Shown here piece by piece: positions 1-64,000 of a DNA stretch of 64,000 nucleotides. Each line of letters begins with the position of its first letter. Within the stretch, counting starts at the first letter, position 1. The notes below the pieces were generated by a model, which saw only the letters and a list, made by a program, of their open reading frames with translations, had not been told where the DNA came from and made no database searches. The stretch is from an uncultured Metabacillus sp. (GTDB lineage: Bacteria > Bacillota > Bacilli > Bacillales > Bacillaceae): assembly GCF_947503125.1 (NCBI RefSeq), contig NZ_CANNCR010000004.1, positions 124,001-188,000 on the forward strand. The letters run 5' to 3'. The translations under genes were made by a program, and so were the position numbers.

Positions 1-1838
1 GTTACACCTGAGTAGCGGCCATCACTAATCAGAGTAGCTAAACGCTTCAGCTTTCGATTGGCGTTTATATGCTGCATCGGAGTAAACATTTCCGGCATAC
101 CAAATGCTACAGGACCCTGCCCGGATATTATGATTGAGATTTTTAAGCTTCCTTCCTTCACCATGACATCAAATAGCTCTTCATAGCCTAATTGTTTGTA
201 AGATTCATATAATTCAGGTGTGTTATGAAGAAGCATCGCTAGTAAATTTTCGAAGGAAAAGCTGCGGTTATCTCTTAGCTCATCTAATAGCTTGCTATTT
301 AATAAACCTTTATTTGCCTCATCTTCATTTTCATAGTAAAGTACAAATGCACACTTTTTATCAAACATATTAAGCTGATGTGTTGTCATGCCGCTAATCT
401 TTACAACAGCGCTTTCAAAGAAGTTTCCTTTAAGAACATCAACACCGCTGAATGCTCGTCTAGGAGTTGATAAAATGATTGGATTTTCTTTTACATTACC
501 AGCAGATAATGCGCCTGTTTTAGTTGATAAGCGATCAAGCCAGGTTGTACCAGTAACAGTAGGTGCTTCAACATCCATTGGGACACCATTTTCAAGCAAT
601 TCATGGAAAAGTGTCTCCATGCCGCGGCTAGATCCTGAGCAGCATTGGGTAGCCAAAGCAAAAATATCCCGGCCTTCTGTTAAACTATAATTAAATAAAT
701 CTGGTATTGGAACCTCGTGGTGGATCTCATCCAAATCCCATAGGCTGAATTTGTAACCTCCATATAACATAGCTGCCACAATATGCATCATAAGGTTGGT
801 TGAACCTCCTGAAGCACTATGGATACGGATGGCATTTTTAATATTTGCCGCCATAATATTTGAAACGCCGTAAACAGGATCATTTATCATTGTTGCTAAA
901 CAATCCAGCGATTGATTAACTTGTTCTTGTGTAGGAGGTGCTGTAAGCAGTTCTAATGCCGGATGGACAAGTCCCATGCCTGCAACGAGGTGGCGTGAGC
1001 TATTGCCAGTTCCATTAAATGCACAAACACCGCCTTGGCCATCACATGTATGTACCGCAAGCTGTCTTTCATATTCATCATGTTCGGTTTGAGTAATAAA
1101 CCCATGCTCCTTTGCCCGCTGCAGGACACCTTGAAACGCTGTATTTGAGGAGCATTGCAGGATATATGCCATCGTATCACGGAGGTCGAAGGCAATATCC
1201 TCCGCTCCTTGTGCTTCTGCACGTTTTGCCACTTCCTCAAGTTCAGCAAACAATTCTTCCGGAATAGTCCCTCCTTGGAGGACATGTGCCGGAGCAAAGC
1301 TGGCAAAAAATGGCGCCTCACCGCGATCTTGTCTGACACGATCTAAATGAGCAAGCGCACTGACCACTCCCAATGGCTGTTTATCACAGCCTTGAATCAC
1401 AAATGCACCATGGTAACTATGTGCTTCTAGCTGATTAACGACCATTTGTGCAACAGCATTCCGGCTTTGCAAAGAATAACTCATCCCTTGATTACTTTGG
1501 GCAGTTCCATCACACATAACAGGAGTTGAAAAATAAAAAGGCACACCGCCATTTTGCCAAATGCGGATCGCTGCTCTTGCAGAGGTTTGAAAATCCATAA
1601 TATGTGCAGGATGGTCAGAAGATCCGCCAATGATAGCGATTCTAGGTGCATTTTCATGTAAGCGATTATACACCTCTTCCAAAGTCCAATCAGGCTTTCC
1701 GCCCTCATATGCAGATCCAAGTATTTGTTTTGAACGATCAAGTAAACCAGCAACACAAATCGGCTCATTTGCTTTTCCTTGAACATTGTCGCGGTAAGGG
1801 TTAATTGAGTTGTTGATATATGGGTACTTGATGGACAT
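1..1838 (-). CDS. IlvD/Edd-family sugar-acid dehydratase, C-terminus beyond window edge
   Basis: The reading frame is open from an ATG at 1838 to the left edge, giving about 612 residues, so the gene is partial at its 3' end. A good Shine-Dalgarno (AAGGAGG, about 1850-1857) precedes the start. Family landmarks in order are a Cys-Asp-Gly motif near residue 115, a Gly-Cys-Asp-Lys motif near 150, a Gly-Gly-Val-Cys motif near 270, a HSASGGSTN motif near 330 and SDGRYSG at the edge. Together these supply the cysteines of an Fe-S cluster dehydratase. The family removes water from aldonic acids or dihydroxy-acids (L-arabinonate, D-xylonate, gluconate, dihydroxyisovalerate). Next to arabinofuranosidase and arabinose uptake genes, an aldonate such as arabinonate or xylonate is the likelier substrate, but that is inference. 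It is probably co-transcribed with the gene at 1945-2892. Confidence 0.85.
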   Translation of the reverse strand, partial: MSIKYPYINNSINPYRDNVQGKANEPICVAGLLDRSKQILGSAYEGGKPDWTLEEVYNRLHENAPRIAIIGGSSDHPAHIMDFQTSARAAIRIWQNGGVPFYFSTPVMCDGTAQSNQGMSYSLQSRNAVAQMVVNQLEAHSYHGAFVIQGCDKQPLGVVSALAHLDRVRQDRGEAPFFASFAPAHVLQGGTIPEELFAELEEVAKRAEAQGAEDIAFDLRDTMAYILQCSSNTAFQGVLQRAKEHGFITQTEHDEYERQLAVHTCDGQGGVCAFNGTGNSSRHLVAGMGLVHPALELLTAPPTQEQVNQSLDCLATMINDPVYGVSNIMAANIKNAIRIHSASGGSTNLMMHIVAAMLYGGYKFSLWDLDEIHHEVPIPDLFNYSLTEGRDIFALATQCCSGSSRGMETLFHELLENGVPMDVEAPTVTGTTWLDRLSTKTGALSAGNVKENPIILSTPRRAFSGVDVLKGNFFESAVVKISGMTTHQLNMFDKKCAFVLYYENEDEANKGLLNSKLLDELRDNRSFSFENLLAMLLHNTPELYESYKQLGYEELFDVMVKEGSLKISIIISGQGPVAFGMPEMFTPMQHINANRKLKRLATLISDGRYSGV

Positions 1839-1895
1839 TATTAATATTTCCTCCTTTTGTATAGGGGGGAATGTCAACCATTTCTCCTCTCCCTT

Positions 1896-1932
1896 TATAA
1901 GTAAACCTCTCTAGCAGTATTCTCTACTTATA
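1896..1932. other. Stem-loop between the dehydratase and the U32-like gene
   Basis: Inverted repeat TATAAGTA (1896-1903) and TACTTATA (1925-1932) with a 21-nt loop lies in the short intercistronic gap. It has no T-run, so an mRNA processing or stability element is more likely than a terminator. Confidence 0.35.
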
Positions 1933-1944
1933 GGACTGTTCCTA

Positions 1945-2892
1945 CTAAAATGTAGCTTTTTCACTAACTGCCGGAATACCTAATCCTTTTGCACCAGGCT
2001 TAGACATAATGGCATCTGGATAATAGCGTTCAATCATTTTCATGCCAAGCTGTGCCCTGCGAACTCTTTCTTTACATAGTGCTATATTTGTTGCATCGAG
2101 ATGGGTGCCGGAAGGGTAAACATCTGGATGATTACGTAGTCCGAATTTAATGTAGACAGGTGCTAATACGCGAATAAACTCCGGAATTTCATAATGCCGA
2201 ATAAATCCCCCGAAATTATCCGGTACTTCAACATATAGATCAATTGGGATGTCAATTGCCTGTCTAATCGCTGCCAGCTTCGGTAATGTTAGAGCAGTTG
2301 GAACATTATATGTATCCGCTCCTATATCCTGCATTAATTTAATGGACACAGGATTTGCCGCCATCATTTGAACTGACACCTTTACGACAAAATTCTGAGG
2401 AAGAATGCCTTGTTTTTTCATTTCCTTTGTTAATAACAACAAGCCCTCATCCGCAACTAAAGCACCTCTTAAACCAAGCTCTGCGCCTCTTTTTAAATCC
2501 TCTATCGCATAAACAAGCTGATCTGCCCCTTCATGACGAAGTGCGATTACCTTTCCAGCACTTGTCAACGGCTGTGCACCTATATCCCAAGTGCCTCTTG
2601 GTCCGACAAAAAGACTTAGTTCCATTTGTTTTTGAGCACTCATTAAGCACATTTGCTTAATCTCTTCGTCGGTTAACAACATAATGCCGCTTCCTTGCGA
2701 AACACGGTGAACAGTCAGGTTTAATTTCTCGATTTCATCAAGAGTCGCCTCTAAAGCTTTTGGTCCTTCAACACTTGGAATCTCAACACGGTATTGCGCC
2801 CCATCAGGAAAGCGTTTAGTTGAGGTTGGAAGATCATATAAATCTCCTGGTGCATAGCCTAATGATGCCAGAAAATCTCTTGAATCCTTCAT
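1945..2892 (-). CDS. TIM-barrel-like protein, possibly U32-peptidase-related, unknown function
   Basis: This is a 315-residue soluble protein with no signal peptide or membrane segment. The start is taken as ATG 2892, because AAGGAG lies 8 nt upstream; an in-frame GTG at 2901 would overlap that site. The sequence alternates strand- and helix-like blocks (for example VVKVSVQMMAANPVSIKLMQDIGADTYNVP is a typical barrel stretch; shown here only to mark residues about 170-200), and resembles proteins often annotated as U32 peptidases. No catalytic residues can be named. It sits upstream of the IlvD/Edd dehydratase and downstream of a terminator and a cre box, so the two genes probably form a separately promoted sugar-acid operon. 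A lyase or aldolase acting after the dehydratase is possible but unsupported by motifs. Confidence 0.7.
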   Translation of the reverse strand: MKDSRDFLASLGYAPGDLYDLPTSTKRFPDGAQYRVEIPSVEGPKALEATLDEIEKLNLTVHRVSQGSGIMLLTDEEIKQMCLMSAQKQMELSLFVGPRGTWDIGAQPLTSAGKVIALRHEGADQLVYAIEDLKRGAELGLRGALVADEGLLLLTKEMKKQGILPQNFVVKVSVQMMAANPVSIKLMQDIGADTYNVPTALTLPKLAAIRQAIDIPIDLYVEVPDNFGGFIRHYEIPEFIRVLAPVYIKFGLRNHPDVYPSGTHLDATNIALCKERVRRAQLGMKMIERYYPDAIMSKPGAKGLGIPAVSEKATF

Positions 2893-2942
2893 TATCGTCA
2901 CTCCTTGAACTTAAAATTTTTGAAAAGTAATTCGACATTAAG

Positions 2943-2956
2943 AGAAATCGCTTACA
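2943..2956. promoter_or_regulatory. cre-like site upstream of the U32-like/dehydratase operon
   Basis: AGAAATCGCTTACA matches 13 of 14 positions of the cre consensus TGWNANCGNTNWCA (first T missing). It lies 51 bp upstream of the start at 2892, in the promoter region, suggesting CcpA repression. Confidence 0.55.
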
Positions 2957-3033
2957 AACAGCTCTCAAGAAAAGAATCCGATAAAGAACATTCAGCCTCT
3001 TTTATACAAGATCAGGTAATTGAATTATATAAG

Positions 3034-3066
3034 AAATAAGACCTCTCCATTAGAGAAGCCTTATTT
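3034..3066 (-). terminator. Terminator downstream of abfA
   Basis: The arms AAATAAG and CTTATTT, with inner CTCTC/GAGA pairing, form a hairpin 17 bp after the abfA stop. On the minus strand it is followed by a T-rich tract. It separates abfA from the next operon. Confidence 0.6.
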
Positions 3067-3082
3067 CCAACACCTTTACTAA

Positions 3083-4639
<1,557 letters not shown>

Positions 4640-4648
4640 CTAGAAAGA

Positions 4649-4689
4649 AAAGGGTCAAAGCTATTTTAAGCAAATGTGCCTGACCCTTT
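4649..4689 (-). terminator. Stem-loop after the binding-protein gene
   Basis: Perfect 9-bp arms AAAGGGTCA (4649-4657) and TGACCCTTT (4681-4689) lie between the binding-protein gene and abfA. On the minus strand the hairpin ends in TTTTCTTTC. It may act as a leaky terminator that makes the binding protein more abundant than AbfA. Confidence 0.6.
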
Positions 4690-4697
4690 GCACTCTC

Positions 4698-6044
4698 TTA
4701 TTGACCTATATTCGCTTCTACTGTTTCTTGCGCTTGTTTTAAAGCTTCTTCAGCAGATTGTGATTTCTGTCTAAGAACATTGTTAAAAGTGTTTGTATTT
4801 AATTCAGTGATAACATCAGGATAATGTTCAGTCACATTGATATTTGGAATTTCATCTTTAATTTCTAGTAATGTATCAAAGATATCATTACCAAAATATT
4901 GATAAAACTTGTTATCTTCACGAACAGCAGGGTCTTCCCAAACATCCCAGCGTGGCGGATCAAAACCTAAAACCTTCCATAACTGAATATTAGCTTCCTT
5001 CGAAAGCTTGGCAAATGCTAAGAACTCTTTTGCAAGCTCAGCATGTTCTGTTTGGTTCGTAACGACTGTACCTGTTCCCCCCATACCAACTGAACGATCT
5101 CCACCTTCTTCCCAAGCTGGCATCGGACGGATCACCATTTTACCCTTTAGGTCTGGCATGTAGTCTGTGAAACGGCCCATATACCATAAAGGCATAGAAA
5201 TGGAAGCAGCTTTTCCTTCATTCATGTATGCATAAAATTCCTCAGCATGCACTTCTCCGCCTGGAGTAAGTTCAGCAATCTTATGCTTGTCAACCATATC
5301 ACTTAAAAATTGCAGTGTTTTGATATTCGTTTCATTATCAAGCGTAATATTTCCCTCTTCATCAATAAAATCTGAGCCTTGCTGCGCAATCATCGACTGA
5401 AAATTAATCATATCTCCTGTCTGTACAGTCGTCATTACAGCATCCGTGTTTTCAACTACTTTTTTACCTGCTTCAACATAGTCATCCCAAGTCTTAATGG
5501 TTTCAATATCAACGCCTGCAGCATCCATTATTTCTTTATTGTAGAACATGACAGTTGCTCCAACATGTGTTGGCATCCCATAGTAGTTCCCGTCTTTAGC
5601 ATAAAGGTTAAGCCGTGATTCAATAAAATTAGCCTTTTCAGGTTCTACGTATTCATTCATTGGCAATAATTGTGGTTCACCTTGTAAGTAGTTTGGGAAA
5701 CGGCCAACTTCGATATCGGCAAGATCAGGTGCACCTTCACCAGATTGTAATGCTAATAATAAGTTATTGTGCATTTGGTCATAAGGAAAGGTTTCAGCAA
5801 CCAGTTTGATTGGTCGATCAGGATTTTCTTCATTCCAACGATTTGCTGCATCTTTAAAGAATTCCATGTGCAATTCAACAAAAGTCCAAAATTTTAATTC
5901 AGTGGCATTCTCGATGTCTCCGCCTGTTACTTCAGACTCAGTCGCTTCACCACCGGCTGATTCTCCACCGCCACCGCCCGAGCATGCCATTAGCAGGGCT
6001 GTCATTAAACTTAAAAGTAAAGCTAACAAACTTTTCTTTTTCAT
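4698..6044 (-). CDS. araN: Arabino-oligosaccharide ABC transporter, binding lipoprotein (AraN-like)
   Basis: A 448-residue family-1 extracellular solute-binding protein. It starts with a lysine-rich signal sequence and a lipobox (LLMAC, Cys near residue 21) followed by a Gly/Ser/Glu-rich linker. It is therefore expected to be lipid-anchored outside the membrane. The mature part has the usual binding-protein pattern (LKFWTF near residue 50; APDLADIEVGRFPNYL near residue 115). A GGGGG ribosome-binding site precedes ATG 6044. Context (AraQ- and AraP-like permeases upstream, AbfA downstream, AraR nearby) supports arabinose oligomer uptake as for B. subtilis AraN. A cre-like sequence lies about 100 bp upstream, so it may have its own promoter. 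Confidence 0.85.
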   Translation of the reverse strand: MKKKSLLALLLSLMTALLMACSGGGGGESAGGEATESEVTGGDIENATELKFWTFVELHMEFFKDAANRWNEENPDRPIKLVAETFPYDQMHNNLLLALQSGEGAPDLADIEVGRFPNYLQGEPQLLPMNEYVEPEKANFIESRLNLYAKDGNYYGMPTHVGATVMFYNKEIMDAAGVDIETIKTWDDYVEAGKKVVENTDAVMTTVQTGDMINFQSMIAQQGSDFIDEEGNITLDNETNIKTLQFLSDMVDKHKIAELTPGGEVHAEEFYAYMNEGKAASISMPLWYMGRFTDYMPDLKGKMVIRPMPAWEEGGDRSVGMGGTGTVVTNQTEHAELAKEFLAFAKLSKEANIQLWKVLGFDPPRWDVWEDPAVREDNKFYQYFGNDIFDTLLEIKDEIPNINVTEHYPDVITELNTNTFNNVLRQKSQSAEEALKQAQETVEANIGQ

Positions 6045-6144
6045 GTTTTTTCCCCCTAATTTATTTTTAAAATTGCAGTGTTCATAACTTATTTAATACA
6101 GCAAATACTTCACCTCCCTTAAGGAGACTGGAATTGAAGGCTAA

Positions 6145-6158
6145 GTTTAACGCTTACA
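6145..6158. promoter_or_regulatory. Weak cre-like site upstream of the AraN-like gene
   Basis: GTTTAACGCTTACA matches 12 of 14 cre positions, with the right half perfect. A second palindromic patch, TTAAACGTTTAA (6169-6180), lies beside it. Both fall in the 140-bp gap before the binding-protein gene. Confidence 0.35.
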
Positions 6159-6184
6159 TTTTTACTACTTAAACGTTTAAATCA

Positions 6185-6850
6185 TTAATTTATTTCAGCA
6201 GATAAATGCGTTGTTCTCTCTGTTTTAGCAGTTACTTGTTGTCTCTGGTCAAGCTGGTTAAAGATTTGTAATGGCAGCCACATGCAGCAAATTCCAATTG
6301 CACTAACTGTAAAAAAAGGGATTACACCTGGATAACTAAGCGAACCATATACAAGACATAAAACTATTGCACCAGATACGATCGTATATTGAAGCTTAGA
6401 TAGTCCAATAATGAGTGCATTTTTAAAATGTTGGAGGCAGGTAGCCTTATAGTGTACAAGTAATGGAAAGGACCAGATTACGAGTATCGTATAGAAAAAA
6501 ATAATAAAGTAAAACGCAAATGGCACAATAAAGATCATTTCACTATTATTACTAACAATCACTCGATAGTTGAAATAAAGAATGATTCCCATTACTGATA
6601 AGGTCCAGCCCATCAAATTTGCAGCCTTAAATTCATGAAGGTAAATGTCTTTAAACGTAGTCCAAATTTTTACTTTATCACCCATTAGCCACTTTCTTGC
6701 AATACCTAGCACAGCAGCCGTAGCAGGGAAAATTCCGGCTACAAATAAGCCAAGGATAGAAAATATAAACCAAAGTATATTCAACATGACAAGGCGTATC
6801 ACCCAATGGAGCATGTTATCTAGTTTTGTGACAAGCTGGTTTCCATTCAT
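6185..6850 (-). CDS. YesL-like DUF624 membrane protein
   Basis: About 221 residues with some five hydrophobic segments (near residues 20-45, 75-95, 100-130, 145-165 and 175-195). DUF624/YesL proteins are commonly encoded beside carbohydrate ABC importers in Bacilli; their molecular role is not established. ATG 6850 is preferred over the in-frame GTG at 6862, because AGAGGTG is properly spaced only for the ATG. It lies between the AraQ-like permease and the binding protein, 33 bp after the permease stop, and is probably co-transcribed. It may be an accessory or assembly factor for the transporter, which is inference. Confidence 0.8.
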   Translation of the reverse strand: MNGNQLVTKLDNMLHWVIRLVMLNILWFIFSILGLFVAGIFPATAAVLGIARKWLMGDKVKIWTTFKDIYLHEFKAANLMGWTLSVMGIILYFNYRVIVSNNSEMIFIVPFAFYFIIFFYTILVIWSFPLLVHYKATCLQHFKNALIIGLSKLQYTIVSGAIVLCLVYGSLSYPGVIPFFTVSAIGICCMWLPLQIFNQLDQRQQVTAKTERTTHLSAEIN

Positions 6851-6883
6851 ATGACTTACCACCTCTTTTTACGCTGAATGAAA

Positions 6884-7723
6884 TTATCCTTTTACTCCAC
6901 CAACTGTAAGACCAGCAACAAAGTAACGCTGGAAGAAGATAAATAGAATGATAATTGGGACAATTGTCATGACTGACCCTGCGATCAAAATATCGTAGTT
7001 ATTCCCATAAGGAGTTAATAAAGTTGCTAGTCCAATTGGTAATGTAAACATATCATTCGATCTCAAAACAATTAATGGCCATAAAAAGTTATTCCAGCTT
7101 CCTAAACCTTGAAGAATAGCCATCGCTGCCATTGATGGCGCCATAAGCGGCAACATAATTTTAAAGAAAATACCATATTCATTTGCACCATCTATTCTAG
7201 CAGCATCCATCAATTCTTTCGGTAGACCAAGAGCATATTGTCTAAAGAAGAATACGGCTACTGGCGCAACTACTGCAGGAAGAATAACAGCTGTATAAGT
7301 ATTGATTAAGTTTAAATTAATCATTAATTGAAATAGTGGAAGCATGAGTATTTCAAATGGAACCATTAAAATAAATAGAACGAATCCAAAAATAAGATTT
7401 TTCCCTTTAAAATCGTAGAGTGCCAATGCATACCCTACCATTGAGGAGAAGAATAATGATAAAACAATCGTGATGACAGAAATCACCAAACTATTCGTAA
7501 ACCAACTCCAATAATTTCCCCCTTGAGTAAAAATATACAAATAGTTATCAAGACTCATCGTACTTGGATCAAAGACTAAGCTAATCCCGTTCCTCATTAA
7601 TTCCGATGAGGGTCTAAAGGATGAAATTAATAGATTTAAAATAGGGAATAGAGCAATAAAGGAAATAATAACAAATCCGATGTTTGTAGCCCAAATTAAG
7701 ACTTTAGAATTGTTCTTTTTCAT
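6884..7723 (-). CDS. araQ: Arabino-oligosaccharide ABC transporter permease (AraQ-like)
   Basis: A 279-residue inner-membrane permease of the MalG class with six membrane segments. The EAA loop that docks the ATPase is visible near residues 168-190 (MDAARIDGANEYGIFFKIML). The C-terminus ends in GLTVGGVKG, typical of AraQ-like proteins. Start ATG 7723 has AAGGAGG at good distance. It begins on the base next to the preceding permease stop, which indicates translational coupling. No ATP-binding subunit is encoded nearby; in B. subtilis the AraPQ system uses the shared ATPase MsmX, and the same is likely here. Confidence 0.92.
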   Translation of the reverse strand: MKKNNSKVLIWATNIGFVIISFIALFPILNLLISSFRPSSELMRNGISLVFDPSTMSLDNYLYIFTQGGNYWSWFTNSLVISVITIVLSLFFSSMVGYALALYDFKGKNLIFGFVLFILMVPFEILMLPLFQLMINLNLINTYTAVILPAVVAPVAVFFFRQYALGLPKELMDAARIDGANEYGIFFKIMLPLMAPSMAAMAILQGLGSWNNFLWPLIVLRSNDMFTLPIGLATLLTPYGNNYDILIAGSVMTIVPIIILFIFFQRYFVAGLTVGGVKG

Positions 7724-8671
7724 TTATTGACCCTCCTTTTTAAATGCTCCAGTAAGAATTAATTGGATAAAGCTAACAACAAAGATGATTAGCATCAAGA
7801 TAACGCCAATTGCTGCACCGAATCCCATATCATTTTGTTGAATACCTTGTTGATATAAGTAACCAACGACACTTAACCCAATATTTCCTGGTGATCCAGC
7901 TTCCCAAAATACAAAACTTTCTTCAAACATTCTAAATCCATGGATCACTGAAATGGTGACGACAAATATCGTTACTGGCTTTAGGAACGGAAGAGTGACA
8001 TGATAGAATTTATTAAACGTTGTTGCTCCATCTATTTCTGCAGCTTCATATAATTCCTTTGGAATATTTTGAAGCCCTGCCAAAAAATAAAGGATATTTA
8101 CCCCCATCCATTTCCAAGAACAAAGTAAAACCATTAAAAACATCGCAGACCATGCTTGGTATCTCCAATCAACAGATTCAAATCCTAAAAAGTTTAGAAT
8201 TTGATTAGCTGCTGCAGTATCCGTTTCACCAAACATTAGTCTAAAAACCATACCAGAAACAATTGTGGACGCTAAAGCTGGTAAAAATAATGAAGCCCGG
8301 AAAATTGTTTTTAATTTTACTAACTTAGAATCTAATAAAACGGCTAAAACAATTGGGAGAATGGTTAAAATTAAGACTGTTAAAATAACATAAGTCGTTG
8401 TATTTGAAAGCGCTTTATAAAAAGTTGGATTGAATACTCTTGAGTAATTGTTTAACCCTATAAATGTAACTTGACCTGGCAGTACTTTTTGGAAGCTCAT
8501 AATAATAGCTTGGATTGACGGAAATAAAGAAAAAATCAAAAATGAAAGAATGAAAGGAGAAACAAAAATATAAGGAACAACTTTTTTTGAATTTAAGAAA
8601 CTAAGTAATTTTTTCTGACTTTTAACCGGTGCTGCAAGTTCTTGGGATTTTATCCTTGATTCAGGTAACAT
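7724..8671 (-). CDS. araP: Arabino-oligosaccharide ABC transporter permease (AraP-like)
   Basis: A 315-residue MalF-class permease with a cytoplasmic N-terminal tail of about 35 residues, six membrane segments and the EAA loop near residue 210 (LYEAAEIDGATTFNKFYHVTLP). It is the first gene of the arabinose transport operon. GGGGAGG precedes ATG 8671. The region upstream holds a promoter with an AraR-like box in its spacer and a perfect cre box, so it should be induced by arabinose and repressed by preferred sugars. It pairs with the AraQ-like permease directly downstream. Confidence 0.92.
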   Translation of the reverse strand: MLPESRIKSQELAAPVKSQKKLLSFLNSKKVVPYIFVSPFILSFLIFSLFPSIQAIIMSFQKVLPGQVTFIGLNNYSRVFNPTFYKALSNTTTYVILTVLILTILPIVLAVLLDSKLVKLKTIFRASLFLPALASTIVSGMVFRLMFGETDTAAANQILNFLGFESVDWRYQAWSAMFLMVLLCSWKWMGVNILYFLAGLQNIPKELYEAAEIDGATTFNKFYHVTLPFLKPVTIFVVTISVIHGFRMFEESFVFWEAGSPGNIGLSVVGYLYQQGIQQNDMGFGAAIGVILMLIIFVVSFIQLILTGAFKKEGQ

Positions 8672-9017
8672 AAAAAACCCTCCCCAGAAAATACTTATAA
8701 CGCTAAATTTTTAAACCTTTGTCTATTAAATATTGTTGATAAAATTAAATAGGAACTATGAAATCATTCGATAAAATTCATTGATGAAAAGAATTTTTGA
8801 AAATTTAAGATTATTGCATTTCCGATCTCAACTTTTCAATGACCATTTTTTAGCTAAGCAGCTTGTTATTTTAAGTCTTATCTTAGTTGCTAGAAATATG
8901 AGGTAATTTGTGGGCGAATATTTTTAGAACTATGTGCTTTTCATTTTGTAACCATCTGTTAAAAAACATGATGATTTAAAGAACATACTTTGAACTTGAT
9001 ACACCTCCTCTGCCTGT
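8672..9017 (-). other. Long untranslated leader of the arabinose transport operon
   Basis: About 345 bp of A/T-rich sequence lies between the cre box and the AraP-like start. No convincing gene or riboswitch was recognised. A GGAGGTG sequence (minus strand, about 9002-9008) has no well-spaced ATG. If the promoter at 9075-9102 is used, this is a leader of roughly 390 nt, unusually long for such an operon. Confidence 0.4.
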
Positions 9018-9031
9018 TGTTAACGCTTACA
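9018..9031. promoter_or_regulatory. Perfect cre box, arabinose transport operon
   Basis: TGTTAACGCTTACA matches all 14 positions of the cre consensus. It lies about 40-50 bp downstream of the predicted transcription start, where CcpA could block elongation. Confidence 0.8.
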
Positions 9032-9074
9032 CAATCGATTAAAAAAATAACTGCGTAAGCTTTCTCTACTTTTC

Positions 9075-9102
9075 CTTATAATTTGTACGAACGTCTTTAA
9101 GT
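9075..9102 (-). promoter_or_regulatory. Predicted promoter of the arabinose transport operon
   Basis: On the minus strand a TATAAG -10 (complement of 9075-9080) lies 16 nt after a weak CTTAAA -35. The AraR-like box at 9081-9096 fills the spacer, a position suited to steric repression. Confidence 0.5.
9081..9096. promoter_or_regulatory. AraR-like operator 1
   Basis: ATTTGTACGAACGTCT carries the ATTTGTACG half of the AraR operator (consensus close to ATTTGTACGTACAAAT). It sits in the spacer of the predicted transport promoter. Confidence 0.6.
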
Positions 9103-9115
9103 TTTTTATCTTATA

Positions 9116-9131
9116 AACTCGTACGCATATA
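9116..9131. promoter_or_regulatory. AraR-like operator 2
   Basis: AACTCGTACGCATATA is a weaker match centred on CGTACG. It lies 35 bp centre-to-centre from operator 1, upstream of the -35, so a DNA loop between two AraR dimers is possible. Confidence 0.45.
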
Positions 9132-9241
9132 TTTCTATTGCCTATTATATGAGAGTATTTTATTAGTTTCAATAGTTTTTTTAATTTTTTTAAAATTCGA
9201 AATCAACTTTACTGAAAAATCAGCCATTAATCCCAAAATCT

Positions 9242-10378
9242 CTATTGGTTCACTAATTTGTTAAGGTCTAATTCTTTTGTTGAATTACGTATAATGAGAT
9301 CTGGCTCAAATACAACAGATTGTACTTTTTCAGCCATTTTTTTGGATTGACCGTTTTTCTCTTTCAATAGGTCTACGATCATATTTGCAGCTTTTTCTCC
9401 CATTTTGAATTTGGGATGACAAATCGTTGTTAATTTTACTTCCGTTAATTTCCCCATAAAAGAATCATCAAAGCCAATTAGAGATAGATCCTCTGGAACA
9501 CGTATGTTTTTCTCTCTTAAAACATCTAACAGACTGATCGCCAACTCGTCGTTATAACAAACAATAGCTGTTGGCTGAACACTTTGCTCTAAGGATAAAA
9601 GCTTAGTAAGTTCTTCAACCGACTTTGTTGTTTTTTCATTTGAATTATACGTGACGATAAAATTCGGATTTATAGGAAGACCATATTTTCGATGTGCTTT
9701 AATAAAGCCTTTCATCCTTTTTACACCTTGAAGATCATCTGTTTTAAAGAATCCGGCTATATTTGTATGTCCCAATTGAATAAGATGCTCGGTTTGGATA
9801 TAACCGCCCTTTTCATCATTCATTGTAATACTTAAAGGCTCCAATTCATCATAATAAGCATTAACCATAACATAAGGAATGTTTAAACGTTCAATATTCA
9901 AATAGTAGTTGATATTTGGGTTGGAGATAGCACTTTTTGTAGGTTCTACGATCACGCCTTCAAAGGGTTCGGTTAAAATTTTTTCTAAGACCCTTTTCTC
10001 CTTTTCATGATCGTTATTTGTACTAAAAAGATTTACATTGTAGCCATGTTTGCTTAAATATGCTTCAGCTCCGCTAATAATGGAAGGGAAAATATAATCT
10101 GAAATAAAAGTTGTAATTATCGCTATATTTCTTTGGTTACCCCCGCTTTTTAACCGGTTATCACTTGATCGATCCGCACAAAATGTGCCTGCTCCCTGCT
10201 CACGATAGAGCCACCCTTTATTCACAAGCTCGCCTATAGCAGCACGAACAGTATGACGACTAACACCGAACTGCTTCATTAATTCGCTTTCTGAGGGTAT
10301 TTTTTGATGAGGCTGAAAAGTTCCATCAAGGATTCTAGATTTAATTTCTTGCTTCACAATATCATGTTTAGTTGCCAT
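9242..10378 (-). CDS. araR: Arabinose repressor AraR
   Basis: A 378-residue chimeric regulator. Residues 1-70 form a GntR-type winged helix (IPSESELMKQFGVSRHTVR, then YREQGAGTF), and residues about 80-365 form a LacI/GalR-type periplasmic-binding-protein effector domain (SDYIFPSIISGAEAYL; VEPTKSA; CYNDELAI; GFDDSF). This combination is diagnostic of AraR, which binds L-arabinose and represses the arabinose and arabinan genes. An AGAGGTG ribosome-binding site precedes ATG 10378. It is oriented in the same direction as the transport operon and has its own upstream region with two AraR-like boxes and a cre-like site, consistent with autoregulation. Confidence 0.95.
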   Translation of the reverse strand: MATKHDIVKQEIKSRILDGTFQPHQKIPSESELMKQFGVSRHTVRAAIGELVNKGWLYREQGAGTFCADRSSDNRLKSGGNQRNIAIITTFISDYIFPSIISGAEAYLSKHGYNVNLFSTNNDHEKEKRVLEKILTEPFEGVIVEPTKSAISNPNINYYLNIERLNIPYVMVNAYYDELEPLSITMNDEKGGYIQTEHLIQLGHTNIAGFFKTDDLQGVKRMKGFIKAHRKYGLPINPNFIVTYNSNEKTTKSVEELTKLLSLEQSVQPTAIVCYNDELAISLLDVLREKNIRVPEDLSLIGFDDSFMGKLTEVKLTTICHPKFKMGEKAANMIVDLLKEKNGQSKKMAEKVQSVVFEPDLIIRNSTKELDLNKLVNQ

Positions 10379-10459
10379 AAAAACACCTCTTATTGTTTAG
10401 TAGCTGTTGGATTTAATTTAAATTAGAAAAAAGATTCAAATTATGATCTTAAATAAATT

Positions 10460-10475
10460 ACATGTACGAATATTT
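10460..10475. promoter_or_regulatory. AraR-like operator 3, upstream of araR
   Basis: ACATGTACGAATATTT matches the TGTACGAA core of AraR operators. It lies about 90 bp upstream of the araR start, near a TATAAT sequence on the minus strand. Confidence 0.5.
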
Positions 10476-10521
10476 ACTCTAATTATTATAAAAGAAACAT
10501 ATACTTCAATTGCAGGAACTA

Positions 10522-10535
10522 AGAAACCGTTTACA
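10522..10535. promoter_or_regulatory. cre-like site upstream of araR
   Basis: AGAAACCGTTTACA matches 13 of 14 cre positions and lies between the two AraR-like boxes. Confidence 0.5.
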
Positions 10536-10597
10536 CAACCCTTCAAATTCCTTCTTTTCTCTTCTTATACGTAAGTGTTTAGTTATTACCTAATAAT

Positions 10598-10625
10598 AGT
10601 ATAAATTGTACGTATATTCAAACAA
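10598..10625 (-). promoter_or_regulatory. Predicted araR promoter with AraR-like operator 4 in its spacer
   Basis: On the minus strand TTGTTT (complement of 10620-10625) and TATACT (complement of 10598-10603) are 16 nt apart. The spacer holds an AraR-like box (AAATTGTACGTATATT, 10603-10618). The architecture repeats that of the transport promoter. Confidence 0.55.
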
Positions 10626-10742
10626 TTTATGAGAAAATTAACACCTTCTGACATTTACATTTTTGTTAATCTTCTCGATTAGGTCTTGGTTATTCAAATC
10701 AAAATTGTTAATACGACTTTTAATCCAGAAACCTTAAACAAG

Positions 10743-10775
10743 TATATCCCGTACTAATGTATAGTACGGGATATA
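10743..10775. repeat. Perfect 14-bp-arm hairpin
   Basis: TATATCCCGTACTA (10743-10756) and TAGTACGGGATATA (10762-10775) are perfect complements around a 5-nt loop. It lies 82 bp beyond the stop of the Crp/Fnr gene. Without a T-run it is not a standard terminator, although it could end that transcript. Confidence 0.5.
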
Positions 10776-10856
10776 TAGTAGACATTTATATCACCAGAGC
10801 AGCTTGAGTTCGACCATCGTTTAACAACAATTACTAGTTGTCTTTTACCTGCTTGG

Positions 10857-11528
10857 CTATTTATTCTTCAACTTCTCGGCAAGTTCCTCCAATCGATTGT
10901 ACTGCTGAATACAATAGTGACGTCCTTCCTTTTTCAGATACCCGTTTTCACAAAATTGGGCAAGAACATGCAATAAATGTCGGTAAGAGACACCTAAAAA
11001 ATCACAGACGGTTACGTGTTTCTCCTTATAGACTTCTTCATCAGCGGTTTGCAAGATAAAATCCGCTAGCCGGTTTTCAAGAGGAAAGGCAAGACTTTGG
11101 GAATACTTTGCAGCCATTTGTGTTGCTTTTATACTTAAAAACTTGGTTAGTTCACGCAGAAATGTCACATCTTCCAACATTTTGGTGCGGAAGTGGTGAA
11201 AGGGAAGCGCAAAACAAACCGTCTTGGTTGAGCTTTGAATCCCTTTTGTATAGTACACTTCATTCAATAATTCCATTTCCCCAATAAAATCATTCGCATT
11301 AATAAAATTAAGTAAGGAAACTTTCCCATTTTGATGTGTTACATAAATTTTCGCTTTTCCTTCTATGACATAAAATAAAAAATCCGGGCGCATGCCTTCT
11401 TGAATAATCCATTCGTCACGTTTGTATTCATGCACTTGGATATACTCTTCAATTGGAAAAGAAAATAAATGGGCAATAGAATACTTATCCAAATAGTGTT
11501 GTCTTTTCTCATTTTTATAATTTTTCAT
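10857..11528 (-). CDS. Crp/Fnr-family transcription regulator (YeiL-like)
   Basis: About 223 residues. Residues 15-125 form a cyclic-nucleotide-binding-like beta-roll (IIQEGMRPDFLFYVIEGKAKIYV), followed by a dimerisation helix and a C-terminal winged helix near 165-205 (VTVCDFLGVSYRHLLHVLAQFCENGYL). ATG 11528 is preferred over ATG 11558 because GAGGTGGG lies just upstream of it, and the longer start would lie inside a 20-bp palindrome. There is no cysteine cluster for an Fe-S sensor, so the signal is unknown. It is divergent from an MFS transporter gene with the palindrome in between, and probably controls that gene and itself. Confidence 0.85.
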   Translation of the reverse strand: MKNYKNEKRQHYLDKYSIAHLFSFPIEEYIQVHEYKRDEWIIQEGMRPDFLFYVIEGKAKIYVTHQNGKVSLLNFINANDFIGEMELLNEVYYTKGIQSSTKTVCFALPFHHFRTKMLEDVTFLRELTKFLSIKATQMAAKYSQSLAFPLENRLADFILQTADEEVYKEKHVTVCDFLGVSYRHLLHVLAQFCENGYLKKEGRHYCIQQYNRLEELAEKLKNK

Positions 11529-11541
11529 AACCCACCTCAAA

Positions 11542-11561
11542 AATATGAGATATCTCATATT
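11542..11561. promoter_or_regulatory. 20-bp perfect palindrome between regulator and transporter
   Basis: AATATGAGATATCTCATATT is perfectly palindromic and lies in the divergent gap between the Crp/Fnr-type gene and the MFS gene. It is a strong candidate operator for the regulator. It differs from the classical Crp site by a shorter centre. Confidence 0.6.
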
Positions 11562-11608
11562 ATTGTATGTGACTCCATGATATCATGCAAACAATGGAGG
11601 GATACATA

Positions 11609-12793
11609 TTGAACACACAACGCTGGATGAGTCGACAATTTTTCAGTTTTTATATGACATGGGGAATTTTTCTACCCTATTGGACAGGATGGATGATTTA
11701 TACAAAAGGGATTTCGGTATCACAAGCCAGTTTGATTATGAGCATAGGCTTAATTGCAAGAGGTTTTTCTACTTTAGTTGCGTTTCCTTATTTATCGGGA
11801 AAATATAGTAGCAAAACCTTATTAAATGGAATGGCAGTCGGGACAATTCTTTCAATTTTGTGTTATATTCCAGCAAATTCCTTTGCTAGTTTACTTGTAG
11901 TAACGTTTATTTTACATTTTTTTTACCCAACGTTAATGCCTGCTCTAGATAGTGCGGCAGGCTTCCTTGTACAAAGTAAACAATTAAAACATTACGGGAA
12001 AAGCCGTTCATGGGGATCGATCGGATTTGTCGTGGCTGGCATGATCTTAACCTTTTTTACAGGGGCGCTTGGAGATGAAGTGATTTTATGGGCGCTGTTA
12101 CTTGGCATATCGGTTTTCATTCTTCTTGGTTTTATGCGCGCACCGGCTATTTTATCGGAAAAAACGCAAGCAGATCGAACAAAAAATGGCGGCATACTGG
12201 ATTTATTTAGGGTTGAACACTTTGGTTTGGTACTCGTTATTGTGATTTTACTACAATCTGCACACGCCTCTTATTACAATTATGGCTATATCTTTTTACA
12301 AGAAATCCATGCACCGAAATACCTAATCGGGACGATTATTAACATTGCCGTGATCGCAGAAATTATATTTTTCTTGATTGCAGATAAGAGCTTTCATAAA
12401 TTTTCAGTCGGGTCCTTACTCACACTAGCGGCATTTGGTGCAACGGTACGTTGGATTTTAGTATTTGCCTTTCCAAATGTCATTGTTTTCTGTATCGCGC
12501 AAACATTGCATGCATGCTCATTCGCAATGGGGCATTATGCCTTTATGAAATACTTAATTAAACATATTCCTCCTGAGCAGATTCCGAAAGCACAAGGAAT
12601 TTATTCAGCGCTGGCACTTAGCTGGAGCACTGCAGCTTTTACGATTTTTGGAGGTTATTTATACGAAATCGAGCCAAAATACGCCTTCCTTGGGATGATT
12701 ATTTGTACCATTCCATCGATGATGATTGCCCTTCTATATCGAAAATTTGAACACCATAAAAAGGAAGTTCGCCTAATGGTTAGTACCAGATAA
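11609..12793 (+). CDS. MFS transporter (HcaT/nucleoside-permease-like)
   Basis: A 394-residue protein with about 12 membrane segments and a short cytoplasmic mid-loop, the layout of the MFS_1-like group to which 3-phenylpropionate transporter HcaT belongs. The start is set at TTG 11609 because GGAGGG (11597-11602) is spaced for it; the upstream ATG 11585 has no ribosome-binding site. Features include YGKSRSWGSIGF near residue 130, a conserved loop in this group. Substrate is unknown. It is controlled most likely by the divergent Crp/Fnr-type regulator, and followed by a strong bidirectional terminator. Confidence 0.85.
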   Translation: MNTQRWMSRQFFSFYMTWGIFLPYWTGWMIYTKGISVSQASLIMSIGLIARGFSTLVAFPYLSGKYSSKTLLNGMAVGTILSILCYIPANSFASLLVVTFILHFFYPTLMPALDSAAGFLVQSKQLKHYGKSRSWGSIGFVVAGMILTFFTGALGDEVILWALLLGISVFILLGFMRAPAILSEKTQADRTKNGGILDLFRVEHFGLVLVIVILLQSAHASYYNYGYIFLQEIHAPKYLIGTIINIAVIAEIIFFLIADKSFHKFSVGSLLTLAAFGATVRWILVFAFPNVIVFCIAQTLHACSFAMGHYAFMKYLIKHIPPEQIPKAQGIYSALALSWSTAAFTIFGGYLYEIEPKYAFLGMIICTIPSMMIALLYRKFEHHKKEVRLMVSTR

Positions 12794-12820
12794 AGGCGAA
12801 CCAGACCCTTTTTAATCTTA

Positions 12821-12854
12821 AAAACAGACAGAAAAAATTTTTTCTGTCTGTTTT
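12821..12854. terminator. Strong bidirectional terminator
   Basis: A perfect 34-bp palindrome (AAAACAGACAGAAAAAA followed by its complement) ends in a T-run on both strands. It serves the MFS gene on the plus strand and the sulfatase region on the minus strand. Confidence 0.85.
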
Positions 12855-12868
12855 TCATAACCTTTTTA

Positions 12869-13042
12869 TCATTCGATCAACCAATTGAACTGTATGCTTA
12901 TTTTTTCAAAGAATTTTTCTGCTAACCTTTTTGCTAGTTCATCGTCAGATAACGGATTTCGATGAGTATTTTCTAAATAAATATGTTTTTCTGTTTCTGG
13001 CATCAAATATTCTTTATACCATAAACAACCTCTCCTTTGCAT
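12869..13042 (-). CDS. Possible small ORF, 57 codons, unknown
   Basis: The frame from ATG 13042 to TGA 12869 encodes a charged, helix-like 57-residue peptide (MQRRGCLWYKEYLMPETEKH at the start, LAKRLAEKFFEK later). It begins 7 bp after the sulfatase stop and ends just before the terminator, so it would be co-transcribed. The ATG lacks a good ribosome-binding site; the only AGGAG lies inside the frame. It may be a genuine small gene or the remnant of a larger one. No family recognised. Confidence 0.3.
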   Translation of the reverse strand: MQRRGCLWYKEYLMPETEKHIYLENTHRNPLSDDELAKRLAEKFFEKISIQFNWLIE

Positions 13043-13048
13043 GCAGTA

Positions 13049-14601
13049 TTAACTTTTTATTTTTAATAATTTACGAGGATAGACATTTGTTCTTTCAGCC
13101 CATTCTTCCCATGTTTTTTTCATTTCATTTACAAGTACTGGATATTCATCCTTCAGATTATGCATTTCTGTTCGATCATTTTTAATATTATAAAGTTCCC
13201 AATCTTTTTCTCTTATTTTTGATAGTTTCCATTCTCCCTGACGGATCCCACAATGATGCTCATGCTCAAAGCAAAGTGTTCTTTGCAGAGTATTCTCTCC
13301 TGTGAAGATCGGCATTAAACTTTCGCCCTCCATCGGAAGAATGTTATGTCCCTTATATGTTGCAGGGTAAGAAACACCTGTAATCTCAACAAAAGTAGCC
13401 ATAAAGTCGATAAAATGTCCTGGACGATGATCAATTTCTCCCTTACGCTTCAACTTTTGGGGCCAATGAGCGATGAATGGCGTACTTATTCCTCCCTCAT
13501 GACCGTAGTGTTATATAAACGAAGAGGTGTACTGCACGCGTTCGCCCATCCTGAGCCGTAACTATGATAGGTATCAGGGCCACCCATTTTCTTTAAATCC
13601 TCTTTGCGATGTAAAAAATTAGAGGTTGTAATCCAGTCATCAAATCCCCATGGATCCCATTCAGCACAGGCTCCATTATCAGAACAAAATAAGATTAACG
13701 TATTGTCTAATTCCCCATTTTCAAGTAAATTTTCAATTACTCTACCGATATTCTGATCCATACGATCGATCATCGCAGCATAGATGGCCATTCTTTTGAC
13801 TAAATCTTTTTGACGATCAGGATCTATGGAATCCCATGGTGGATTTGTTCCATGAATATCCCTATCCCTATTCCAATATTCAGATCTCGGTGTTAATGAT
13901 GTATTTTCATCAACAATTTGCAGCTCTTTCATCCGTTCTAAACGCTCTTCCCTAATTTTATCCCAGCCTTTTTCATATACCTTTTCATATTTAGCAATCT
14001 CCTCTTTCGGAGCCTGTAATGGAAAATGAGGTGCATTATATGAGAGGTAAAGAAAATATGGTCGTTCATCTTCACATGATTCCTCAAGGAAATCTAATGC
14101 ATGGTCTGTAATTGCATCTGTCGCGTAAAATTCACCTTCTTTGTAACTGCGTTCTGGTCGGCCATCAGGCAAACGTATGTATTCTCTTTTATCCCAAAAG
14201 CTTGTAAAACCTCCTAAAATACCATAAAAATCATCAAATCCTCTATCAATTGGACCATGTTTACCAACATGCCATTTACCCGATAAATACGTGTGATAAC
14301 CACCTTCTCTTAAAACCTCAGCAAGAGTAACACACTGGTCTTTCAAATGGCCGCGATATCCTGGAGTTTCACGATCCTCTGTCATCTCTCCTACCCCAGC
14401 TTGATGTGGATATAATCCGCTCAACAGTGAAGCACGGCTTGGACAACAACGAGCCGAATTATAAATTTGTGTTAAACGGAGACCATCTGTCGCAAGTTGG
14501 TCTAGATTTGGTGTATTAATCTCACCACCAAAACAGACTAAATCTGAAAATCCTAAATCATCTGCGAGTATCAATAAAATATTTGGCTTGTCAACTGCCA
14601 T
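13049..14601 (-). pseudogene. Arylsulfatase-type sulfatase split by a frameshift
   Basis: Two frames together form one sulfatase of about 517 residues. The first (14601 down to about 13515) carries the metal-binding N-terminus PNILLILADDLGFSD, the formylglycine motif Cys52-Cys-Pro-Ser-Arg followed by ASLLSG, and SGKWHVGKHG near 110. It then ends out of frame at 13486. The second resumes with YGHEGGISTPFIAHWP, exactly the expected continuation, and runs to 13049. A missing A in a TATAAAC-like run near 13515 would explain it. As read, the gene is broken: it lacks the C-terminal domain. A base-call error is possible. The catalytic Cys would need formylglycine conversion, and an FGE homologue is encoded at 23623-24588. 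A weak cre-like site lies upstream. Confidence 0.85.
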
Positions 14602-15234
14602 ACTTATCCCTCCACAACTTTTTTATACGATTCCAATTCTGATAATCTAGTAGAATCGTTAATCGCTTTTATCATTGATGTATTCTTTTTAAATTAAGAA
14701 ATAAATCATTAAAATAGGACGTTAAAAGATACCGATAATATGTTTAGTTACAAATATTATGTAACTTTAGTTAAAAGAATACGTTTACATATTTGTATTA
14801 TCAACTATTTCATTTTTTTATTTCTATTTAATCGTACTAAAAAAGAGCCTTCTTTTAAAACACCCAAAACATCTCTGAGTTCTTATAGATAAAGCTCCTC
14901 TATTGTCACCTGGTTTTATATAAATGAAATAGTTAATAAAGTCATGCAGGTTTTCAGGTTGTTTTTAAACAGCGAAAAAACTGTAAAAATCCATATTATA
15001 TTTTAATAAATATAAATTAAACTAAATTAGTTGTATCATTAAACGAAATTAAACAGAAAGTTAAAATAATTCCCTATCCATATTCCCATTGAAGATGTAA
15101 TTAGCCGCCTTTTACTACAAATGCAACATGAAGGATGACTATTTTTAAAAATAAAAGTAAATTTATTGTAGCAAAAATTGTTAAGAACGAATATTTGTTT
15201 GCTGTTATAGTGGATGTAGGGTAGGTGAAGGGAA
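14602..15234. other. Gene-free A/T-rich gap
   Basis: No coding region or structured RNA was recognised over about 630 bp. A weak cre-like sequence (AGAATACGTTTACA, 14776-14789, 12 of 14 positions) lies about 180 bp upstream of the sulfatase start. A GGTGAAGGG ribosome-binding site for the next gene lies at the right end. Confidence 0.5.
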
Positions 15235-16128
15235 ATGGATTATGTGATCTGTATACAACGAACGCTTGATTACATTGAGGAGAACTTGCATGAACAAATA
15301 ACTTTAGAGAAATTAGCAGAGATTGCTTGTTTTTCTCCTTTTCATTATCATCGTGTATTCCAAGCAATGGTCGGAGAGTCTGTGATGGATTATGTTAGAA
15401 AAAGAAGGCTCACTTATGCAGCGGAACGATTATTCTATACAGATGAAAAGGTAATAACGATTGCACTCGATGTAGGGTTTCAATACCAAGAGTCATTCAA
15501 CCGGGCGTTCAAAAAGCATTTTGGCGTTTCACCGAAGCAATACCGAAAGGCAACTAGAATATCTGGACCCTTACGTGGTAAAGCCTGCCTGAATACAAAA
15601 CCCTTACCAGGAGGAGATAGGATGGAACCAACCTTTATCACTAAACCAGCATTTCACATCATTGGATACGAACTGAAAACGAAGAATGAAAATGGTCAAA
15701 ACAAAATCGATATTCCTGAATTTTGGCAGCAGTATATACAAAATAACTTGGGCACAAAAATTCCAAATCCCTTACACAAAAATGTGGAGCTCGGCATTTG
15801 TACTAATTTTCAACCTGAAACGGGTGAATTCGATTATATCATTGGGAAGGAAGTAACGAAGCACACCCAAGCACCTAAAGGAATGGTATCGATAAGTTTC
15901 CCAGAGCTGGAATACGCGGTATTCACTACGCCAAAGTCAAATGAAGAATCGTTTATCACTTCTATTCAGTCGACATGGAATCATATTTTTACAGAGTGGT
16001 TTCCAAAATCGGGCTATGAACATTGTGGATCAGTAGAATTCGAGCTTTATGACGAAAGATGCTACGGTTCAGAGAACAAAGAGATAGATATCTATATTCC
16101 TGTCAAAAAGCGGACTGTAGAGGCATAA
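15235..16128 (+). CDS. AraC-family regulator with GyrI-like effector domain
   Basis: A 297-residue protein with reversed order compared with sugar-type AraC proteins. Residues 5-105 contain the two helix-turn-helix units (ITLEKLAEIACFSPFHYHRVFQ; ITIALDVGFQYQESFNRAFKKHFGVSPKQYR). Residues about 130-295 form a GyrI-like/SOUL-type small-molecule-binding domain. This SoxS/Rob/BmrR-like arrangement usually senses hydrophobic compounds or drugs and activates stress or efflux genes. No target gene is adjacent. ATG 15235 follows GGTGAAGGG. A hairpin terminator follows the gene. Confidence 0.88.
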   Translation: MDYVICIQRTLDYIEENLHEQITLEKLAEIACFSPFHYHRVFQAMVGESVMDYVRKRRLTYAAERLFYTDEKVITIALDVGFQYQESFNRAFKKHFGVSPKQYRKATRISGPLRGKACLNTKPLPGGDRMEPTFITKPAFHIIGYELKTKNENGQNKIDIPEFWQQYIQNNLGTKIPNPLHKNVELGICTNFQPETGEFDYIIGKEVTKHTQAPKGMVSISFPELEYAVFTTPKSNEESFITSIQSTWNHIFTEWFPKSGYEHCGSVEFELYDERCYGSENKEIDIYIPVKKRTVEA

Positions 16129-16180
16129 AAACACAAATCCCATCGTTGCAAAAATTGGAATTACAATTTATGTATCTTCA

Positions 16181-16223
16181 AAAAAGCCCTATCTCATTGA
16201 TAATACTGAGAATTGGGCTTTTT
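16181..16223. terminator. Bidirectional terminator
   Basis: AAAAAGCCC (16181-16189) pairs with GGGCTTTTT (16215-16223), with inner CTCA/TGAG pairing. It lies between the convergent AraC-GyrI and scoB genes. Confidence 0.8.
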
Positions 16224-16296
16224 CTATTAATCTAGCGCTCCTCCAAATTTACCGATCGGAGTACGTGTTCCATCTAAAATGACTTTTTTTACCATC

Positions 16297-16950
16297 TTAT
16301 TTAACCCCAATTAGTTCGGGTGCCACGGTAAAGGCAGCTTCCGTTTTTTCTTTTATTTCTTCTACTGTGGCACCGTTTAGTGTTTCCGTAAGCACCATAC
16401 CTTCTGGTGTAAAATCGAAGACACCTAAGTCTGTAATCAGTCTGTGTACAACCTGCTGGCCTGTTAGCGGGAGGGAACATTTCTTCTTAATTTTACTTTC
16501 TCCATGCTTGTTTACATGCTCCATAATGACAACTACTCTTTTGGCGCCATTGACAAGATCCATAGCCCCTCCCATTCCTTTGACCATTTTTCCAGGAATC
16601 ATCCAATTGGCAAGATCACCAGTTTCAGAGACCTCCATTCCCCCAAGTATTGCTAGATCAATATGACCGCCCCGAATCATCGCAAACGACTCCGCACTAT
16701 CAAAATAAGCTGCACCTGGTACTGTTGTAATCGTTTCCTTTCCTGCATTGATTAAATCCGGATCCTCTGTACCAGCAAACGGATATGGACCAATACCAAG
16801 CAGCCCGTTTTCTGACTGCAATAAGACACTGAAGTTTGCAGGTATTTCATTTGCGACCAATGTAGGCATTCCAATTCCAAGGTTGACATTCATACCATCT
16901 TTTATTTCCTGAACCGCTCTTTTTACAATTGTCATTCTTCTATCGCTCAT
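16297..16950 (-). CDS. scoB: 3-oxoacid CoA-transferase, subunit B
   Basis: About 217 residues, normal for the B subunit of succinyl-CoA:acetoacetate or acetate/acetoacetate CoA-transferases. The catalytic glutamate lies in LLQSENGLLGIG near residue 50, which forms the glutamyl-CoA thioester. The start is ATG 16950: GGGAGG is about 10 nt upstream, whereas the alternative GTG 16959 is too close to it. It follows subunit A by 20 bp in the same operon. The enzyme moves CoA between acetoacetate and succinate or acetate, linking ketone-body or leucine carbon to central metabolism. HMG-CoA lyase, which makes acetoacetate, is encoded nearby. Confidence 0.92.
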   Translation of the reverse strand: MSDRRMTIVKRAVQEIKDGMNVNLGIGMPTLVANEIPANFSVLLQSENGLLGIGPYPFAGTEDPDLINAGKETITTVPGAAYFDSAESFAMIRGGHIDLAILGGMEVSETGDLANWMIPGKMVKGMGGAMDLVNGAKRVVVIMEHVNKHGESKIKKKCSLPLTGQQVVHRLITDLGVFDFTPEGMVLTETLNGATVEEIKEKTEAAFTVAPELIGVK

Positions 16951-16970
16951 TATCTTCACGCCTCCCTTTG

Positions 16971-17672
16971 TTAAGCTTCTTGCACGGTCAATCTCTCAAT
17001 TCTTTTTTGATAGTTTGTACCAACTAGCAATCTCTGAACAAATATACTTGGCGTATGGATTTCATCTGGGTCCAGCTCACCTGGTTCTACGATTTCTTCC
17101 ACCTCAGCGATGGTAATTTTGCCTGCCATTGCTGCTAGCGGGTTGAAATTACGTGATGTTTTTCGGTACACAAGATTGCCGAGCGTATCCGCCTTCCATG
17201 CTTTTACGAGGGCAAAATCTCCGACGATACCGCGCTCAAGCAAATAGGATTTTCCGTCAAACTCCTTTATTTTTTTTCCGTCTGCAATTTGTGTGCCAAT
17301 CCCTGTAGCCGTATAAAAGCCAGGAATCCCTGCACCGCCGGCTCGTATTCTTTCTGCGAGTGTCCCTTGTGGTGTTAACTCTACTTCCAATTCCCCACTT
17401 AAAAATTGCTTTTCAAAAATTTTGTTTTCCCCTACATAAGATGAAACCATTTTTTTGATTTGCTTATTAGCAAGCAATAGACCTAACCCCCAATTATCCA
17501 CTCCACAGTTGTTACTGACAACGGTTAAATCTTTTGTTCCTTGATCACGTAAAGCTTCAATCAATTTTTCTGGAATCCCGCATAATCCGAAGCCACCGAC
17601 TATTAAGGTCGAGCCATTACGAATATCTGAAACCGCTTCCGAAAATGAAGACATAACTTTGCTATTTTTCAT
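16971..17672 (-). CDS. scoA: 3-oxoacid CoA-transferase, subunit A
   Basis: A 233-residue A subunit with the glycine-rich CoA-binding motif [15 protein letters not shown] near residues 20-35 and the [12 protein letters not shown] and [17 protein letters not shown] segments typical of the family. GGGAGGAG precedes the start. It is the first gene of the scoAB operon and is divergent from a LysR-type gene, with a cre-like inverted repeat between them. That regulator probably controls the operon. Confidence 0.92.
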
Positions 17673-17729
17673 TCATTTCTCCTCCCACTATTTACTGGAC
17701 AAAGATACCAATACTTTGAATATTCCTTA

Positions 17730-17743
17730 TGTAAGAGTTTACA
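17730..17743. promoter_or_regulatory. cre-like inverted repeat upstream of scoA
   Basis: TGTAAGAGTTTACA matches 13 of 14 cre positions (central C is A) and is part of a 16-bp inverted repeat (ATGTAA-GAGT-TTACAT). It could equally be the binding site of the adjacent LysR-type regulator. Confidence 0.4.
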
Positions 17744-17822
17744 TTCAGTTTGTTTATAAGTAAAATACATAAAAAGAATAGATCGCATGAATAATAGGAA
17801 TAAATATAGGAGGGTTCACTAT

Positions 17823-18701
17823 ATGGAATTACGAGATCTTAAAGCCTTTATCGAAGTGACGAATCATCAAAGCTTTACAAAAGCCGCTGCACATTCCTAT
17901 TTGTCACAGCCTTCTTTTAGTAAGGCCGTTAAAAAGTTGGAAGAAGAACTGCATGTAGAGTTATTCGACCGTTCAACAAGGCATCTCCGATTAACAGATG
18001 CAGGAAAAATAGTTTACCAGCAAGGTCAAAAAGCACTTTCATCTTTGTCAGAGATCAAGATATTACTAGACGAACTGATGGATATTGCAGCAGGTGAGAT
18101 AAAGATGGGGATTCCGCCTCTAATCGGCACCTTGTTCTTTCCTGACATTGCGCTAAGATTTTATAAAAAATACCCAAATGTATCACTTGAGCTTGTCGAG
18201 CTCGGGGCGAAACGTATTGGCGGGCTCGTTGAAAATGGCCAAATTGATCTTGGCATTATTGTGCTTCCAACAAACGAAGCTTCATTTCATTGTTACCCGT
18301 TTTTCACCGATGAATTTGTTGTATATGTTCATAAAGACCACAGGGTAGCTAAACAAGCGGCAGTATCCTTAAGTGGATTAGAAAACGAACATTTTATTTT
18401 ATTTTCAGAAGAATTTACCCTCCATGATTTCATCAAACAAGCATGTTTTAATGCAGGCTTTCATCCCATGATTGCCTACCAAAGCTCACAATGGGACTTA
18501 CTTATCGAACTCGTCGCTGCCAAGCTCGGAATCACCTTGCTGCCGAAATCGATCTATAATAAGCAAAATAATCCGAACGTCTGCATTATTCCATTGTCTG
18601 AACCGCTATATTGGAAATTAGGTATTATTACCAAAAAAGGTGCGTATCATTCTTTTGCTTTGAGAAAGTTATTGGAGATGTTGGGTGCGGATGGAGAATA
18701 G
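17823..18701 (+). CDS. LysR-family regulator, probably of scoAB
   Basis: A 292-residue LysR-type regulator. Residues 1-60 hold the winged helix (MELRDLKAFIEVTNHQSFTK at the start, then AAHSYLSQPSFSKAVKKLEEEL), and residues about 90-290 the two-lobed effector domain. The start is ATG 17823, preceded by AGGAGGG; the upstream ATG 17787 lacks a site. The protein resembles CidR/AlsR-type regulators that respond to small carboxylic acids. It is divergent from scoAB and upstream of HMG-CoA lyase, so ketone-body or acyl-CoA metabolism is the likely target. Confidence 0.9.
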   Translation: MELRDLKAFIEVTNHQSFTKAAAHSYLSQPSFSKAVKKLEEELHVELFDRSTRHLRLTDAGKIVYQQGQKALSSLSEIKILLDELMDIAAGEIKMGIPPLIGTLFFPDIALRFYKKYPNVSLELVELGAKRIGGLVENGQIDLGIIVLPTNEASFHCYPFFTDEFVVYVHKDHRVAKQAAVSLSGLENEHFILFSEEFTLHDFIKQACFNAGFHPMIAYQSSQWDLLIELVAAKLGITLLPKSIYNKQNNPNVCIIPLSEPLYWKLGIITKKGAYHSFALRKLLEMLGADGE

Positions 18702-18836
18702 AAAGTCATAATCAGATGTTAATATTCGAAATGAAGCATATATTTCTTTAAAAGACTTATGGTACAACAAAGCATTGGGTTATCATTTCTTCCTATCAAT
18801 TAAGTTGTTACTTAAAAAAGGAGGCGATGTAAAGAA

Positions 18837-19745
18837 ATGACTGTTTCTAATAGAAACTATCCAAAAAAGGTAACCGTGAATGAAGTTGGGCCAAGGGATG
18901 GATTACAAAATGAGAAGACCTTTATTTCTACAGAAGATAAAATTGCTTGGATTAATCAATTATCGCAAAGCGGCTTATCGTATATTGAAGTAACTTCCTT
19001 TGTTAACCCAAAGTGGATTCCTGCATTAGCCGATGCATATGAGGTTGCAAAACAAATAGACCGTGCCTCAGGCGTAACCTATGCAGCACTCGTCCCAAAT
19101 TTGAAGGGATTGCAGCGAGGTTTGGAAGCAAATATTGATGAGGTTGCAGTCTTTATGTCCGCCAGTGAAACACATAATAAGAAGAATATTAACAAATCAA
19201 TCAATGAAACTTTTCCTATTTTAAAAGAAGTTGGAAAAGAAGCAATAGCAGCTGGAAAAACCGTTCGCGGATATGTATCTACTGTTTTCGGGTGTCCATA
19301 TGAGGGACCTGTTTGTGTAGAAGAAGTCTTAAGAGTATCAGAAACTCTATTTGATATAGGCGTTAGAGAAATATCATTAGGTGATACGATCGGTGTGGCA
19401 AATCCTCTACAGGTACAGAAAATGTTAGACATTCTTCTTAAACGCTTTCCTTCTGAACGATTAGCTATGCACTTTCATGATACCCGCGGTTTGGCAATGG
19501 CAAATGTTCTGGTATCGCTGGAAATGGGGATTACTAATTTCGATAGTTCAATTGGTGGGCTTGGAGGGTGTCCTTATGCTCCTGGTGCATCTGGAAATGT
19601 AGCAACAGATGATTTGTTGTATATGCTGGACGGAATGGGCATTCAAACAGGGATTCATCAGGAAAAGCTATTGGCTGCAGCTAAATTCATTCAGGAAAAA
19701 GTGGGAAGACCGTTACCGAGCCATAGTTTACAGGCTTGCAATTAG
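18837..19745 (+). CDS. yngG: Hydroxymethylglutaryl-CoA lyase
   Basis: A 302-residue TIM-barrel enzyme that cleaves HMG-CoA to acetyl-CoA and acetoacetate, the last step of leucine breakdown. Motifs are VNEVGPRDGLQNE near residues 12-24, the catalytic histidine region LAMHFHDTRGLA near 212-223, and the family signature GGCPYAPGASGNVATDD near 245-260 containing the active-site Cys. Length is normal. Its product acetoacetate is the substrate of ScoAB encoded 1.2 kb away. Other leucine-degradation genes usually found beside it are absent here. A hairpin terminator follows. Confidence 0.94.
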   Translation: MTVSNRNYPKKVTVNEVGPRDGLQNEKTFISTEDKIAWINQLSQSGLSYIEVTSFVNPKWIPALADAYEVAKQIDRASGVTYAALVPNLKGLQRGLEANIDEVAVFMSASETHNKKNINKSINETFPILKEVGKEAIAAGKTVRGYVSTVFGCPYEGPVCVEEVLRVSETLFDIGVREISLGDTIGVANPLQVQKMLDILLKRFPSERLAMHFHDTRGLAMANVLVSLEMGITNFDSSIGGLGGCPYAPGASGNVATDDLLYMLDGMGIQTGIHQEKLLAAAKFIQEKVGRPLPSHSLQACN

Positions 19746-19766
19746 GTCTTATTAAACATACTTGAT

Positions 19767-19789
19767 ATCCACGATTTAAAATCGTGGAT
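19767..19789 (+). terminator. Terminator after HMG-CoA lyase gene
   Basis: ATCCACGATTT pairs with AAATCGTGGAT, separated by a single A. It lies 21 bp after the stop; the T-run is weak. Confidence 0.6.
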
Positions 19790-19966
19790 TTACTTTATTA
19801 ACATTTTAGAAAATCAATTTAATCGTAAACGCTCTTTCAATAACTTCAAATAAAGTAGATGGATACAGCAAGAAAAATATTCAGGTTCCTACCCCTAACT
19901 AATTTAAGTAGATATAGCCGCTCGTTAATTAAACATTTAAAAATTTTTATCCGCTTCAGGTACACA

Positions 19967-19995
19967 TTGACAAGTTTCAAAGTTGATTTTATACT
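19967..19995 (+). promoter_or_regulatory. Near-consensus sigma-A promoter
   Basis: TTGACA (19967-19972), a 17-nt spacer and TATACT (19990-19995) match a vegetative promoter in 11 of 12 positions. No annotated gene starts downstream before a strong terminator 65 bp later. Confidence 0.7.
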
Positions 19996-20001
19996 CTTAA
20001 T

Positions 20002-20098
20002 GGAACTGAATAATAAAACCTTATTAGGATGTGGATTTTTCTAGAGGTAACTCTATTTTCGCCACACAACTGCCTTTTGGCAGTTGTGTGGCTTTTTT
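20002..20098 (+). ncRNA. Candidate small RNA of about 97 nt
   Basis: Transcription from the near-consensus promoter should begin near 20002 and stop at a very strong intrinsic terminator: 14-bp perfect stem GCCACACAACTGCC/GGCAGTTGTGTGGC (20061-20092) with a TTTT loop and a TTTTTT tail. A 5' hairpin (AATAA/TTATT, about 20010-20023) is also possible. No start codon with a ribosome-binding site lies inside. It could be a regulatory RNA, or the terminated leader of the DMT permease gene at 20215, but no riboswitch or T-box feature was recognised. Confidence 0.5.
20061..20098 (+). terminator. Very strong intrinsic terminator
   Basis: Fourteen perfect base pairs, a TTTT loop and a six-T tail. The nearest upstream gene ends 316 bp away and already has its own terminator. 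Confidence 0.9.
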
Positions 20099-20214
20099 AT
20101 GTTAAATGAATGTAAACAGCAAAGCAAAGGAAGTCTTCTAATGACGAGCGTTCTTCCTGACCGAAGCTGTTCTTGTACTATCTGAACACTAATATAAAGA
20201 AAGGGGCAATAGTT

Positions 20215-21126
20215 ATGAAAAATTGGCATTATGCGTTAGTCGTATTTTTAGGGGGCTGTTGTTACGGGATTTTATCAACTTTTGTAAAACTTGCTTATTC
20301 GGCAGGTTTTGAAGTCACTGAAGTCACTGGAGGACAATACTTTTTTGGATCGCTCATCCTTTGGATTATGGTTCTCTTATCAAAAAGGGGAAAAATCACA
20401 TTAGCACAAACTTTTAAACTTTTAGCATCAGGGATACCGTTTGGTCTAACAGGAGTGTTTTATTATCAAGCTCTACAAACATTAAATGCTTCACTCGCCA
20501 TTATTTTTTTATTTCAATTTGTTTGGATTGGAACCTTATATGAATTTATCTTTTATAAGAAAAAACCGGTAAAAAATAAACTTATTTCTATTTTCATTCT
20601 CCTTGTGGGTTCAGTACTAGCTGCGGGTATTACCTCTGCTGGCGGAGCTGTTATATCATGGCAAGGAATGATTTGGGGATTGCTCTCAGCCATAACGTTT
20701 ACCACTTTCATTTTTTTAAGCGGCTCTGTTGGAAAAGGGACTCCTCCTATCATGAAAAGTGCGATTATTTCTACTGGAGGTGTGATTGTCGTTTTCCTAG
20801 TGTTTCCTCCAATGTTTTTATTTGATTTACCAGTCCTGACAGGAGTTGCACCGTATGGATTATTGCTTGGCTTTTTTGGCGTAGCCCTGCCACCGCTGTT
20901 ATTTTCAATTGCCATGCCAAAAATCGGTCCCGGACTGGGCACAATCTTGACAGCATCTGAACTTCCGGTTGCTGTTACAATGTCATCAATAATTCTTGCT
21001 GAACATGTAAGCTTGACACAATGGCTTGGTGTTCTGCTCATATTAGGCGGAATAGCGGCCGGCAATGTGAAACATGCAATTCAAAAACAAAAGCCGGCTC
21101 AAGTACAGACAAGGTCTATCTCATAA
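20215..21126 (+). CDS. EamA-family (DMT superfamily) permease
   Basis: A 303-residue integral membrane protein with ten predicted hydrophobic segments arranged as two EamA repeats (residues about 5-140 and 150-290). The family exports or imports metabolites such as amino acids and nucleotide precursors; the substrate here is unknown. The start is ATG 20215, preceded by AAAGGGG; the longer frame from 20173 lacks a site. It stands alone between a candidate small RNA and the chromate transporter genes. A weak terminator-like hairpin (21149-21182) follows. Confidence 0.85.
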   Translation: MKNWHYALVVFLGGCCYGILSTFVKLAYSAGFEVTEVTGGQYFFGSLILWIMVLLSKRGKITLAQTFKLLASGIPFGLTGVFYYQALQTLNASLAIIFLFQFVWIGTLYEFIFYKKKPVKNKLISIFILLVGSVLAAGITSAGGAVISWQGMIWGLLSAITFTTFIFLSGSVGKGTPPIMKSAIISTGGVIVVFLVFPPMFLFDLPVLTGVAPYGLLLGFFGVALPPLLFSIAMPKIGPGLGTILTASELPVAVTMSSIILAEHVSLTQWLGVLLILGGIAAGNVKHAIQKQKPAQVQTRSIS

Positions 21127-21148
21127 GTTAAAATTTTATAAAAATAAT

Positions 21149-21182
21149 GGTCTAATCTTCTTTTAAAAGGATCAGACTTTTC
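21149..21182 (+). terminator. Weak terminator after the EamA permease
   Basis: GGTCTAATC (21149-21157) pairs imperfectly with GATCAGACT (21170-21178), followed by TTTC. Confidence 0.45.
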
Positions 21183-21297
21183 ATTATGTTAGTAACTAAT
21201 CCGTTAAGAACAAATTATAAGTTAGTCTAGTAAAATTAACTGATTTCCTTTAAGAGAATGCTCACTTATTTTATAAAGTTACAAAAATATTTTTTAA

Positions 21298-21837
21298 TTA
21301 CGAGTATATAAACATCCCACTAACTCCTGCACCTAAAATAATCAATACTGGATGAACACGAAAATATAATAATGCTGTTAGAGAAAATCCGAAAATCATT
21401 AACATGGTAATCATATCCCAGGAGAGTGAGGCGGATAAAACACCATTAGAAATCGCTAGTTTAATAGCGGCATAGAGAATTAAGCTAGTTACAATAGGAC
21501 GCAGACCATAAAAAGCTGATTTAACAAAACTGTTTTTGTGAATTTTATATAAGAACATAGCGATCACTAAAATCAACAGCAATGATGGTAAACTGATTGC
21601 AATAGTCGATACCATGGCTCCCGGGAAACCTGCAACCCTAAACCCAATGATTGTTGCACTATTGGAGGCAATTGATCCTGGAGTCATTCCTGCTAATGCC
21701 ACTGCATCAGTAAAGTCAGAAGTAGTGAGCCATCCCCTGCTTGTTACTTCTCTTTCTATGACCGGAATCATCGCATATCCCCCGCCAAATGATACAGTTC
21801 CTATTATAAAAAACAAAATAAATAATTCTAACAGCAT
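21298..21837 (-). CDS. Chromate transporter half-protein, second gene
   Basis: A 179-residue CHR domain protein with about five to six membrane segments. The family motif SFGGGYAMIPVIEREV lies near residues 16-31 and LAGMTPGSIASNSATIIGFRV near 47-68. Short-chain CHR proteins work as pairs of two different halves inserted in opposite orientation, expelling chromate (or possibly sulfate) from the cell. AGGAGGTG precedes ATG 21837. It follows its partner by 11 bp. Confidence 0.9.
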   Translation of the reverse strand: MLLELFILFFIIGTVSFGGGYAMIPVIEREVTSRGWLTTSDFTDAVALAGMTPGSIASNSATIIGFRVAGFPGAMVSTIAISLPSLLLILVIAMFLYKIHKNSFVKSAFYGLRPIVTSLILYAAIKLAISNGVLSASLSWDMITMLMIFGFSLTALLYFRVHPVLIILGAGVSGMFIYS

Positions 21838-21848
21838 CGTCTCACCTC

Positions 21849-22496
21849 CTACATCCCTACTTTTTGCTTCATTTCCTTTAATGGGTTAAGTATATTTTTT
21901 TCAACTTTATCATCACGATCATTTTTCTCCAATTTGACAAAAACGCCTAGTTTTTCTTTCACTTTGATGATGAGGATACCTACAATAGCGCCTAAAAGTA
22001 TAATAATGACTGGGTGCCAATGAAATAAGAGCATAGCAATAAACATACTAACAGCTAAAAATGTTGTTGTCTTATCTATTAATGATGTTCGTGACATTTT
22101 GATCCCAGCATATACAATTAGAGCAACAGTTGAGGCTCGAATTCCATAAAAAGCCGCTTCAACATGAGGGTTATTCTGAAAGCTAGCAAACATCCCGGTA
22201 AGTAATAATACAATGATAAAAGTTGGAGTCAGCGTGCCTAATGTTGCGGCGAACGCCCCTTTTATACCAGCGATACGGTGGCCAATGAAGGTTGCTGCAT
22301 TTACTGCAATCGCACCTGGTACTGTTCCAGCAATAGCGAAAACATCTGTAAGCTCTTCACGTTTAGCCCATTTCTTTCTATATACGACCTCTTTTTCAAT
22401 AATCGGCAGCATTGCAAAGCCTCCACCGAACGTTACCGGTGATATTTTAAAGAAGATCCAAAAGAGCTGTGCGATTCTTTTCCATTCTTCCCCCAT
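21849..22496 (-). CDS. Chromate transporter half-protein, first gene
   Basis: A 215-residue CHR domain protein. The motif TFGGGFAMLPIIEKEVVYRK lies near residues 21-40 and IAGTVPGAIAVNAATFIGHRIAG near 50-72. It has a C-terminal charged tail of about 35 residues absent from its partner. It is the promoter-proximal gene of the pair and is divergent from a LysR-type gene whose candidate binding site lies in the gap. AGAGGGG precedes ATG 22496. Confidence 0.9.
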   Translation of the reverse strand: MGEEWKRIAQLFWIFFKISPVTFGGGFAMLPIIEKEVVYRKKWAKREELTDVFAIAGTVPGAIAVNAATFIGHRIAGIKGAFAATLGTLTPTFIIVLLLTGMFASFQNNPHVEAAFYGIRASTVALIVYAGIKMSRTSLIDKTTTFLAVSMFIAMLLFHWHPVIIILLGAIVGILIIKVKEKLGVFVKLEKNDRDDKVEKNILNPLKEMKQKVGM

Positions 22497-22626
22497 CTTT
22501 TTCCCCTCTTTTCTTCTAGATTAATAGCTAAAAAATGTGCTCTAACTCTCAAAAACAAGTATTGTTCTTATCTACTACGATATCACGTTAATCGATAGAT
22601 GGTAAATTGCAACAAATGCATAGGTT

Positions 22627-22641
22627 ATAACAGATCGTTAT
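22627..22641. promoter_or_regulatory. Candidate LysR-type operator
   Basis: ATAAC-AGATC-GTTAT contains the T-N11-A arrangement of LysR sites and lies between the divergent chromate transporter and LysR genes. Confidence 0.45.
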
Positions 22642-22723
22642 ACCTCATCTTCCTATTGAATTCTTATGGTAATATTGTATATATACAAACCATCGGATCT
22701 TATTGATCAGGGAGGAAGTTGTT

Positions 22724-23605
22724 TTGAATATCGAAAACCTGAAAATGTTTTGTTTAGTCGTTGATGAGGGCAGCATAAGCCAGGCAGCAAGACTAAGCTT
22801 TGTGTCTCAACCTGCGGTAACAAGACAAATTCGCCAATTGGAGAATGTTTATGGAACCCTGTTATTCGACCGAACAGAAGGAAAATTAATTGTTACAGAA
22901 ACCGGAAAAATGCTGTATCCTTTTGCAAAAGCCATTATTACCGACTTTAATCGTTCGAAAGAAGTGATTCAGCAGGCAATAGGTGAATACAATTCTACCC
23001 TCAGGGTTGGGGCTTCTTTAACAATTGGTGAGTTTTTATTGCCGAGCCTCCTCGGCCGCTTTAAAAAACTGACTCCAGATATAAAAGTATCACTTACCAT
23101 TAAAAATACACCAAGTGTGCTCGAAGACTTAACAAATGATGTCATCGATATCGCCTTAGTTGAAGGACTTGTTGATGATGAAGATTTTATCGTTGAAAAA
23201 TTTGCAGATGACGAATTAATCCTCGTTTTTCCTGCTGACCACCCGTGGAGAGAACGATCGGAAATTAATATTGAAGAATTGGCAAATGAACGGATGATAT
23301 GGCGTGAGTCCCTATCCGGCACACGTTTAATTGTGGAAAGCACCTTAAGAGAACATGGAATACTCGATAAAATTGAAAGTTATATGGAAATCAGCTCTAC
23401 ACAAGCAATAAAGAGCGCGGTAGAAGCGGGCCTTGGCATAAGTATTCTCCCAAGGTTAACAGTAGCAAGAGAATTGGAGCAGGGATTTTTAAAGGAAATG
23501 AAAATTACCGATATTCATATTAATCGAAGCTTATGGTTGGTAAAAAAACCTCAAAGGTTCCATCGAAACGGGGTTTCGCGTTTTGTTGAGTTCATTCAAA
23601 AATAA
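22724..23605 (+). CDS. LysR-family regulator
   Basis: A 293-residue LysR-type regulator. The winged helix (ISQAARLSFVSQPAVTRQIRQLE) is at residues about 18-40 and the effector domain at about 90-290. The start is TTG 22724, because GGGAGGAAG (22710-22718) is spaced for it; the longer TTG 22703 would overlap that site. It resembles CysL-type regulators. It is divergent from the chromate pair and 17 bp upstream of the FGE-like gene, so it could control either sulfur-oxyanion handling or both units. Confidence 0.9.
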   Translation: MNIENLKMFCLVVDEGSISQAARLSFVSQPAVTRQIRQLENVYGTLLFDRTEGKLIVTETGKMLYPFAKAIITDFNRSKEVIQQAIGEYNSTLRVGASLTIGEFLLPSLLGRFKKLTPDIKVSLTIKNTPSVLEDLTNDVIDIALVEGLVDDEDFIVEKFADDELILVFPADHPWRERSEINIEELANERMIWRESLSGTRLIVESTLREHGILDKIESYMEISSTQAIKSAVEAGLGISILPRLTVARELEQGFLKEMKITDIHINRSLWLVKKPQRFHRNGVSRFVEFIQK

Positions 23606-23622
23606 TCCTAGGATGTGAACAA

Positions 23623-24588
23623 ATGAAAACGAAAAAAAATCTATCTTGCTGTAACATTAGCAGAAAAAATGAAGGAAAGGAAAATAGCGCAAGCGTACAA
23701 ACTTCACAAGTAATGGCACCTAGTAAAACCATGTTCACAGAGAAAATGGTATATCTCCCCGGCGGAGAATTTTTAATGGGCACAAATGAAAAGGAAGGCT
23801 TCCCAGCTGATGGTGAGGGACCTGTACGAAAGGTGGAAGTAAATCCATTTTTAATAGACAGTTACGCGGTAACGAATGCTGAATTTAATGAATTTGTAAA
23901 AGCTACAGGCTATAAGACAGAGTCAGAGAAGTTTGGCTGGTCATTTGTGTTTCATAGCTTCTTACCTTCAAAGCTTAGGAATCAAGTAAAACGGGTTGTT
24001 CATACACCATGGTGGTGTGCTGTTGATGGTGCTTTCTGGTACCAGCCGGAAGGACCCGGCTCATCGATTGACCAACGGATGGATCATCCTGTTGTCCATG
24101 TAACCTGGAATGATGCCCTTGCCTTTTGCCAGTGGACAGGTAAACGATTACCGACAGAAGCTGAATGGGAATATGCAGCACGCGGAGGCCTTGAACTAAA
24201 AAGATATCCTTGGGGTGATGAATTAACACCTAATGGTGAGCATTACTGCAATATTTGGCAAGGCACTTTTCCTGAAAAAAATACAAAAGAGGACGGCTAT
24301 GAAGGGACAGCCCCTGCTCAGTCTTTTCTAAAAAACGAGTTCGGCCTTTATAATATGTCAGGAAACGTTTGGGAATGGTGTTCTGATTGGTTTAGCAGAA
24401 GCATTCATAAAAGAGGCGGACGCACGAATCCGCAAGGCCCTTCAACAGGCGACACAAAGGTGATGAGAGGCGGTTCCTATTTATGTCATGAATCATATTG
24501 CAACCGTTATCGTGTAGCAGCACGAACCTCGAATACACCAGATAGTTCATCAGGGCACCTAGGGTTTCGTTGTGTAGCGGATGTGTAA
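23623..24588 (+). CDS. Formylglycine-generating enzyme (sulfatase-modifying factor)
   Basis: A 321-residue FGE-sulfatase domain protein. After a 45-residue polar N-terminus it has the family blocks MVYLPGGEFLMGT near 44-56, HPVVHVTWNDALAFCQWTGKRLPTEAEWEYAARGG split across about 145-185, GNVWEWCSDW near 245-255 and the C-terminal GGSYLCHESYCNRYR near 282-296. The two cysteines there are the copper-binding catalytic pair. The enzyme oxidises the Cys of the sulfatase Cys-X-Pro-X-Arg motif to formylglycine in the cytoplasm. The only sulfatase in the window (13049-14601) has that motif but is frameshifted. Other clients are expected elsewhere. The ribosome-binding site is weak. Confidence 0.92.
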   Translation: MKTKKNLSCCNISRKNEGKENSASVQTSQVMAPSKTMFTEKMVYLPGGEFLMGTNEKEGFPADGEGPVRKVEVNPFLIDSYAVTNAEFNEFVKATGYKTESEKFGWSFVFHSFLPSKLRNQVKRVVHTPWWCAVDGAFWYQPEGPGSSIDQRMDHPVVHVTWNDALAFCQWTGKRLPTEAEWEYAARGGLELKRYPWGDELTPNGEHYCNIWQGTFPEKNTKEDGYEGTAPAQSFLKNEFGLYNMSGNVWEWCSDWFSRSIHKRGGRTNPQGPSTGDTKVMRGGSYLCHESYCNRYRVAARTSNTPDSSSGHLGFRCVADV

Positions 24589-24624
24589 ACGAGTAAAATA
24601 GTCGAGAAATTTCCTTTTTATTAA

Positions 24625-24664
24625 AGGGCTGCTCAATAGGTTCAGATTCCTTTGAGTCAGCCCT
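24625..24664. terminator. Bidirectional terminator
   Basis: AGGGCTG-CTCAA (24625-24636) pairs with TTGAG-T-CAGCCCT (about 24651-24664). It lies between the convergent FGE and large GH32 genes. Confidence 0.65.
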
Positions 24665-24734
24665 GCTTTATTTGATAACCCTATAAGACTACTTCCTTAC
24701 GTTCTAAGTCGAAGTATTTAGTCATGTTTTCGCT

Positions 24735-27700
24735 TCATTTCATCTTGTCACTTGAGGACACCTCAACCAATTTCCACTTTTGTGAGGCCTCATTATTATG
24801 ATCATGAATCTCAACAACCGTACCATCCTCAAGTCTGCCCTTAGGTACTCCCAAGGATTTCCCACTGTTCATTACATGAAAAGAGAATGTACCATTCCAA
24901 TGATCGGTTATGCGCCAATGTTGATTCCCATAGCCAAAATATTCCCAAACTTGAACATCATCACCGTTTGCGACTCCAGAAGCATCCAAGACTTTGTTGC
25001 TATAAGGAGAAAGAACTTTATACACACCTGATCGATTTCCTTCAAAATTCCAGGTCTGGTTTTCGGAGGCACCCCTAGGAAATATTTTTACTTTTGAACC
25101 ATTGGTTGTTCCATTAACAGTAAGTGCTTTTCCGCTATTCACATCAACAATTTGGTATGATGTTTTACTAGTCACTACTGTTGAGCCAATAACTTTGCCA
25201 TTATTTGTTGTTGCCGAAATAACTGCTCTGCCGTATCCAATCATCTTTACATCAGCTGTATCATGATCTAGTTTCTTCACTTCGGCAATAGCTGGATTGC
25301 TAGATTGCCATTTAATCTTCTGTTTTTTTGCAGAAAGAGGGAGTACTGATGCAGATAATTTATGTGCCTCACCAGTCCTGAGTTCAAGCTTGCTATGGTC
25401 CATCACAACTTTGCTTGACACTGTCCCATCATTAGTTGCTTCCTTCCAAATTCCTCTTAATGGATACACCTTTAATGAAACGATTTTTACCTTTCCACCT
25501 TTTGTATAGAAGCTCATACCATCACTTGCCCCATCTGGAAAAACAACATTTGAGAAAACAACTTGGCCGTCATTTCCAAACACCTCAATAGAGGATTCGT
25601 CAACAAATATGCGCATTTTAACGCGGTTGTTTTTCGGTTTTAATGCTGTTTCATGGAAAGTAGAAAACTTCTCTGAAAAATCTATTTCTCCTGATTCTGT
25701 TCGATCGAAAAACATTTTTGAATCGATGACATTATAGCCGACAATTGTTTTTTGGTCACTTGATTCTCTTAGCTTGAAGCCGAATTCAGCTGCGTTGTTA
25801 TTTTCAGGCAACTCAAATTCTGCGATGATTTCATATGCTGTCCCGTTCAACCCAGCTAACAAGTTCGTATCATTAGGCTGCACATTTTGGTCACTCCATG
25901 AGGAAACCTCACCTCTTAGTTGTGCTAATTCCTCAATCGGCTTTTGAAACAATCGTACACCTTCTCCAGGTACAGTCTTTAATGTTAATTCACGCGGAAT
26001 GGACATTTGTCCTTGCCATAGGGAAGTAGGAAAACTAAACGGATAGTCCCAATTACTCATCCAGCCTAAGGAGATGCGACGTCCATCTGATGCTGGTATA
26101 TCGGAAAAAGACATGGCTGCATACATTTCTTTTCCGAATTCATTTTTTAATACAGTACCTGCAGGATGATCACTTACAAAACGGTTTCCATCAAATGTCC
26201 CTACAAAGTACTCAGAATCCGATCCGTTCGTTTTTGGGTTTGCCCCAGTACTGATAGACAACACCCATTTTTTCTTATTTTCATCTCCATCAACCGGAAG
26301 CTGAAAGAAATCTGGGCATTCCCAAACTCCACCTCTCACATAATTACCATACCCAAATGATTCAATCATTTTCCAATTTAACAAATCGGTTGAGGTGAAA
26401 AATCGAATATGATCTCCTCCAGATACGACCATTACCCACTGCTTATGGTCTTCATCCCAAACAACTTTTGGATCGCGGAAATCCCAGCCCTCTCCTCCAT
26501 AGAATTCACCAATATTAGGGATGATCGGATTTCCTTCATAAAATTCCCATGTCCTCCCCTTATCTCGGCTATATGCGACGGCAATTTTTTGATCTCCATT
26601 ATGTTTAGCAGGATTAAAGGATGTATAATAAGCGATTAAACCCGAGCCTTCTTCATTAAATAATCCTGAGACATTGTTTTTGTCAACAACAGCTGATCCA
26701 GACCAGGCATGCCCCATCTCATTCCAAGGAATTGCAATCGACAATCGCTTCCAATGAACAAGATCTTTACTTACCGCATGTGCCCATTTTCCTCCATCCT
26801 GGTGAAAGAGATGGTATTCACCTTCATAATATACAAGCCCGTTTGGATCACTTGCAGCCCCTCTTGCCTGAGTATAGTGATACTGCGGTCGATAGATCTC
26901 TGAATAATAATCATCATAGTTTGTCGCATAAATATTTTGGAAATAAGCTGTTCCATTATACACATTTAATCCAAACTTTCCGCTTGTATAAGCAGAGTCA
27001 TTCACATCTATAACGGGTTCCGTATATCCGTCTATATAAACCTTTATTTGTTCATCCATTGCATGTACTTCAAAATGATAGGTTTTTCCCGTTTCAATCT
27101 CCCAATCTGCCATTCCAACCGTACGATCGCTATTGAGATCCAATAAACGAACCTTATTTAAATTAGGGTCAATGTTTAACATATATCCTCTTGTTGCGTC
27201 TGAATTCGTACGAAAAACCAGTCCGGCAGTGCCATATTTAGTCACATTATCGACCTTTAGATCTCCTTCAAGAACGAAATTTGTTTCCGTCCTTTCAGCG
27301 ATCCGATACGTATTTTCTGCCCCATTGCTAATGCCTTTGATTCCATTAAGGTCTGGTGTCCATTCACCATTGTAAGAAATCCACCCATCTAAATTCGAGT
27401 TTATATCACTAACAAGTATGTTTTGAAAGACTACATTGCCATTGTACGCATGAAGCCCTAAGAACCCCTTTGTATAGGTATCATCATTAACACTGATCAC
27501 AGGGTTTGATCCGTTTTGCCAATATACCTTTAAAACAGTTCCTTCTGCTTTAATGCGGATACGATAGAGATTTCCCTTTTCAATCGCCATCTTGCTTTTG
27601 GCAATGACTCTATTATTTTTCGTATCATACAACCGAATAAGGTCATTCTTGGAATCTATTTGCAAACCATATGCCTGCAAACCTGTTTTATTTGAACGAA

Positions 27701-28478
27701 ATATTAGAGTTCCAGCGGCATTTGCATCTTCTAAACTAACATCAGCTTCAAAATTGAAGTTTGCAGCAGCTGTACGAGATATGGCATATATAATTTCTTC
27801 TGATTTTGCCTTTGCAACAAGTCCTTGTGAAGAAGGAACCCATTTGCCGCTTTTCATGTCCCAGCCTTCAATATTGGTAACGTTTTTATTTATTGATACG
27901 TCACTAAAAGTAGCTGATCCTTTATCCACATGGAAGCCTGTAAAACCTTTCGAATGCTTTGAATCTTTTTTATGAAAAAGCATGTCATCATTAAGGAATA
28001 CTTTTATCTCTGGCCCATCAACAGTTATTTTAACTTTATAAGTAACACCCGTTTCAATTTCTTTTTTAATAGGCTCTGTAATGTTTATGTTTTTGTTTAT
28101 AGAAACTAATTTTATTTTGTCCTTTTTTGGTTCCAACCTAAGCATATAGCCTTCTGTTCCAAATTGATTTGCGCGAAAGATCACTGAGGCTGCCGCATCA
28201 TTAGAGGATGAAGAATCGATCATGACATTTGCTTCATAGACAAAGTTGCTCCCTACCTCGGTATTCGATAAGTTAATAGCTGGCTTTTTCTTTTCACTAA
28301 CTCCTTTCATTTCACCAGTTGTGTTTTTCGTCCAAGAACCTGATAAAGGCAAATAACCGAATATAGCCGTATTCTGTTCAGATGCCTGTGCTTGAAGTTG
28401 GCTATCAATAGATAGAATTGAAAAAACGAATACGACCAATAAAACTAGTTTCACAGCATTTGATAGGTTATTTTTCAT
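24735..28478 (-). CDS. Large secreted multimodular GH32 fructanase
   Basis: About 1247 residues. The start is ATG 28478, with GGAG about 10 nt upstream. A signal peptide covers residues 1-33. Three related modules of about 160 residues (concanavalin-like, LamG/DUF1080 type, each ending in a strand such as YFQNIYATN) span about 40-525. A GH32 five-blade propeller plus beta-sandwich spans about 530-1015, with Asp in SDPNG, FRDPK and WECPD as catalytic motifs. A Big_2-type Ig domain lies near 1030-1100 and a ricin-B-type lectin (three QxW repeats) near 1105-1240. It should hydrolyse levan or inulin outside the cell. The usual WMNDPNG is AASDPNG and the following NP-x-HWGH segment is shortened, so specificity may be unusual (endo-levanase or fructotransferase). 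Confidence 0.9.
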   Translation of the reverse strand: MKNNLSNAVKLVLLVVFVFSILSIDSQLQAQASEQNTAIFGYLPLSGSWTKNTTGEMKGVSEKKKPAINLSNTEVGSNFVYEANVMIDSSSSNDAAASVIFRANQFGTEGYMLRLEPKKDKIKLVSINKNINITEPIKKEIETGVTYKVKITVDGPEIKVFLNDDMLFHKKDSKHSKGFTGFHVDKGSATFSDVSINKNVTNIEGWDMKSGKWVPSSQGLVAKAKSEEIIYAISRTAAANFNFEADVSLEDANAAGTLIFRSNKTGLQAYGLQIDSKNDLIRLYDTKNNRVIAKSKMAIEKGNLYRIRIKAEGTVLKVYWQNGSNPVISVNDDTYTKGFLGLHAYNGNVVFQNILVSDINSNLDGWISYNGEWTPDLNGIKGISNGAENTYRIAERTETNFVLEGDLKVDNVTKYGTAGLVFRTNSDATRGYMLNIDPNLNKVRLLDLNSDRTVGMADWEIETGKTYHFEVHAMDEQIKVYIDGYTEPVIDVNDSAYTSGKFGLNVYNGTAYFQNIYATNYDDYYSEIYRPQYHYTQARGAASDPNGLVYYEGEYHLFHQDGGKWAHAVSKDLVHWKRLSIAIPWNEMGHAWSGSAVVDKNNVSGLFNEEGSGLIAYYTSFNPAKHNGDQKIAVAYSRDKGRTWEFYEGNPIIPNIGEFYGGEGWDFRDPKVVWDEDHKQWVMVVSGGDHIRFFTSTDLLNWKMIESFGYGNYVRGGVWECPDFFQLPVDGDENKKKWVLSISTGANPKTNGSDSEYFVGTFDGNRFVSDHPAGTVLKNEFGKEMYAAMSFSDIPASDGRRISLGWMSNWDYPFSFPTSLWQGQMSIPRELTLKTVPGEGVRLFQKPIEELAQLRGEVSSWSDQNVQPNDTNLLAGLNGTAYEIIAEFELPENNNAAEFGFKLRESSDQKTIVGYNVIDSKMFFDRTESGEIDFSEKFSTFHETALKPKNNRVKMRIFVDESSIEVFGNDGQVVFSNVVFPDGASDGMSFYTKGGKVKIVSLKVYPLRGIWKEATNDGTVSSKVVMDHSKLELRTGEAHKLSASVLPLSAKKQKIKWQSSNPAIAEVKKLDHDTADVKMIGYGRAVISATTNNGKVIGSTVVTSKTSYQIVDVNSGKALTVNGTTNGSKVKIFPRGASENQTWNFEGNRSGVYKVLSPYSNKVLDASGVANGDDVQVWEYFGYGNQHWRITDHWNGTFSFHVMNSGKSLGVPKGRLEDGTVVEIHDHNNEASQKWKLVEVSSSDKMK

Positions 28479-28500
28479 TTCATCACATCTCCAAAACAAT

Positions 28501-28514
28501 TTTAAGCGTTTACA
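28501..28514. promoter_or_regulatory. cre-like site upstream of the large GH32 gene
   Basis: TTTAAGCGTTTACA matches 13 of 14 cre positions. It lies 23 bp upstream of the start codon, in a position to block transcription. Confidence 0.55.
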
Positions 28515-28588
28515 TTTTCTATATAATAAGGATTGAAGGAAATATATCCGTCAATCCCAATACCTATTAATAGCTTCAAAGCTCAATC

Positions 28589-30061
28589 CTAAATTGTACA
28601 AAGCTCAGTTAGTTCCAATGTATTTACCTTCATACTTCCAATATGAGAAATCAAAATTAGTTGTTTGCGGCCTTCACTAGGATACAACAGGCTCGTAATA
28701 GCTGCCTCACTATCATTGGCAAAGATCTCAATTGATGAAATATCTAAGAATATCTGCATGTTTATTTTGTTATTCTTCAGCGTTAATGGCGCTTCTTGAA
28801 GAACGGGAAAGGATGCTGAAAATTGATGCACACCCGAATTTGCTCGATCGATAACCAAAGTTTCCTGTAAAACGTTGTAACGAATCTCGGTACGTTCAAA
28901 TTCAGAATGCTGAATAATGAGGTCAAATTTTGTTCCATTTATTTTTTCAAGCTCGATATTTATCTCCATTAATTGGTTGTTCATATCAAAGCATACTGGA
29001 TTGTCAGATTCTACGAGCAAGTTTTGCTGCACGCTTGTCTCTCGTCTTATCAAATTGATTTCAGATACCGGCTTTTGAAGCAAACGAATTCCTTTCTCAT
29101 TGGAAATCAACGATAATTCCCGTGGAAGAGTCATGGCACCTCTCCATTCTTTTGTTGGAACTTGATTAGCATATCGCCAATTGCTCATCCACCCGATATA
29201 CATCCTTCTACCATCCTTAGCCGGGATATCAGACCAACTAACGCCTGCATAATTATCCATGCCGTAATCTAACCATAAAAATGTTTCATCTTCATGATCA
29301 TTGACAAAGGTTTTCCCGTCAAAATCACCAATAAAATATTGTGTTCTGGAACCTTCTTTGCTTGTTCCTGTATCTCCAATGCTAACTAGCATGACCCATT
29401 TGATTTTATTCTCTTCATTCTCTACCGGTAATGGAAAGAGATCCGGACATTCCCAAAATCCAACATGTGAGCCAGCATTGCTTCCAAATTCACTTGCAAA
29501 CTCCCATTCTTTTAAATTAGGAGAAGTGTAAATCGTTACCGATTGACCAGTAGCTAGTATCATAATCCACTTTTTTGTAGCATCATACCAAAACACCTTA
29601 GGGTCGCGAAAATCGGTTTTCGTATGGTCTGAAAGAACTGGATTTTTCTCATATTTCACCCAAGTCCTTCCATTGTCTTTGCTATATGCTAAACATTGGC
29701 GCTGACGGACCCTTTCTGAATCCGGATACGTATCATTGCTTGTATAGATCGCCACTAATCCCGGCTGATCATCTTCGAAGAAACAAGATGAATTATGCCA
29801 ATCTACAACAGCACTTCCAGAGAAAATTGTTCCGTGTTCATCAGGATGCAGGGCGATCGGCAGCTGTTCCCAGTGAATGAGATCTTTACTAACCGCATGT
29901 CCCCAGTGCATTGGGCCCCAGATCGTATCAAAAGGGTTGTATTGATAAAACAAATGGTATTCACCGTTAAAATACACCATACCATTTGGGTCGTTCATCC
30001 ATTTCTCTTCTGGCGAAAAATGAAATTGCGGACGATATTGTTCTTTTAATTTTTGCACCAT
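28589..30061 (-). CDS. GH32 beta-fructosidase without signal peptide
   Basis: A 490-residue GH32 enzyme with classical motifs: WMNDPNG near residue 22-28 (nucleophile Asp), HWGHAVS near 53, FSGSAVVD near 80, FRDPK near 152 and WECPDLF near 204 (acid/base Glu). There is no signal peptide, so it acts in the cytoplasm on imported fructo-oligosaccharides or sucrose-like products, unlike the secreted enzyme downstream. GGAG precedes ATG 30061. The distribution of work (secreted depolymerase, importer, intracellular exo-enzyme) suggests a fructan utilisation locus. Sucrose-6-phosphate hydrolase is less likely without a PTS nearby. Confidence 0.9.
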   Translation of the reverse strand: MVQKLKEQYRPQFHFSPEEKWMNDPNGMVYFNGEYHLFYQYNPFDTIWGPMHWGHAVSKDLIHWEQLPIALHPDEHGTIFSGSAVVDWHNSSCFFEDDQPGLVAIYTSNDTYPDSERVRQRQCLAYSKDNGRTWVKYEKNPVLSDHTKTDFRDPKVFWYDATKKWIMILATGQSVTIYTSPNLKEWEFASEFGSNAGSHVGFWECPDLFPLPVENEENKIKWVMLVSIGDTGTSKEGSRTQYFIGDFDGKTFVNDHEDETFLWLDYGMDNYAGVSWSDIPAKDGRRMYIGWMSNWRYANQVPTKEWRGAMTLPRELSLISNEKGIRLLQKPVSEINLIRRETSVQQNLLVESDNPVCFDMNNQLMEINIELEKINGTKFDLIIQHSEFERTEIRYNVLQETLVIDRANSGVHQFSASFPVLQEAPLTLKNNKINMQIFLDISSIEIFANDSEAAITSLLYPSEGRKQLILISHIGSMKVNTLELTELCTI

Positions 30062-30111
30062 TTTTCTTCTCCTTTTTTATTAAACTATTTATCAAAAAAA
30101 GGCTGTACTAA

Positions 30112-30230
30112 GAAAAGAGCAAGCCTTGATCAGCCTAGGGCAAATAAGACGCTCATGAATAGAAGGCGTTCTTTGCCTTCAATTCATGAGTGGCTGGACC
30201 CTAGAGGGGCTAGGCGCTGGAGCTAGACAC
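30112..30230. repeat. Long-hairpin repeat, copy A
   Basis: About 119 bp with a core stem CTCATGAATAGAAGGC (30152-30167) pairing with GCCTTCAATTCATGAG (30175-30190), outer pairing segments (CCTAGGG/CCCTAG) and the end motif GGCGCTGGAGCTAGAC. It shares AATAGAAGG, CCTTCAATT and the end motif with copy C at 56936-57055, but stem arms differ in compensating fashion. It separates the intracellular GH32 gene from the binding-protein gene. Confidence 0.65.
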
Positions 30231-30303
30231 TAAAACTAAGTACAAAATTTTATGCTTTCTTACCTTTGTACAAAAACTATATACAGCCTATTTTGAACAC
30301 CAT

Positions 30304-31914
30304 CTATTGATTTTGTTGATTTCGATCATAACCTGTTTGTTTAATATCCAACCATTCCTGTAAGCCTAGTCGGTTTAATTCTTTCAAATAGGCATCCCAT
30401 TCTTCTTCTACTTTTCCGTTCGTCATCCATTCCGCTCTTTTTCTGTTCACATAAGCAAACAAATCGGTTTCAATCGTTGCCAGCTTGTCTAGTTCTTCAA
30501 GTGAGAAAAATACCTTTGGATACGTATTTTCTGCTTTCATGTAAGGGACCATGACTTCCTTCATTAAATCCAGTCTCCACGCAGCATCATCTGGCTTTGT
30601 CGTAACGGAGCCATAGTATTCATCTAAAATGGCTAACGGTCCATTGATACTTGTTTTTTGTCTTAACTCAACAGGTGCTGTGCCTTCCAACGGCAAATGC
30701 TTTAACATATTCTTTTCTTTATCAAATTCAAAAATATTTTGCTGCTTTTCATCCCCATATGTTCCCCAGTTGTTTTGAACGGATTGATGCGGATCATATA
30801 ATTGATCGATCCATTTTGCTGTTAATTCCAGGTTTTTATTTGCACTTGTTATGACCATTCTGCCTCTGTCAAAGCCCATTCCATTTGTTCTTGTTGCATT
30901 AATATGACCATCCGGACCTGCTAGTGGCGGCATTAACTGATATTTATCATTCATCCCTGTAATATTTGCTTTATCCCATGTGAAATACATGCCATAGCGC
31001 TCATCTTTTCCTTTTGCAAGATAGGTGTTCCAATCATGCTCAAATGCCTCAATATCAATTAAACCTAATTTATATAAGTCAGCAAAATAAGCAATTGCTT
31101 CTTTGTAGCCCTCATCAGCTGCGGTAAATAATACTTTTCCTTCATTGCTTACAACCGTATGATCCCAGTTATCACCCAATCCAAAGGATCCAAATAAGAA
31201 GGCCGGATCTTCACCACCATGGTTAATGATAAAGGACATTGGGATTTCATCAGCTTTCCCGTTACCATTAGGGTCCTTTGTTTTAAACGCAAGTAATACT
31301 TGTTTTAATTCCTCTGTTGTTTTTGGCATTTTTAGTCCTAATTTATTTAACCATTCGACGTTTATCCAAGGGAAATCATCAATTGAATGGATATTCTCCT
31401 TGCCAGTTCCTAGCTCCTCAATCCAAGGGAATGAATAAATATGCCCGTCTGGTGCTGTCATCATCGCTCGATATTCAGGTGCAGCCTCTAAAACTTTCTT
31501 TAAGTTTGGCATATAGTTGTCTATTAAATCTTCAACAGGAATAATCGCACCATCTTTTGCTAGTTTAAGTAAATCATAGTCACTGTAGCCTGCATCCATG
31601 ATGGCATCGGGTAGATCACCACTTGCAACAGCCAAGTTCCTTTTTTCAACAAAAACATCGTTTGTATAGTTCTTCCATTCAATATGAACGCCTGTTTTTT
31701 CCTCCAACCGTTTGTAAATTAATTTTTCGTTAGGATCCTTTGGAGCTAATGGCGAGCTTTGCGTGATAAACTTTAATGTCATCTCTTCCTTTAATGGAAA
31801 AGAAACCTTGGAAAGCTCATAATCCTCTGAAGAAGATGTGTTTTTGCTGCTGCATCCAGATAGTAATAAAAATCCAATAGCAGTAGAACACACAATTTTT
31901 CTTACATGTTTCAT
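30304..31914 (-). CDS. ABC transporter binding lipoprotein for fructo-oligosaccharides (inferred)
   Basis: A 536-residue family-1 solute-binding protein of the large LipO/YtcQ class. It has a signal peptide with lipobox LLSGC (Cys near residue 21). Body motifs include FPWINVEWLNKLGLKMPKT near 182-200 and KDPNGNGKADEIPMSF near 213-228, the calcium-like DxNxNGxxDE loop common in this class. The last gene of the importer operon, it follows two permeases. Neighbouring fructanases point to fructan oligosaccharides as cargo, which is inference. GGATG-type ribosome binding precedes ATG 31914. Confidence 0.85.
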   Translation of the reverse strand: MKHVRKIVCSTAIGFLLLSGCSSKNTSSSEDYELSKVSFPLKEEMTLKFITQSSPLAPKDPNEKLIYKRLEEKTGVHIEWKNYTNDVFVEKRNLAVASGDLPDAIMDAGYSDYDLLKLAKDGAIIPVEDLIDNYMPNLKKVLEAAPEYRAMMTAPDGHIYSFPWIEELGTGKENIHSIDDFPWINVEWLNKLGLKMPKTTEELKQVLLAFKTKDPNGNGKADEIPMSFIINHGGEDPAFLFGSFGLGDNWDHTVVSNEGKVLFTAADEGYKEAIAYFADLYKLGLIDIEAFEHDWNTYLAKGKDERYGMYFTWDKANITGMNDKYQLMPPLAGPDGHINATRTNGMGFDRGRMVITSANKNLELTAKWIDQLYDPHQSVQNNWGTYGDEKQQNIFEFDKEKNMLKHLPLEGTAPVELRQKTSINGPLAILDEYYGSVTTKPDDAAWRLDLMKEVMVPYMKAENTYPKVFFSLEELDKLATIETDLFAYVNRKRAEWMTNGKVEEEWDAYLKELNRLGLQEWLDIKQTGYDRNQQNQ

Positions 31915-31971
31915 CCTAATATCCCCCTATTATTTTGTAAGTGTTTTCAAATTTATTTAGTAATTGGTTCA

Positions 31972-32850
31972 TTATTTTAATGAACCAACCATAACACCTT
32001 TTTCAAAGTACTTTTGGAAAAATGGATACATCACAATCAATGGAAGACTTGAAATGACAATGGCTGAGTATTTGATCATTTCAGAAACCTTGGCTAGTTC
32101 AGCCATCGCTAATTGATCACTTATCATCCCAGGCTCTGCTTGGTTCTGAATTAAAATCGATCTTAAAACAAGCTGCAATGGATGCAGTTTAGGATCTTCA
32201 AGATAGATCATCGCATCAAAATAAGAGTTCCACTGACCAACAAAGGCATATAGTGCGAGTACAAAGATGATCGGTTTTGACAGCGGTAACACAATTTTAA
32301 AGAAAATGAGTAAATCGGATGCTCCATCCACCTTTGCTGCTTCATGCAATTCTGTAGGAATTCCTTTAAAATAAGTCCTTGCCAAAATAATATTCCAAAC
32401 ATTTACAGCCCCTGGGAGCAGGATTGCCCAGATGGTATTTAACATTCCTAAATCTTTTACGACTAAATAGGTTGGAATTAATCCGCCGCTAAAGAACATC
32501 GTAATCAAAAACAGCGTCATAAAGAAATTTTTCCCGACAAAACCGTTTACTGATAACGGAAAAGCAGCAAACACTGAAACCACAACCGTTATTACCGAAA
32601 AACCAACAGAATAGAGGATCGCATTTAAAAACCCTCTAATCATCGCATCATCAGATAAAATCCGCTTATACCCTTCAAGACTCCAATCAGATACATGAAA
32701 GGAAATGCCTTGATTTAATAACACGGTTGGATCCATAAAAGAGGCAATCACAACATAAACCAAAGGAACCAAGATCACTAATACAGCTAAGCATAGGAAA
32801 ACACTATTTAAGGATAAAATGATGCGATCCATTCGTGTATGTTTAATCAA
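31972..32850 (-). CDS. ABC transporter permease (YtcP/LplC-like)
   Basis: A 292-residue MalG-class permease with six membrane segments and an EAA loop near residues 185-205 (LHEAAKVDGASDLLIFFKIVLP). The C-terminus FFQKYFEKGVMVGSLK is typical of the LplC/YtcP group. The start is TTG 32850, preceded by AAAGGAG. It lies 18 bp after the partner permease. No ATPase gene is present. Confidence 0.9.
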   Translation of the reverse strand: MIKHTRMDRIILSLNSVFLCLAVLVILVPLVYVVIASFMDPTVLLNQGISFHVSDWSLEGYKRILSDDAMIRGFLNAILYSVGFSVITVVVSVFAAFPLSVNGFVGKNFFMTLFLITMFFSGGLIPTYLVVKDLGMLNTIWAILLPGAVNVWNIILARTYFKGIPTELHEAAKVDGASDLLIFFKIVLPLSKPIIFVLALYAFVGQWNSYFDAMIYLEDPKLHPLQLVLRSILIQNQAEPGMISDQLAMAELAKVSEMIKYSAIVISSLPLIVMYPFFQKYFEKGVMVGSLK

Positions 32851-32868
32851 TTTGAAAACTCCTTTCTA

Positions 32869-33840
32869 TCAATATAAACCTTCACCTTCGTTTAATTTTT
32901 TGACGACGAAATTCACCACAACAAGCAAAATTACATTGATGACCGAATTAAACAGTCCTACAGCAGTGGAGTAGGCGTAATCACCTGCTTGCAACCCAAC
33001 TTTATAGACATAGGTTGGGAGAATTTCAGATGCCGGTAAATTCATAGCCGTTTGCATTAAATAGGCCTTTTCAAAACCAATTGCCATGATTCCTCCTGCA
33101 CCGAGAATAAAGATAATCGCCATTAATGGCTTTAGTGTCGGCAGATCGATATGGATGATTCTTTGTAAAATATTTGCCCCATCAATTGTCGCAGCATTAT
33201 GAAGCTCAGGATCTACATTGGCTAAAGCAGCGACATAAACAATCGAAGACCAGCCGGCAGCTTGCCAAATTCCAGAAAGAATATATATTGACCTGAAGTA
33301 TTCCGGCTCTGACATAAACATAACCGGCTTTCCTGTTATGAAGGCAATGATGTTATTGATCGGCCCTGTCGGTGATAAGAAAATGAACAACATCCCGACG
33401 ATTACGACCACTGAAATAAAGTTTGGTGCATAGAGGATTAGTTGAATATTTTTCTTCACCGCATTTCGCCTGATTTGATTAATCATTAAGGCTAATAGAA
33501 TCGGCACTGGGAACCCTAGCAATAACCCATACAAGCTAAGCTTAAGCGTACTCATAAAGATCACTTCAAAATTTGGTGATGTCAGAAAATCGGTAAAATG
33601 CTTAAATCCCACCCATTCACTGCCTAAAATCCCTTTAATCGTGCTAAAATCCTTAAACGCAATAATCGCCCCATACATTGGAACATACTTAAAAATAATT
33701 GTAAGAATAACTGCCGGCGCAATGAGCAAGTAGAGAAAATAATTTTTTCTCATATACTCGATATTGCTTTTGATTTTTGTGTTCTTGCCGGTTTTGACTG
33801 AAACATTGGTATCACTCTTTACCTTTACTAATTCTTGCAA
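32869..33840 (-). CDS. ABC transporter permease (LplB-like)
   Basis: A 323-residue LplB/YteP-type permease with a 35-residue cytoplasmic head, six membrane segments, the motif PMYGAIIAFKDFS near residues 54-66 and an EAA loop near 215-235 (LHNAATIDGANILQRIIHIDLP). The TTG start at 33840 has a GGGGGG ribosome-binding site. It is the first gene of the fructan importer operon. A cre-like site lies about 60 bp upstream and the two-component operon begins beyond that, so induction by that system is plausible. Confidence 0.9.
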   Translation of the reverse strand: MQELVKVKSDTNVSVKTGKNTKIKSNIEYMRKNYFLYLLIAPAVILTIIFKYVPMYGAIIAFKDFSTIKGILGSEWVGFKHFTDFLTSPNFEVIFMSTLKLSLYGLLLGFPVPILLALMINQIRRNAVKKNIQLILYAPNFISVVVIVGMLFIFLSPTGPINNIIAFITGKPVMFMSEPEYFRSIYILSGIWQAAGWSSIVYVAALANVDPELHNAATIDGANILQRIIHIDLPTLKPLMAIIFILGAGGIMAIGFEKAYLMQTAMNLPASEILPTYVYKVGLQAGDYAYSTAVGLFNSVINVILLVVVNFVVKKLNEGEGLY

Positions 33841-33898
33841 TCTGTTTCCCCCCTTTGTGAAAAAATGAACCGGTAGAAAACTTTCAGAGAAATCAACT

Positions 33899-33912
33899 GG
33901 AAAGCGATTTCA
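33899..33912. promoter_or_regulatory. cre-like site upstream of the fructan importer operon
   Basis: GGAAAGCGATTTCA matches 13 of 14 cre positions and lies 59 bp upstream of the first permease start. Confidence 0.5.
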
Positions 33913-34053
33913 AATTTTCACCTTTCGTTCATTTGTCTTCACCAACTTTATGTTCTCTTTGTGATTTCAACTATATCAAACAATGAAAAAGGAATATTTC
34001 AATTTTTTCGGATGTGGATATTTAATATTTTTGGGTGTTTTTTGAATAAAAAA

Positions 34054-34079
34054 ATCCCCCAGTCTAATAACTAGAGGAT
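34054..34079 (-). terminator. Terminator of the sensory operon
   Basis: On the minus strand TCCTCTAGT pairs imperfectly with ACTGGGGGA, followed by a run of seven T. It lies directly after the tethered binding-protein stop. Confidence 0.65.
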
Positions 34080-34081
34080 AT

Positions 34082-35413
34082 CTATTGAATATCATGTAAG
34101 CTCTTATTAATTTTTTCAACAGCCTCATCTGCTGATGCTTTTATATCCTTTCCGCCAATTCCTACTTCCTCAAACAATTTTTTGATCGCATCACTTACGA
34201 CAGGATAAGCTGGTGTAACAGGCCGATTCTTTGAGTAATTTTGGGCTTGTTGGACAAAAATATTCTTCGGGTAGGTGGTAAGCTCAGGAAATTCTTCAGC
34301 TACTGAATATCTCGCAGGAAGATCACCTGTTATTTCTACATACCTTTTTGATCCTTCGAAACTTGTCACATACTTAATAAATTCCCATGCTTCTTCCGGA
34401 TATTCAGACTTTGATGAGATTCCTAAAGCCCAGCCGCCGTTTGGTGCAACTTGATTTTTCGCCTTTGGCAGCGGCGCCACTCCATAATCTTCTCCCAACT
34501 TAAATTCCGGAAAATTCTTTTCAAATTCAGCTAATGTCCAAGAACCTAAAACTGTCATGGCAAGATGACCTGAGACAAAAGGATCTGGCGGCAATTCTAC
34601 GACAGCTACTTTATGTTTATGATAGAGATCCTGATAAAATTGCAGTGCTTCTAACGCATTTTGCGAATTTAAATAACCGTCTGAAGTGTTCGCATCAGGA
34701 CTTAAAACCTCTGCACCAAATTGCCATAAAAGCGGCATTTTAAAATATGCCGGTGCCTCGCCACCGTTAAACCCTTGAGCAGGATCGATGCCATAAATAC
34801 CCTTAGCAGGATGATTAAGTTTTTTAGCAATCTCCAACACCTCATTCCAGGTCATTGGAGAATGAGGATCTTTTGAAGGAAAAGGCACTTCACCCTCTTT
34901 AAATAAGTGCATATTATAAAATAAAGCCACTCCTGACTCTACTACTGGCGAAAGATAAATTTCATTTTTATATTTTAATCCATCGAGCGTGGAAGGAGGG
35001 ATATCGTCAATATTTCCTTCTGTCTTCATATAGTGGTCAATCGATAATAATGATCCGGAATGGGCATATAAAGCTAAATTCGGACTGTCTATTGACATGA
35101 TATCCGGGGGATTTCCCGCTGCGATCTCTGTTCTCAGCCTCAATTCATAATCCCCATATGGAATGGAAACCATTTGAATATCTATTGAAGGATGGGCTGC
35201 TTCAAAAGCAGCAATAAGTTCTTTATACGCATCATTTTCTAATTTTGTCCCATAATTTCTCCAAAAGGTAAGTTCAATTTTATCCCGGTTCTCATTTAGC
35301 CTCAAATCTTGATCCTCTTGATTACTTGTGTATGTTTTGAAAAAAGAAAACGTATATCCTGCTATTGCGGTAATAAAAACAATAAAAATAATAATAGCGG
35401 TTCTTTTTTTCAT
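34082..35413 (-). CDS. Membrane-tethered solute-binding protein, probable sensor component
   Basis: A 443-residue family-1 binding protein (ELTFWRNYG near residue 48; AGNPPDIMSIDSPNLALY near 98-115; GSWTLAEFEKNFP near 255). Its N-terminus has a hydrophobic segment (residues 7-27) but no lipobox cysteine and no clear cleavage site, so it is probably anchored by an uncleaved helix. It lies 9 bp after the response regulator and is the third gene of the kinase-regulator operon, with no permease between. It most likely presents a sugar ligand to the sensor kinase rather than to a transporter. A transporter role with the importer at 31972-33840 cannot be excluded, but that operon has its own lipoprotein. 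Confidence 0.8.
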   Translation of the reverse strand: MKKRTAIIIFIVFITAIAGYTFSFFKTYTSNQEDQDLRLNENRDKIELTFWRNYGTKLENDAYKELIAAFEAAHPSIDIQMVSIPYGDYELRLRTEIAAGNPPDIMSIDSPNLALYAHSGSLLSIDHYMKTEGNIDDIPPSTLDGLKYKNEIYLSPVVESGVALFYNMHLFKEGEVPFPSKDPHSPMTWNEVLEIAKKLNHPAKGIYGIDPAQGFNGGEAPAYFKMPLLWQFGAEVLSPDANTSDGYLNSQNALEALQFYQDLYHKHKVAVVELPPDPFVSGHLAMTVLGSWTLAEFEKNFPEFKLGEDYGVAPLPKAKNQVAPNGGWALGISSKSEYPEEAWEFIKYVTSFEGSKRYVEITGDLPARYSVAEEFPELTTYPKNIFVQQAQNYSKNRPVTPAYPVVSDAIKKLFEEVGIGGKDIKASADEAVEKINKSLHDIQ

Positions 35414-35422
35414 AGTAGCCCC

Positions 35423-37021
35423 TTACCTTACACTTTGATTCAGCTGTAGAGACTTACGGAATTCAGCTGGTGTTTGACCAAAATGCTTTTTAAAAACAGT
35501 GCTAAAATAACCGGAATTTGAAAACCCTGCCAGGTAAGCCACATCGATAATTTTTAACTGTTCGTCTTTCAAAAACTCGCGGGCATTCGTCATTCGCAAT
35601 TCGACGAGATAATCACTAAAATTTTTCCCAACATGTTGTTTAAAGATTTCAGATAAATAAGCACTGTTGATATGAAACTTTTCTGATAAAGTCGTAAGAG
35701 ATATTTCACTTGCATAGTGCTTGTCCAAATAACGGCGGACATTTTCTACGATAACCAACCCATTTGAAGAATAGCGGGCGTCTTTTACTTTCTCTATAAT
35801 CAATTCTGCTAATTCAATCAACTGTTCCATTACTCTCTTATGAGCATTAAGCTCCCAAATCCGTTGTTGGCAGGTCCATATCATTTCGTTTGTATCAAGA
35901 TCATATTTTGTTGCAAGTGAACCTAATAAAAATAATATTCGATTGGCAACAAATGAAAAAGACATCATGGAATGATTATGGCTCTCACCTAAAATCGACT
36001 CCATATTTTTCTTAAATTCATCATGATTGACATTTTCAATTGAATTAACCAATTTTTTCTCAACAGAAGAAGAAAACTCAACGATTTCTTTCGTAATTGT
36101 CCCATCAATCACTTGGGAATATGTGCCGGGCTGACTTTGGCTCCATGAAAGCAATGCTGAAATATAACCTGTTTTAAACTCTGTAATACCTGTCACAATC
36201 TTGCCAATTCCAACAACCGTCTCAACATTTAAATACTTCTTCACATTTCTTTGAATGATTTGAACGATGCTGGCTGTTTGATTCTGATGTTCAGAATCGA
36301 TCAGATGAATAAAATGAAGCATATTGGCATAACTTGCATCATAAAAAGTGTACGTTCCTTTATAATCCTGAGAGATTTCCTTGCACAACATCGTAAACGG
36401 AAGCCATAATTCCTTAACCAATTTTGGGTTGGAATCAGAAGCTCTTATTTCTACAGTGAAAAACTGAACACGCGCATTTATATTTGCAAATTCCGCTAAT
36501 TGAAGCTGTTGTAATCTCTCTATCGCAATCGTAAGCTCAGACCATTCCTCTTTGACTAAATGAAGCAAATATTGTTCTTTCATTTCTTCTAACTGATTAT
36601 GAACCAATCTGTTCATTCTTTCGGTTTCGAGTTGTTTTTTCTTTTCTTCCTCTATTTCATACTGTATTCTTTTTAAAGCATCAATTAATTCATCAGGAGC
36701 CACCGGCTTTAGTAAATAATCTTTTACTCCTTCTACGAGTGATGTTCTTACATATTCGAAATCAGAATAGCCGGATAACACGATCACTTTCACATCAGGA
36801 TGCTCGATATGGCATCTCTTAACAAATTCAATCCCATCCATGATTGGCATTCTGACATCCGTTATGACAACATCAACATTGATTTTCTTTAATAATTCAA
36901 GTGTTTCTTTTCCATTTGCAGCTTCCCCAACAATATTAAAGCCTTCCTCTTCCCAATCAATCTTCATTCGCAGCCCTTTACGAATTTGAATTTCATCATC
37001 TGTGATGATAACCTTCATCAT
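35423..37021 (-). CDS. Response regulator, YesN-like, AraC output
   Basis: About 532 residues. The receiver domain is at 1-125, with phospho-acceptor Asp near 55 in VVITDVRMPIMDG and DDE near 8-10. A long middle region of about 280 residues with coiled-coil stretches follows, and a C-terminal AraC double helix-turn-helix at about 430-525 (ISLTTLSEKFHINSAYLSEIFK; IIDVAYLAGFSNSGYFSTVFKKHFG). The start is ATG 37021 with GAGGGGG upstream; it overlaps the kinase gene by 26 bp, indicating translational coupling. It should activate the adjacent importer and GH32 genes, as YesN-like regulators usually act next door. Confidence 0.92.
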   Translation of the reverse strand: MMKVIITDDEIQIRKGLRMKIDWEEEGFNIVGEAANGKETLELLKKINVDVVITDVRMPIMDGIEFVKRCHIEHPDVKVIVLSGYSDFEYVRTSLVEGVKDYLLKPVAPDELIDALKRIQYEIEEEKKKQLETERMNRLVHNQLEEMKEQYLLHLVKEEWSELTIAIERLQQLQLAEFANINARVQFFTVEIRASDSNPKLVKELWLPFTMLCKEISQDYKGTYTFYDASYANMLHFIHLIDSEHQNQTASIVQIIQRNVKKYLNVETVVGIGKIVTGITEFKTGYISALLSWSQSQPGTYSQVIDGTITKEIVEFSSSVEKKLVNSIENVNHDEFKKNMESILGESHNHSMMSFSFVANRILFLLGSLATKYDLDTNEMIWTCQQRIWELNAHKRVMEQLIELAELIIEKVKDARYSSNGLVIVENVRRYLDKHYASEISLTTLSEKFHINSAYLSEIFKQHVGKNFSDYLVELRMTNAREFLKDEQLKIIDVAYLAGFSNSGYFSTVFKKHFGQTPAEFRKSLQLNQSVR

Positions 37022-38804
37022 GTATATCCCCCTCTGCAACTTTTATACATAATGTAATACTTGTACCTTTCCCCACTTCAGATTGGATGTTAAAAGTAAA
37101 ACGATCTCCGTAATATAAATGTAATCGACTGATGACATTCTTAAGGCCTATGCTGTTGCCTCTGCTTTCTAATACATGTGTTGTTTCATTCTTTTTATTG
37201 ATATTTAAGATGTCACCTTTCACCACATTAGACATTCCTGCCCCTTTATCTTCTACTAGAATGGTAAGGAGATCTTCTTTCAATTCTGTTTTAACTTTTA
37301 TTTCGGCTTTTGTTTTTTCTATGAAACTATATTTCACAGCGTTTTCTACAAGCGGCTGGATAATAAATTTAATAATCGGTATCGTTCTTGTTGCTTCATC
37401 TTCTTCAATTACATATGTGAGAGCACCTTCATACCTTATTTTTAGAATTTCTATGAAACTTCTGATATAGGTAATTTCTTCACCTAATTTAACAACGTCT
37501 GTTTCCGTGTTTAATGAGTATCTCATCATCCTGCCCAAATAAATGCTTACATTCATTACTTCTTTCTTTTTGCCTTGGACGGCTAATCCTCCAATAATTT
37601 CGAGTGTATTATTCAAAAAGTGAGGATTGATCTGTAATAATAGCGCTTTATATTCAGCATCTTTTCTTCGAATATTTGCTTCATATTCTGTTTGGATTAA
37701 ATGATTGAGTTGTTCAATTGTACGATTAAAAACCTTTATCACATATCCGACTTCATGATTATAAGATTTTATTGGAGGCATTACTCTTTTTGCTGCGGCA
37801 AAATCTCCTCTTTCTACAAATCTCATTGCTTTTGTAAGCTTACCTAAAGGACTAACAATATTAGAAGAAAGCAAATAAGAAGTAATGATCGTTTTCAAAA
37901 AAATTAAAGCGCTTATGATGAACAAATTCTTTTGTAACTGATTGATTTTGCCAAATAACTCCGCCTTGGTAATTTCGCTAATGAGAACCCAGTCTCCAAC
38001 TTTTAATTTTTGATAGAATACGAGATAATCTTCTCCATTGTAGCCTGTTTCGATCAAGCCTTTATCCTGACTGTCGCTGGTTATTTTCTTAAAGCTTTTA
38101 TTAATGACTTCTTTAGGTGTTTGTACTTGGCTTGATAAAACATTCAATCCTTGTTGATCTAATAAATAGACTCGACCGCTTTCTCCAAGCTTGATTTTGC
38201 TTAAGGCGGTTTCAAGCAAGGATGATGGAAAGCTTACTTTAATAATTCCGGATAACTCTAACATATTCATATCAAACAAAGGGATCAGATAACTATTCAT
38301 GTTTTTTTCACGCATTTCTTGATGAAGTTGAAAGGCGTCTTTATGAGTTTTTACCCATCTTTGATCATTGTCTAAAAAATCTTTGTACCACGTCATGTCT
38401 TTTAATTCCGGTATATTCCCCCATGTACCTGTCCCATTATTTAAAAAAACGGAGATCGACATTCCATTTGAATTATTAACCATCATCGATGATAGCTGCA
38501 TTTTCAATTGGTTTTTTATTAATAACCGTTGCGCACTTGATACATTTTCCTTTTCTTTTTCTGTCTTTAACCACTGTTGAGTTGCTTGATTGATAAGGAC
38601 TTGTTTTCCAAGATCTTCTGCTTGGGTCGTAATGGAATCAATATATAGCGAGTACTGATCCATCATTTCAACTGTTGAGTCTTTTGTTTGTTCTTCAATG
38701 ACCGATGTAAACCAAGTAGGAATAATGATAGACAAAAGCAGGAATGGCACCGTTAGTAATAACGTAAAAATAATAAACAGGCGATTTCTAAGTGAAAAAA
38801 ACAT
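36996..38804 (-). CDS. Sensor histidine kinase, YesM-like
   Basis: About 602 residues. A first membrane helix lies near 8-30, an extracellular dCache-like sensing domain near 35-290, a second helix near 293-313, HAMP near 314-370, a His_kinase (LytS/YesM) domain with phospho-acceptor His near 395 in LLQINPHFLNNTLEII, and a HATPase_c domain at the C-terminus (NAVKYSF; EDKGAGM; GNSIGLKNV). The start is ATG 38804, preceded by AGGAGGGG; the longer frame lacks a site. It heads the operon with its regulator and a tethered binding protein, forming a three-component sugar sensor. Confidence 0.93.
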   Translation of the reverse strand: MFFSLRNRLFIIFTLLLTVPFLLLSIIIPTWFTSVIEEQTKDSTVEMMDQYSLYIDSITTQAEDLGKQVLINQATQQWLKTEKEKENVSSAQRLLIKNQLKMQLSSMMVNNSNGMSISVFLNNGTGTWGNIPELKDMTWYKDFLDNDQRWVKTHKDAFQLHQEMREKNMNSYLIPLFDMNMLELSGIIKVSFPSSLLETALSKIKLGESGRVYLLDQQGLNVLSSQVQTPKEVINKSFKKITSDSQDKGLIETGYNGEDYLVFYQKLKVGDWVLISEITKAELFGKINQLQKNLFIISALIFLKTIITSYLLSSNIVSPLGKLTKAMRFVERGDFAAAKRVMPPIKSYNHEVGYVIKVFNRTIEQLNHLIQTEYEANIRRKDAEYKALLLQINPHFLNNTLEIIGGLAVQGKKKEVMNVSIYLGRMMRYSLNTETDVVKLGEEITYIRSFIEILKIRYEGALTYVIEEDEATRTIPIIKFIIQPLVENAVKYSFIEKTKAEIKVKTELKEDLLTILVEDKGAGMSNVVKGDILNINKKNETTHVLESRGNSIGLKNVISRLHLYYGDRFTFNIQSEVGKGTSITLCIKVAEGDIHDEGYHHR

Positions 38805-39087
38805 TTGCCCCTCCTGGAGAAACACTTAAAATTGAATAAGCAAAGGGATACTTGCCTTATTCAAACTTAGTCCCTCTATTTTCAGTAATCTTTTTTTTAT
38901 AAATTTATCATAGCCTCTCACATCTTGCCATATGATCCTTTTGTTATTCCTTCGTCATATTTTATACAAATTTACGATAAGTTTATTGGCATCACACTCT
39001 TTAAAGGATAGAAATTCACAATAAACTGAGCTACTATTATGATATAAGCAATAATACAAATACTTCTTTTATAGGAGCGAAGCCCTT

Positions 39088-39273
39088 ATGAAGCTAGCCA
39101 TTATTTTAGTCATAATTATTGGTTTATTATCATTAGTTGGCACTATTTTATTAGGTGGAAAAGGTGATCAAAATTACGATGAAGCAACAAAGGGGAATAT
39201 CTCCAGGCTTTCATGGATTTATATTATTTTAGGAATACTTGTGGTCATTGCATTTGCGCTTTACCTTTTCTAA
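39088..39273 (+). CDS. Small two-helix membrane protein, 61 aa
   Basis: A 61-residue protein with two hydrophobic helices (residues 2-22 and 42-60) joined by a charged loop containing GGKGDQNYDEATKGN. AGGAG precedes the ATG and a hairpin terminator follows, so it is a well-formed monocistronic gene. Similar short proteins are common in Bacillaceae and have no known function. It is not clearly related to its neighbours. Confidence 0.75.
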   Translation: MKLAIILVIIIGLLSLVGTILLGGKGDQNYDEATKGNISRLSWIYIILGILVVIAFALYLF

Positions 39274-39289
39274 CTTCTCGTTAGTGTTT

Positions 39290-39317
39290 GGATGTCTAAA
39301 ATCCTTTTTAGGCATCC
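39290..39317 (+). terminator. Terminator after the small membrane protein gene
   Basis: GGATGTCTAAAA pairs with TTTTTAGGCATCC around a CC loop, followed by a T-rich tract. Confidence 0.7.
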
Positions 39318-39574
39318 ATTTTATTTTACTTATTTATTATCACATTTGTTAAAGAAGATTAGGTAACTTTTTCCGATCAATCATCTAGGAAGACTAAAGA
39401 GTGAGTGTAAGATCAATCATTTAAATTAGCAAATTATATAATTAACGTCTTAACAACAAACTTCAACATCGTTTAAATAAAAAGGAAATCATATACAATT
39501 GTCGAATTGATTACATGAAAAGGGTACATGTCAGGTGTCACCCACTATATAAAGAGATACGGGAGGTTTTGTTC

Positions 39575-40126
39575 ATGAGTAAGAGAGTACTGATTGTTAC
39601 TGGAGATGCTGTTGAGGCGCTTGAAATTTTTTATCCATATTACCGATGTCTGGAAGAAGGATTTGATGTAACGATAGCTTCGCCTTCTGTAAAAAAACTG
39701 CAAACGGTCAGTCATGATTTTATTGAAGGTATGGAGACATATGTTGAAAAACCTGCTTATGGCATCGATTCGCAGCTATCGTTTGCAGATGTGAATCCAT
39801 CAGACTATGACGGGTTAATTATTCCTGGTGGCCGCGCACCTGAATATATCCGCTTAGACGAATCCTTGCCGAATATTGTCCGTCACTTCTTTGAAGAAAA
39901 TAAGCCTGTTGGTGCAATTTGTCATGCCGCACAAGTGCTAACGGTCGTACCAGATCTAATGAAGGGCCGGGAGTATACAGCATATATTGCTTGTAAACCC
40001 GATGTAATAGCATGTGGCGGTACCTATATTGAAGAAACTTTACACATTCATAAGAACCTTGTTTCCGGTCATGCGTGGCCTGATCTGCCAGGGTTTATGC
40101 GGGAATTTATTAAATTACTGAAATAA
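39575..40126 (+). CDS. DJ-1/PfpI-family protein
   Basis: A 183-residue class I glutamine-amidotransferase-like protein. The nucleophile-elbow cysteine is in GAICHAAQVL near residue 118, and the motif DYDGLIIPGGRAPEYIR lies near 78-94. The family includes deglycases, glyoxalase-like enzymes and stress proteases; the natural activity here is unknown. The start is ATG 39575, preceded by GGGAGG; the upstream in-frame ATG 39515 has no site. It is monocistronic and followed by a strong 12-bp terminator. Confidence 0.88.
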   Translation: MSKRVLIVTGDAVEALEIFYPYYRCLEEGFDVTIASPSVKKLQTVSHDFIEGMETYVEKPAYGIDSQLSFADVNPSDYDGLIIPGGRAPEYIRLDESLPNIVRHFFEENKPVGAICHAAQVLTVVPDLMKGREYTAYIACKPDVIACGGTYIEETLHIHKNLVSGHAWPDLPGFMREFIKLLK

Positions 40127-40167
40127 TGTCAGATACCACATAGCATAATATGAATTGACGTTAACAA

Positions 40168-40204
40168 GCGACCTTATTACTTTTTTTCAAAATAATAAGG
40201 TCGC
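40168..40204. terminator. Strong terminator after the PfpI gene
   Basis: GCGACCTTATTA (40168-40179) and TAATAAGGTCGC (40193-40204) are perfect complements. A loop of 13 nt and a T-rich tail follow. Confidence 0.8.
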
Positions 40205-40285
40205 TGACTTATTTTCCTTTTCGACTGCGTTCATTAAGCTAATTTCCCCACTGTAACCTAACAAACCTTGCACTTGACCTATATT

Positions 40286-40299
40286 CGAAAACGCTCACA
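40286..40299. promoter_or_regulatory. cre-like site 1 of the 59-codon gene
   Basis: CGAAAACGCTCACA matches 13 of 14 cre positions, upstream of the promoter. Confidence 0.55.
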
Positions 40300-40319
40300 A
40301 ATTGTTCAAAAAAATTCAT

Positions 40320-40333
40320 TAAAAACGCTTACA
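40320..40333. promoter_or_regulatory. cre-like site 2, overlapping the -35
   Basis: TAAAAACGCTTACA matches 13 of 14 cre positions. It overlaps the predicted -35 hexamer (40329-40334), a classic repression position. Confidence 0.6.
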
Positions 40334-40357
40334 AAAAAATAGATTTTGTTTTATAAT
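40329..40357 (+). promoter_or_regulatory. Sigma-A promoter of the 59-codon gene
   Basis: TTACAA (40329-40334), 17 nt, TATAAT (40352-40357). The start codon is 44 bp downstream of the -10. Confidence 0.65.
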
Positions 40358-40400
40358 ATAATAAAATTTAGTCAATCATACACCTAAGGAGAATACAACG

Positions 40401-40580
40401 ATGAAACAGTTTGTTTTTTTAATAGATACAGGTAATGAAACAAAAGAACATAAAATCAATGCTGCCGGTATGACAGATGCAGTGAAGCGAATTAAAGATA
40501 TGAAGAAGGATTTTATGAAAGGTGACAATTCACATCTTAAGATAAAATTTAAAGGCGTCATATATGAAAACGCTTACTGA
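40401..40580 (+). CDS. Small conserved-looking protein of 59 residues, unknown
   Basis: ATG 40401 is preceded by AAGGAGAA at 8-nt spacing. The product begins MKQFVFLIDTGNETKEHKIN and continues as a lysine-rich soluble peptide with a strand-helix-strand pattern (INAAGMTDAVKRIKDMKKDF as the helix; LKIKFKGVIYENAY as the last strand). It has its own promoter, its own terminator, two cre boxes upstream and one over its stop codon. That is unusually heavy carbon control for so small a gene. No family recognised. It stands alone between the PfpI and AraC genes. Confidence 0.75.
   Translation: MKQFVFLIDTGNETKEHKINAAGMTDAVKRIKDMKKDFMKGDNSHLKIKFKGVIYENAY
40565..40578. promoter_or_regulatory. cre-like site 3, over the stop codon of the 59-codon gene
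   Basis: TGAAAACGCTTACT matches 13 of 14 cre positions. It lies 245 bp from site 2 and could allow looping or act as a roadblock. Confidence 0.5.
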
Positions 40581-40654
40581 TTTCTTTTTACTTTCCAGAA
40601 ATTTTGTTTTTCTTTCTAAAGTTTTTATTTCAACATACCTTCTAAAACATTGAT

Positions 40655-40694
40655 CCGAATATCGGACATTAATGAGTCCCTTATTCGGTTTTTT
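40655..40694 (+). terminator. Terminator of the 59-codon gene
   Basis: CCGAAT/ATTCGG outer arms with GGAC/GTCC inner arms, followed by six T. Confidence 0.75.
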
Positions 40695-40736
40695 CTATTT
40701 TTGCAAGAATTAATAGAAAGAGAGTGGTAGAATCAG

Positions 40737-41579
40737 ATGGAAAATCGGGCAGGAACATTTTTAGGGAAAAATCTCGCAAATGTACAATTGGATGTTTCCA
40801 TTGCAGCTTATACAAAGGTCCCTAAATCTTGGCGTGATGAAAATTATACAACTGATTTTAATAAGCTTTATTACATCATGGAAGGTGAAGGTTTCGTCAA
40901 AGTAAATCATGAGACGTTTTATCCTAAAGCTGGTGAGCTTTATTTACTGCCTTCGGGCTCTGTTCAATCATATGGAACAATAAGCGACAATACGTTCGGA
41001 AAATATTGGTGCCATTTCACTGCGAAAATCGGTGATTTTCATTTATTTCAACTAATGAAGACACCCGTTTTTATCAAGCCGGAAGAATTTGAACTAGAAG
41101 AAAAATTCCAGCAACTTATTTCGTACATGCATAGTGATCGCCTTTCTAGCACCTTCCGTGTTCATTCCATCCTGCTCGAAATCATTGCCGTATTCCTTGA
41201 GAAAAGCCAGACGATTCATTTTAAAATGAATGCATCCCCTTCATTTGATAAAATGGATGTCATTTTAACCTATATTGAAGAGCATTTGGATGGAAATTTA
41301 TCTGTGGAATCTCTTGCACAAATGGCTAACTTCCATCCAAATTATTTTATTTCCGTTTTTAAGAATTTTACTGGTTCTTCGCCGATTCAATACATAAACC
41401 GCAGAAAAATTGAAAAAGCAAAGGAGTTACTTATCGTTAGTGAACGAAATGTCTCATCAATTTCCGATTCAGTAGGGATGGAGCTTTCCTATTTTTCAAG
41501 AGTATTTAAAGAACTTACAGGACTTTCTCCAACTTCATTTCGTGAATTATCAGCAAAATCACGGATCAATCCGAAGTAG
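40737..41579 (+). CDS. AraC-family regulator with cupin sensor domain
   Basis: A 280-residue regulator. A cupin-type arabinose-binding-like domain lies at about 30-115 (YYIMEGEGFVKVNHETFYPK, then AGELYLLPSG), and the double helix-turn-helix at about 175-275 (LSVESLAQMANFHPNYFISVFKNFTG; VSSISDSVGMELSYFSRVFKELTG). It should activate a sugar catabolic unit. It is convergent with the PhyH-HEAT gene (2-bp gap) rather than divergent, so the target is not obvious. It may control the oxidoreductase cluster at 41582-45174 or genes elsewhere. Confidence 0.9.
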   Translation: MENRAGTFLGKNLANVQLDVSIAAYTKVPKSWRDENYTTDFNKLYYIMEGEGFVKVNHETFYPKAGELYLLPSGSVQSYGTISDNTFGKYWCHFTAKIGDFHLFQLMKTPVFIKPEEFELEEKFQQLISYMHSDRLSSTFRVHSILLEIIAVFLEKSQTIHFKMNASPSFDKMDVILTYIEEHLDGNLSVESLAQMANFHPNYFISVFKNFTGSSPIQYINRRKIEKAKELLIVSERNVSSISDSVGMELSYFSRVFKELTGLSPTSFRELSAKSRINPK

Positions 41580-41581
41580 AT

Positions 41582-42997
41582 TTACGGATAAAACGTATTT
41601 GCCGGTGTCGTAGTCGGGCACCATCTTGAATTAAATAAAAACGTAATCAACGCTTTGTTTGCTTGCTCTGTCCCAATATAACGAAGAGCTTCTGCTGCAT
41701 GAGCACGTACATACCGGTTTTCATCCTGCAAAGCGATTTCCAATTGAGGAACTGCCAGGTCTGCTGATGCACCAATTCTTGATAACGAAAGACCTGCCAT
41801 AAAGCGAACCTGTGCATCCTCATCTTGTAAACAACGGATTAATCCGCCGACAGCATCCTTAGCCGGACTGCCGATCATTCCAAGTGCTTCTGCAATTGAT
41901 CTGCGAACGATCACCGAAGCATTTTCTAGTAATCGGTTAAGAGCAGGAACGGCTTCAGCAGCCTGATGTCTCTTTTCACTAAGAGCAAAAATCGCGCGCA
42001 CTACTGTTGAGGTTCTGCTATGATCCAATGCTTGGATTAAACCTGGAATTGCTTCTTTTCCTGCAATCGATAACCCATAAGCAGCGAGCCGCGACACATT
42101 GCTATTATCATGCTGCAAAGCTGATAACAGGCTTTGGACACCAGCTTTCCCACAACATGCAAGCTCATAAGCAGCATTCAATGCAACTGGTTCGAATTCA
42201 TCCTCTAACGAACTTAGCTTATTTTCGATCAAATCGGACGAACATGTTGCAGTTGATGCCATGCTGCCAATTTTCCCTGATAACCAATTCCAAGTTTCTT
42301 CCCACATTACGTCATGCTGGGCAAATAATGCGCTAGTGGATTCAGGAAGCTTCCACGCGCTTTCAACATTGTTCCAGCTTGGCTTTGTTGGTGCTTTTGT
42401 GCGCATAAACTCAAACTTAAGCATAAATCGCGGGTTTCCAAGTGTGTTTGGTGTGGCACGATGCCAAATATCATAGTGTATTAAAGCAAATGTACCTGCT
42501 TCTCCACATGCTAATACCTCTTGATCCAATTCATCAGACTCAAAGACGCGGGAGTCGTAATTTTGGGTACCAGGCAGGATACCGGTAGGACCCAATTCCG
42601 CTGGTGTATCCTGTGGAAAATACATAATCATTGCCCACCACGGATGATGGTTCCGCATGCGGTTATAGCCCCAATAACTGTCCTTATGCCAACCTCCTGG
42701 CACTGATGAGGCATTATAATGACCATGTCGATGGGCATGCAGCATATAATCAGGCCCGAGAACACTTGTCAGTGCTCCCGTAATAACCGGATGTTCAAAT
42801 ACTCTTTGCAGCTCTGTTACTCTTGGTAATAAGTTATTTCCTGGATTCCCCTCTTCCTCATACACTTTCAATAACTGTTCATTTAATCTTTCATGGAATT
42901 CATTAGAAAAATCGGTTTTTAAAACGAGAAAACCATCTGTTATAAATCTTCTCATTTGCTCATCTGTTAATAAAAGCGGATTGTTTTCACCAGCCAT
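41582..42997 (-). CDS. PhyH-type Fe(II)/2-oxoglutarate dioxygenase fused to HEAT repeats
   Basis: About 471 residues. Residues 8-240 form a phytanoyl-CoA-dioxygenase-like fold with metal ligands His104 and Asp106 (GGWHKDSYWG), a distal His near 179 (YDIWHRATPN) and the 2-oxoglutarate arginine near 190 (NPRFMLKFEF). Residues about 275-465 form five or six HEAT repeats of roughly 31 residues (for example VSRLAAYGLSIAGKEAIPGL). The start is ATG 42997 with AAAGGAGG upstream; two earlier in-frame starts lack a site. The dioxygenase half should hydroxylate a small molecule; the HEAT half is a protein-binding scaffold, unusual on this enzyme. Adjacent oxidoreductases suggest sugar or cyclitol chemistry. 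Confidence 0.85.
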   Translation of the reverse strand: MAGENNPLLLTDEQMRRFITDGFLVLKTDFSNEFHERLNEQLLKVYEEEGNPGNNLLPRVTELQRVFEHPVITGALTSVLGPDYMLHAHRHGHYNASSVPGGWHKDSYWGYNRMRNHHPWWAMIMYFPQDTPAELGPTGILPGTQNYDSRVFESDELDQEVLACGEAGTFALIHYDIWHRATPNTLGNPRFMLKFEFMRTKAPTKPSWNNVESAWKLPESTSALFAQHDVMWEETWNWLSGKIGSMASTATCSSDLIENKLSSLEDEFEPVALNAAYELACCGKAGVQSLLSALQHDNSNVSRLAAYGLSIAGKEAIPGLIQALDHSRTSTVVRAIFALSEKRHQAAEAVPALNRLLENASVIVRRSIAEALGMIGSPAKDAVGGLIRCLQDEDAQVRFMAGLSLSRIGASADLAVPQLEIALQDENRYVRAHAAEALRYIGTEQANKALITFLFNSRWCPTTTPANTFYP

Positions 42998-43134
42998 CCC
43001 TTTATTGCCTCCTTTAACATTCATTGAAGCTTCACGATTATTATAAAAGAAGCAAAATTGGAAAAACATAGAGAAAATTCATTTACATTTGTACAAAACT
43101 AAGGTGTTTTTTGCCTAAATGTTCTCCATAAAAA

Positions 43135-43187
43135 AATCAGGTATTTAAACCATAAGAGTCATTTTCTCTTTGATTTAGTACCTGATT
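43135..43187. terminator. Terminator-like hairpin after the aldo/keto reductase gene
   Basis: AATCAGGTA (43135-43143) and TACCTGATT (43179-43187) are perfect 9-bp arms, with an inner AAGAG/CTCTT pair. On the minus strand a run of T follows. It separates the reductase genes from the PhyH-HEAT gene. Confidence 0.6.
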
Positions 43188-43216
43188 GTTTAAAAGGTAT
43201 AGAGAATTAAAGATTA

Positions 43217-44158
43217 CTAACTAACACTTTTTTCAACATGCTCCAACCAGTTGATTTCATCTTCTGTCAACACAATTTTTGAGCCTTCAAAACATGATTG
43301 TAATTCCTCCTCATTTTGTGCACCAATAAGAGCACAAGTAGGAAACGGTTGATTCAATACATATGCCAGCGCGATTTGAATCGTAGTAACTCCCTTCTCT
43401 TTCGCTAATTGTTCTGCGCGGCGAAGGCGTTCCCAGTTGTCATCACTATAAAATACACGAACAAGATCTTCATTGCTTCGATCTTCTGGTGTAAAGCGGC
43501 CGGTAAAGAAGCCTCTTGCTTGGGAAGACCAGGATAGAATCGGCAGCTGGTGTTCTTTATGCCATGCACAATCAGAGGCATCAGCTGAAACACAGCCCGC
43601 CCAGAAAGGTTCTTTTGCTTTCGCTAAACTTAGATTAGGACTGCTGAAGGTGAAGCCAACAAGTCCATTTTCTGCTGCGTATTCATTTGCCTCCTGCAAG
43701 CGTTGCACTGTCCAATTGGATCCGCCAATTGCTTTGATACGCCCTGCTTTAATATGTTCATTTAAAGCATCGATAATGATACTGACTGGTACATTAGGAT
43801 CATCACGATGTAATGCATATAAATCAATATAATCTGTTCCAAGGCGCTCTAAGCTCTCAAATAGATCTTTAGAAATGGCCTCCGGATTAACACGTGGACC
43901 ATTTTGATCATGATGTGCTCCTTTTGTAAGAATGACAACATCTTCACGATTATTACGATCCTTCATCCATTGGCCAATTGCCACTTCACTTTCGCCGCCA
44001 CAGTAGATATAAGCGGTATCAATGGTATTGCCGCCTATTGCAAAATAACGATCTAATACACTGCATACTCTTTCATAAACACTTGGTCTAAAATAGTCGG
44101 ACCCTTGAATAAGAGTCGTTACCGGTTTATCTAATCCTGGAATCTTAATTGTTTTCAT
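43217..44158 (-). CDS. Aldo/keto reductase
   Basis: A 313-residue NADPH-dependent TIM-barrel reductase. The catalytic tetrad is visible as Asp (NTIDTAYIYCGGESEVAIG near 38-56, with Tyr) and Lys in VVILTKGAHH near 75; the position corresponding to the family His is occupied in LYALHRDDPN near 113. It reduces or oxidises sugar aldehydes or ketones; substrate unknown. Its start lies 20 bp after the stop of the Gfo/Idh/MocA gene, so both are in one operon under the divergent AraC regulator. Confidence 0.9.
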   Translation of the reverse strand: MKTIKIPGLDKPVTTLIQGSDYFRPSVYERVCSVLDRYFAIGGNTIDTAYIYCGGESEVAIGQWMKDRNNREDVVILTKGAHHDQNGPRVNPEAISKDLFESLERLGTDYIDLYALHRDDPNVPVSIIIDALNEHIKAGRIKAIGGSNWTVQRLQEANEYAAENGLVGFTFSSPNLSLAKAKEPFWAGCVSADASDCAWHKEHQLPILSWSSQARGFFTGRFTPEDRSNEDLVRVFYSDDNWERLRRAEQLAKEKGVTTIQIALAYVLNQPFPTCALIGAQNEEELQSCFEGSKIVLTEDEINWLEHVEKSVS

Positions 44159-44178
44159 TACTCATTCCTCCTAGATTA

Positions 44179-45174
44179 TTAGATTTCAACACGACGGCGT
44201 TCTTTTGCCGATGTTAAACATGCATCAAGAACCTTCATATTCGAAATGGCATCTGTTGCTGGAAAAGGAAGAGGCTCACCAGTCAAAATGCTTTTCCCTA
44301 ATGCATCTGCTTGTAAGGAATATTGATTCAAACGAGGAACTTCAACCTCTCTCTTTCCGTCTTTTGATATAACATAAAAGTTGTCTGATTGATCTTGATT
44401 AACAACAAATGCTGAAGGAACCTCGATACGGCCTTCTGTACCAAGAATTTCAAGCGTATTTCTAAAGGCTGCCCACATCCCGCAATCAAATGTAAGAGCG
44501 ACGCCATTGTCGAACTCAAGGATGCCGGATGCCATCATATCTACATGATCATGTTCTTCAGAAAAAAAGGCGTGGACAGTGGCAGCTTGAGGTTCCTGGC
44601 CAAGCAGCATCCGTGCTGCACTAATTGGATAAACCCCTACATCATACAGCGAGCCACCGCCCCATTCTTGTTTATAGCGAACATTTCCTTTAGCTTTTGC
44701 ATTGTTAAAGGTAAAGGTTCCGTGGATGCCGCGGAGCTCTCCAATTTCTCCTGATTGGATTACTTCTTGAATCATCATATAACGAGGGTGATAACGGTAC
44801 ATAAATGCTTCTGCAAAAACAACGCCCGCTTTTTCACATGCTGCAACCATTTCGTCAGCTTCACTAGCATTGATCGCTAATGGTTTTTCACATAATACAT
44901 GTTTTCCTGCTTCAGCTGCACGAATTGTCCATTCTTTATGTAAGTGGTTTGGCAGCGGAATGTAAACGCCATCAATATTTGGATCAGCAAGTAACTCTTC
45001 ATAACTTCCATAGGCTGTTGGTATCTTCAATTCTTCTGCAGTTTGTTGTGCTTTTTCTAGTCCGCGACTAGCAATCGCAGAAACTTCTCCTGTTTCAGAC
45101 TGTTGAATTCCAGGGATAACGGCCCGCTTAGCAATACTTGCTGAACCCATGATCCCCCAACGAATCTTTTTCAT
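44179..45174 (-). CDS. Gfo/Idh/MocA-family oxidoreductase
   Basis: A 331-residue NAD(P)-dependent dehydrogenase. It has an N-terminal Rossmann fold (IRWGIMGSASIAKRAVIPGI near residues 4-23), the signature Glu-Lys-Pro in VLCEKPLAINASEA near 92-106, and a C-terminal alpha/beta substrate domain with GGGSLYDVGVYPI near 165-180. Family members oxidise sugars, inositols or their derivatives. It is the first gene after the divergent AraC regulator; a 9-bp inverted repeat lies in between. Partner of the aldo/keto reductase. Confidence 0.92.
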   Translation of the reverse strand: MKKIRWGIMGSASIAKRAVIPGIQQSETGEVSAIASRGLEKAQQTAEELKIPTAYGSYEELLADPNIDGVYIPLPNHLHKEWTIRAAEAGKHVLCEKPLAINASEADEMVAACEKAGVVFAEAFMYRYHPRYMMIQEVIQSGEIGELRGIHGTFTFNNAKAKGNVRYKQEWGGGSLYDVGVYPISAARMLLGQEPQAATVHAFFSEEHDHVDMMASGILEFDNGVALTFDCGMWAAFRNTLEILGTEGRIEVPSAFVVNQDQSDNFYVISKDGKREVEVPRLNQYSLQADALGKSILTGEPLPFPATDAISNMKVLDACLTSAKERRRVEI

Positions 45175-45190
45175 TCCGTTCCTCTCCTTT

Positions 45191-45231
45191 TTAGTCTTAG
45201 TTAATACTATATTGTCATTATATAAGACTAA
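45191..45231. promoter_or_regulatory. Inverted repeat in divergent promoter region
   Basis: TTAGTCTTA (45191-45199) and TAAGACTAA (45223-45231) are perfect complements, centred 32 bp apart, in the gap between the Gfo/Idh/MocA gene and the AraC-family gene. They are candidate AraC operator half-sites. Confidence 0.45.
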
Positions 45232-45266
45232 GATTAAAATAAAAATAAAATCTTATTGCTCTATAT

Positions 45267-46136
45267 ATGAAACAATTTTGCTATGAAAGAGTGATCGCTT
45301 TGCATAGACAATATTTACTGCCTACATTAAATGACCATGAATATATGATTCTTCCTGAATCAATCGGCTGGTACTATGATGCACCTGAGCATGATGTCGA
45401 TCGTAAGGTAGGTACATTGAATAATTTTAGTATCCATTTTGTTCTATCAGGAACGGGGTTTGTGGAAGCCGATGGAAAGCAATATGTATTAAAACGGGGG
45501 GACGCTTTTTTGTACTTTCCAATGCAAGAACAGCGATACTATAGCAGCAAGAATGATCCATGGAATATTCGCTGGGTTCATTTTTATGGGAGTATCCTTA
45601 ATCAGTTTTTATCGGAGAAAGGTTTTCATCGTTATTCACTTTGGAATGTGAAGCATATAAAACCGGTAGAAGATGCCCACGAGAAACTACTTTTAGAAGC
45701 AGAGAAAAATAGTTTTCTCCATCTGTCTCGCTTGTCCACTCTTACCTATACGTTTTTGATGGAATTCATTACAAACGTGGTGCCAAGAACTTCTGATCGA
45801 AGACAAGAGCTCGATGATCGGATTCAGCCTCTGCTTCCATTAATGCAAAGAAAGGCTTGCGAGCCATTTGAATTAGATTATTGGGCAGAGCAAGCAGGTG
45901 TGAGTACTTATTATTTCTGCCGTTTATTTAAACGGGCTACGCAAATGACACCGATGGCTTTTATTACGTTATGCCGGCTTCAGATGAGTAAGCAATGGCT
46001 GCTAGATCACAAAGATATGACAATTAAGGATATTGCTTATAAGGCGGGGTATCCGAGTATTAGTTATTTTAATAAACGGTTTCTTGAACAAGAAGGGATG
46101 ACACCGACTGAATATCGAAAGCTTTTTTCATCATAA
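45267..46136 (+). CDS. AraC-family regulator of the oxidoreductase operon
   Basis: A 289-residue regulator with a cupin sensor at about 45-125 (IHFVLSGTGFVEADGKQYVLKRGD split at about 50-72) and a double helix-turn-helix at about 190-285 (ELDYWAEQAGVSTYYFCRLFK; IKDIAYKAGYPSISYFNKRF). It is divergent from Gfo/Idh/MocA with 92 bp between, the standard placement for a local activator. ATG 45267 has no visible ribosome-binding site; an internal GTG 45291 is a possible alternative start. Confidence 0.88.
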   Translation: MKQFCYERVIALHRQYLLPTLNDHEYMILPESIGWYYDAPEHDVDRKVGTLNNFSIHFVLSGTGFVEADGKQYVLKRGDAFLYFPMQEQRYYSSKNDPWNIRWVHFYGSILNQFLSEKGFHRYSLWNVKHIKPVEDAHEKLLLEAEKNSFLHLSRLSTLTYTFLMEFITNVVPRTSDRRQELDDRIQPLLPLMQRKACEPFELDYWAEQAGVSTYYFCRLFKRATQMTPMAFITLCRLQMSKQWLLDHKDMTIKDIAYKAGYPSISYFNKRFLEQEGMTPTEYRKLFSS

Positions 46137-46152
46137 GACATTGGAGTAGGAT

Positions 46153-46266
46153 GTATGTCTAGAAAGTATAGCAACTCCCTAATCGCGAGGAGCAATGCTG
46201 TTGCTCAGGAATAGAAGATGTTCTCTATCATCAAGTCCTGAGCAACTAGATGCTGGCCGAACATAC
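46153..46266. repeat. Long-hairpin repeat, copy B
   Basis: About 114 bp closed by GTATGT (46153-46158) and ACATAC (46261-46266), with a core stem TTGCTCAGGA (46201-46210) and TCCTGAGCAA (46236-46245) plus inner GATG/CATC. It shares the GGAATAGAAG apex with the other two copies but little outer sequence. It lies between a plus-strand AraC gene and the convergent phosphotransferase pseudogene, so it may also end transcription. Confidence 0.55.
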
Positions 46267-46322
46267 TCGGGTAAGATATAGCAGCTAAGAATTAATACTT
46301 TATCTACTTTTTTTGAAAATGT

Positions 46323-47337
46323 TCATCTCTTATCCCTTAAAATCATTTTCGAGTCAAAATGAACAATAGCACGATTTTCTATTATTCTCCGTTCAATGTT
46401 TTGAACGGTTTTGATCAATTGTGGATCTGCACGCTTCAAATCCAATTTTTTATAAAAGAAGCTATATAAAGTTAAATCCCTTAATTTTAAAAATAGCGGG
46501 ATTGTTTCATAATCAAGAAGTGTTAGTTGATTTTCTGTCTCATACCCTTTTAGAAAAGCCCTCATAAAGCTCGCAGCAAATTCTTTAAGGTCTTTTTCAC
46601 CTTCACGTTCTAAACTCCAGATCAAATAATACAAAGGTATCGCCAAATCACTAGCAAACCAATGATATGAACAATCATCAAAATCAAAAACATAGATCTT
46701 TCCTTCATAATAATGAAAATTTCCGTGATGAATATCAGAATGGATCAAACCAAAATTATCCTGATGAACAGGAAGGGCTTGCAATTGCTTTAGGATGAAT
46801 TCCTGTTGGCGAACAACCTGTTCCGGAGCATCGATATGATACTGTTTTACATGTAATAATTCTTCTTCATACCAATCAAGCCTTTTATATTCAGAGTTTG
46901 GCTTGTAGCTTTTTGTTTTCTGATGCAGCTTTCCTATTGTTTTTCCCCATGCAAAAAATAACTCTTCGTTTACTTGTTCATCTTTTATTTTTATCTGAAC
47001 ACCTGGAGCTTTTTCAAACAAACAACAATAAAAGTTTGTCCCATCAAGCCCCTTTACAATTTCAACTAAATTATTTTCACGTAGCAATCACTCTAGGAAT
47101 CTTTATTCCATTGTATTGTAAGTATTCGATCCACTTTAACTCAGCAAGTACCTGTTCTTTTGGTCGATGTGATTGATGTGTCATTCTTAAAATATAAGGT
47201 GTCTCATCCCGATAAACCTCAAATACATAATTCTCTGCTTCACCTAGTTTTTTAAAACGATTAGAATTGATTCCAAAAAAATTTCCGGCTATTTCTATCA
47301 TTTTATTCGAAAATATTTTTTCAACCGCTGCTTCCAT
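46323..47337 (-). pseudogene. Aminoglycoside-phosphotransferase-like kinase split by a frameshift
   Basis: Two overlapping frames make one protein of about 338 residues, the usual size of this APH/homoserine-kinase-like family. The first (47337-47077) has the N-lobe with YVFEVYRDETPYILRMTH. It stops at PRVIAT, while the second frame continues with RENNLVEIVKGLDGTNF at the same place (about 47090). The second part carries the catalytic HRD-like loop LIHSDIHHGNFHYYEG and the metal-binding DFDDCSYHW motif. The N-lobe and C-lobe are now in different frames, so no intact product is expected unless this is a sequencing error. The family phosphorylates small alcohols or antibiotics; its substrate here is unknown. 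Confidence 0.8.
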
Positions 47338-47545
47338 TTTCTTGCCTCCAATTATTTACGATAAAATTGTTCAATTTTTATGCAAAGGAAGATATTTACT
47401 AGAAATCATACAGATGTTAAAGTACGATTATACTATCAAATTTTTCCGGAGTTTATGAAAGATTCTATCTAAACGAAATAAAATCCTCCTTTTCCATGTT
47501 TTGGTAAAAATTAGAAAGTTATTAACGAGGGAGAGTTCCATAAAG

Positions 47546-48466
47546 GTGAAATTATTAACAGTTGAAAATTTAGTTAAAACGTTTTCATTAAAAGTATTAG
47601 CTGGAGAAGATAAACTCCAACAACCAATTACACAATCACGGTCACATCGTCCGGGTTTGGAATTCGTCGGTCACTTTGACTTTTTTCCAACTGAACGGGT
47701 TCAAATTCTTGGCAGAAAAGAAATTACCTATTTACATAAGTTAAGCATTGAAGAACGTCAGCTGCGAATAGGAAATATCGTCAAATACCACCCACCATGT
47801 TTTATCGTGACTGCCGGGCAAGAAGGGCTAACGTATTTAACTCAATACTGTAAAGAAGAGAGAATTCCTTTGTTATGCACAAATGAGCCTCAAACGACTT
47901 CTGAGTTTATTTCAAGGCTTGATGCTTATATGGTCAAAACACTTGCCCCAGAAATCGCCATTCACGGAGTATGTGTCAATGTATATGGAATTGGCATCTT
48001 ACTTCGAGGAAAATCTGGCGTAGGGAAAAGCGAAACGGCACACACTTTGATAGGAAGAGGTCACAGGCTGATTGCAGATGATATTGTCGTGTTGAAAAAG
48101 CTCAGTCCAAGAACCATACTCGGTACCCATGATGGGAAAACAAAAGAATTTCTTGCACTGCGCAGTATTGGTTTGTTGAATGTGGTCCGTTTATATGGAA
48201 GAAAAGCTTTTCAGGATGAAACAAGGATCGCACTCGATATAGAACTGACAAAATGGCAAAAAAATTCGCTTAATAATGAATTAGAACACGAACCAAAATT
48301 CACAGAATATATGGGGGTGCAAATTCCTCATATTGAAATTCAACTCCAGCCAGGACGTGATGTAGCGGGATTAATTGAAGCGGCTGCAAATAATTGGCTT
48401 CTAAAACAGCAGGGATACAGTGCTGCAGAGGAGTTTATGAGACGGCTTGAATCTGATTCAAGCTGA
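47546..48466 (+). CDS. HPr kinase/phosphorylase paralogue with altered signature
   Basis: About 306 residues with both HprK domains: the N-terminal MurF-like domain (residues 1-125) and the kinase domain (130-300). The P-loop GKSGVGKSE is near 155-163, catalytic His140 is in AIHGVCV, RGHRLIADD (171-179) holds two Asp, and QPGRD near 275 holds Arg. HprK phosphorylates Ser46 of HPr or Crh, which licenses CcpA. The family signature LEIRGLG reads LALRSIG (203-209), so its conserved Glu is Ala and Gly is Ser. Start GTG 47546 has GAGGGAGAG upstream; the TTG at 47501 has no site. The canonical hprK is normally elsewhere, with lgt. Altered activity or a different target is inference. Confidence 0.85.
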   Translation: MKLLTVENLVKTFSLKVLAGEDKLQQPITQSRSHRPGLEFVGHFDFFPTERVQILGRKEITYLHKLSIEERQLRIGNIVKYHPPCFIVTAGQEGLTYLTQYCKEERIPLLCTNEPQTTSEFISRLDAYMVKTLAPEIAIHGVCVNVYGIGILLRGKSGVGKSETAHTLIGRGHRLIADDIVVLKKLSPRTILGTHDGKTKEFLALRSIGLLNVVRLYGRKAFQDETRIALDIELTKWQKNSLNNELEHEPKFTEYMGVQIPHIEIQLQPGRDVAGLIEAAANNWLLKQQGYSAAEEFMRRLESDSS

Positions 48467-48522
48467 TCTCATTTTTCCTCTTTTATATTGATAATTAGGA
48501 GAATTAACTTTTTTTCATGATA

Positions 48523-49002
48523 TTATTTTGTTAATTCTACAATTTTTGCACCTACACAATCGACAAGAAGCTCAGGTTCAATTTCGATTTGCATCCCTAT
48601 CTTTCCTGCACTTACAATCAGTTTATCTACCTGGCTTGCACTGCTATCAATAAATGTCGGATAGTTTTTTTTCATGCCGATAGGCGAACAACCGCCGCGA
48701 ATATATCCCGTCCATTTTTGTAGTTCCTTTACTGGAAGCATTTCAAGCTTTTTTTCACCTGCGGCTTTGGCAGCTTTTTTTAAATCAAGCTCCTCAGCTA
48801 CAGGAATAACAAAGATGTAGAGGTTTTTTTCTCTATGAGCCACTAAGGTTTTAAAAACCGTTTCCATTGCTCTATTTATTTTTTCTGCGACAGCCGTTCC
48901 ATGTATTAACCCATCTTGTGCATCATAGGTTAAAATATCGTATTTTATTTTTTTCCCATCTAGAATTCTCATTGCATTCGTTTTACTGCTCATTTTGTTC
49001 AC
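48523..49002 (-). CDS. ybaK: Cys-tRNA(Pro) deacylase YbaK/EbsC
   Basis: A 159-residue YbaK-type editing protein. It hydrolyses mischarged Cys-tRNA(Pro) in trans. The motifs TVFKTLVAHREKNLYIFVIPV near 48-68, the catalytic Lys in FKTLV, and GGCSPIGMKK near 103-112 are visible. The GTG start at 49002 has AAAGGA close by; ATG 48993 is an alternative. Convergent with the HprK-like gene. It lies 14 bp after the radical-SAM gene and may share its transcript. Confidence 0.92.
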   Translation of the reverse strand: MNKMSSKTNAMRILDGKKIKYDILTYDAQDGLIHGTAVAEKINRAMETVFKTLVAHREKNLYIFVIPVAEELDLKKAAKAAGEKKLEMLPVKELQKWTGYIRGGCSPIGMKKNYPTFIDSSASQVDKLIVSAGKIGMQIEIEPELLVDCVGAKIVELTK

Positions 49003-49016
49003 TTTTTCCTTTCCTT

Positions 49017-49835
49017 TTACGGCTCAAATCCTCGCTGACTTACATATAATTGATCTTCTGGGAATACACGCGCTAGCCTATCATATACTTTTTTATATGC
49101 AATAGGACCATACCATTCTTCTAAGGCTAGTGTCTCATAAATCGCTTGAATTCCAAGCCTTTTTGTGCGCTTTCCGCCGCTGCCATCTCCCATAAAATAA
49201 TCATCAATACAGACTCGATTAACAACAGACTTTAACGTTTCAGGAAAAGCTTCACTACTTGGCAGAACTGGGGCAATGGCTGCTTGTGTCGGTATCTTTG
49301 CCCCTCTTAATAACTCTAATGTTTTTAATCTAGCAGCAATTGGAGGAGCATCAGGAGTAAACTTCCTTCGGATCGTTTCGGAATCGGTTTCAATAGTCAT
49401 ACTTACCCGGACTTTCTCCTTTAAGGCTTGAAGCAAATCGATATCCCTGCGGACAAGCGGACTTCTTGTCTGCACTAGCAAGAAATCCGGCTGATCCTCT
49501 GCCATAACTTCCAGTAAAGAACGTGTTACTTTTTCCTTATGTTCGATTGGCTGATAGGGATCTGTGCTTGATGACATAAAAATTGTAACCTTTCCTTTTT
49601 CTTTCGCTCTTTGCAGCTCCTTCTTTAGTATACGGGCAGCACCCTTTTTGACGTCAACCCACTTTCCCCATTCACCTTCTCTAAATAGCGATACAGGCAT
49701 TTGCCGCACATAGCAATACGAACAAGCAAACGAGCAGCCTGTATACGGATTTAATGAATGAGTATAACCAGCAAGAAAGCCCGTCCCTTTATTAAGAAGC
49801 GTTTTCGGATTTTTATAGAAAAGTTCATGTTTCAT
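49017..49835 (-). CDS. Radical-SAM protein of the spore-photoproduct-lyase-like group
   Basis: A 272-residue radical-SAM enzyme. The cluster motif Cys-x3-Cys-x2-Cys is seen in GCSFACSYCYVRQ near residues 33-45. FMSSSTDPYQPIE near 85-97 and VSMTIETDSE near 143-152 are typical of the SPL/Rv2578c-like group. The function of this group is not settled; repair of nucleic acid lesions has been suggested by homology. Its start overlaps the ogt stop by 4 bp (ATGA), which shows translational coupling with a DNA repair methyltransferase. Confidence 0.88.
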   Translation of the reverse strand: MKHELFYKNPKTLLNKGTGFLAGYTHSLNPYTGCSFACSYCYVRQMPVSLFREGEWGKWVDVKKGAARILKKELQRAKEKGKVTIFMSSSTDPYQPIEHKEKVTRSLLEVMAEDQPDFLLVQTRSPLVRRDIDLLQALKEKVRVSMTIETDSETIRRKFTPDAPPIAARLKTLELLRGAKIPTQAAIAPVLPSSEAFPETLKSVVNRVCIDDYFMGDGSGGKRTKRLGIQAIYETLALEEWYGPIAYKKVYDRLARVFPEDQLYVSQRGFEP

Positions 49836-50350
49836 CGTTGGTTTTCAAGCTCCAGAAGCATTGTCTTCATTTCCAATCCGCCGCGATAACCTGTAAGCTT
49901 GCCATTTTTCCCAACAACTCGATGGCAGGGAATAGTGATTAACACTGGATTCGCTCCAATTGCAGCTCCCACTGCACGAACAGCAGCTGGTTTATTAATT
50001 GCCTGTGCAATCTCTGAATAGACTCTGGTTTCTCCAAATGGAATCTCACTAAGGGCATTCCACACAGCCATTTGAAAATCTGTTCCATGATAATCAAAAG
50101 AATTTGTAAAGCTCGTTCGTTCCCCTTCAAAATACTCAATGAGCTCCTTTGCATAAGGCTTAAGCTTCTCCTGATCTTCTATCACAAGGCTTCCTGGGAA
50201 TCGTTTATCTGTCCATGCAATTAATTCGTCCTTCGGCATATTTTGTGAGCCTACGTAGCACAATCCTTTCTCTGTTGCCGCAAGATAGATGTTCCAATGT
50301 TTATGATTGAGCAATGACCAATAAATAGTAGGCTTCGTGTCGATTTTCAC
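49832..50350 (-). CDS. ogt: Methylated-DNA--protein-cysteine methyltransferase
   Basis: A 172-residue O6-alkylguanine-DNA alkyltransferase. The acceptor Cys is in IPCHRVVG near residue 140 and the DNA-binding helix in RAVGAAIGANP near 122-132. It transfers alkyl groups from O6-methylguanine to itself once. GTG 50350 follows AGGAGG. It is the first gene of a short operon with the radical-SAM protein. Confidence 0.95.
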   Translation of the reverse strand: MKIDTKPTIYWSLLNHKHWNIYLAATEKGLCYVGSQNMPKDELIAWTDKRFPGSLVIEDQEKLKPYAKELIEYFEGERTSFTNSFDYHGTDFQMAVWNALSEIPFGETRVYSEIAQAINKPAAVRAVGAAIGANPVLITIPCHRVVGKNGKLTGYRGGLEMKTMLLELENQR

Positions 50351-50356
50351 GTTTCA

Positions 50357-50581
50357 TTGCCTCCTTTTAATCTCTCAAGAAAATTGCGTAGTGATTGTCC
50401 GGTCAATTATGCGTTGGCCTTCAAATATCACCCTCCCCTTAGATTATATCCTCTTTTAAGGGATAATGCTCTTATCTTTGAACTTATAACAGGTTACAAG
50501 GTACCAGAGATGACGGCTTTATATGGAAATCGTATTAAAATCGTACTGGTTGACAAAGCTAGTGCTAAAATTAAAGAGTAA
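50357..50581 (+). CDS. Possible gene remnant, 74 codons
   Basis: The frame begins at TTG 50357 without a ribosome-binding site. Only its last 35 residues (LIFELITGYKVPEMTALYGN and on to a lysine-rich end) look protein-like. It ends 32 bp before a terminator, which suggests a once-transcribed gene. It may be the tail of a decayed gene. No family recognised. Confidence 0.25.
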   Translation: MPPFNLSRKLRSDCPVNYALAFKYHPPLRLYPLLRDNALIFELITGYKVPEMTALYGNRIKIVLVDKASAKIKE

Positions 50582-50612
50582 AGAGGATTTAGGATTGCAC
50601 CTCTCGACTCCT

Positions 50613-50652
50613 AAAAAGGATCTTACCTTATCGCGGCAAGATCTGCTTTTTC
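50613..50652. terminator. Bidirectional terminator
   Basis: AAAAAG-GATCTTACC pairs with GGCAAGATC-TGCTTTTT, with A/T tails on both sides. It ends the N-acetyltransferase transcript on the minus strand. Confidence 0.7.
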
Positions 50653-50676
50653 ATTATCATATTATTTTTCATTATG

Positions 50677-51480
50677 TTAATTAATCTTTTCCATATTATT
50701 TAATACGATTCCAAAATAATCACGTAACGCTTCTGCATATTCTTTTTTCGTATTCGGGGTGAATGTACGAACATCATCTTCTGTAAAAATGCGAAATTCA
50801 TTTCCAGCTATCGTATTCCTTCCCTCATTTGTTCGAATTGCTGCCATTGCAGCTTGGGTAAAGATCGATTCAGGAGCATTCTCACACCAATATGAGGTTG
50901 TGATAAAATCAATTGCCAGCTGAGGTTCTTCAGAAATAGAATAGAGCCAATTCCATTTTCCCTGCCTTTGCTCACAAAGAATCCAACCATATGTGGAATC
51001 CCGCTTTAGTTTATAAAACTCGCTGCCTTGTCCCTGCACCAAATTCTCTATCATTTTAATTGGCCTTCTCGGAGCAACACCACCTACACCAACGTCACAT
51101 AGATACCTCTCCCCTTCTGCCTCAACAAGTAATACATGATGTCTCCGCATTGGCGGAGGATTTGGTTCATCACGCCAAAATCTGGCAAAGCAATCAATGA
51201 CTTGGTAGCCTAGCTCTTTTAATAACCAACCAAACAAAGCATTTAATTCAAAGCAATATCCACCCCGTCTGCGAATAACAATTTTGTCATATAAATCTTG
51301 AATTTCTAATGATAATGGTATTTTTTCCAATATATCAAAATTCTCATACGGTACGGTATGAACATGGCATTCCTGCAAACTTTCAAGTACTGCTGAGCTG
51401 GGATCTACTGAACCATCATAACCAATTCTATTCAGGTACCCGTGAATTTCTGTCTTTATTTCAGCTTGATTATGCTTCAC
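50677..51480 (-). CDS. Arylamine N-acetyltransferase
   Basis: A 267-residue NAT. The Cys-His-Asp triad is complete: Cys76 in RRGGYCFELN, His near 114 in RRHHVLLV and Asp near 129 in LCDVGVGG. It acetylates arylamines and hydrazines using acetyl-CoA. GTG 51480 is preceded by AGAGGGA. It stands alone next to the fucose island; no functional link is evident. Confidence 0.94.
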   Translation of the reverse strand: MKHNQAEIKTEIHGYLNRIGYDGSVDPSSAVLESLQECHVHTVPYENFDILEKIPLSLEIQDLYDKIVIRRRGGYCFELNALFGWLLKELGYQVIDCFARFWRDEPNPPPMRRHHVLLVEAEGERYLCDVGVGGVAPRRPIKMIENLVQGQGSEFYKLKRDSTYGWILCEQRQGKWNWLYSISEEPQLAIDFITTSYWCENAPESIFTQAAMAAIRTNEGRNTIAGNEFRIFTEDDVRTFTPNTKKEYAEALRDYFGIVLNNMEKIN

Positions 51481-51624
51481 TTATATCAGTCCCTCTTATA
51501 AATTATGATTCTTTTTAAAAAAGGGTTGTTATTCATCTTAGATGAAAAGCATATCTAATTGATTTAACCATTCAATCAGCGAAATCTTTTCAAATATATC
51601 GGCCAATTGATAAAGTTTCTTCTA

Positions 51625-52521
51625 TTATTTTTCTTCTACAAATGTATTGGTTAATGTACCTAATTTTTCAATTTCAACTGTGACTTCGTCTCCAGGCTGT
51701 ATATATACTTGCTTTTCAACAGGGTAACCTAAAACAACGCCTTCTGGGGTACCTGTTAAGATCACATCCCCTGGTGTAAGTGTCATATGCTGTGATATGT
51801 AACTAACAATTTCATCTACGTAAAAGATCATATCGGACGTATTTGAATCTTGGCGGACTTCACCATTTACATACGTTTTTAATTGAAGGTTGTTAGGATC
51901 CCCCACTTCATCCGCTGTTACGAGATATGGCCCCATCGGACTGAAATCATCACAGGTCTTGCCAAGCAGCCATTGAGGTGTTCTTAATTGTAAGTCACGT
52001 GCTGATAGGTCATTGACTGTGCAATAGCCGAATATATAATCCAATGCTTCATCTTTGCTTACATATTTTGCTTTTTTTCCAATAACGACACCCAACTCTA
52101 CTTCGTAATCTAATTGTTCGGTTACTTTTGGAACAGCAATTTCTCTTTTATGGCCAGTTAATGTATTATTAAATTTATTAAATAAAATCGGCACTTCCGG
52201 ATATGGAGCATTTGTTTCATCCGCATGCTTGCGATAGTTTAATCCGACACAAATGATTTTATTCGGTTGTGTGACACATGGTCCCCATTGAATTTCTTCT
52301 TCATTTTTTAGATATGCAGCATCATTCGATACTGAAAGAGTAGAAATATAATCTTCTAATTGAGAAACAGCTTCCTGACCGCCTGCAATAATTTCCATCA
52401 CATTTGGTTGAATTTGATCATTTGGTTTTTCACTTAAGGCTGCTTCAACGTCGATGATTCCTTTCTGAATTTTTACACCTAATGCTACCTTACCTTCTTT
52501 TATTAACGTTACGAGTTTCAT
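51625..52521 (-). CDS. Fumarylacetoacetate-hydrolase family protein, probable diketo-deoxy-fuconate hydrolase
   Basis: A 298-residue FAH-fold enzyme. The metal-binding glutamates are in DYEVELGVVIGKKAK near 138-152, with NDLSARDLQ near 173 and GPYLVTADEVGDPNNL near 197. The family cleaves carbon-carbon bonds of beta-diketo acids. As the last gene of a fuconate-type operon, the likely reaction is cleavage of 2,4-diketo-3-deoxy-L-fuconate to pyruvate and lactate. That assignment rests on neighbours. GAGGAGG precedes ATG 52521. Confidence 0.88.
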   Translation of the reverse strand: MKLVTLIKEGKVALGVKIQKGIIDVEAALSEKPNDQIQPNVMEIIAGGQEAVSQLEDYISTLSVSNDAAYLKNEEEIQWGPCVTQPNKIICVGLNYRKHADETNAPYPEVPILFNKFNNTLTGHKREIAVPKVTEQLDYEVELGVVIGKKAKYVSKDEALDYIFGYCTVNDLSARDLQLRTPQWLLGKTCDDFSPMGPYLVTADEVGDPNNLQLKTYVNGEVRQDSNTSDMIFYVDEIVSYISQHMTLTPGDVILTGTPEGVVLGYPVEKQVYIQPGDEVTVEIEKLGTLTNTFVEEK

Positions 52522-52572
52522 AGAAATTTCCTCCTCATTTTATTACGATAATCTGTGTGTCTTTTAAATCAG

Positions 52573-52594
52573 GCAATTGGAAGTCACCAATTGC
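52573..52594. other. Intercistronic stem-loop
   Basis: GCAATTGG (52573-52580) and CCAATTGC (52587-52594) are perfect complements with a 6-nt loop in the 168-bp gap between the SDR and FAH genes. No T-run follows, so RNA processing or stabilisation is more likely than termination. Confidence 0.4.
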
Positions 52595-52689
52595 TTCTAA
52601 TCTGTCCTCTGACCTCAAGAGCCGAAACAACTTTTGAAAACCTTTCTTGTATTCGGGCAAAAACATTTTCAAAAAATAACACTATTTAT

Positions 52690-53463
52690 TTATGCATCCT
52701 TGCCAAATACAACACCGCCATCAATATAAAGCGGAGAGCCCATCATAAACCTTGATTCTTCTGATGCTAGGAAAAGAGCTGCATAAGCCACATCCTCAGG
52801 TCTGCCTAAATCACCGCTTAATTGACGGGTCTTAATCTTTTCGATTGCTTCTTCCGGATTTTCATAAGATTGCTTTAAATAATTTTCTACAAAAGGAGTT
52901 AAGATGGTTCCTGGTAAGATCGCGTTTACACGAATATTGTAAGCAGCATAGTCAACCTGCATTGATTTCGTTAAGGCTAATATCGCACCTTTTGTGGTTG
53001 AATAGGATGCACGGTCAGCTAGTCCCATTTCGGCAATGCATGAAGACATATTAATAATGGAACCTTTCTTTTGTTCTATCATATGCGGGAGTACAAATTT
53101 GCTTGGCAGCATGACGCCATTGATGTTTACATTGATTGTTTTGTTCCACGCATCTAAATCTACTTCATGAAGCTTGCCGACTCCACTAATCCCAGCATTA
53201 TTAAACAATACATCAATACGTCCATATTTGGTTAGTACTTCGTCGACCATTACTTTAACAGAGCTTGCATCTGTAACATCGGCTTGAATGAAATAGGCAT
53301 CGCCATTTGCTTCTTGGATTTCGGTTACCGTTTCTTTGCCGCTCTCAGCATTTAAATCATTAACAATAACAGATGCTCCTTCTTTTGCAAAAAGTAAAGC
53401 TGTACATTTACCAATACCTGATCCGGCACCTGTAATCAGGATCACTTTATCTTTCAATCTCAT
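52690..53463 (-). CDS. SDR dehydrogenase, probable 2-keto-3-deoxy-fuconate dehydrogenase
   Basis: A 257-residue classical short-chain dehydrogenase. The NAD-binding motif TGAGSGIGK is near 11-19, NNAGISG near 88-94, Ser in INMSSC near 138, and the catalytic YSTTK near 153-157. Acidic NDLNAES after the second strand points to NAD(H) preference. Its place between UxaA-type dehydratase and FAH hydrolase fits oxidation of 2-keto-3-deoxy-L-fuconate to the diketo acid. Function is by context. Confidence 0.85.
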   Translation of the reverse strand: MRLKDKVILITGAGSGIGKCTALLFAKEGASVIVNDLNAESGKETVTEIQEANGDAYFIQADVTDASSVKVMVDEVLTKYGRIDVLFNNAGISGVGKLHEVDLDAWNKTINVNINGVMLPSKFVLPHMIEQKKGSIINMSSCIAEMGLADRASYSTTKGAILALTKSMQVDYAAYNIRVNAILPGTILTPFVENYLKQSYENPEEAIEKIKTRQLSGDLGRPEDVAYAALFLASEESRFMMGSPLYIDGGVVFGKDA

Positions 53464-53488
53464 ATTCTTTTATCCCCTCCTTCGTAGG

Positions 53489-54283
53489 TTAATGCTCCAA
53501 ATGATCATCTGGCTGTGCCGCTTTAACTGTTAAGCCGCCGTCAACCATTAATAAATGGCCATTAATTTGTTCCGCTTCATCTGAAGCTAAAAACACGACT
53601 GCATCTCCGATTTGCTTTGCTGTTCCCAACCGTTTCATCGGGTTTGCTTCAATTTCTTGGCGGCGGATTTCCGGGTCAGCAAGAAAATCGGTACACATAT
53701 CTGTATCAATCGTGCTTGGTCCCACTGCATTTACATTGATGTTATATTTCCCTAGCTCGATCGCCATCCCCTTTGTTAGCATATGACCGGCTGCTTTCGA
53801 TGCTTGATAATGCGGTATGACTGGACTTGTTACCATTAGGCTGGCAGTTGATAATATGTTAATGATTTTCCCATTGCGCTTAGGAATCATCCGTTTGGCA
53901 GCTAATTGAGATGTAAGGAATATCCCTTTTACATTTGTATTGAATGTACGGTCCCAAGTTTCTTCTGTTACTTGCATAAACGGCTCAAAAGGGGCAATTC
54001 CAGCGTTATTAACCAGGATTTCAATTTCGCCAAGCTGCTCCTCTACAGCAATGATCATAGCTTCCACATCCTGCTTCTTGCCAACATCGGCTTTTATCAC
54101 CATGGCTTTCCTGCCAAGCTCTTCTACCTTTTTCTGAACTGCTATTGCCTGTTCTCTTAGACTATCAGTGTAATAATTGATAGCTACATCTGCTCCTTCT
54201 TCAGCCAATCTCATGACGATCGCCTCTCCGATGCCACGGTTACCTCCTGTAACTAAAGAAATCTTATTTAGTAAGCGCTTCAA
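53489..54283 (-). CDS. SDR oxidoreductase, possible L-fucose dehydrogenase
   Basis: A 264-residue classical SDR. The cofactor motif TGGNRGIGE is near 12-20, NNAGIAPFEP near 91-100 and YQASK near 158-162. FabG-like proteins of this sort include fucose and other aldose dehydrogenases. Within this operon it could oxidise L-fucose to the lactone. The zinc dehydrogenase at 60136-61152 is an alternative for that step. Start TTG 54283 has AGGAG about 10 nt upstream. It lies 18 bp after the dehydratase stop. Confidence 0.85.
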   Translation of the reverse strand: MKRLLNKISLVTGGNRGIGEAIVMRLAEEGADVAINYYTDSLREQAIAVQKKVEELGRKAMVIKADVGKKQDVEAMIIAVEEQLGEIEILVNNAGIAPFEPFMQVTEETWDRTFNTNVKGIFLTSQLAAKRMIPKRNGKIINILSTASLMVTSPVIPHYQASKAAGHMLTKGMAIELGKYNINVNAVGPSTIDTDMCTDFLADPEIRRQEIEANPMKRLGTAKQIGDAVVFLASDEAEQINGHLLMVDGGLTVKAAQPDDHLEH

Positions 54284-54301
54284 TTTTATTCCACTCCTTC
54301 C

Positions 54302-55462
54302 CTATAAACTGATGCCAATTCTGCTGATACTAAATTCTTGATGACCTAAAATCTCTGCTTTTGTTAGTTGCCCAGATGCTACGCTGACAATTTCGTCAAA
54401 TATCCTTTCCCCGGCTTGATAAAGCGTTTCCTTCCCTTGTAAAACAGGACTTGTATCAACATCAATATTGTCTGCCATTCGCTTCGCCATGACTTCGTTC
54501 CCGGAAATCTTGATAACCGGAACAATCGGATTCCCAGTCGGTGTCCCTCTGCCGGTTGTAAAGCATACAAGCTGAATGCCGCCCGCTGCCATCCCTGTGA
54601 CACATTCAATATCATTTCCTGGCGAGTCCATAAAATAGAAACCTTTGCCTGGCACCTCACTGGCAAAATCAATGACACCTTGTAATGGAGCTGTACCAGC
54701 TTTACTTATACATCCTAATGATTTCTCCTCAATACTTGATAATCCTCCTTCAATATTTCCAGGACTAGGATTTCCGCCCCTCATATCAACCCCCATACGT
54801 TCGATCTCGGCTTCAAATTTGGCAATTGAATCATATAGCTTTTTCTTCACCTCTTCATTTACCGCTTTTTCAGCTAAAAGATGTTCCGCACCGATAATTT
54901 CAGTTGTTTCCCCCATGACGATGCTTCCGCCCTGTTTAATAATCAGATCCGATGTCACTCCTAAGGCAGGATTGCTGCATAACCCCGATGTGGCATCAGA
55001 TCCGCCGCATTTTACTCCAACAATTAGCTCTGAAAGAGAAATATCTTCATGTGGAATTTTTGCTATTTTTACTGAAAGTTCTTTTGCCAATTCTGTTCCT
55101 TTTTTTATAGTATTGACAGAACCGCCCTCGTCTTGAATATCAATCCATATCACCGGCTTTCCCGTCTCAGCAATTTCATCTCTAATTTGCTCAGCATTCA
55201 TAACCTCACAGCCAAGGCTTACAATTAAAACGGCACCAACATTCGGATTTTTTCCCATCCCAACAAGAACCTTATGTGTCCTTTCTTTATCATCACCTAC
55301 CTGGCTGCAGCCATGCTGATGCGGAATCGCTACCGATCCTGAGACCTGCTGTTGGATGCGAGTTACGACTTGATTGGCACAGATCACTGTCGGCATTAGC
55401 AGCAGATGATTACGGATCCCTACTTTCCCATCTGGTCTGCGATATCCTTTGATCATGGTCAT
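54302..55462 (-). CDS. UxaA-type dehydratase large subunit, probable L-fuconate dehydratase
   Basis: A 386-residue altronate/galactarate dehydratase-family domain (the C-terminal part of UxaA). Conserved blocks are RPDGKVGIRNHLLLMPT near 9-25, GCSQVGDD near 51-58, GVKCGGSDATSGLCSNPALG near 148-168 and FTTGRGTPTGNPIVPVIK near 300-317. The enzymes are iron-dependent. Related proteins in other anaerobes and Campylobacter act as L-fuconate dehydratases. It overlaps the small-subunit gene by 4 bp. Confidence 0.9.
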   Translation of the reverse strand: MTMIKGYRRPDGKVGIRNHLLLMPTVICANQVVTRIQQQVSGSVAIPHQHGCSQVGDDKERTHKVLVGMGKNPNVGAVLIVSLGCEVMNAEQIRDEIAETGKPVIWIDIQDEGGSVNTIKKGTELAKELSVKIAKIPHEDISLSELIVGVKCGGSDATSGLCSNPALGVTSDLIIKQGGSIVMGETTEIIGAEHLLAEKAVNEEVKKKLYDSIAKFEAEIERMGVDMRGGNPSPGNIEGGLSSIEEKSLGCISKAGTAPLQGVIDFASEVPGKGFYFMDSPGNDIECVTGMAAGGIQLVCFTTGRGTPTGNPIVPVIKISGNEVMAKRMADNIDVDTSPVLQGKETLYQAGERIFDEIVSVASGQLTKAEILGHQEFSISRIGISL

Positions 55463-55797
55463 ATTTTCACCTCTCCTTTTTCATGAAATGATTGATCTCC
55501 GCGGCCGCGAACACCGATTAGGTTATGTACATGAACATGCTCTCCTTGTTCAATGACTGCTGCAGCAACGCCAATTGACTCTCCATATTTAAGGATTGTT
55601 TCCCCAATTTCTATTCTTTTTAGAGCTAGTTTATGACCGAAGGCTACATCTTGTTTAGCTGTTAATGTACATATACGGTCTTCGATTTGAAATGATAGTA
55701 CCTCACCTTTACTGACCGAGCGCAGCAATGTGACAACGCTATCATTTCGATTCATCACAATACATGAGATTCCTTCAGCAAATGATTTCTCATCCAT
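55459..55797 (-). CDS. UxaA-type dehydratase small subunit (SAF domain)
   Basis: A 112-residue SAF-domain protein. In single-chain UxaA this domain is the N-terminus; here it is a separate gene, as in several two-gene UxaA-type enzymes. It has the typical FGHKLALKRIEIGETILKYGE segment near 68-88, written here only as a marker of about 20 residues, and HVHVHNL near 93-99. It heads the operon and is divergent from an AraC-family regulator. AAGGAAG precedes the ATG. Confidence 0.9.
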   Translation of the reverse strand: MDEKSFAEGISCIVMNRNDSVVTLLRSVSKGEVLSFQIEDRICTLTAKQDVAFGHKLALKRIEIGETILKYGESIGVAAAVIEQGEHVHVHNLIGVRGRGDQSFHEKGEVKI

Positions 55798-55878
55798 ATC
55801 TTTTTCTTCCTTTCAATCGAAAGTTATTCCTTATTTATCAGTCTATCAGCAGTATATTGTTATAAAAATTGCCAAAAT

Positions 55879-55905
55879 TGACTTCTTTGTATCAAATTTT
55901 GATAT
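55879..55905. promoter_or_regulatory. Near-palindrome in divergent fucose promoter region
   Basis: TATCAAATTTTGATA (about 55890-55904) is palindromic but for the centre. It follows a TTGACT -35-like hexamer (about 55879-55884) in the gap between the dehydratase and AraC genes. It is a candidate operator. Confidence 0.35.
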
Positions 55906-55944
55906 ATTATAGAAATAAGAGTATGAGTGAGGTGTTCGTTAAAA

Positions 55945-56814
55945 ATGATGCCAATTCGAAAACAATTTGAATCTGAAAAATCATTTCCTTTCCAAATGGT
56001 CTATAAACAAACGAAAGGACTTCAGCATGAACTGCCTGAGCATACTCATGAATGGTTAGAAATTGTGATGATTCATGAAGGAAAAGGGACATTTTTCATT
56101 GACCAAACGTTTTATGATTTACAGAAAGATGACCTGATCATTATTCCAAGTAATACGATCCACCGTGGCATACCAGATAAGGGTCATTCCCTCACATCAA
56201 CTGCTATTTTCTTTAGTCCCGCCCTACTAAATAATTCTATTTTTGGAAAGAGTTTTTTATATTTGAAGATTTTTGAGGAATCAAAGAAAGAGAAGAATTA
56301 TAAATACTCATTAGAATCAAACCATCTCCTTCAATTAAAAGAATATATCGATACGCTTATGAATGAAGTGGAGACAGAAAACCCGGACCAAGTGAATGCC
56401 ATCCTTTTATGGTTGCATGTGACATTGCTTCATCTAAATCGACATTGCCTTACCTGGAAAAGAAGAGTTACTAACCAAGTCTCCTCTTTCGGTCCCGAAT
56501 GGTTTAAAGCAGCATTAATTTATATTGATCAACATTTAAACTCGAATTTAGATTTAAATTCACTCTCAACACGGTTTTCCGTTTCAGCTGCTCATTTTAG
56601 CCGTGTCTTTAAACAGCTGATTGGCATTAATGTGACTGATTATATTGCTATGAAACGGATTTTATTAGCAAAGGACCTTCTTAGTAGTGGTAATGAAAAG
56701 ATTTCAATAGTTGCAGAACAATGTGGATTTACGAGTATGCCCCATTTCTTTCGAACATTTAAGAAGCTGACCTCGATGACACCATCGGAGTATCGTAAGA
56801 AGATGAGTATGTAA
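55945..56814 (+). CDS. AraC-family regulator of the fucose-type operon
   Basis: About 289 residues. The cupin sensor is at about 20-90 (HEGKGTFFIDQTFYDLQKDD near 50-69), and the double helix-turn-helix is at about 190-285 (LDLNSLSTRFSVSAAHFSRVFK; ISIVAEQCGFTSMPHFFRTFK). The start is ATG 55945 with GAGGTG about 10 nt upstream; a GTG at 55927 would overlap that site. Divergent from the dehydratase operon, it is its likely activator; the ligand would be L-fucose or a pathway intermediate. Confidence 0.9.
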   Translation: MMPIRKQFESEKSFPFQMVYKQTKGLQHELPEHTHEWLEIVMIHEGKGTFFIDQTFYDLQKDDLIIIPSNTIHRGIPDKGHSLTSTAIFFSPALLNNSIFGKSFLYLKIFEESKKEKNYKYSLESNHLLQLKEYIDTLMNEVETENPDQVNAILLWLHVTLLHLNRHCLTWKRRVTNQVSSFGPEWFKAALIYIDQHLNSNLDLNSLSTRFSVSAAHFSRVFKQLIGINVTDYIAMKRILLAKDLLSSGNEKISIVAEQCGFTSMPHFFRTFKKLTSMTPSEYRKKMSM

Positions 56815-56822
56815 AAACATAA

Positions 56823-56918
56823 TGCGGCTGTCTCAGTTTCCTTATACACATATTATAGAGGACCATATGAAATCCTTTATAGTAAGGTTTACTTTAGAGG
56901 CAAATTGAGACAGCCGCA
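56823..56918. repeat. Nested long hairpin beside repeat copy C
   Basis: Perfect 13-bp outer arms TGCGGCTGTCTCA (56823-56835) and TGAGACAGCCGCA (56906-56918), with inner CCTTA/TAAGG and TATAGAGGA/TCCTTTATA arms. It lies 9 bp after the AraC stop. It may act as that gene's terminator, but the size and nesting are unusual. Confidence 0.6.
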
Positions 56919-56935
56919 ATAGCTATTTATAAAAA

Positions 56936-57055
56936 AAGCGCAAGGCGCCTGCCTATCGGCGACAAGCATAAGGCGAACAGGAATAGAAGGTGTACTTTAC
57001 CTTCAATTCCTGTTTGACTTATGACCTCGAGCCGATGGCGCCTGGAGCTAGATTC
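56936..57055. repeat. Long-hairpin repeat, copy C
   Basis: About 120 bp with stacked stems: GGCGCC/GGCGCC, ATCGGC/GCCGAT, CATAAG/CTTATG and the core AACAGGAATAGAAGGT (56976-56991)/ACCTTCAATTCCTGTT (56999-57014), ending in GGCGCCTGGAGCTAGA. It is the best-formed of the three copies. Confidence 0.7.
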
Positions 57056-57264
57056 AGAAACGCAAGCTATGTTAAGAAAATATATAAATTCTGATATTAT
57101 AAGAAAAGGTTTTTCAACCTTTTAATAGGAGATAACTAGAAAGTCAAAGATTTGAAAAGCAATTAATTGTTATCACGTTGTTTCGCACGTGATTTTCCAC
57201 CTTTTTCCCGCTTTACACAACAGTAAAACAAGCCCTATATGTCTTCTTCAAAAAAAAGGAAAGA

Positions 57265-57284
57265 CTGCCAGGTTTCCTGGGCAG
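57265..57284 (-). terminator. Terminator after the L,D-transpeptidase gene
   Basis: CTGCCAGG pairs with CCTGGGCAG around a TTT loop (one bulge), and on the minus strand a T-rich tail follows. Other small hairpins (57105-57123; 57173-57194) lie in the same gap, unexplained. Confidence 0.6.
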
Positions 57285-57300
57285 CCTATTGGTTTTTCGT

Positions 57301-58308
57301 TTATTTTCTTAATTCTTTTTTAGTAACCGGTCCAACTGTGCCATCTGCTACTAGACCGTGCGCCTTTTGAAATTGATGCACTGCTCGTTCTGTGTTTGCT
57401 CCAAATATTCCATCGACGCCTTTTGTATTATACCCTTTAGCAGTAAGAATACGTTGCAACTCCTTTACTGCGGCGCCTCTGTCCCCTCTTTTTAAACTGC
57501 CGCTCTTGAATAAGTCTGAACCCTCTGAAGAAGAAGGCGATGTTGGCTTCGTCACCGTTGTGCCACCTAGCGCTTTTCTCGTTGCAGGACCGACAATCCC
57601 ATCTACTACTAGATTTCGAGCTCTTTGAAATTGGCGAACTGCTTTGTCTGTATTTGAACCAAATATTCCATCGATCCCTTTCGTGTTAAAACCTAATGCC
57701 GTAAGCTTTCTTTGCAGGTCTGCAACAGATGGCCCTCTGTCCCCTTTTTTCAGAATGGACCCATTTGCCGTAACTGGAACTGAACCTTCAGTAACCTTGT
57801 ATCCGTAAGAAACGGCTATCGAATCAAAGGATTTTCCAGAAGAAACAATAATAACTGGCGTATTAACTGGTACTTGATTGTACAGCCATTCCACCTCATT
57901 ATCAAACATTCGTACACAGCCGCTGCTCACATAGCCGCCAATTGAGCTAGGATTATTGTTGCCGTGAATCGCGTAGGTCGTTCCCCATGTTCCCCTGGCA
58001 TTTATTCCAAGCCATCTGTTGCCAAGTGGATTACGCGGATCCCCGCCTGGAATCCCCCCTGTGTAATAGGGTCTATTTTTAATCTTGTTGACGATTTTAA
58101 ATTTTCCCTCTGGTGTTAACGATTGACTTCTTCCCGTTCCTACCTTAAATACTTTTTTTAGCTGATTATTTTCATAATAAGCAAGCTGATTAGTTGCCTT
58201 ATTGATGATAATAAATTTGTTGCCTGCTGCAGAGCTGGAAGAGATCTTTCCAACACTAAAAAACATAAGAATGGCCATTAAAAAAAGTAAAAAACATTTT
58301 TTAATCAA
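57301..58308 (-). CDS. Secreted L,D-transpeptidase with two peptidoglycan-binding domains
   Basis: A 335-residue exported protein: signal peptide at 1-28, YkuD catalytic domain at about 30-155 with HGNNNPSSIGG near 113 and the nucleophile Cys in SSGCVRMFDNE near 131, then two PG_binding_1 repeats (about 185-245 and 275-332, each with the GxDGIFGxNTxxAVxxFQ pattern). It forms 3-3 crosslinks or attaches proteins to the cell wall, and is often spore- or wall-related. It interrupts the fucose cluster and seems functionally unrelated. Confidence 0.93.
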   Translation of the reverse strand: MIKKCFLLFLMAILMFFSVGKISSSSAAGNKFIIINKATNQLAYYENNQLKKVFKVGTGRSQSLTPEGKFKIVNKIKNRPYYTGGIPGGDPRNPLGNRWLGINARGTWGTTYAIHGNNNPSSIGGYVSSGCVRMFDNEVEWLYNQVPVNTPVIIVSSGKSFDSIAVSYGYKVTEGSVPVTANGSILKKGDRGPSVADLQRKLTALGFNTKGIDGIFGSNTDKAVRQFQRARNLVVDGIVGPATRKALGGTTVTKPTSPSSSEGSDLFKSGSLKRGDRGAAVKELQRILTAKGYNTKGVDGIFGANTERAVHQFQKAHGLVADGTVGPVTKKELRK

Positions 58309-58433
58309 TGCTGTTCCCCCCTAAGTTGTCGATACAATTAATTAGACGGCATGATATAAAAAAATGTTTTATGTTTTTTTGAATTTTTTGGAAACAATTT
58401 CCGACCATTTTCTTAAAAAAACGCAAAAAAAGC

Positions 58434-58458
58434 GGCTGACTCTTCATTTGAGTCAGCC
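58434..58458 (-). terminator. Terminator after the SGNH esterase gene
   Basis: GGCTGACTC (58434-58442) and GAGTCAGCC (58450-58458) are perfect arms; on the minus strand seven T follow. Confidence 0.8.
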
Positions 58459-58471
58459 ACTAATTTTTTAC

Positions 58472-59095
58472 TTATTTTAAAAGCTCTTCAACAGTTCGAA
58501 GCCACGTAGTTGCCATTAGCATATTCCCAGCTGAATTCATATGAACACCGTCTGTTGTAAGTTTATATGTACTTTCAGATTGTAAATACTCGATAAATGC
58601 TTTATGAGTTGGAATGAGTGTCGCCTCAAATGCTTTAGCAAGTTGATGGACAATTTCCACATAGTCCTTTAATAGTTTATTTCCTGTTGAGTTAACATCC
58701 TCATCAATAATCGTTGGTTCCATTAAAAGAATGTGTGCATTTGTTTCTTCTTTTACTTTTGTTAAAAGTTCTTTGTACACGCTGGAGAACTTTTCAGGAA
58801 GTACTTGCTCAATTTCAGGACGATCAAGTTGTCTCCATACATCATTTATTCCTATTGAAATGGAAACATAATCAGGTTGGTGGTCAATAACGTCTGTTTG
58901 CCATCTTGCAGCCAAGTCCGTGACTCTGTTTCCGCCTATACCTGTATTAACAATTTGATAGTTAGCAGAAGGGTAGGTTGTGATTAAATAATCATGGATA
59001 AGTCTTACATACCCATTTCCTAATCCCTCTTGGTCTTCTCGTCTGCCGCAATCTGTAATACTATCGCCAATCAGTAAAATCTTCCTCGTTTTCAT
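58472..59095 (-). CDS. SGNH/GDSL-family esterase
   Basis: About 207 residues, no signal peptide. SGNH blocks are visible: GDSITDCG (Ser) near 9-16, IGGNRVTD near 56-63, ISIGINDVW (Asn) near 82-90 and DGVHMNSAGN (Asp/His) near 185-194. The group includes acetyl esterases on sugars and glycans. The start is ATG 59095, preceded by AGGAG. As the last gene of a run with the lactonase, dehydrogenase and fucosidase, it may deacetylate a substituted fucose oligosaccharide, which is inference. Confidence 0.85.
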   Translation of the reverse strand: MKTRKILLIGDSITDCGRREDQEGLGNGYVRLIHDYLITTYPSANYQIVNTGIGGNRVTDLAARWQTDVIDHQPDYVSISIGINDVWRQLDRPEIEQVLPEKFSSVYKELLTKVKEETNAHILLMEPTIIDEDVNSTGNKLLKDYVEIVHQLAKAFEATLIPTHKAFIEYLQSESTYKLTTDGVHMNSAGNMLMATTWLRTVEELLK

Positions 59096-59185
59096 TTTTA
59101 TTCTCCTCTTAATATTGTATTTCATTTCTAAGTAAATTAATTTTACATCTATTCATGAAATACCTGCTTCTTTCACTTATTTCTT

Positions 59186-60019
59186 TTATTCTTTAATGGA
59201 ATAAAATCTGGCACAGTTCTCTCCTAAAATACGATGTTCGGACTCAGGTGCATATTGTTTTACATAATCAAGAACAATCTCCAAAACTGATTCATAATGA
59301 CCACTGACCGTACAAACCGGCCAATCTGATCCAATCATGATTCTCTCAGGCCCGAATGCTTCAAATACAATATCGAGATAAGCCTTAAAATCTGCTTTTC
59401 TCCAATTCTTCCAATCTGCTTCTGTTACCATCCCTGATACTTTTACATAGACGTTTTTGTAATCCGACAGCTTCGTAATATCTTCTTGCCATGGCGACAA
59501 TACTTCATTTTTTATATCCGGTTTACCGATATGATCTAACACAAAAGGTTGATTCGGAAATGTTTCAACAAGCTGGCGGGCATAAGGAAGATGCTTTGGA
59601 AAGAGTAACAGATCATATGTAAGACCAAAGTCATGTAACATACTGATGCCTCTTTGAAAATCTTCCCTTAGCATAAATCGTTCATCTGGTTCATCATGTA
59701 TGATATGGCGAACTCCTTTAAAATAAGGATTTTCCGCAAATTGCTTCAATTGTTCGCTTATATTAGGCGAGCATAAGTCAACCCAACCAACGACCCCTTT
59801 GATAAAGTCGTGTTTCTGTGCTAATTCCAAAAGCCAGCTTGTTTCCTCTAAGCTTTGTCTTGCTTGAACAGCAACTGTACCGTCAAAATGAATGGTTTTT
59901 AATAATACGTTAAGATCTTCTGGCAAAAAATCTTGTTTTAATTTTGACATGTCATTGTTAATCCAGCCATATTCCGTTTCATTATAAATCCAAAAATGGT
60001 GATGTGCATCGATCTTCAT
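59186..60019 (-). CDS. Amidohydrolase-2 family lactonase, probable L-fucono-lactonase
   Basis: About 277 residues, a TIM-barrel metal hydrolase. The HxH motif is in KIDAHHHFW near 2-10, and later metal or active-site residues include HIIHDEPDE near 102-110, VLDHIGKPD near 162-170 and MIGSDWPVC near 237-245. This subfamily includes L-rhamnono- and L-fucono-lactonases, which open the lactone made by sugar dehydrogenases. The start is ATG 60019, with GAGGGG upstream; the TTG 60043 is less well placed. Context supports L-fucono-lactone as substrate. Confidence 0.87.
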   Translation of the reverse strand: MKIDAHHHFWIYNETEYGWINNDMSKLKQDFLPEDLNVLLKTIHFDGTVAVQARQSLEETSWLLELAQKHDFIKGVVGWVDLCSPNISEQLKQFAENPYFKGVRHIIHDEPDERFMLREDFQRGISMLHDFGLTYDLLLFPKHLPYARQLVETFPNQPFVLDHIGKPDIKNEVLSPWQEDITKLSDYKNVYVKVSGMVTEADWKNWRKADFKAYLDIVFEAFGPERIMIGSDWPVCTVSGHYESVLEIVLDYVKQYAPESEHRILGENCARFYSIKE

Positions 60020-60135
60020 AACGTATTTTCCCCTCACTTCCAAGTTTTTTCCTTAAAGATTTCTATGGTCATTTTCCCCTGGTTTTGTCCTTTAGAAGTT
60101 TTCTAACTCCCTTTCACAGTATCTACTCCCCAACT

Positions 60136-61152
60136 TTATTCTCGATCAATGATCGCCTTAATCACATTTGACTGCGGTAAAAGCCACTCCGCAAACTGTT
60201 CAGTCACCTCGTTAAAAGAGCATCGATGTGTAATCAAAGCTTCTAAATGAATTTTTTTCGCTTTTACGGCTTCCATTACATTATTAAAATCCTCTTTTGT
60301 CGCATTTCGACTCGCCATTAGTGTCAGCTCTTTTTTATGAAAATCCGGATCATGGAAGGTAATATCGCCCTTTACCAAGCCGACAAATACTAATGTGCCT
60401 CCATGTGCTGCGTATTGAAAAGCTTGATTCATCGATTGCATGTTTCCTGTAGCATCAAAAACAAAACTAGGGAAATCTCCATCCGTTATTTCTGATAACT
60501 GATTAATAGGATCATTTTTTGCATTGACTGTTTCATCAACATTTGCCCAACTTCGGCAAAACGCAAGCCTTTCTTCATTAATATCCATTGCGATGACATG
60601 TGCTCCACGGTATTTTGCGAAAGCCATAACTCCAAGGCCAATCGGTCCTGCACCGATGACTAAAACCTTATCACCTTCCTTTAAGGATGAACGGCGAACA
60701 GCATGGGCACCGATCGACATCGGCTCTAGCATGGCTGCTTCATCTAGTGATATATCATCGGTTTTAATTAAATGGCTGACAGGTACAGCTAATGTTTCAC
60801 ACATGCCGCCATTCTTATGAACCCCAATAACATGAAGTTCTGTACAGCAATTTGTTTTTCCTGTTTTGCAGGCAATGCATTTTTCGCAATGCATGTATGG
60901 AATAATCGCAACTTGATCTCCTGTATGGAATCCCCTATCATTTTCTTCGACTTCTTCAATTACTCCTGATAATTCATGTCCTAAAATTCGCGGGTAGGTA
61001 AAAAATGGCTGGTTTCCTTTATATGCGTGTATATCTGTGCCGCATATGCCAATCCGCTTTATAGTAATTAATGCCTCTCCGCTTCTTAACTCAGGCTTTT
61101 CTGTTTCAATGATTTGTAAGTCATCTGGCTTTTGGCAAACGATTGCTTTCAT
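60136..61152 (-). CDS. Zinc-dependent alcohol dehydrogenase (MDR), possible L-fucose dehydrogenase
   Basis: A 338-residue medium-chain dehydrogenase. The catalytic zinc site is GICGTDIH near 36-43 with GHELSG near 57-62. The structural zinc cysteines are in CEKCIACKTGKTNCC near 88-102, and the Rossmann motif is GAGPIGLGVMAF near 169-180. It resembles sorbitol, threonine or galactitol dehydrogenases acting on a polyol or sugar carbon. Lying between the lactonase and fucosidase, it may oxidise L-fucose at C1. Either it or the SDR at 53489-54283 could fill that role. Confidence 0.88.
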   Translation of the reverse strand: MKAIVCQKPDDLQIIETEKPELRSGEALITIKRIGICGTDIHAYKGNQPFFTYPRILGHELSGVIEEVEENDRGFHTGDQVAIIPYMHCEKCIACKTGKTNCCTELHVIGVHKNGGMCETLAVPVSHLIKTDDISLDEAAMLEPMSIGAHAVRRSSLKEGDKVLVIGAGPIGLGVMAFAKYRGAHVIAMDINEERLAFCRSWANVDETVNAKNDPINQLSEITDGDFPSFVFDATGNMQSMNQAFQYAAHGGTLVFVGLVKGDITFHDPDFHKKELTLMASRNATKEDFNNVMEAVKAKKIHLEALITHRCSFNEVTEQFAEWLLPQSNVIKAIIDRE

Positions 61153-61197
61153 GTGTATCTCCTCCTAAGATAAAATAATTATCTGGACTCCCCCATT

Positions 61198-61211
61198 TGA
61201 AAACCCTTTCA
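61198..61211. promoter_or_regulatory. cre-like site upstream of the zinc dehydrogenase
   Basis: TGAAAACCCTTTCA matches 13 of 14 cre positions; the central CG is CC, so it is weaker. It lies 46 bp upstream of the start. Confidence 0.4.
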
Positions 61212-61293
61212 AAATAGTATCATGTATATAAAGATATAAAAATAACTAATCCTGATGTTTTTATACCTTTTGATGATCATTTATAAGTAAAAA

Positions 61294-61327
61294 AGCAGGC
61301 TCGTATGTATAAAATACGTAGCCTGCT
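61294..61327 (-). terminator. Terminator after the GH95 gene
   Basis: AGCAGGC (61294-61300) and GCCTGCT (61321-61327) with inner GTAT/ATAC pairing; on the minus strand a T-run follows. It ends the fucosidase transcript, so the dehydrogenase has its own promoter. Confidence 0.75.
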
Positions 61328-61357
61328 ATCTAATCACCGAGCTAGTTCAATATTATC

Positions 61358-63754
61358 CTATAAAGCTGCAGTTTTTATCGGACGAATAGTATAAGATTCT
61401 CTTGCTTTAGTTGAAAAAGCAATCAAGCCATTTGCTATATCTTCAGTATCGATCACGCTCTCTCCTGCTTTTACTTCTACAGAATTTTCGATGTTAATAA
61501 CGCATCTCTCTCCTTTTAAAGAACGGATCACGACTACTTTCAATTGTTTATTCTCCCACTCTATATCTATCTCAAAACTGCCTCGTGCCCTAAGTCCCCG
61601 GACATAGCCATTAGGCCATGCATCAGGAAGTGCCGGCAAGAACTGAATGCCCTCTGTATGGGATTGAAGGAGTAATTCAGCAAGCCCGGCCACAAAACCA
61701 AAGTTCCCATCAATTTGAAAGGGCGGATGGGCATCAAAGAGGTTTGGATAAACACCGCCTTTGTGATAATTTGTCTTATTTTCCTCATTGACAAGCTGAA
61801 GTAAATTTGAAATCAAATCTAGTGCACGATTTCCATCTTTAAATCGAGCCCATAATGCTATCTTCCAAGCAAGGCTCCAGCCCGTTCCTTCATCTCCTCT
61901 TCGTAAAAGCGACTGTTTAGCGGCCTCAAATAATTCAGGTGTTTCATGATCAGTAAACTGTCTGCCCGGATATACACCAAAGAGGTGTGAGACGTGACGA
62001 TGGTTTATTTCTTGATCCTCCCAATCTTTTATCCATTCCTGAAGCTGACCATATTGACCAATCTGAAGAGGGAAGAGCTTAGATCTTTTTTCTTCTAATT
62101 CTTTACAGAATTCTATGTCACAATTTAACTCTTTTGTTGCTTCTATACAGTTTGTGAATAAATCCCATATTAACGTTAGATCCATTGTAGCGGCCATACT
62201 AATCGCTGCCAGTTTTCCATTTTCGGTTACAAATTTATGTTCAGGGGATGTTGAAGGCGCTGACACAAAGTATCCGGCTTCATCCTCTATTAACCAATCG
62301 ATACAAAATAGTGCTGCTTTTTTCATGATTGGGTATGCTTTCTCACGTAAAAATTGCTTGTTACGGCTAAAGGCAAAGTGCTCCCATAAATGCTGTGATA
62401 GCCACGCTCCCGCCATCGGCCAAAATGTCCAAACCGGATCACCATGTCCATAGGCACCTACTGGAGCAGATTGACGCCAAATATCTGAATTATGATGTGC
62501 CGTCCAGCCTCGGCAACCATAATTTATTTCGGCTGTTCTTTCCCCGTTAAGGGATAGCTCCTCTATAAACGTAAGGAGTGGTTCATGGCATTCTGCTAGG
62601 TTACAGGTTTCAACAGGCCAATAATTCATTTGTGCATTAATATTTAGTGTATAATTACTGCTCCAAGGCGGTTGAAGCATATCATTCCATATGCCTTGTA
62701 AATTAGCTGGCTGTGTTCCGGGACGAGAGCTTGTGATCATTAAATATCTGCCATAATGAAAAAGCAGCTCCACTAATTTGGGATCACTTGCTCCATATTG
62801 TTCAATCCATTGGTCTGTCGAAATCTCTTCCTTTACAAAAGAAGGACCCAAATCAAGTTCTACACGATTGAAAAGTGAAGTGTAGTCCCTTATATGATTT
62901 TCTCGAAGTTTTTCAAACGTATGTTTTTTCGCATCTTTCAAGTATTTCATAACAGCTATGGAAGGAGCTTTTCCTTCTTTACGTGGGGATTTATCGTATC
63001 CATTGAAACTCGTGGCGGCAGAAAAAAACAGTGTAGCTGCTGTTGCTTGCTTAATCTGCAGACCTTCATCATTAAGCTCGTAAAAACCATCTTCTAATTT
63101 AACAGCCAACCTTCCTTCGAATGTAATAGAATTACCAGTTTCCTCTTGAGCATATTGGATTGGCTGATCATTTTCTCGGAAATAATTCGGATCTACATTC
63201 TCCGGGCAAATTCCTTTGAGAATGAGCTCTTCATCTGAACTCTCTGTAACAGACTGAAGCAAGCTATTTAATCTAGCCGTAAAATTAAGCTTCCCCTCTT
63301 TATTTGCCTTAAGATGAATAACAATCACTTGATCCTCAAAAGATGAAAACATCTCGCGTGTGTATGTAACATCATCAATCATATACTGTACACGAGCGAT
63401 GCCATCCTTTAAATCAAGACCGCGTTTATAATCACTTAGTCTCCCAATGTGATCAAATGTTAAAAGCAGATCCCCTAATGGTAAATACGATTGTGTATAC
63501 GGTCCCATCATTTTCTTAGCCAGTTGATCTGCCTCTACATATTTCCCAGCAAATATTAGTTTTCTCATTTCAGGTAAATACTTTTTGGCTTCTGGATTGT
63601 TCCAATCTTTTGGACTTCCTGACCATAATGAATCCTCATTCAATTGCACTCTTTCCAATTCTACCCCGCCAAAAATCATCGCTCCTAGCCGGCCATTTCC
63701 GATAGGAAGCGCCTCAGTCCATGATTTCGCACTTGTTTGATAGGTTAATTTCAT
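61358..63754 (-). CDS. Alpha-L-fucosidase, GH95
   Basis: A 798-residue enzyme. The N-terminal beta-sandwich begins with WTEALPIGNGRLGAMIFGG near 12-30, which is standard for GH95. An (alpha/alpha)6 barrel follows, with YTLNINAQMNYWPVET near 365-380 (catalytic Asn pair), HRHVSHLFGVYPG near 585-597 with the acid Glu just before, and IDGNFGFVAGLAELLLQSH near 675-693 (Asp). The beta-sandwich C-domain ends at 798. There is no signal peptide, so it hydrolyses imported fucosides inside the cell. GH95 enzymes prefer alpha-1,2-linked L-fucose (or L-galactose). It heads the fucose island; GGGGG precedes ATG 63754. Confidence 0.93.
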   Translation of the reverse strand: MKLTYQTSAKSWTEALPIGNGRLGAMIFGGVELERVQLNEDSLWSGSPKDWNNPEAKKYLPEMRKLIFAGKYVEADQLAKKMMGPYTQSYLPLGDLLLTFDHIGRLSDYKRGLDLKDGIARVQYMIDDVTYTREMFSSFEDQVIVIHLKANKEGKLNFTARLNSLLQSVTESSDEELILKGICPENVDPNYFRENDQPIQYAQEETGNSITFEGRLAVKLEDGFYELNDEGLQIKQATAATLFFSAATSFNGYDKSPRKEGKAPSIAVMKYLKDAKKHTFEKLRENHIRDYTSLFNRVELDLGPSFVKEEISTDQWIEQYGASDPKLVELLFHYGRYLMITSSRPGTQPANLQGIWNDMLQPPWSSNYTLNINAQMNYWPVETCNLAECHEPLLTFIEELSLNGERTAEINYGCRGWTAHHNSDIWRQSAPVGAYGHGDPVWTFWPMAGAWLSQHLWEHFAFSRNKQFLREKAYPIMKKAALFCIDWLIEDEAGYFVSAPSTSPEHKFVTENGKLAAISMAATMDLTLIWDLFTNCIEATKELNCDIEFCKELEEKRSKLFPLQIGQYGQLQEWIKDWEDQEINHRHVSHLFGVYPGRQFTDHETPELFEAAKQSLLRRGDEGTGWSLAWKIALWARFKDGNRALDLISNLLQLVNEENKTNYHKGGVYPNLFDAHPPFQIDGNFGFVAGLAELLLQSHTEGIQFLPALPDAWPNGYVRGLRARGSFEIDIEWENKQLKVVVIRSLKGERCVINIENSVEVKAGESVIDTEDIANGLIAFSTKARESYTIRPIKTAAL

Positions 63755-64000
63755 TTTGTATATCCCCCTTCATTAAAGCAGAATAAGCACCTATATTCTA
63801 TAACTCTTTCATATTAATAATATCCAAAAATCATTCATTTGGGTAAACTTCCAAATATTCTACCTTTCTATTTTGATATCTCCCTCGTCATTTTAAAAGG
63901 AGCATGCTGTTTAAAGTTCACATTCTAATCGTAAGGCATACTAGCAGCAGAAAAATAACCTGTCCATTAGGTCTGCACCAGCATCTCTAAAGGCCAATTA
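63755..64000. other. Upstream region of the GH95 gene, to window end
   Basis: No gene seen. It should hold the fucosidase promoter, but no clear -35/-10 pair or cre box was recognised. Confidence 0.4.

What the first reader, a model, noticed from the sequence alone, without database searches (positions are those of the whole stretch)
51625..63754. Non-phosphorylating L-fucose pathway with GH95 fucosidase in a Bacillus-like genome
Seen: a two-part UxaA-type dehydratase, two SDRs, an FAH-family hydrolase, a lactonase-type amidohydrolase, a zinc alcohol dehydrogenase, a GH95 fucosidase, an SGNH esterase and a divergent AraC regulator, almost all on the minus strand. Known: this set matches the oxidative route L-fucose, fucono-lactone, L-fuconate, 2-keto-3-deoxy-L-fuconate, diketo acid, pyruvate plus lactate described in other bacteria, with UxaA-type fuconate dehydratases known from Campylobacter-like islands. 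Inference: the locus is such a pathway. The phosphorylating isomerase/kinase/aldolase genes and a transporter are not in the window.
Basis: partly seen in the sequence, partly recalled or inferred. Interest (0 to 1): 0.75.

Follow-up and report, generated by a model that had tools for sequence, protein, structure and literature searches.

The report
Fucose-burning operon in a Bacillus relative
A Bacillus-like bacterium carries neighbouring genes that very probably take up fucose-bearing sugar chains, cut off the fucose and oxidise it to pyruvate and lactate without first adding phosphate; the pathway is already known, so this is a good new example rather than a new kind.

Summary
The core (two-part UxaA-type dehydratase, two SDRs, FAH hydrolase) is a conserved operon in Bacillales. 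Three results point to L-fucose. First, 5 of 5 orthologous loci found in the same family carry a FucU-type mutarotase, a fuconolactonase-type gene and an alpha-L-fucosidase (GH95, or GH29 in two); 0 of 7 paralogous UxaA loci carry any of these. Second, one SDR has the R-T-Y-R signature of type 2 L-2-keto-3-deoxyfuconate 4-dehydrogenase and is 73% identical to its best homologue in Paenibacillus ehimensis NBRC 15659, the strain whose type 2 enzyme was assayed; but one paralogous cluster without fucose markers has that signature too. Third, no L-fucose isomerase was found in the genome, while L-rhamnose isomerase lies elsewhere. Two corrections: a sugar ABC transporter (no ATPase gene beside it) begins 93 bases past the window's end, and FucU, present here in relatives, is deleted, though another contig carries one. 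Pathway, type 2 dehydrogenase and two-subunit dehydratase are in print: new member of a known kind. L-galactose or D-arabinose as further substrates are not excluded. No enzyme activity was shown here.

The parts
51625..52521 (-). FAH-family hydrolase, proposed L-2,4-diketo-3-deoxyfuconate hydrolase (FucG)
   Evidence: PF01557 264 bits; 2,4-didehydro-3-deoxy-L-rhamnonate hydrolase model NF053535 240 bits, under its cut-off of 500; L-2,4-diketo-3-deoxyrhamnonate hydrolase 8gsr E 2.7e-57
52690..53463 (-). SDR_B, proposed NAD-dependent L-2-keto-3-deoxyfuconate 4-dehydrogenase, type 2 (FucF)
   Evidence: R151-T186-Y195-R213 pattern with Tyr154 and Lys158; 73% identity to the best homologue in P. 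ehimensis NBRC 15659, next best there 41%
53489..54283 (-). SDR_A, proposed L-fucose 1-dehydrogenase (FucA)
   Evidence: passes only the broad subfamily model NF005559 'glucose 1-dehydrogenase' (234 bits, cut-off 215), as SDR_B does too; nearest specific sugar model L-rhamnose 1-dehydrogenase Lra1 215 bits, cut-off 400; absent where another SDR stands beside the lactonase in 3 relatives
54302..55462 (-). UxaA-type dehydratase large subunit, proposed L-fuconate dehydratase (FucC)
   Evidence: PF20629 + PF04295; four Cys C28, C52, C85, C152 shared with the genome's full-length UxaA
55459..55797 (-). SAF-domain small subunit of the dehydratase
   Evidence: PF08666; overlaps the large subunit gene by 4 bases
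55927..56814 (+). AraC-type regulator, divergent from the dehydratase operon
   Evidence: PF12833, PF02311; conserved in place in three same-genus relatives, L038-L040
58431..58461 (-). terminator-like hairpin (12-pair stem, T tract) after the GH95-to-esterase unit
   Evidence: pattern scan; the total of terminator-like matches in the region equals chance (8 found, 8.2 expected)
58472..59125 (-). SGNH/GDSL esterase, perhaps deacetylates the imported oligosaccharide (inference)
   Evidence: PF13472 91 bits
59186..60043 (-). amidohydrolase, proposed L-fucono-1,5-lactonase (FucB)
   Evidence: NF052480 271 bits, under cut-off 400; only close solved structure 4dlf (with 4dlm, 4dnm, 4do7), E 3e-53
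60136..61152 (-). zinc medium-chain dehydrogenase, role open (accessory sugar or sugar-acid dehydrogenase)
   Evidence: best model PRK10083 under cut-off, best structure RspB 4ilk; found in 3 of 28 and 2 of 52 named loci
61358..63754 (-). GH95 glycosidase, proposed intracellular alpha-L-fucosidase
   Evidence: PF22124 610 bits; first domain starts at residue 3, so no room for a signal peptide; 2rdy (BH0842) 1014 bits, catalytic Asn pair and Glu aligned with 4ufc

Best explanation
This is a non-phosphorylating (route 3) L-fucose catabolic locus, probably in two transcription units. Unit A (GH95, zinc dehydrogenase, lactonase, esterase, with a sugar ABC transporter just upstream, beyond the window) imports a fucosylated oligosaccharide, deacetylates it and releases L-fucose inside the cell. 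The sugar is oxidised to L-fucono-lactone (SDR_A, with an alternative SDR elsewhere in the genome), hydrolysed to L-fuconate (lactonase), dehydrated to L-2-keto-3-deoxyfuconate by the two-subunit UxaA-type enzyme, oxidised at C4 by SDR_B and cut by the FAH hydrolase into pyruvate and L-lactate. Shown here: gene content, conservation, synteny and the ligand pattern of SDR_B. Inferred: every enzyme activity, the import step, the transcription units, the assignment of the two SDRs to steps, and regulation by the divergent AraC protein.
For: Family assignments. Orthologous loci in the family: FucU, lactonase and a fucosidase in 5 of 5, against 0 of 7 loci of the 52-55% paralogue. Of 80 named loci, FucU lies within the held flank (up to 10 kb) in 21 of the 28 in the window's clade and in 2 of the other 52. 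GH29 stands in place of GH95 in two relatives. SDR_B: type 2 L-KDFDH pattern, RTYR in 70 of 71 homologues at 60% identity or more, window included; assayed type 2 enzyme from P. ehimensis NBRC 15659 (PMC11199699, section 10), where the best homologue is 73% identical and the next 41%. No FucI match in the genome; RhaA on contig 3 and a uxaCBA-like locus on contig 22. FucU and an SDR matching the L-fucose dehydrogenase model below cut-off on contig 102.
Against: FucU is deleted from this locus. Lactonase, FAH and SDR_A score below the curated cut-offs of the specific fucose or rhamnose models. The RTYR pattern also occurs in the SDR of paralogous cluster L045 (66% identical to SDR_B), which has no fucose marker, so the pattern alone does not fix the substrate. 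GH95 has the Thr found in the L-galactosidase (PMC4491172), although PMC8245568 argues that this residue does not decide. Of the other 52 named loci only 7 have any of FucU, GH29, GH95 or lactonase nearby. The zinc dehydrogenase has no place in the minimal pathway.
Confidence: 0.85

Rival explanations
1. The main substrate is L-galactose (or L-galactose and L-fucose alike), released by GH95 acting as an alpha-L-galactosidase on plant glycans; the same enzymes take the 6-hydroxy analogue through the same steps.
For: GH95 includes an L-galactosidase with the same Thr (PMC4491172, passages). A member of the UxaA/GarD superfamily was assigned to L-galactonate (PMC6336799 section 8, unpublished data there). 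The X. campestris L-KDF dehydrogenase also acts on the L-galactonate and D-arabinonate analogues (PMC13406643, passage).
Against: FucU and, in two loci, GH29 fucosidases next to the orthologous operons. Thr-bearing XacAfc95 is fucose-specific (PMC8245568, passages).
Confidence: 0.09
2. The locus is an L-rhamnose pathway of the LRA type.
For: SDR_A and FAH have L-rhamnose models among their nearest; FAH is close to 8gsr and SDR_A to 7b81 (that 7b81 is a rhamnose dehydrogenase is recalled). The last intermediate is shared by the two routes (PMC11199699 section 3).
Against: SDR_B has the L-KDF ligand pattern, while L-KDR dehydrogenase has opposite C4 stereoselectivity and, in a putative structure, other ligands (PMC11199699 section 14). 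The genome has rhamnose isomerase elsewhere. Fucosidase and FucU neighbours in relatives.
Confidence: 0.02
3. Uronate or aldarate degradation (altronate or galactarate dehydratase).
For: The only NCBIfam hit of each subunit is galactarate dehydratase.
Against: 261 and 29 bits against a cut-off of 731. The same genome has a full-length UxaA in a uxaCBA-like locus and another UxaA set on contig 25. The 52-55% paralogues, not the window's group, sit with an aldehyde dehydrogenase in 7 of 7 loci, annotated as alpha-ketoglutaric semialdehyde dehydrogenase in a Priestia plasmid copy of that group.
Confidence: 0.02
4. Two unrelated neighbouring operons: a GH95 glycan operon and a separate sugar-acid operon fed from outside.
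For: A terminator-like hairpin and a YkuD gene lie between them. Two Peribacillus loci have the dehydratase, SDR_B and FAH without SDR_A, lactonase or FucU; in L063 a gene that looks like an MFS transporter by eye follows.
Against: In relatives fucosidase, lactonase and core genes lie on one strand, in some with the fucosidase or lactonase right before the dehydratase genes (L081, L073, L064).
Confidence: 0.04

Closest known systems
Route 3 non-phosphorylating L-fucose pathway (FucM-A-B-C-F-G) with Paenibacillus ehimensis PEH01S_RS21285 as assayed type 2 L-KDF dehydrogenase (PMC11199699; sections 3, 10, 14 and passages seen)
   Same: Same proposed step order; SDR_B has the type 2 pattern and is 73% identical to the best homologue in that strain; the P. 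ehimensis locus L101 has the same five core genes.
   Different: The window has GH95, esterase, zinc dehydrogenase, lactonase and AraC next to the core; at L101 none of these gave a match of 30% or more in the held flanks. FucU is absent from the window's locus. That L101's SDR is PEH01S_RS21285 is inferred from strain and similarity, the tag was not checked.
Two-subunit UxaA-type L-fuconate dehydratase of Paraburkholderia mimosarum (A19U_RS0100650/655; PMC6336799 section 8, assigned there by gene context)
   Same: Heteromeric UxaA/GarD superfamily enzyme in a route 3 L-fucose cluster.
   Different: Sequences not compared here: it did not come up under its name or 47 (one search lists 40 of 313 records).
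Campylobacter jejuni fuc locus (cj0480c-cj0489; PMC6946681, passages)
   Same: Non-phosphorylating, with a dehydratase, the SDR FucX, a hydrolase and a mutarotase.
   Different: The model there ends with an aldolase-type enzyme (Cj0481), the window with dehydrogenase plus FAH hydrolase; C. jejuni lacks a fucosidase (PMC7685106, abstract in the listing). Sequences not compared here.
BH0842 GH95 (2rdy)
   Same: Closest solved GH95 by sequence, 1014 bits over residues 2-790.
   Different: Its substrate and gene context were not examined.

Membership tests
Route 3 non-phosphorylating L-fucose pathway | FucF: L-KDF 4-dehydrogenase with Ser-Tyr-Lys and one of four ligand patterns (type 2 = R-T-Y-R) | tested here: met
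   R151-T186-Y195-R213, Tyr154, Lys158; RTYR in 70 of 71 homologues at 60% identity or more, RTFR in one; R151 and R213 align with Arg170 and Arg231 of 4dqx. The pattern is also in one paralogous cluster without fucose markers (L045)
Route 3 non-phosphorylating L-fucose pathway | FucC: L-fuconate dehydratase | tested here: inconclusive
   UxaA/GarD family and four Cys kept; substrate cannot be read from sequence
Route 3 non-phosphorylating L-fucose pathway | FucG: FAH-type 2,4-diketo-3-deoxyfuconate hydrolase | tested here: inconclusive
   PF01557 met; rhamnonate-hydrolase equivalog 240 bits, cut-off 500
Route 3 non-phosphorylating L-fucose pathway | FucB: L-fucono-1,5-lactonase | tested here: inconclusive
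   best family is NF052480 but 271 bits, cut-off 400
Route 3 non-phosphorylating L-fucose pathway | FucA: L-fucose 1-dehydrogenase | tested here: inconclusive
   SDR_A passes only a broad 'glucose 1-dehydrogenase' subfamily model (234 bits, cut-off 215), which SDR_B passes too, and no equivalog; in 3 of 28 loci it is absent and another SDR stands beside the lactonase, never both
Route 3 non-phosphorylating L-fucose pathway | FucM/FucU mutarotase at the locus | tested here: not met
   no FucU match in the window, deleted between FAH and the next gene; a FucU above cut-off (149.4 bits, cut-off 141) lies on contig 102
Route 3 non-phosphorylating L-fucose pathway | no phosphorylating isomerase | tested here: met
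   PF07881 has no match in the genome while found in 3 of 14 control genomes; kinase and aldolase were not searched
GH95 | catalytic domain, Asn pair and general acid Glu | tested here: met
   PF22124 610 bits; N-x-N and Glu aligned with 4ufc, residue roles from PMC4491172
GH95 alpha-L-fucosidase (against alpha-L-galactosidase) | releases L-fucose | not testable with these tools
   Thr at the polymorphic position is not decisive (PMC8245568)

The most novel reading that the evidence does not exclude
The locus is a joint L-fucose and L-galactose salvage route for plant cell-wall oligosaccharides: GH95 releases either sugar, SDR_A and the zinc dehydrogenase are two entry dehydrogenases of different preference, and the two-subunit dehydratase and SDR_B carry both sugar acids to pyruvate plus L-lactate or L-glycerate.
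Probability: 0.15. Interest if true: 0.42.

Novelty: new member of a known kind. Interest (0 to 1): 0.3.

Why it matters
It shows a pathway described mainly from Proteobacteria and Campylobacter as a conserved operon in many Bacillales genomes and gives a nearly complete, testable set: import, fucosidase, esterase, oxidation and cleavage. It also shows how such bacteria could use fucose without FucI, and offers Gram-positive examples of the two-subunit UxaA-type fuconate dehydratase, whose relatives in the plasmid records that I saw are named 'UxaA family hydrolase', 'galactonate dehydratase' or 'altronate dehydratase family protein'.

Tried and rejected
Rejected: GH95 Thr/His as a specificity marker (PMC4491172 suggests it with reserve, PMC8245568 contradicts it). 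Rejected: using NCBIfam names of SDR_A, FAH and lactonase as function calls, because they miss every specific (equivalog) cut-off. Led nowhere: promoter and terminator scan as a whole (35 promoter-like found, 39.0 expected; 8 terminator-like, 8.2 expected). The plasmid collection gave no relative above 52.6% (313 records, all under 60%), so the Paraburkholderia and Campylobacter enzymes could not be aligned; six hits were opened, one without annotation, and none of the other five showed a fucose locus. The Watanabe JBC 2020 paper is not held; the Mol. Microbiol. 2019 and BBB 2024 papers on UxaA-type and novel fuconate dehydratases were seen only as references.

Limits of the counts: one search found 89 relatives and kept the best 80; 13 of these 80 loci are shorter than 21,000 bases because a contig ends, so absences there are weak. 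The presence counts mean a blastp best hit of at least 30% over 60 residues within the held flank. At that threshold FucU is 3 of 52 in the other clade, one of them (L093) a weak 32% match; clustering gives 2 of 52. SDR_A is 23 of 28 at that threshold, 22 at 60% identity (L069 is a distant SDR). Most lactonase hits outside the nearest relatives are only 36-44% identical. The 28/52 split is by identity (73% or more against 67% or less) and agrees with a quick tree (support 84 for the window's side, 95 for the other; SH-aLRT only, long outgroup branches). The 28 include one record titled Paenibacillus and one Brevibacillus; 48 of the 52 are titled Paenibacillus. L057 and L058 are taken to be the same contigs as G067 and G052 because the contig lengths are equal, so these two loci appear in both the family count (5 of 5) and the named count. 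In one search the seven paralogous places are the long ones; two fragments (in G065 and on G000 contig 14) were left out of the 0 of 7.
Full report
OBSERVATION. The window is contig C4:124001-188000 of a 5.44-Mb draft genome. On the minus strand, read in the direction of transcription, they are: GH95, zinc dehydrogenase, lactonase-type amidohydrolase, GDSL esterase; then a YkuD/peptidoglycan-binding gene; then the dehydratase small subunit and large subunit (overlapping by 4 bases), SDR_A, SDR_B and FAH, with gaps of 18, 25 and 168 bases. The AraC gene is divergent, 129 bases from the small subunit gene. A terminator-like hairpin with a T tract follows the esterase gene, though the number of such matches in the region is no more than chance; I read it as two transcription units, by inference.

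BEYOND THE WINDOW. The contig goes on for 20.5 kb. Starting 93 bases past the window's end lie a solute-binding protein, two sugar-type ABC permeases with no ATPase gene beside them in the stretch read, and a large AraC-type regulator with a Cache-like domain, all on the same strand. Permeases of this group (48-67% identical) also lie near the orthologous dehydratase in 7 of 28 named loci (an eighth match is only 30%) and in G045 and G050 (54-55%). The first GH95 domain starts at residue 3, so there is no signal peptide; import of an oligosaccharide before cleavage is the natural reading (inference).

CONSERVATION. The large subunit was searched in 80 genomes of the family, the window's own among them (59 of 80 have a match at E 0.001). 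Orthologues at 82-94% identity occur in five other genomes; a paralogue group at 52-55% occurs full-length in seven places, and full-length altronate-type enzymes at about 40% are common. Of the orthologous loci, 5 of 5 carry FucU, the lactonase and a fucosidase; of the paralogous ones 0 of 7 carry any of the three. The FucU reading is strong: 154.6 bits against a cut-off of 141 for L-fucose mutarotase (locus L038). Three loci have GH95, while G045 and G050 have GH29 (PF01120, 291 bits in L041; 95% identical in L042). Two unrelated fucosidase families in the same setting are hard to explain unless the sugar is fucose. In G050 (L042) SDR_B is cut short and FAH was not found.

NAMED RELATIVES. 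One scan of the genome collection gave 89 relatives, the best 80 kept, all with titles of Bacillales organisms. In the tree 28 of them group with the window (32 rows with the window and three unnamed ones), and 52 form the other side, 48 of these titled Paenibacillus. All five core genes are present in 23 of 28 and 36 of 52 (22 of 28 if the weak SDR_A match in L069 is dropped). FucU, GH29, GH95 or lactonase: 26 of 28 against 7 of 52. The window's nearest rows are Bacillus sp. SA1-12 (94%) and Metabacillus bambusae (93%). Against a sweeping claim: most Paenibacillus-side loci lack fucose markers in the held flanks. Yet the one assayed enzyme that very probably belongs to that side acts on L-KDF (below), and LutB-type L-lactate oxidation genes (13 of 52 loci; TIGR00273, 553 bits against 444.8 for one representative) lie near the core in some of them, which fits lactate as a product.

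SDR_B AS L-KDF DEHYDROGENASE. PMC11199699 (sections 3, 10, 14 and passages seen) describes type 2 L-KDF dehydrogenase with the pattern R-T-Y-R and gives kinetics for PEH01S_RS21285 of Paenibacillus ehimensis NBRC 15659; it names Arg170 and Arg231 of 4DQX as the likely type 2 ligands. Window SDR_B aligns R151 and R213 with these and has T186 and Y195; 70 of 71 homologues at 60% or more (window included) are RTYR, one RTFR. The best homologue in that very strain is 73% identical and the next 41%, so it is very probably the assayed protein, but the locus tag could not be checked here. The paper states that the L-rhamnose counterpart has opposite stereoselectivity at C4, which argues against rhamnose. 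A caution: the SDR of the paralogous cluster in L045 (66% identical) is also RTYR, in a locus without fucose markers, so the pattern may fit several 2-keto-3-deoxy acids of the same C4 configuration.

ENTRY STEP. SDR_A is present in 22 of 28 loci at 60% identity. In L064, L066 and L069 another SDR stands beside the lactonase instead, and no locus has both; L080 has a more distant SDR, and L063 and L065 have neither. That third SDR lacks the RTYR pattern (NGWS). The window's genome has a close copy of it (64-67% identical) next to a FucU (149.4 bits, cut-off 141) on the 8.1-kb contig 102; it matches the L-fucose dehydrogenase model at 195 bits, under its cut-off of 300 and behind several generic SDR models. 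So this genome may have two L-fucose dehydrogenases (inference).

FucU LOSS. Between FAH and the next gene the window has 144 bases. Both flanks align to G067 at 91% and 87%, and about 560 bases that hold FucU there are missing here. As FucU follows FAH in the three same-genus loci, this is best read as a deletion in the window's lineage, perhaps covered by the copy on contig 102.

DEHYDRATASE. Four Cys (C28, C52, C85, C152) are shared with the full-length UxaA of the genome's uxaCBA-like locus (the names uxaB and uxaC there are from reading the sequences, not from a family search), matching by order and rough spacing the four superfamily Cys listed in PMC6336799 section 8; the enzyme of that paper was not itself aligned. 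That paper names a two-gene L-fuconate dehydratase in P. mimosarum by gene context.

ALTERNATIVES. Rhamnose isomerase is on contig 3, a full-length UxaA on contig 22, no FucI match anywhere. L-galactose and D-arabinose share the relevant stereochemistry (established knowledge) and are likely side substrates; GH95 does not settle it. A second GH95 and a GH29 lie elsewhere in the genome.

NOVELTY. The pathway, the type 2 dehydrogenase from Paenibacillus and the heteromeric dehydratase are in print. My searches for a Bacillaceae account (open-access full text only; 18 of 18, 10 of 12, 4 of 4 and 8 of 28 papers listed) showed none, as judged from titles and the starts of abstracts. New member of a known kind.

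Noticed in passing
L006 6011-8631 (contig C25 of the window's genome); L140, L149, L150, L151: A UxaA set of large subunit, SAF subunit, second large subunit in which the four conserved Cys are divided: one large subunit keeps the first three and loses the fourth (and the CGGSD motif), the other keeps only the fourth. The C25 locus and 4 of 4 haloarchaeal plasmid loci examined show the same complementary split, in opposite gene order. It suggests a metal site put together from two unequal subunits. Among 80 family genomes only the window's own has the close three-Cys type; all other matches are 31-34% identical. One literature search (8 of 119 papers listed) showed nothing on it.
   Followed up: partly
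L137 6980-8140: A Variovorax UxaA-type large subunit aligns with only the fourth of the four Cys, next to a small UxaA-family partner.
   Followed up: no
window 57301-58308: A YkuD-type protein with peptidoglycan-binding repeats (named by eye) sits between the two sugar units and stays there in three same-genus relatives; no link to fucose seen.
   Followed up: no
L050 6354-6665 (contig C14): A fragment of the 52-55% UxaA paralogue with stops inside, next to an intact aldehyde dehydrogenase gene: a decaying sugar-acid cluster whose counterpart in G067 (L044) has full-length subunits.
   Followed up: no
L042 15274-15603: In G050 SDR_B is cut short and no FAH gene was found between it and FucU, so that copy of the pathway looks broken.
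   Followed up: no
L090, L098: In these Paenibacillus loci LutA/LutB/LutC-like L-lactate oxidation genes and an IclR-type gene run directly into the core operon (LutB passed a curated model for one representative from L096, the LutA and LutC names are partly from recall).
   Followed up: partly
L063, L065: Peribacillus loci have dehydratase, SDR_B and FAH but no SDR_A, lactonase or FucU match, and in L063 a gene that looks like an MFS transporter by eye follows: perhaps uptake of the sugar acid itself.
   Followed up: no
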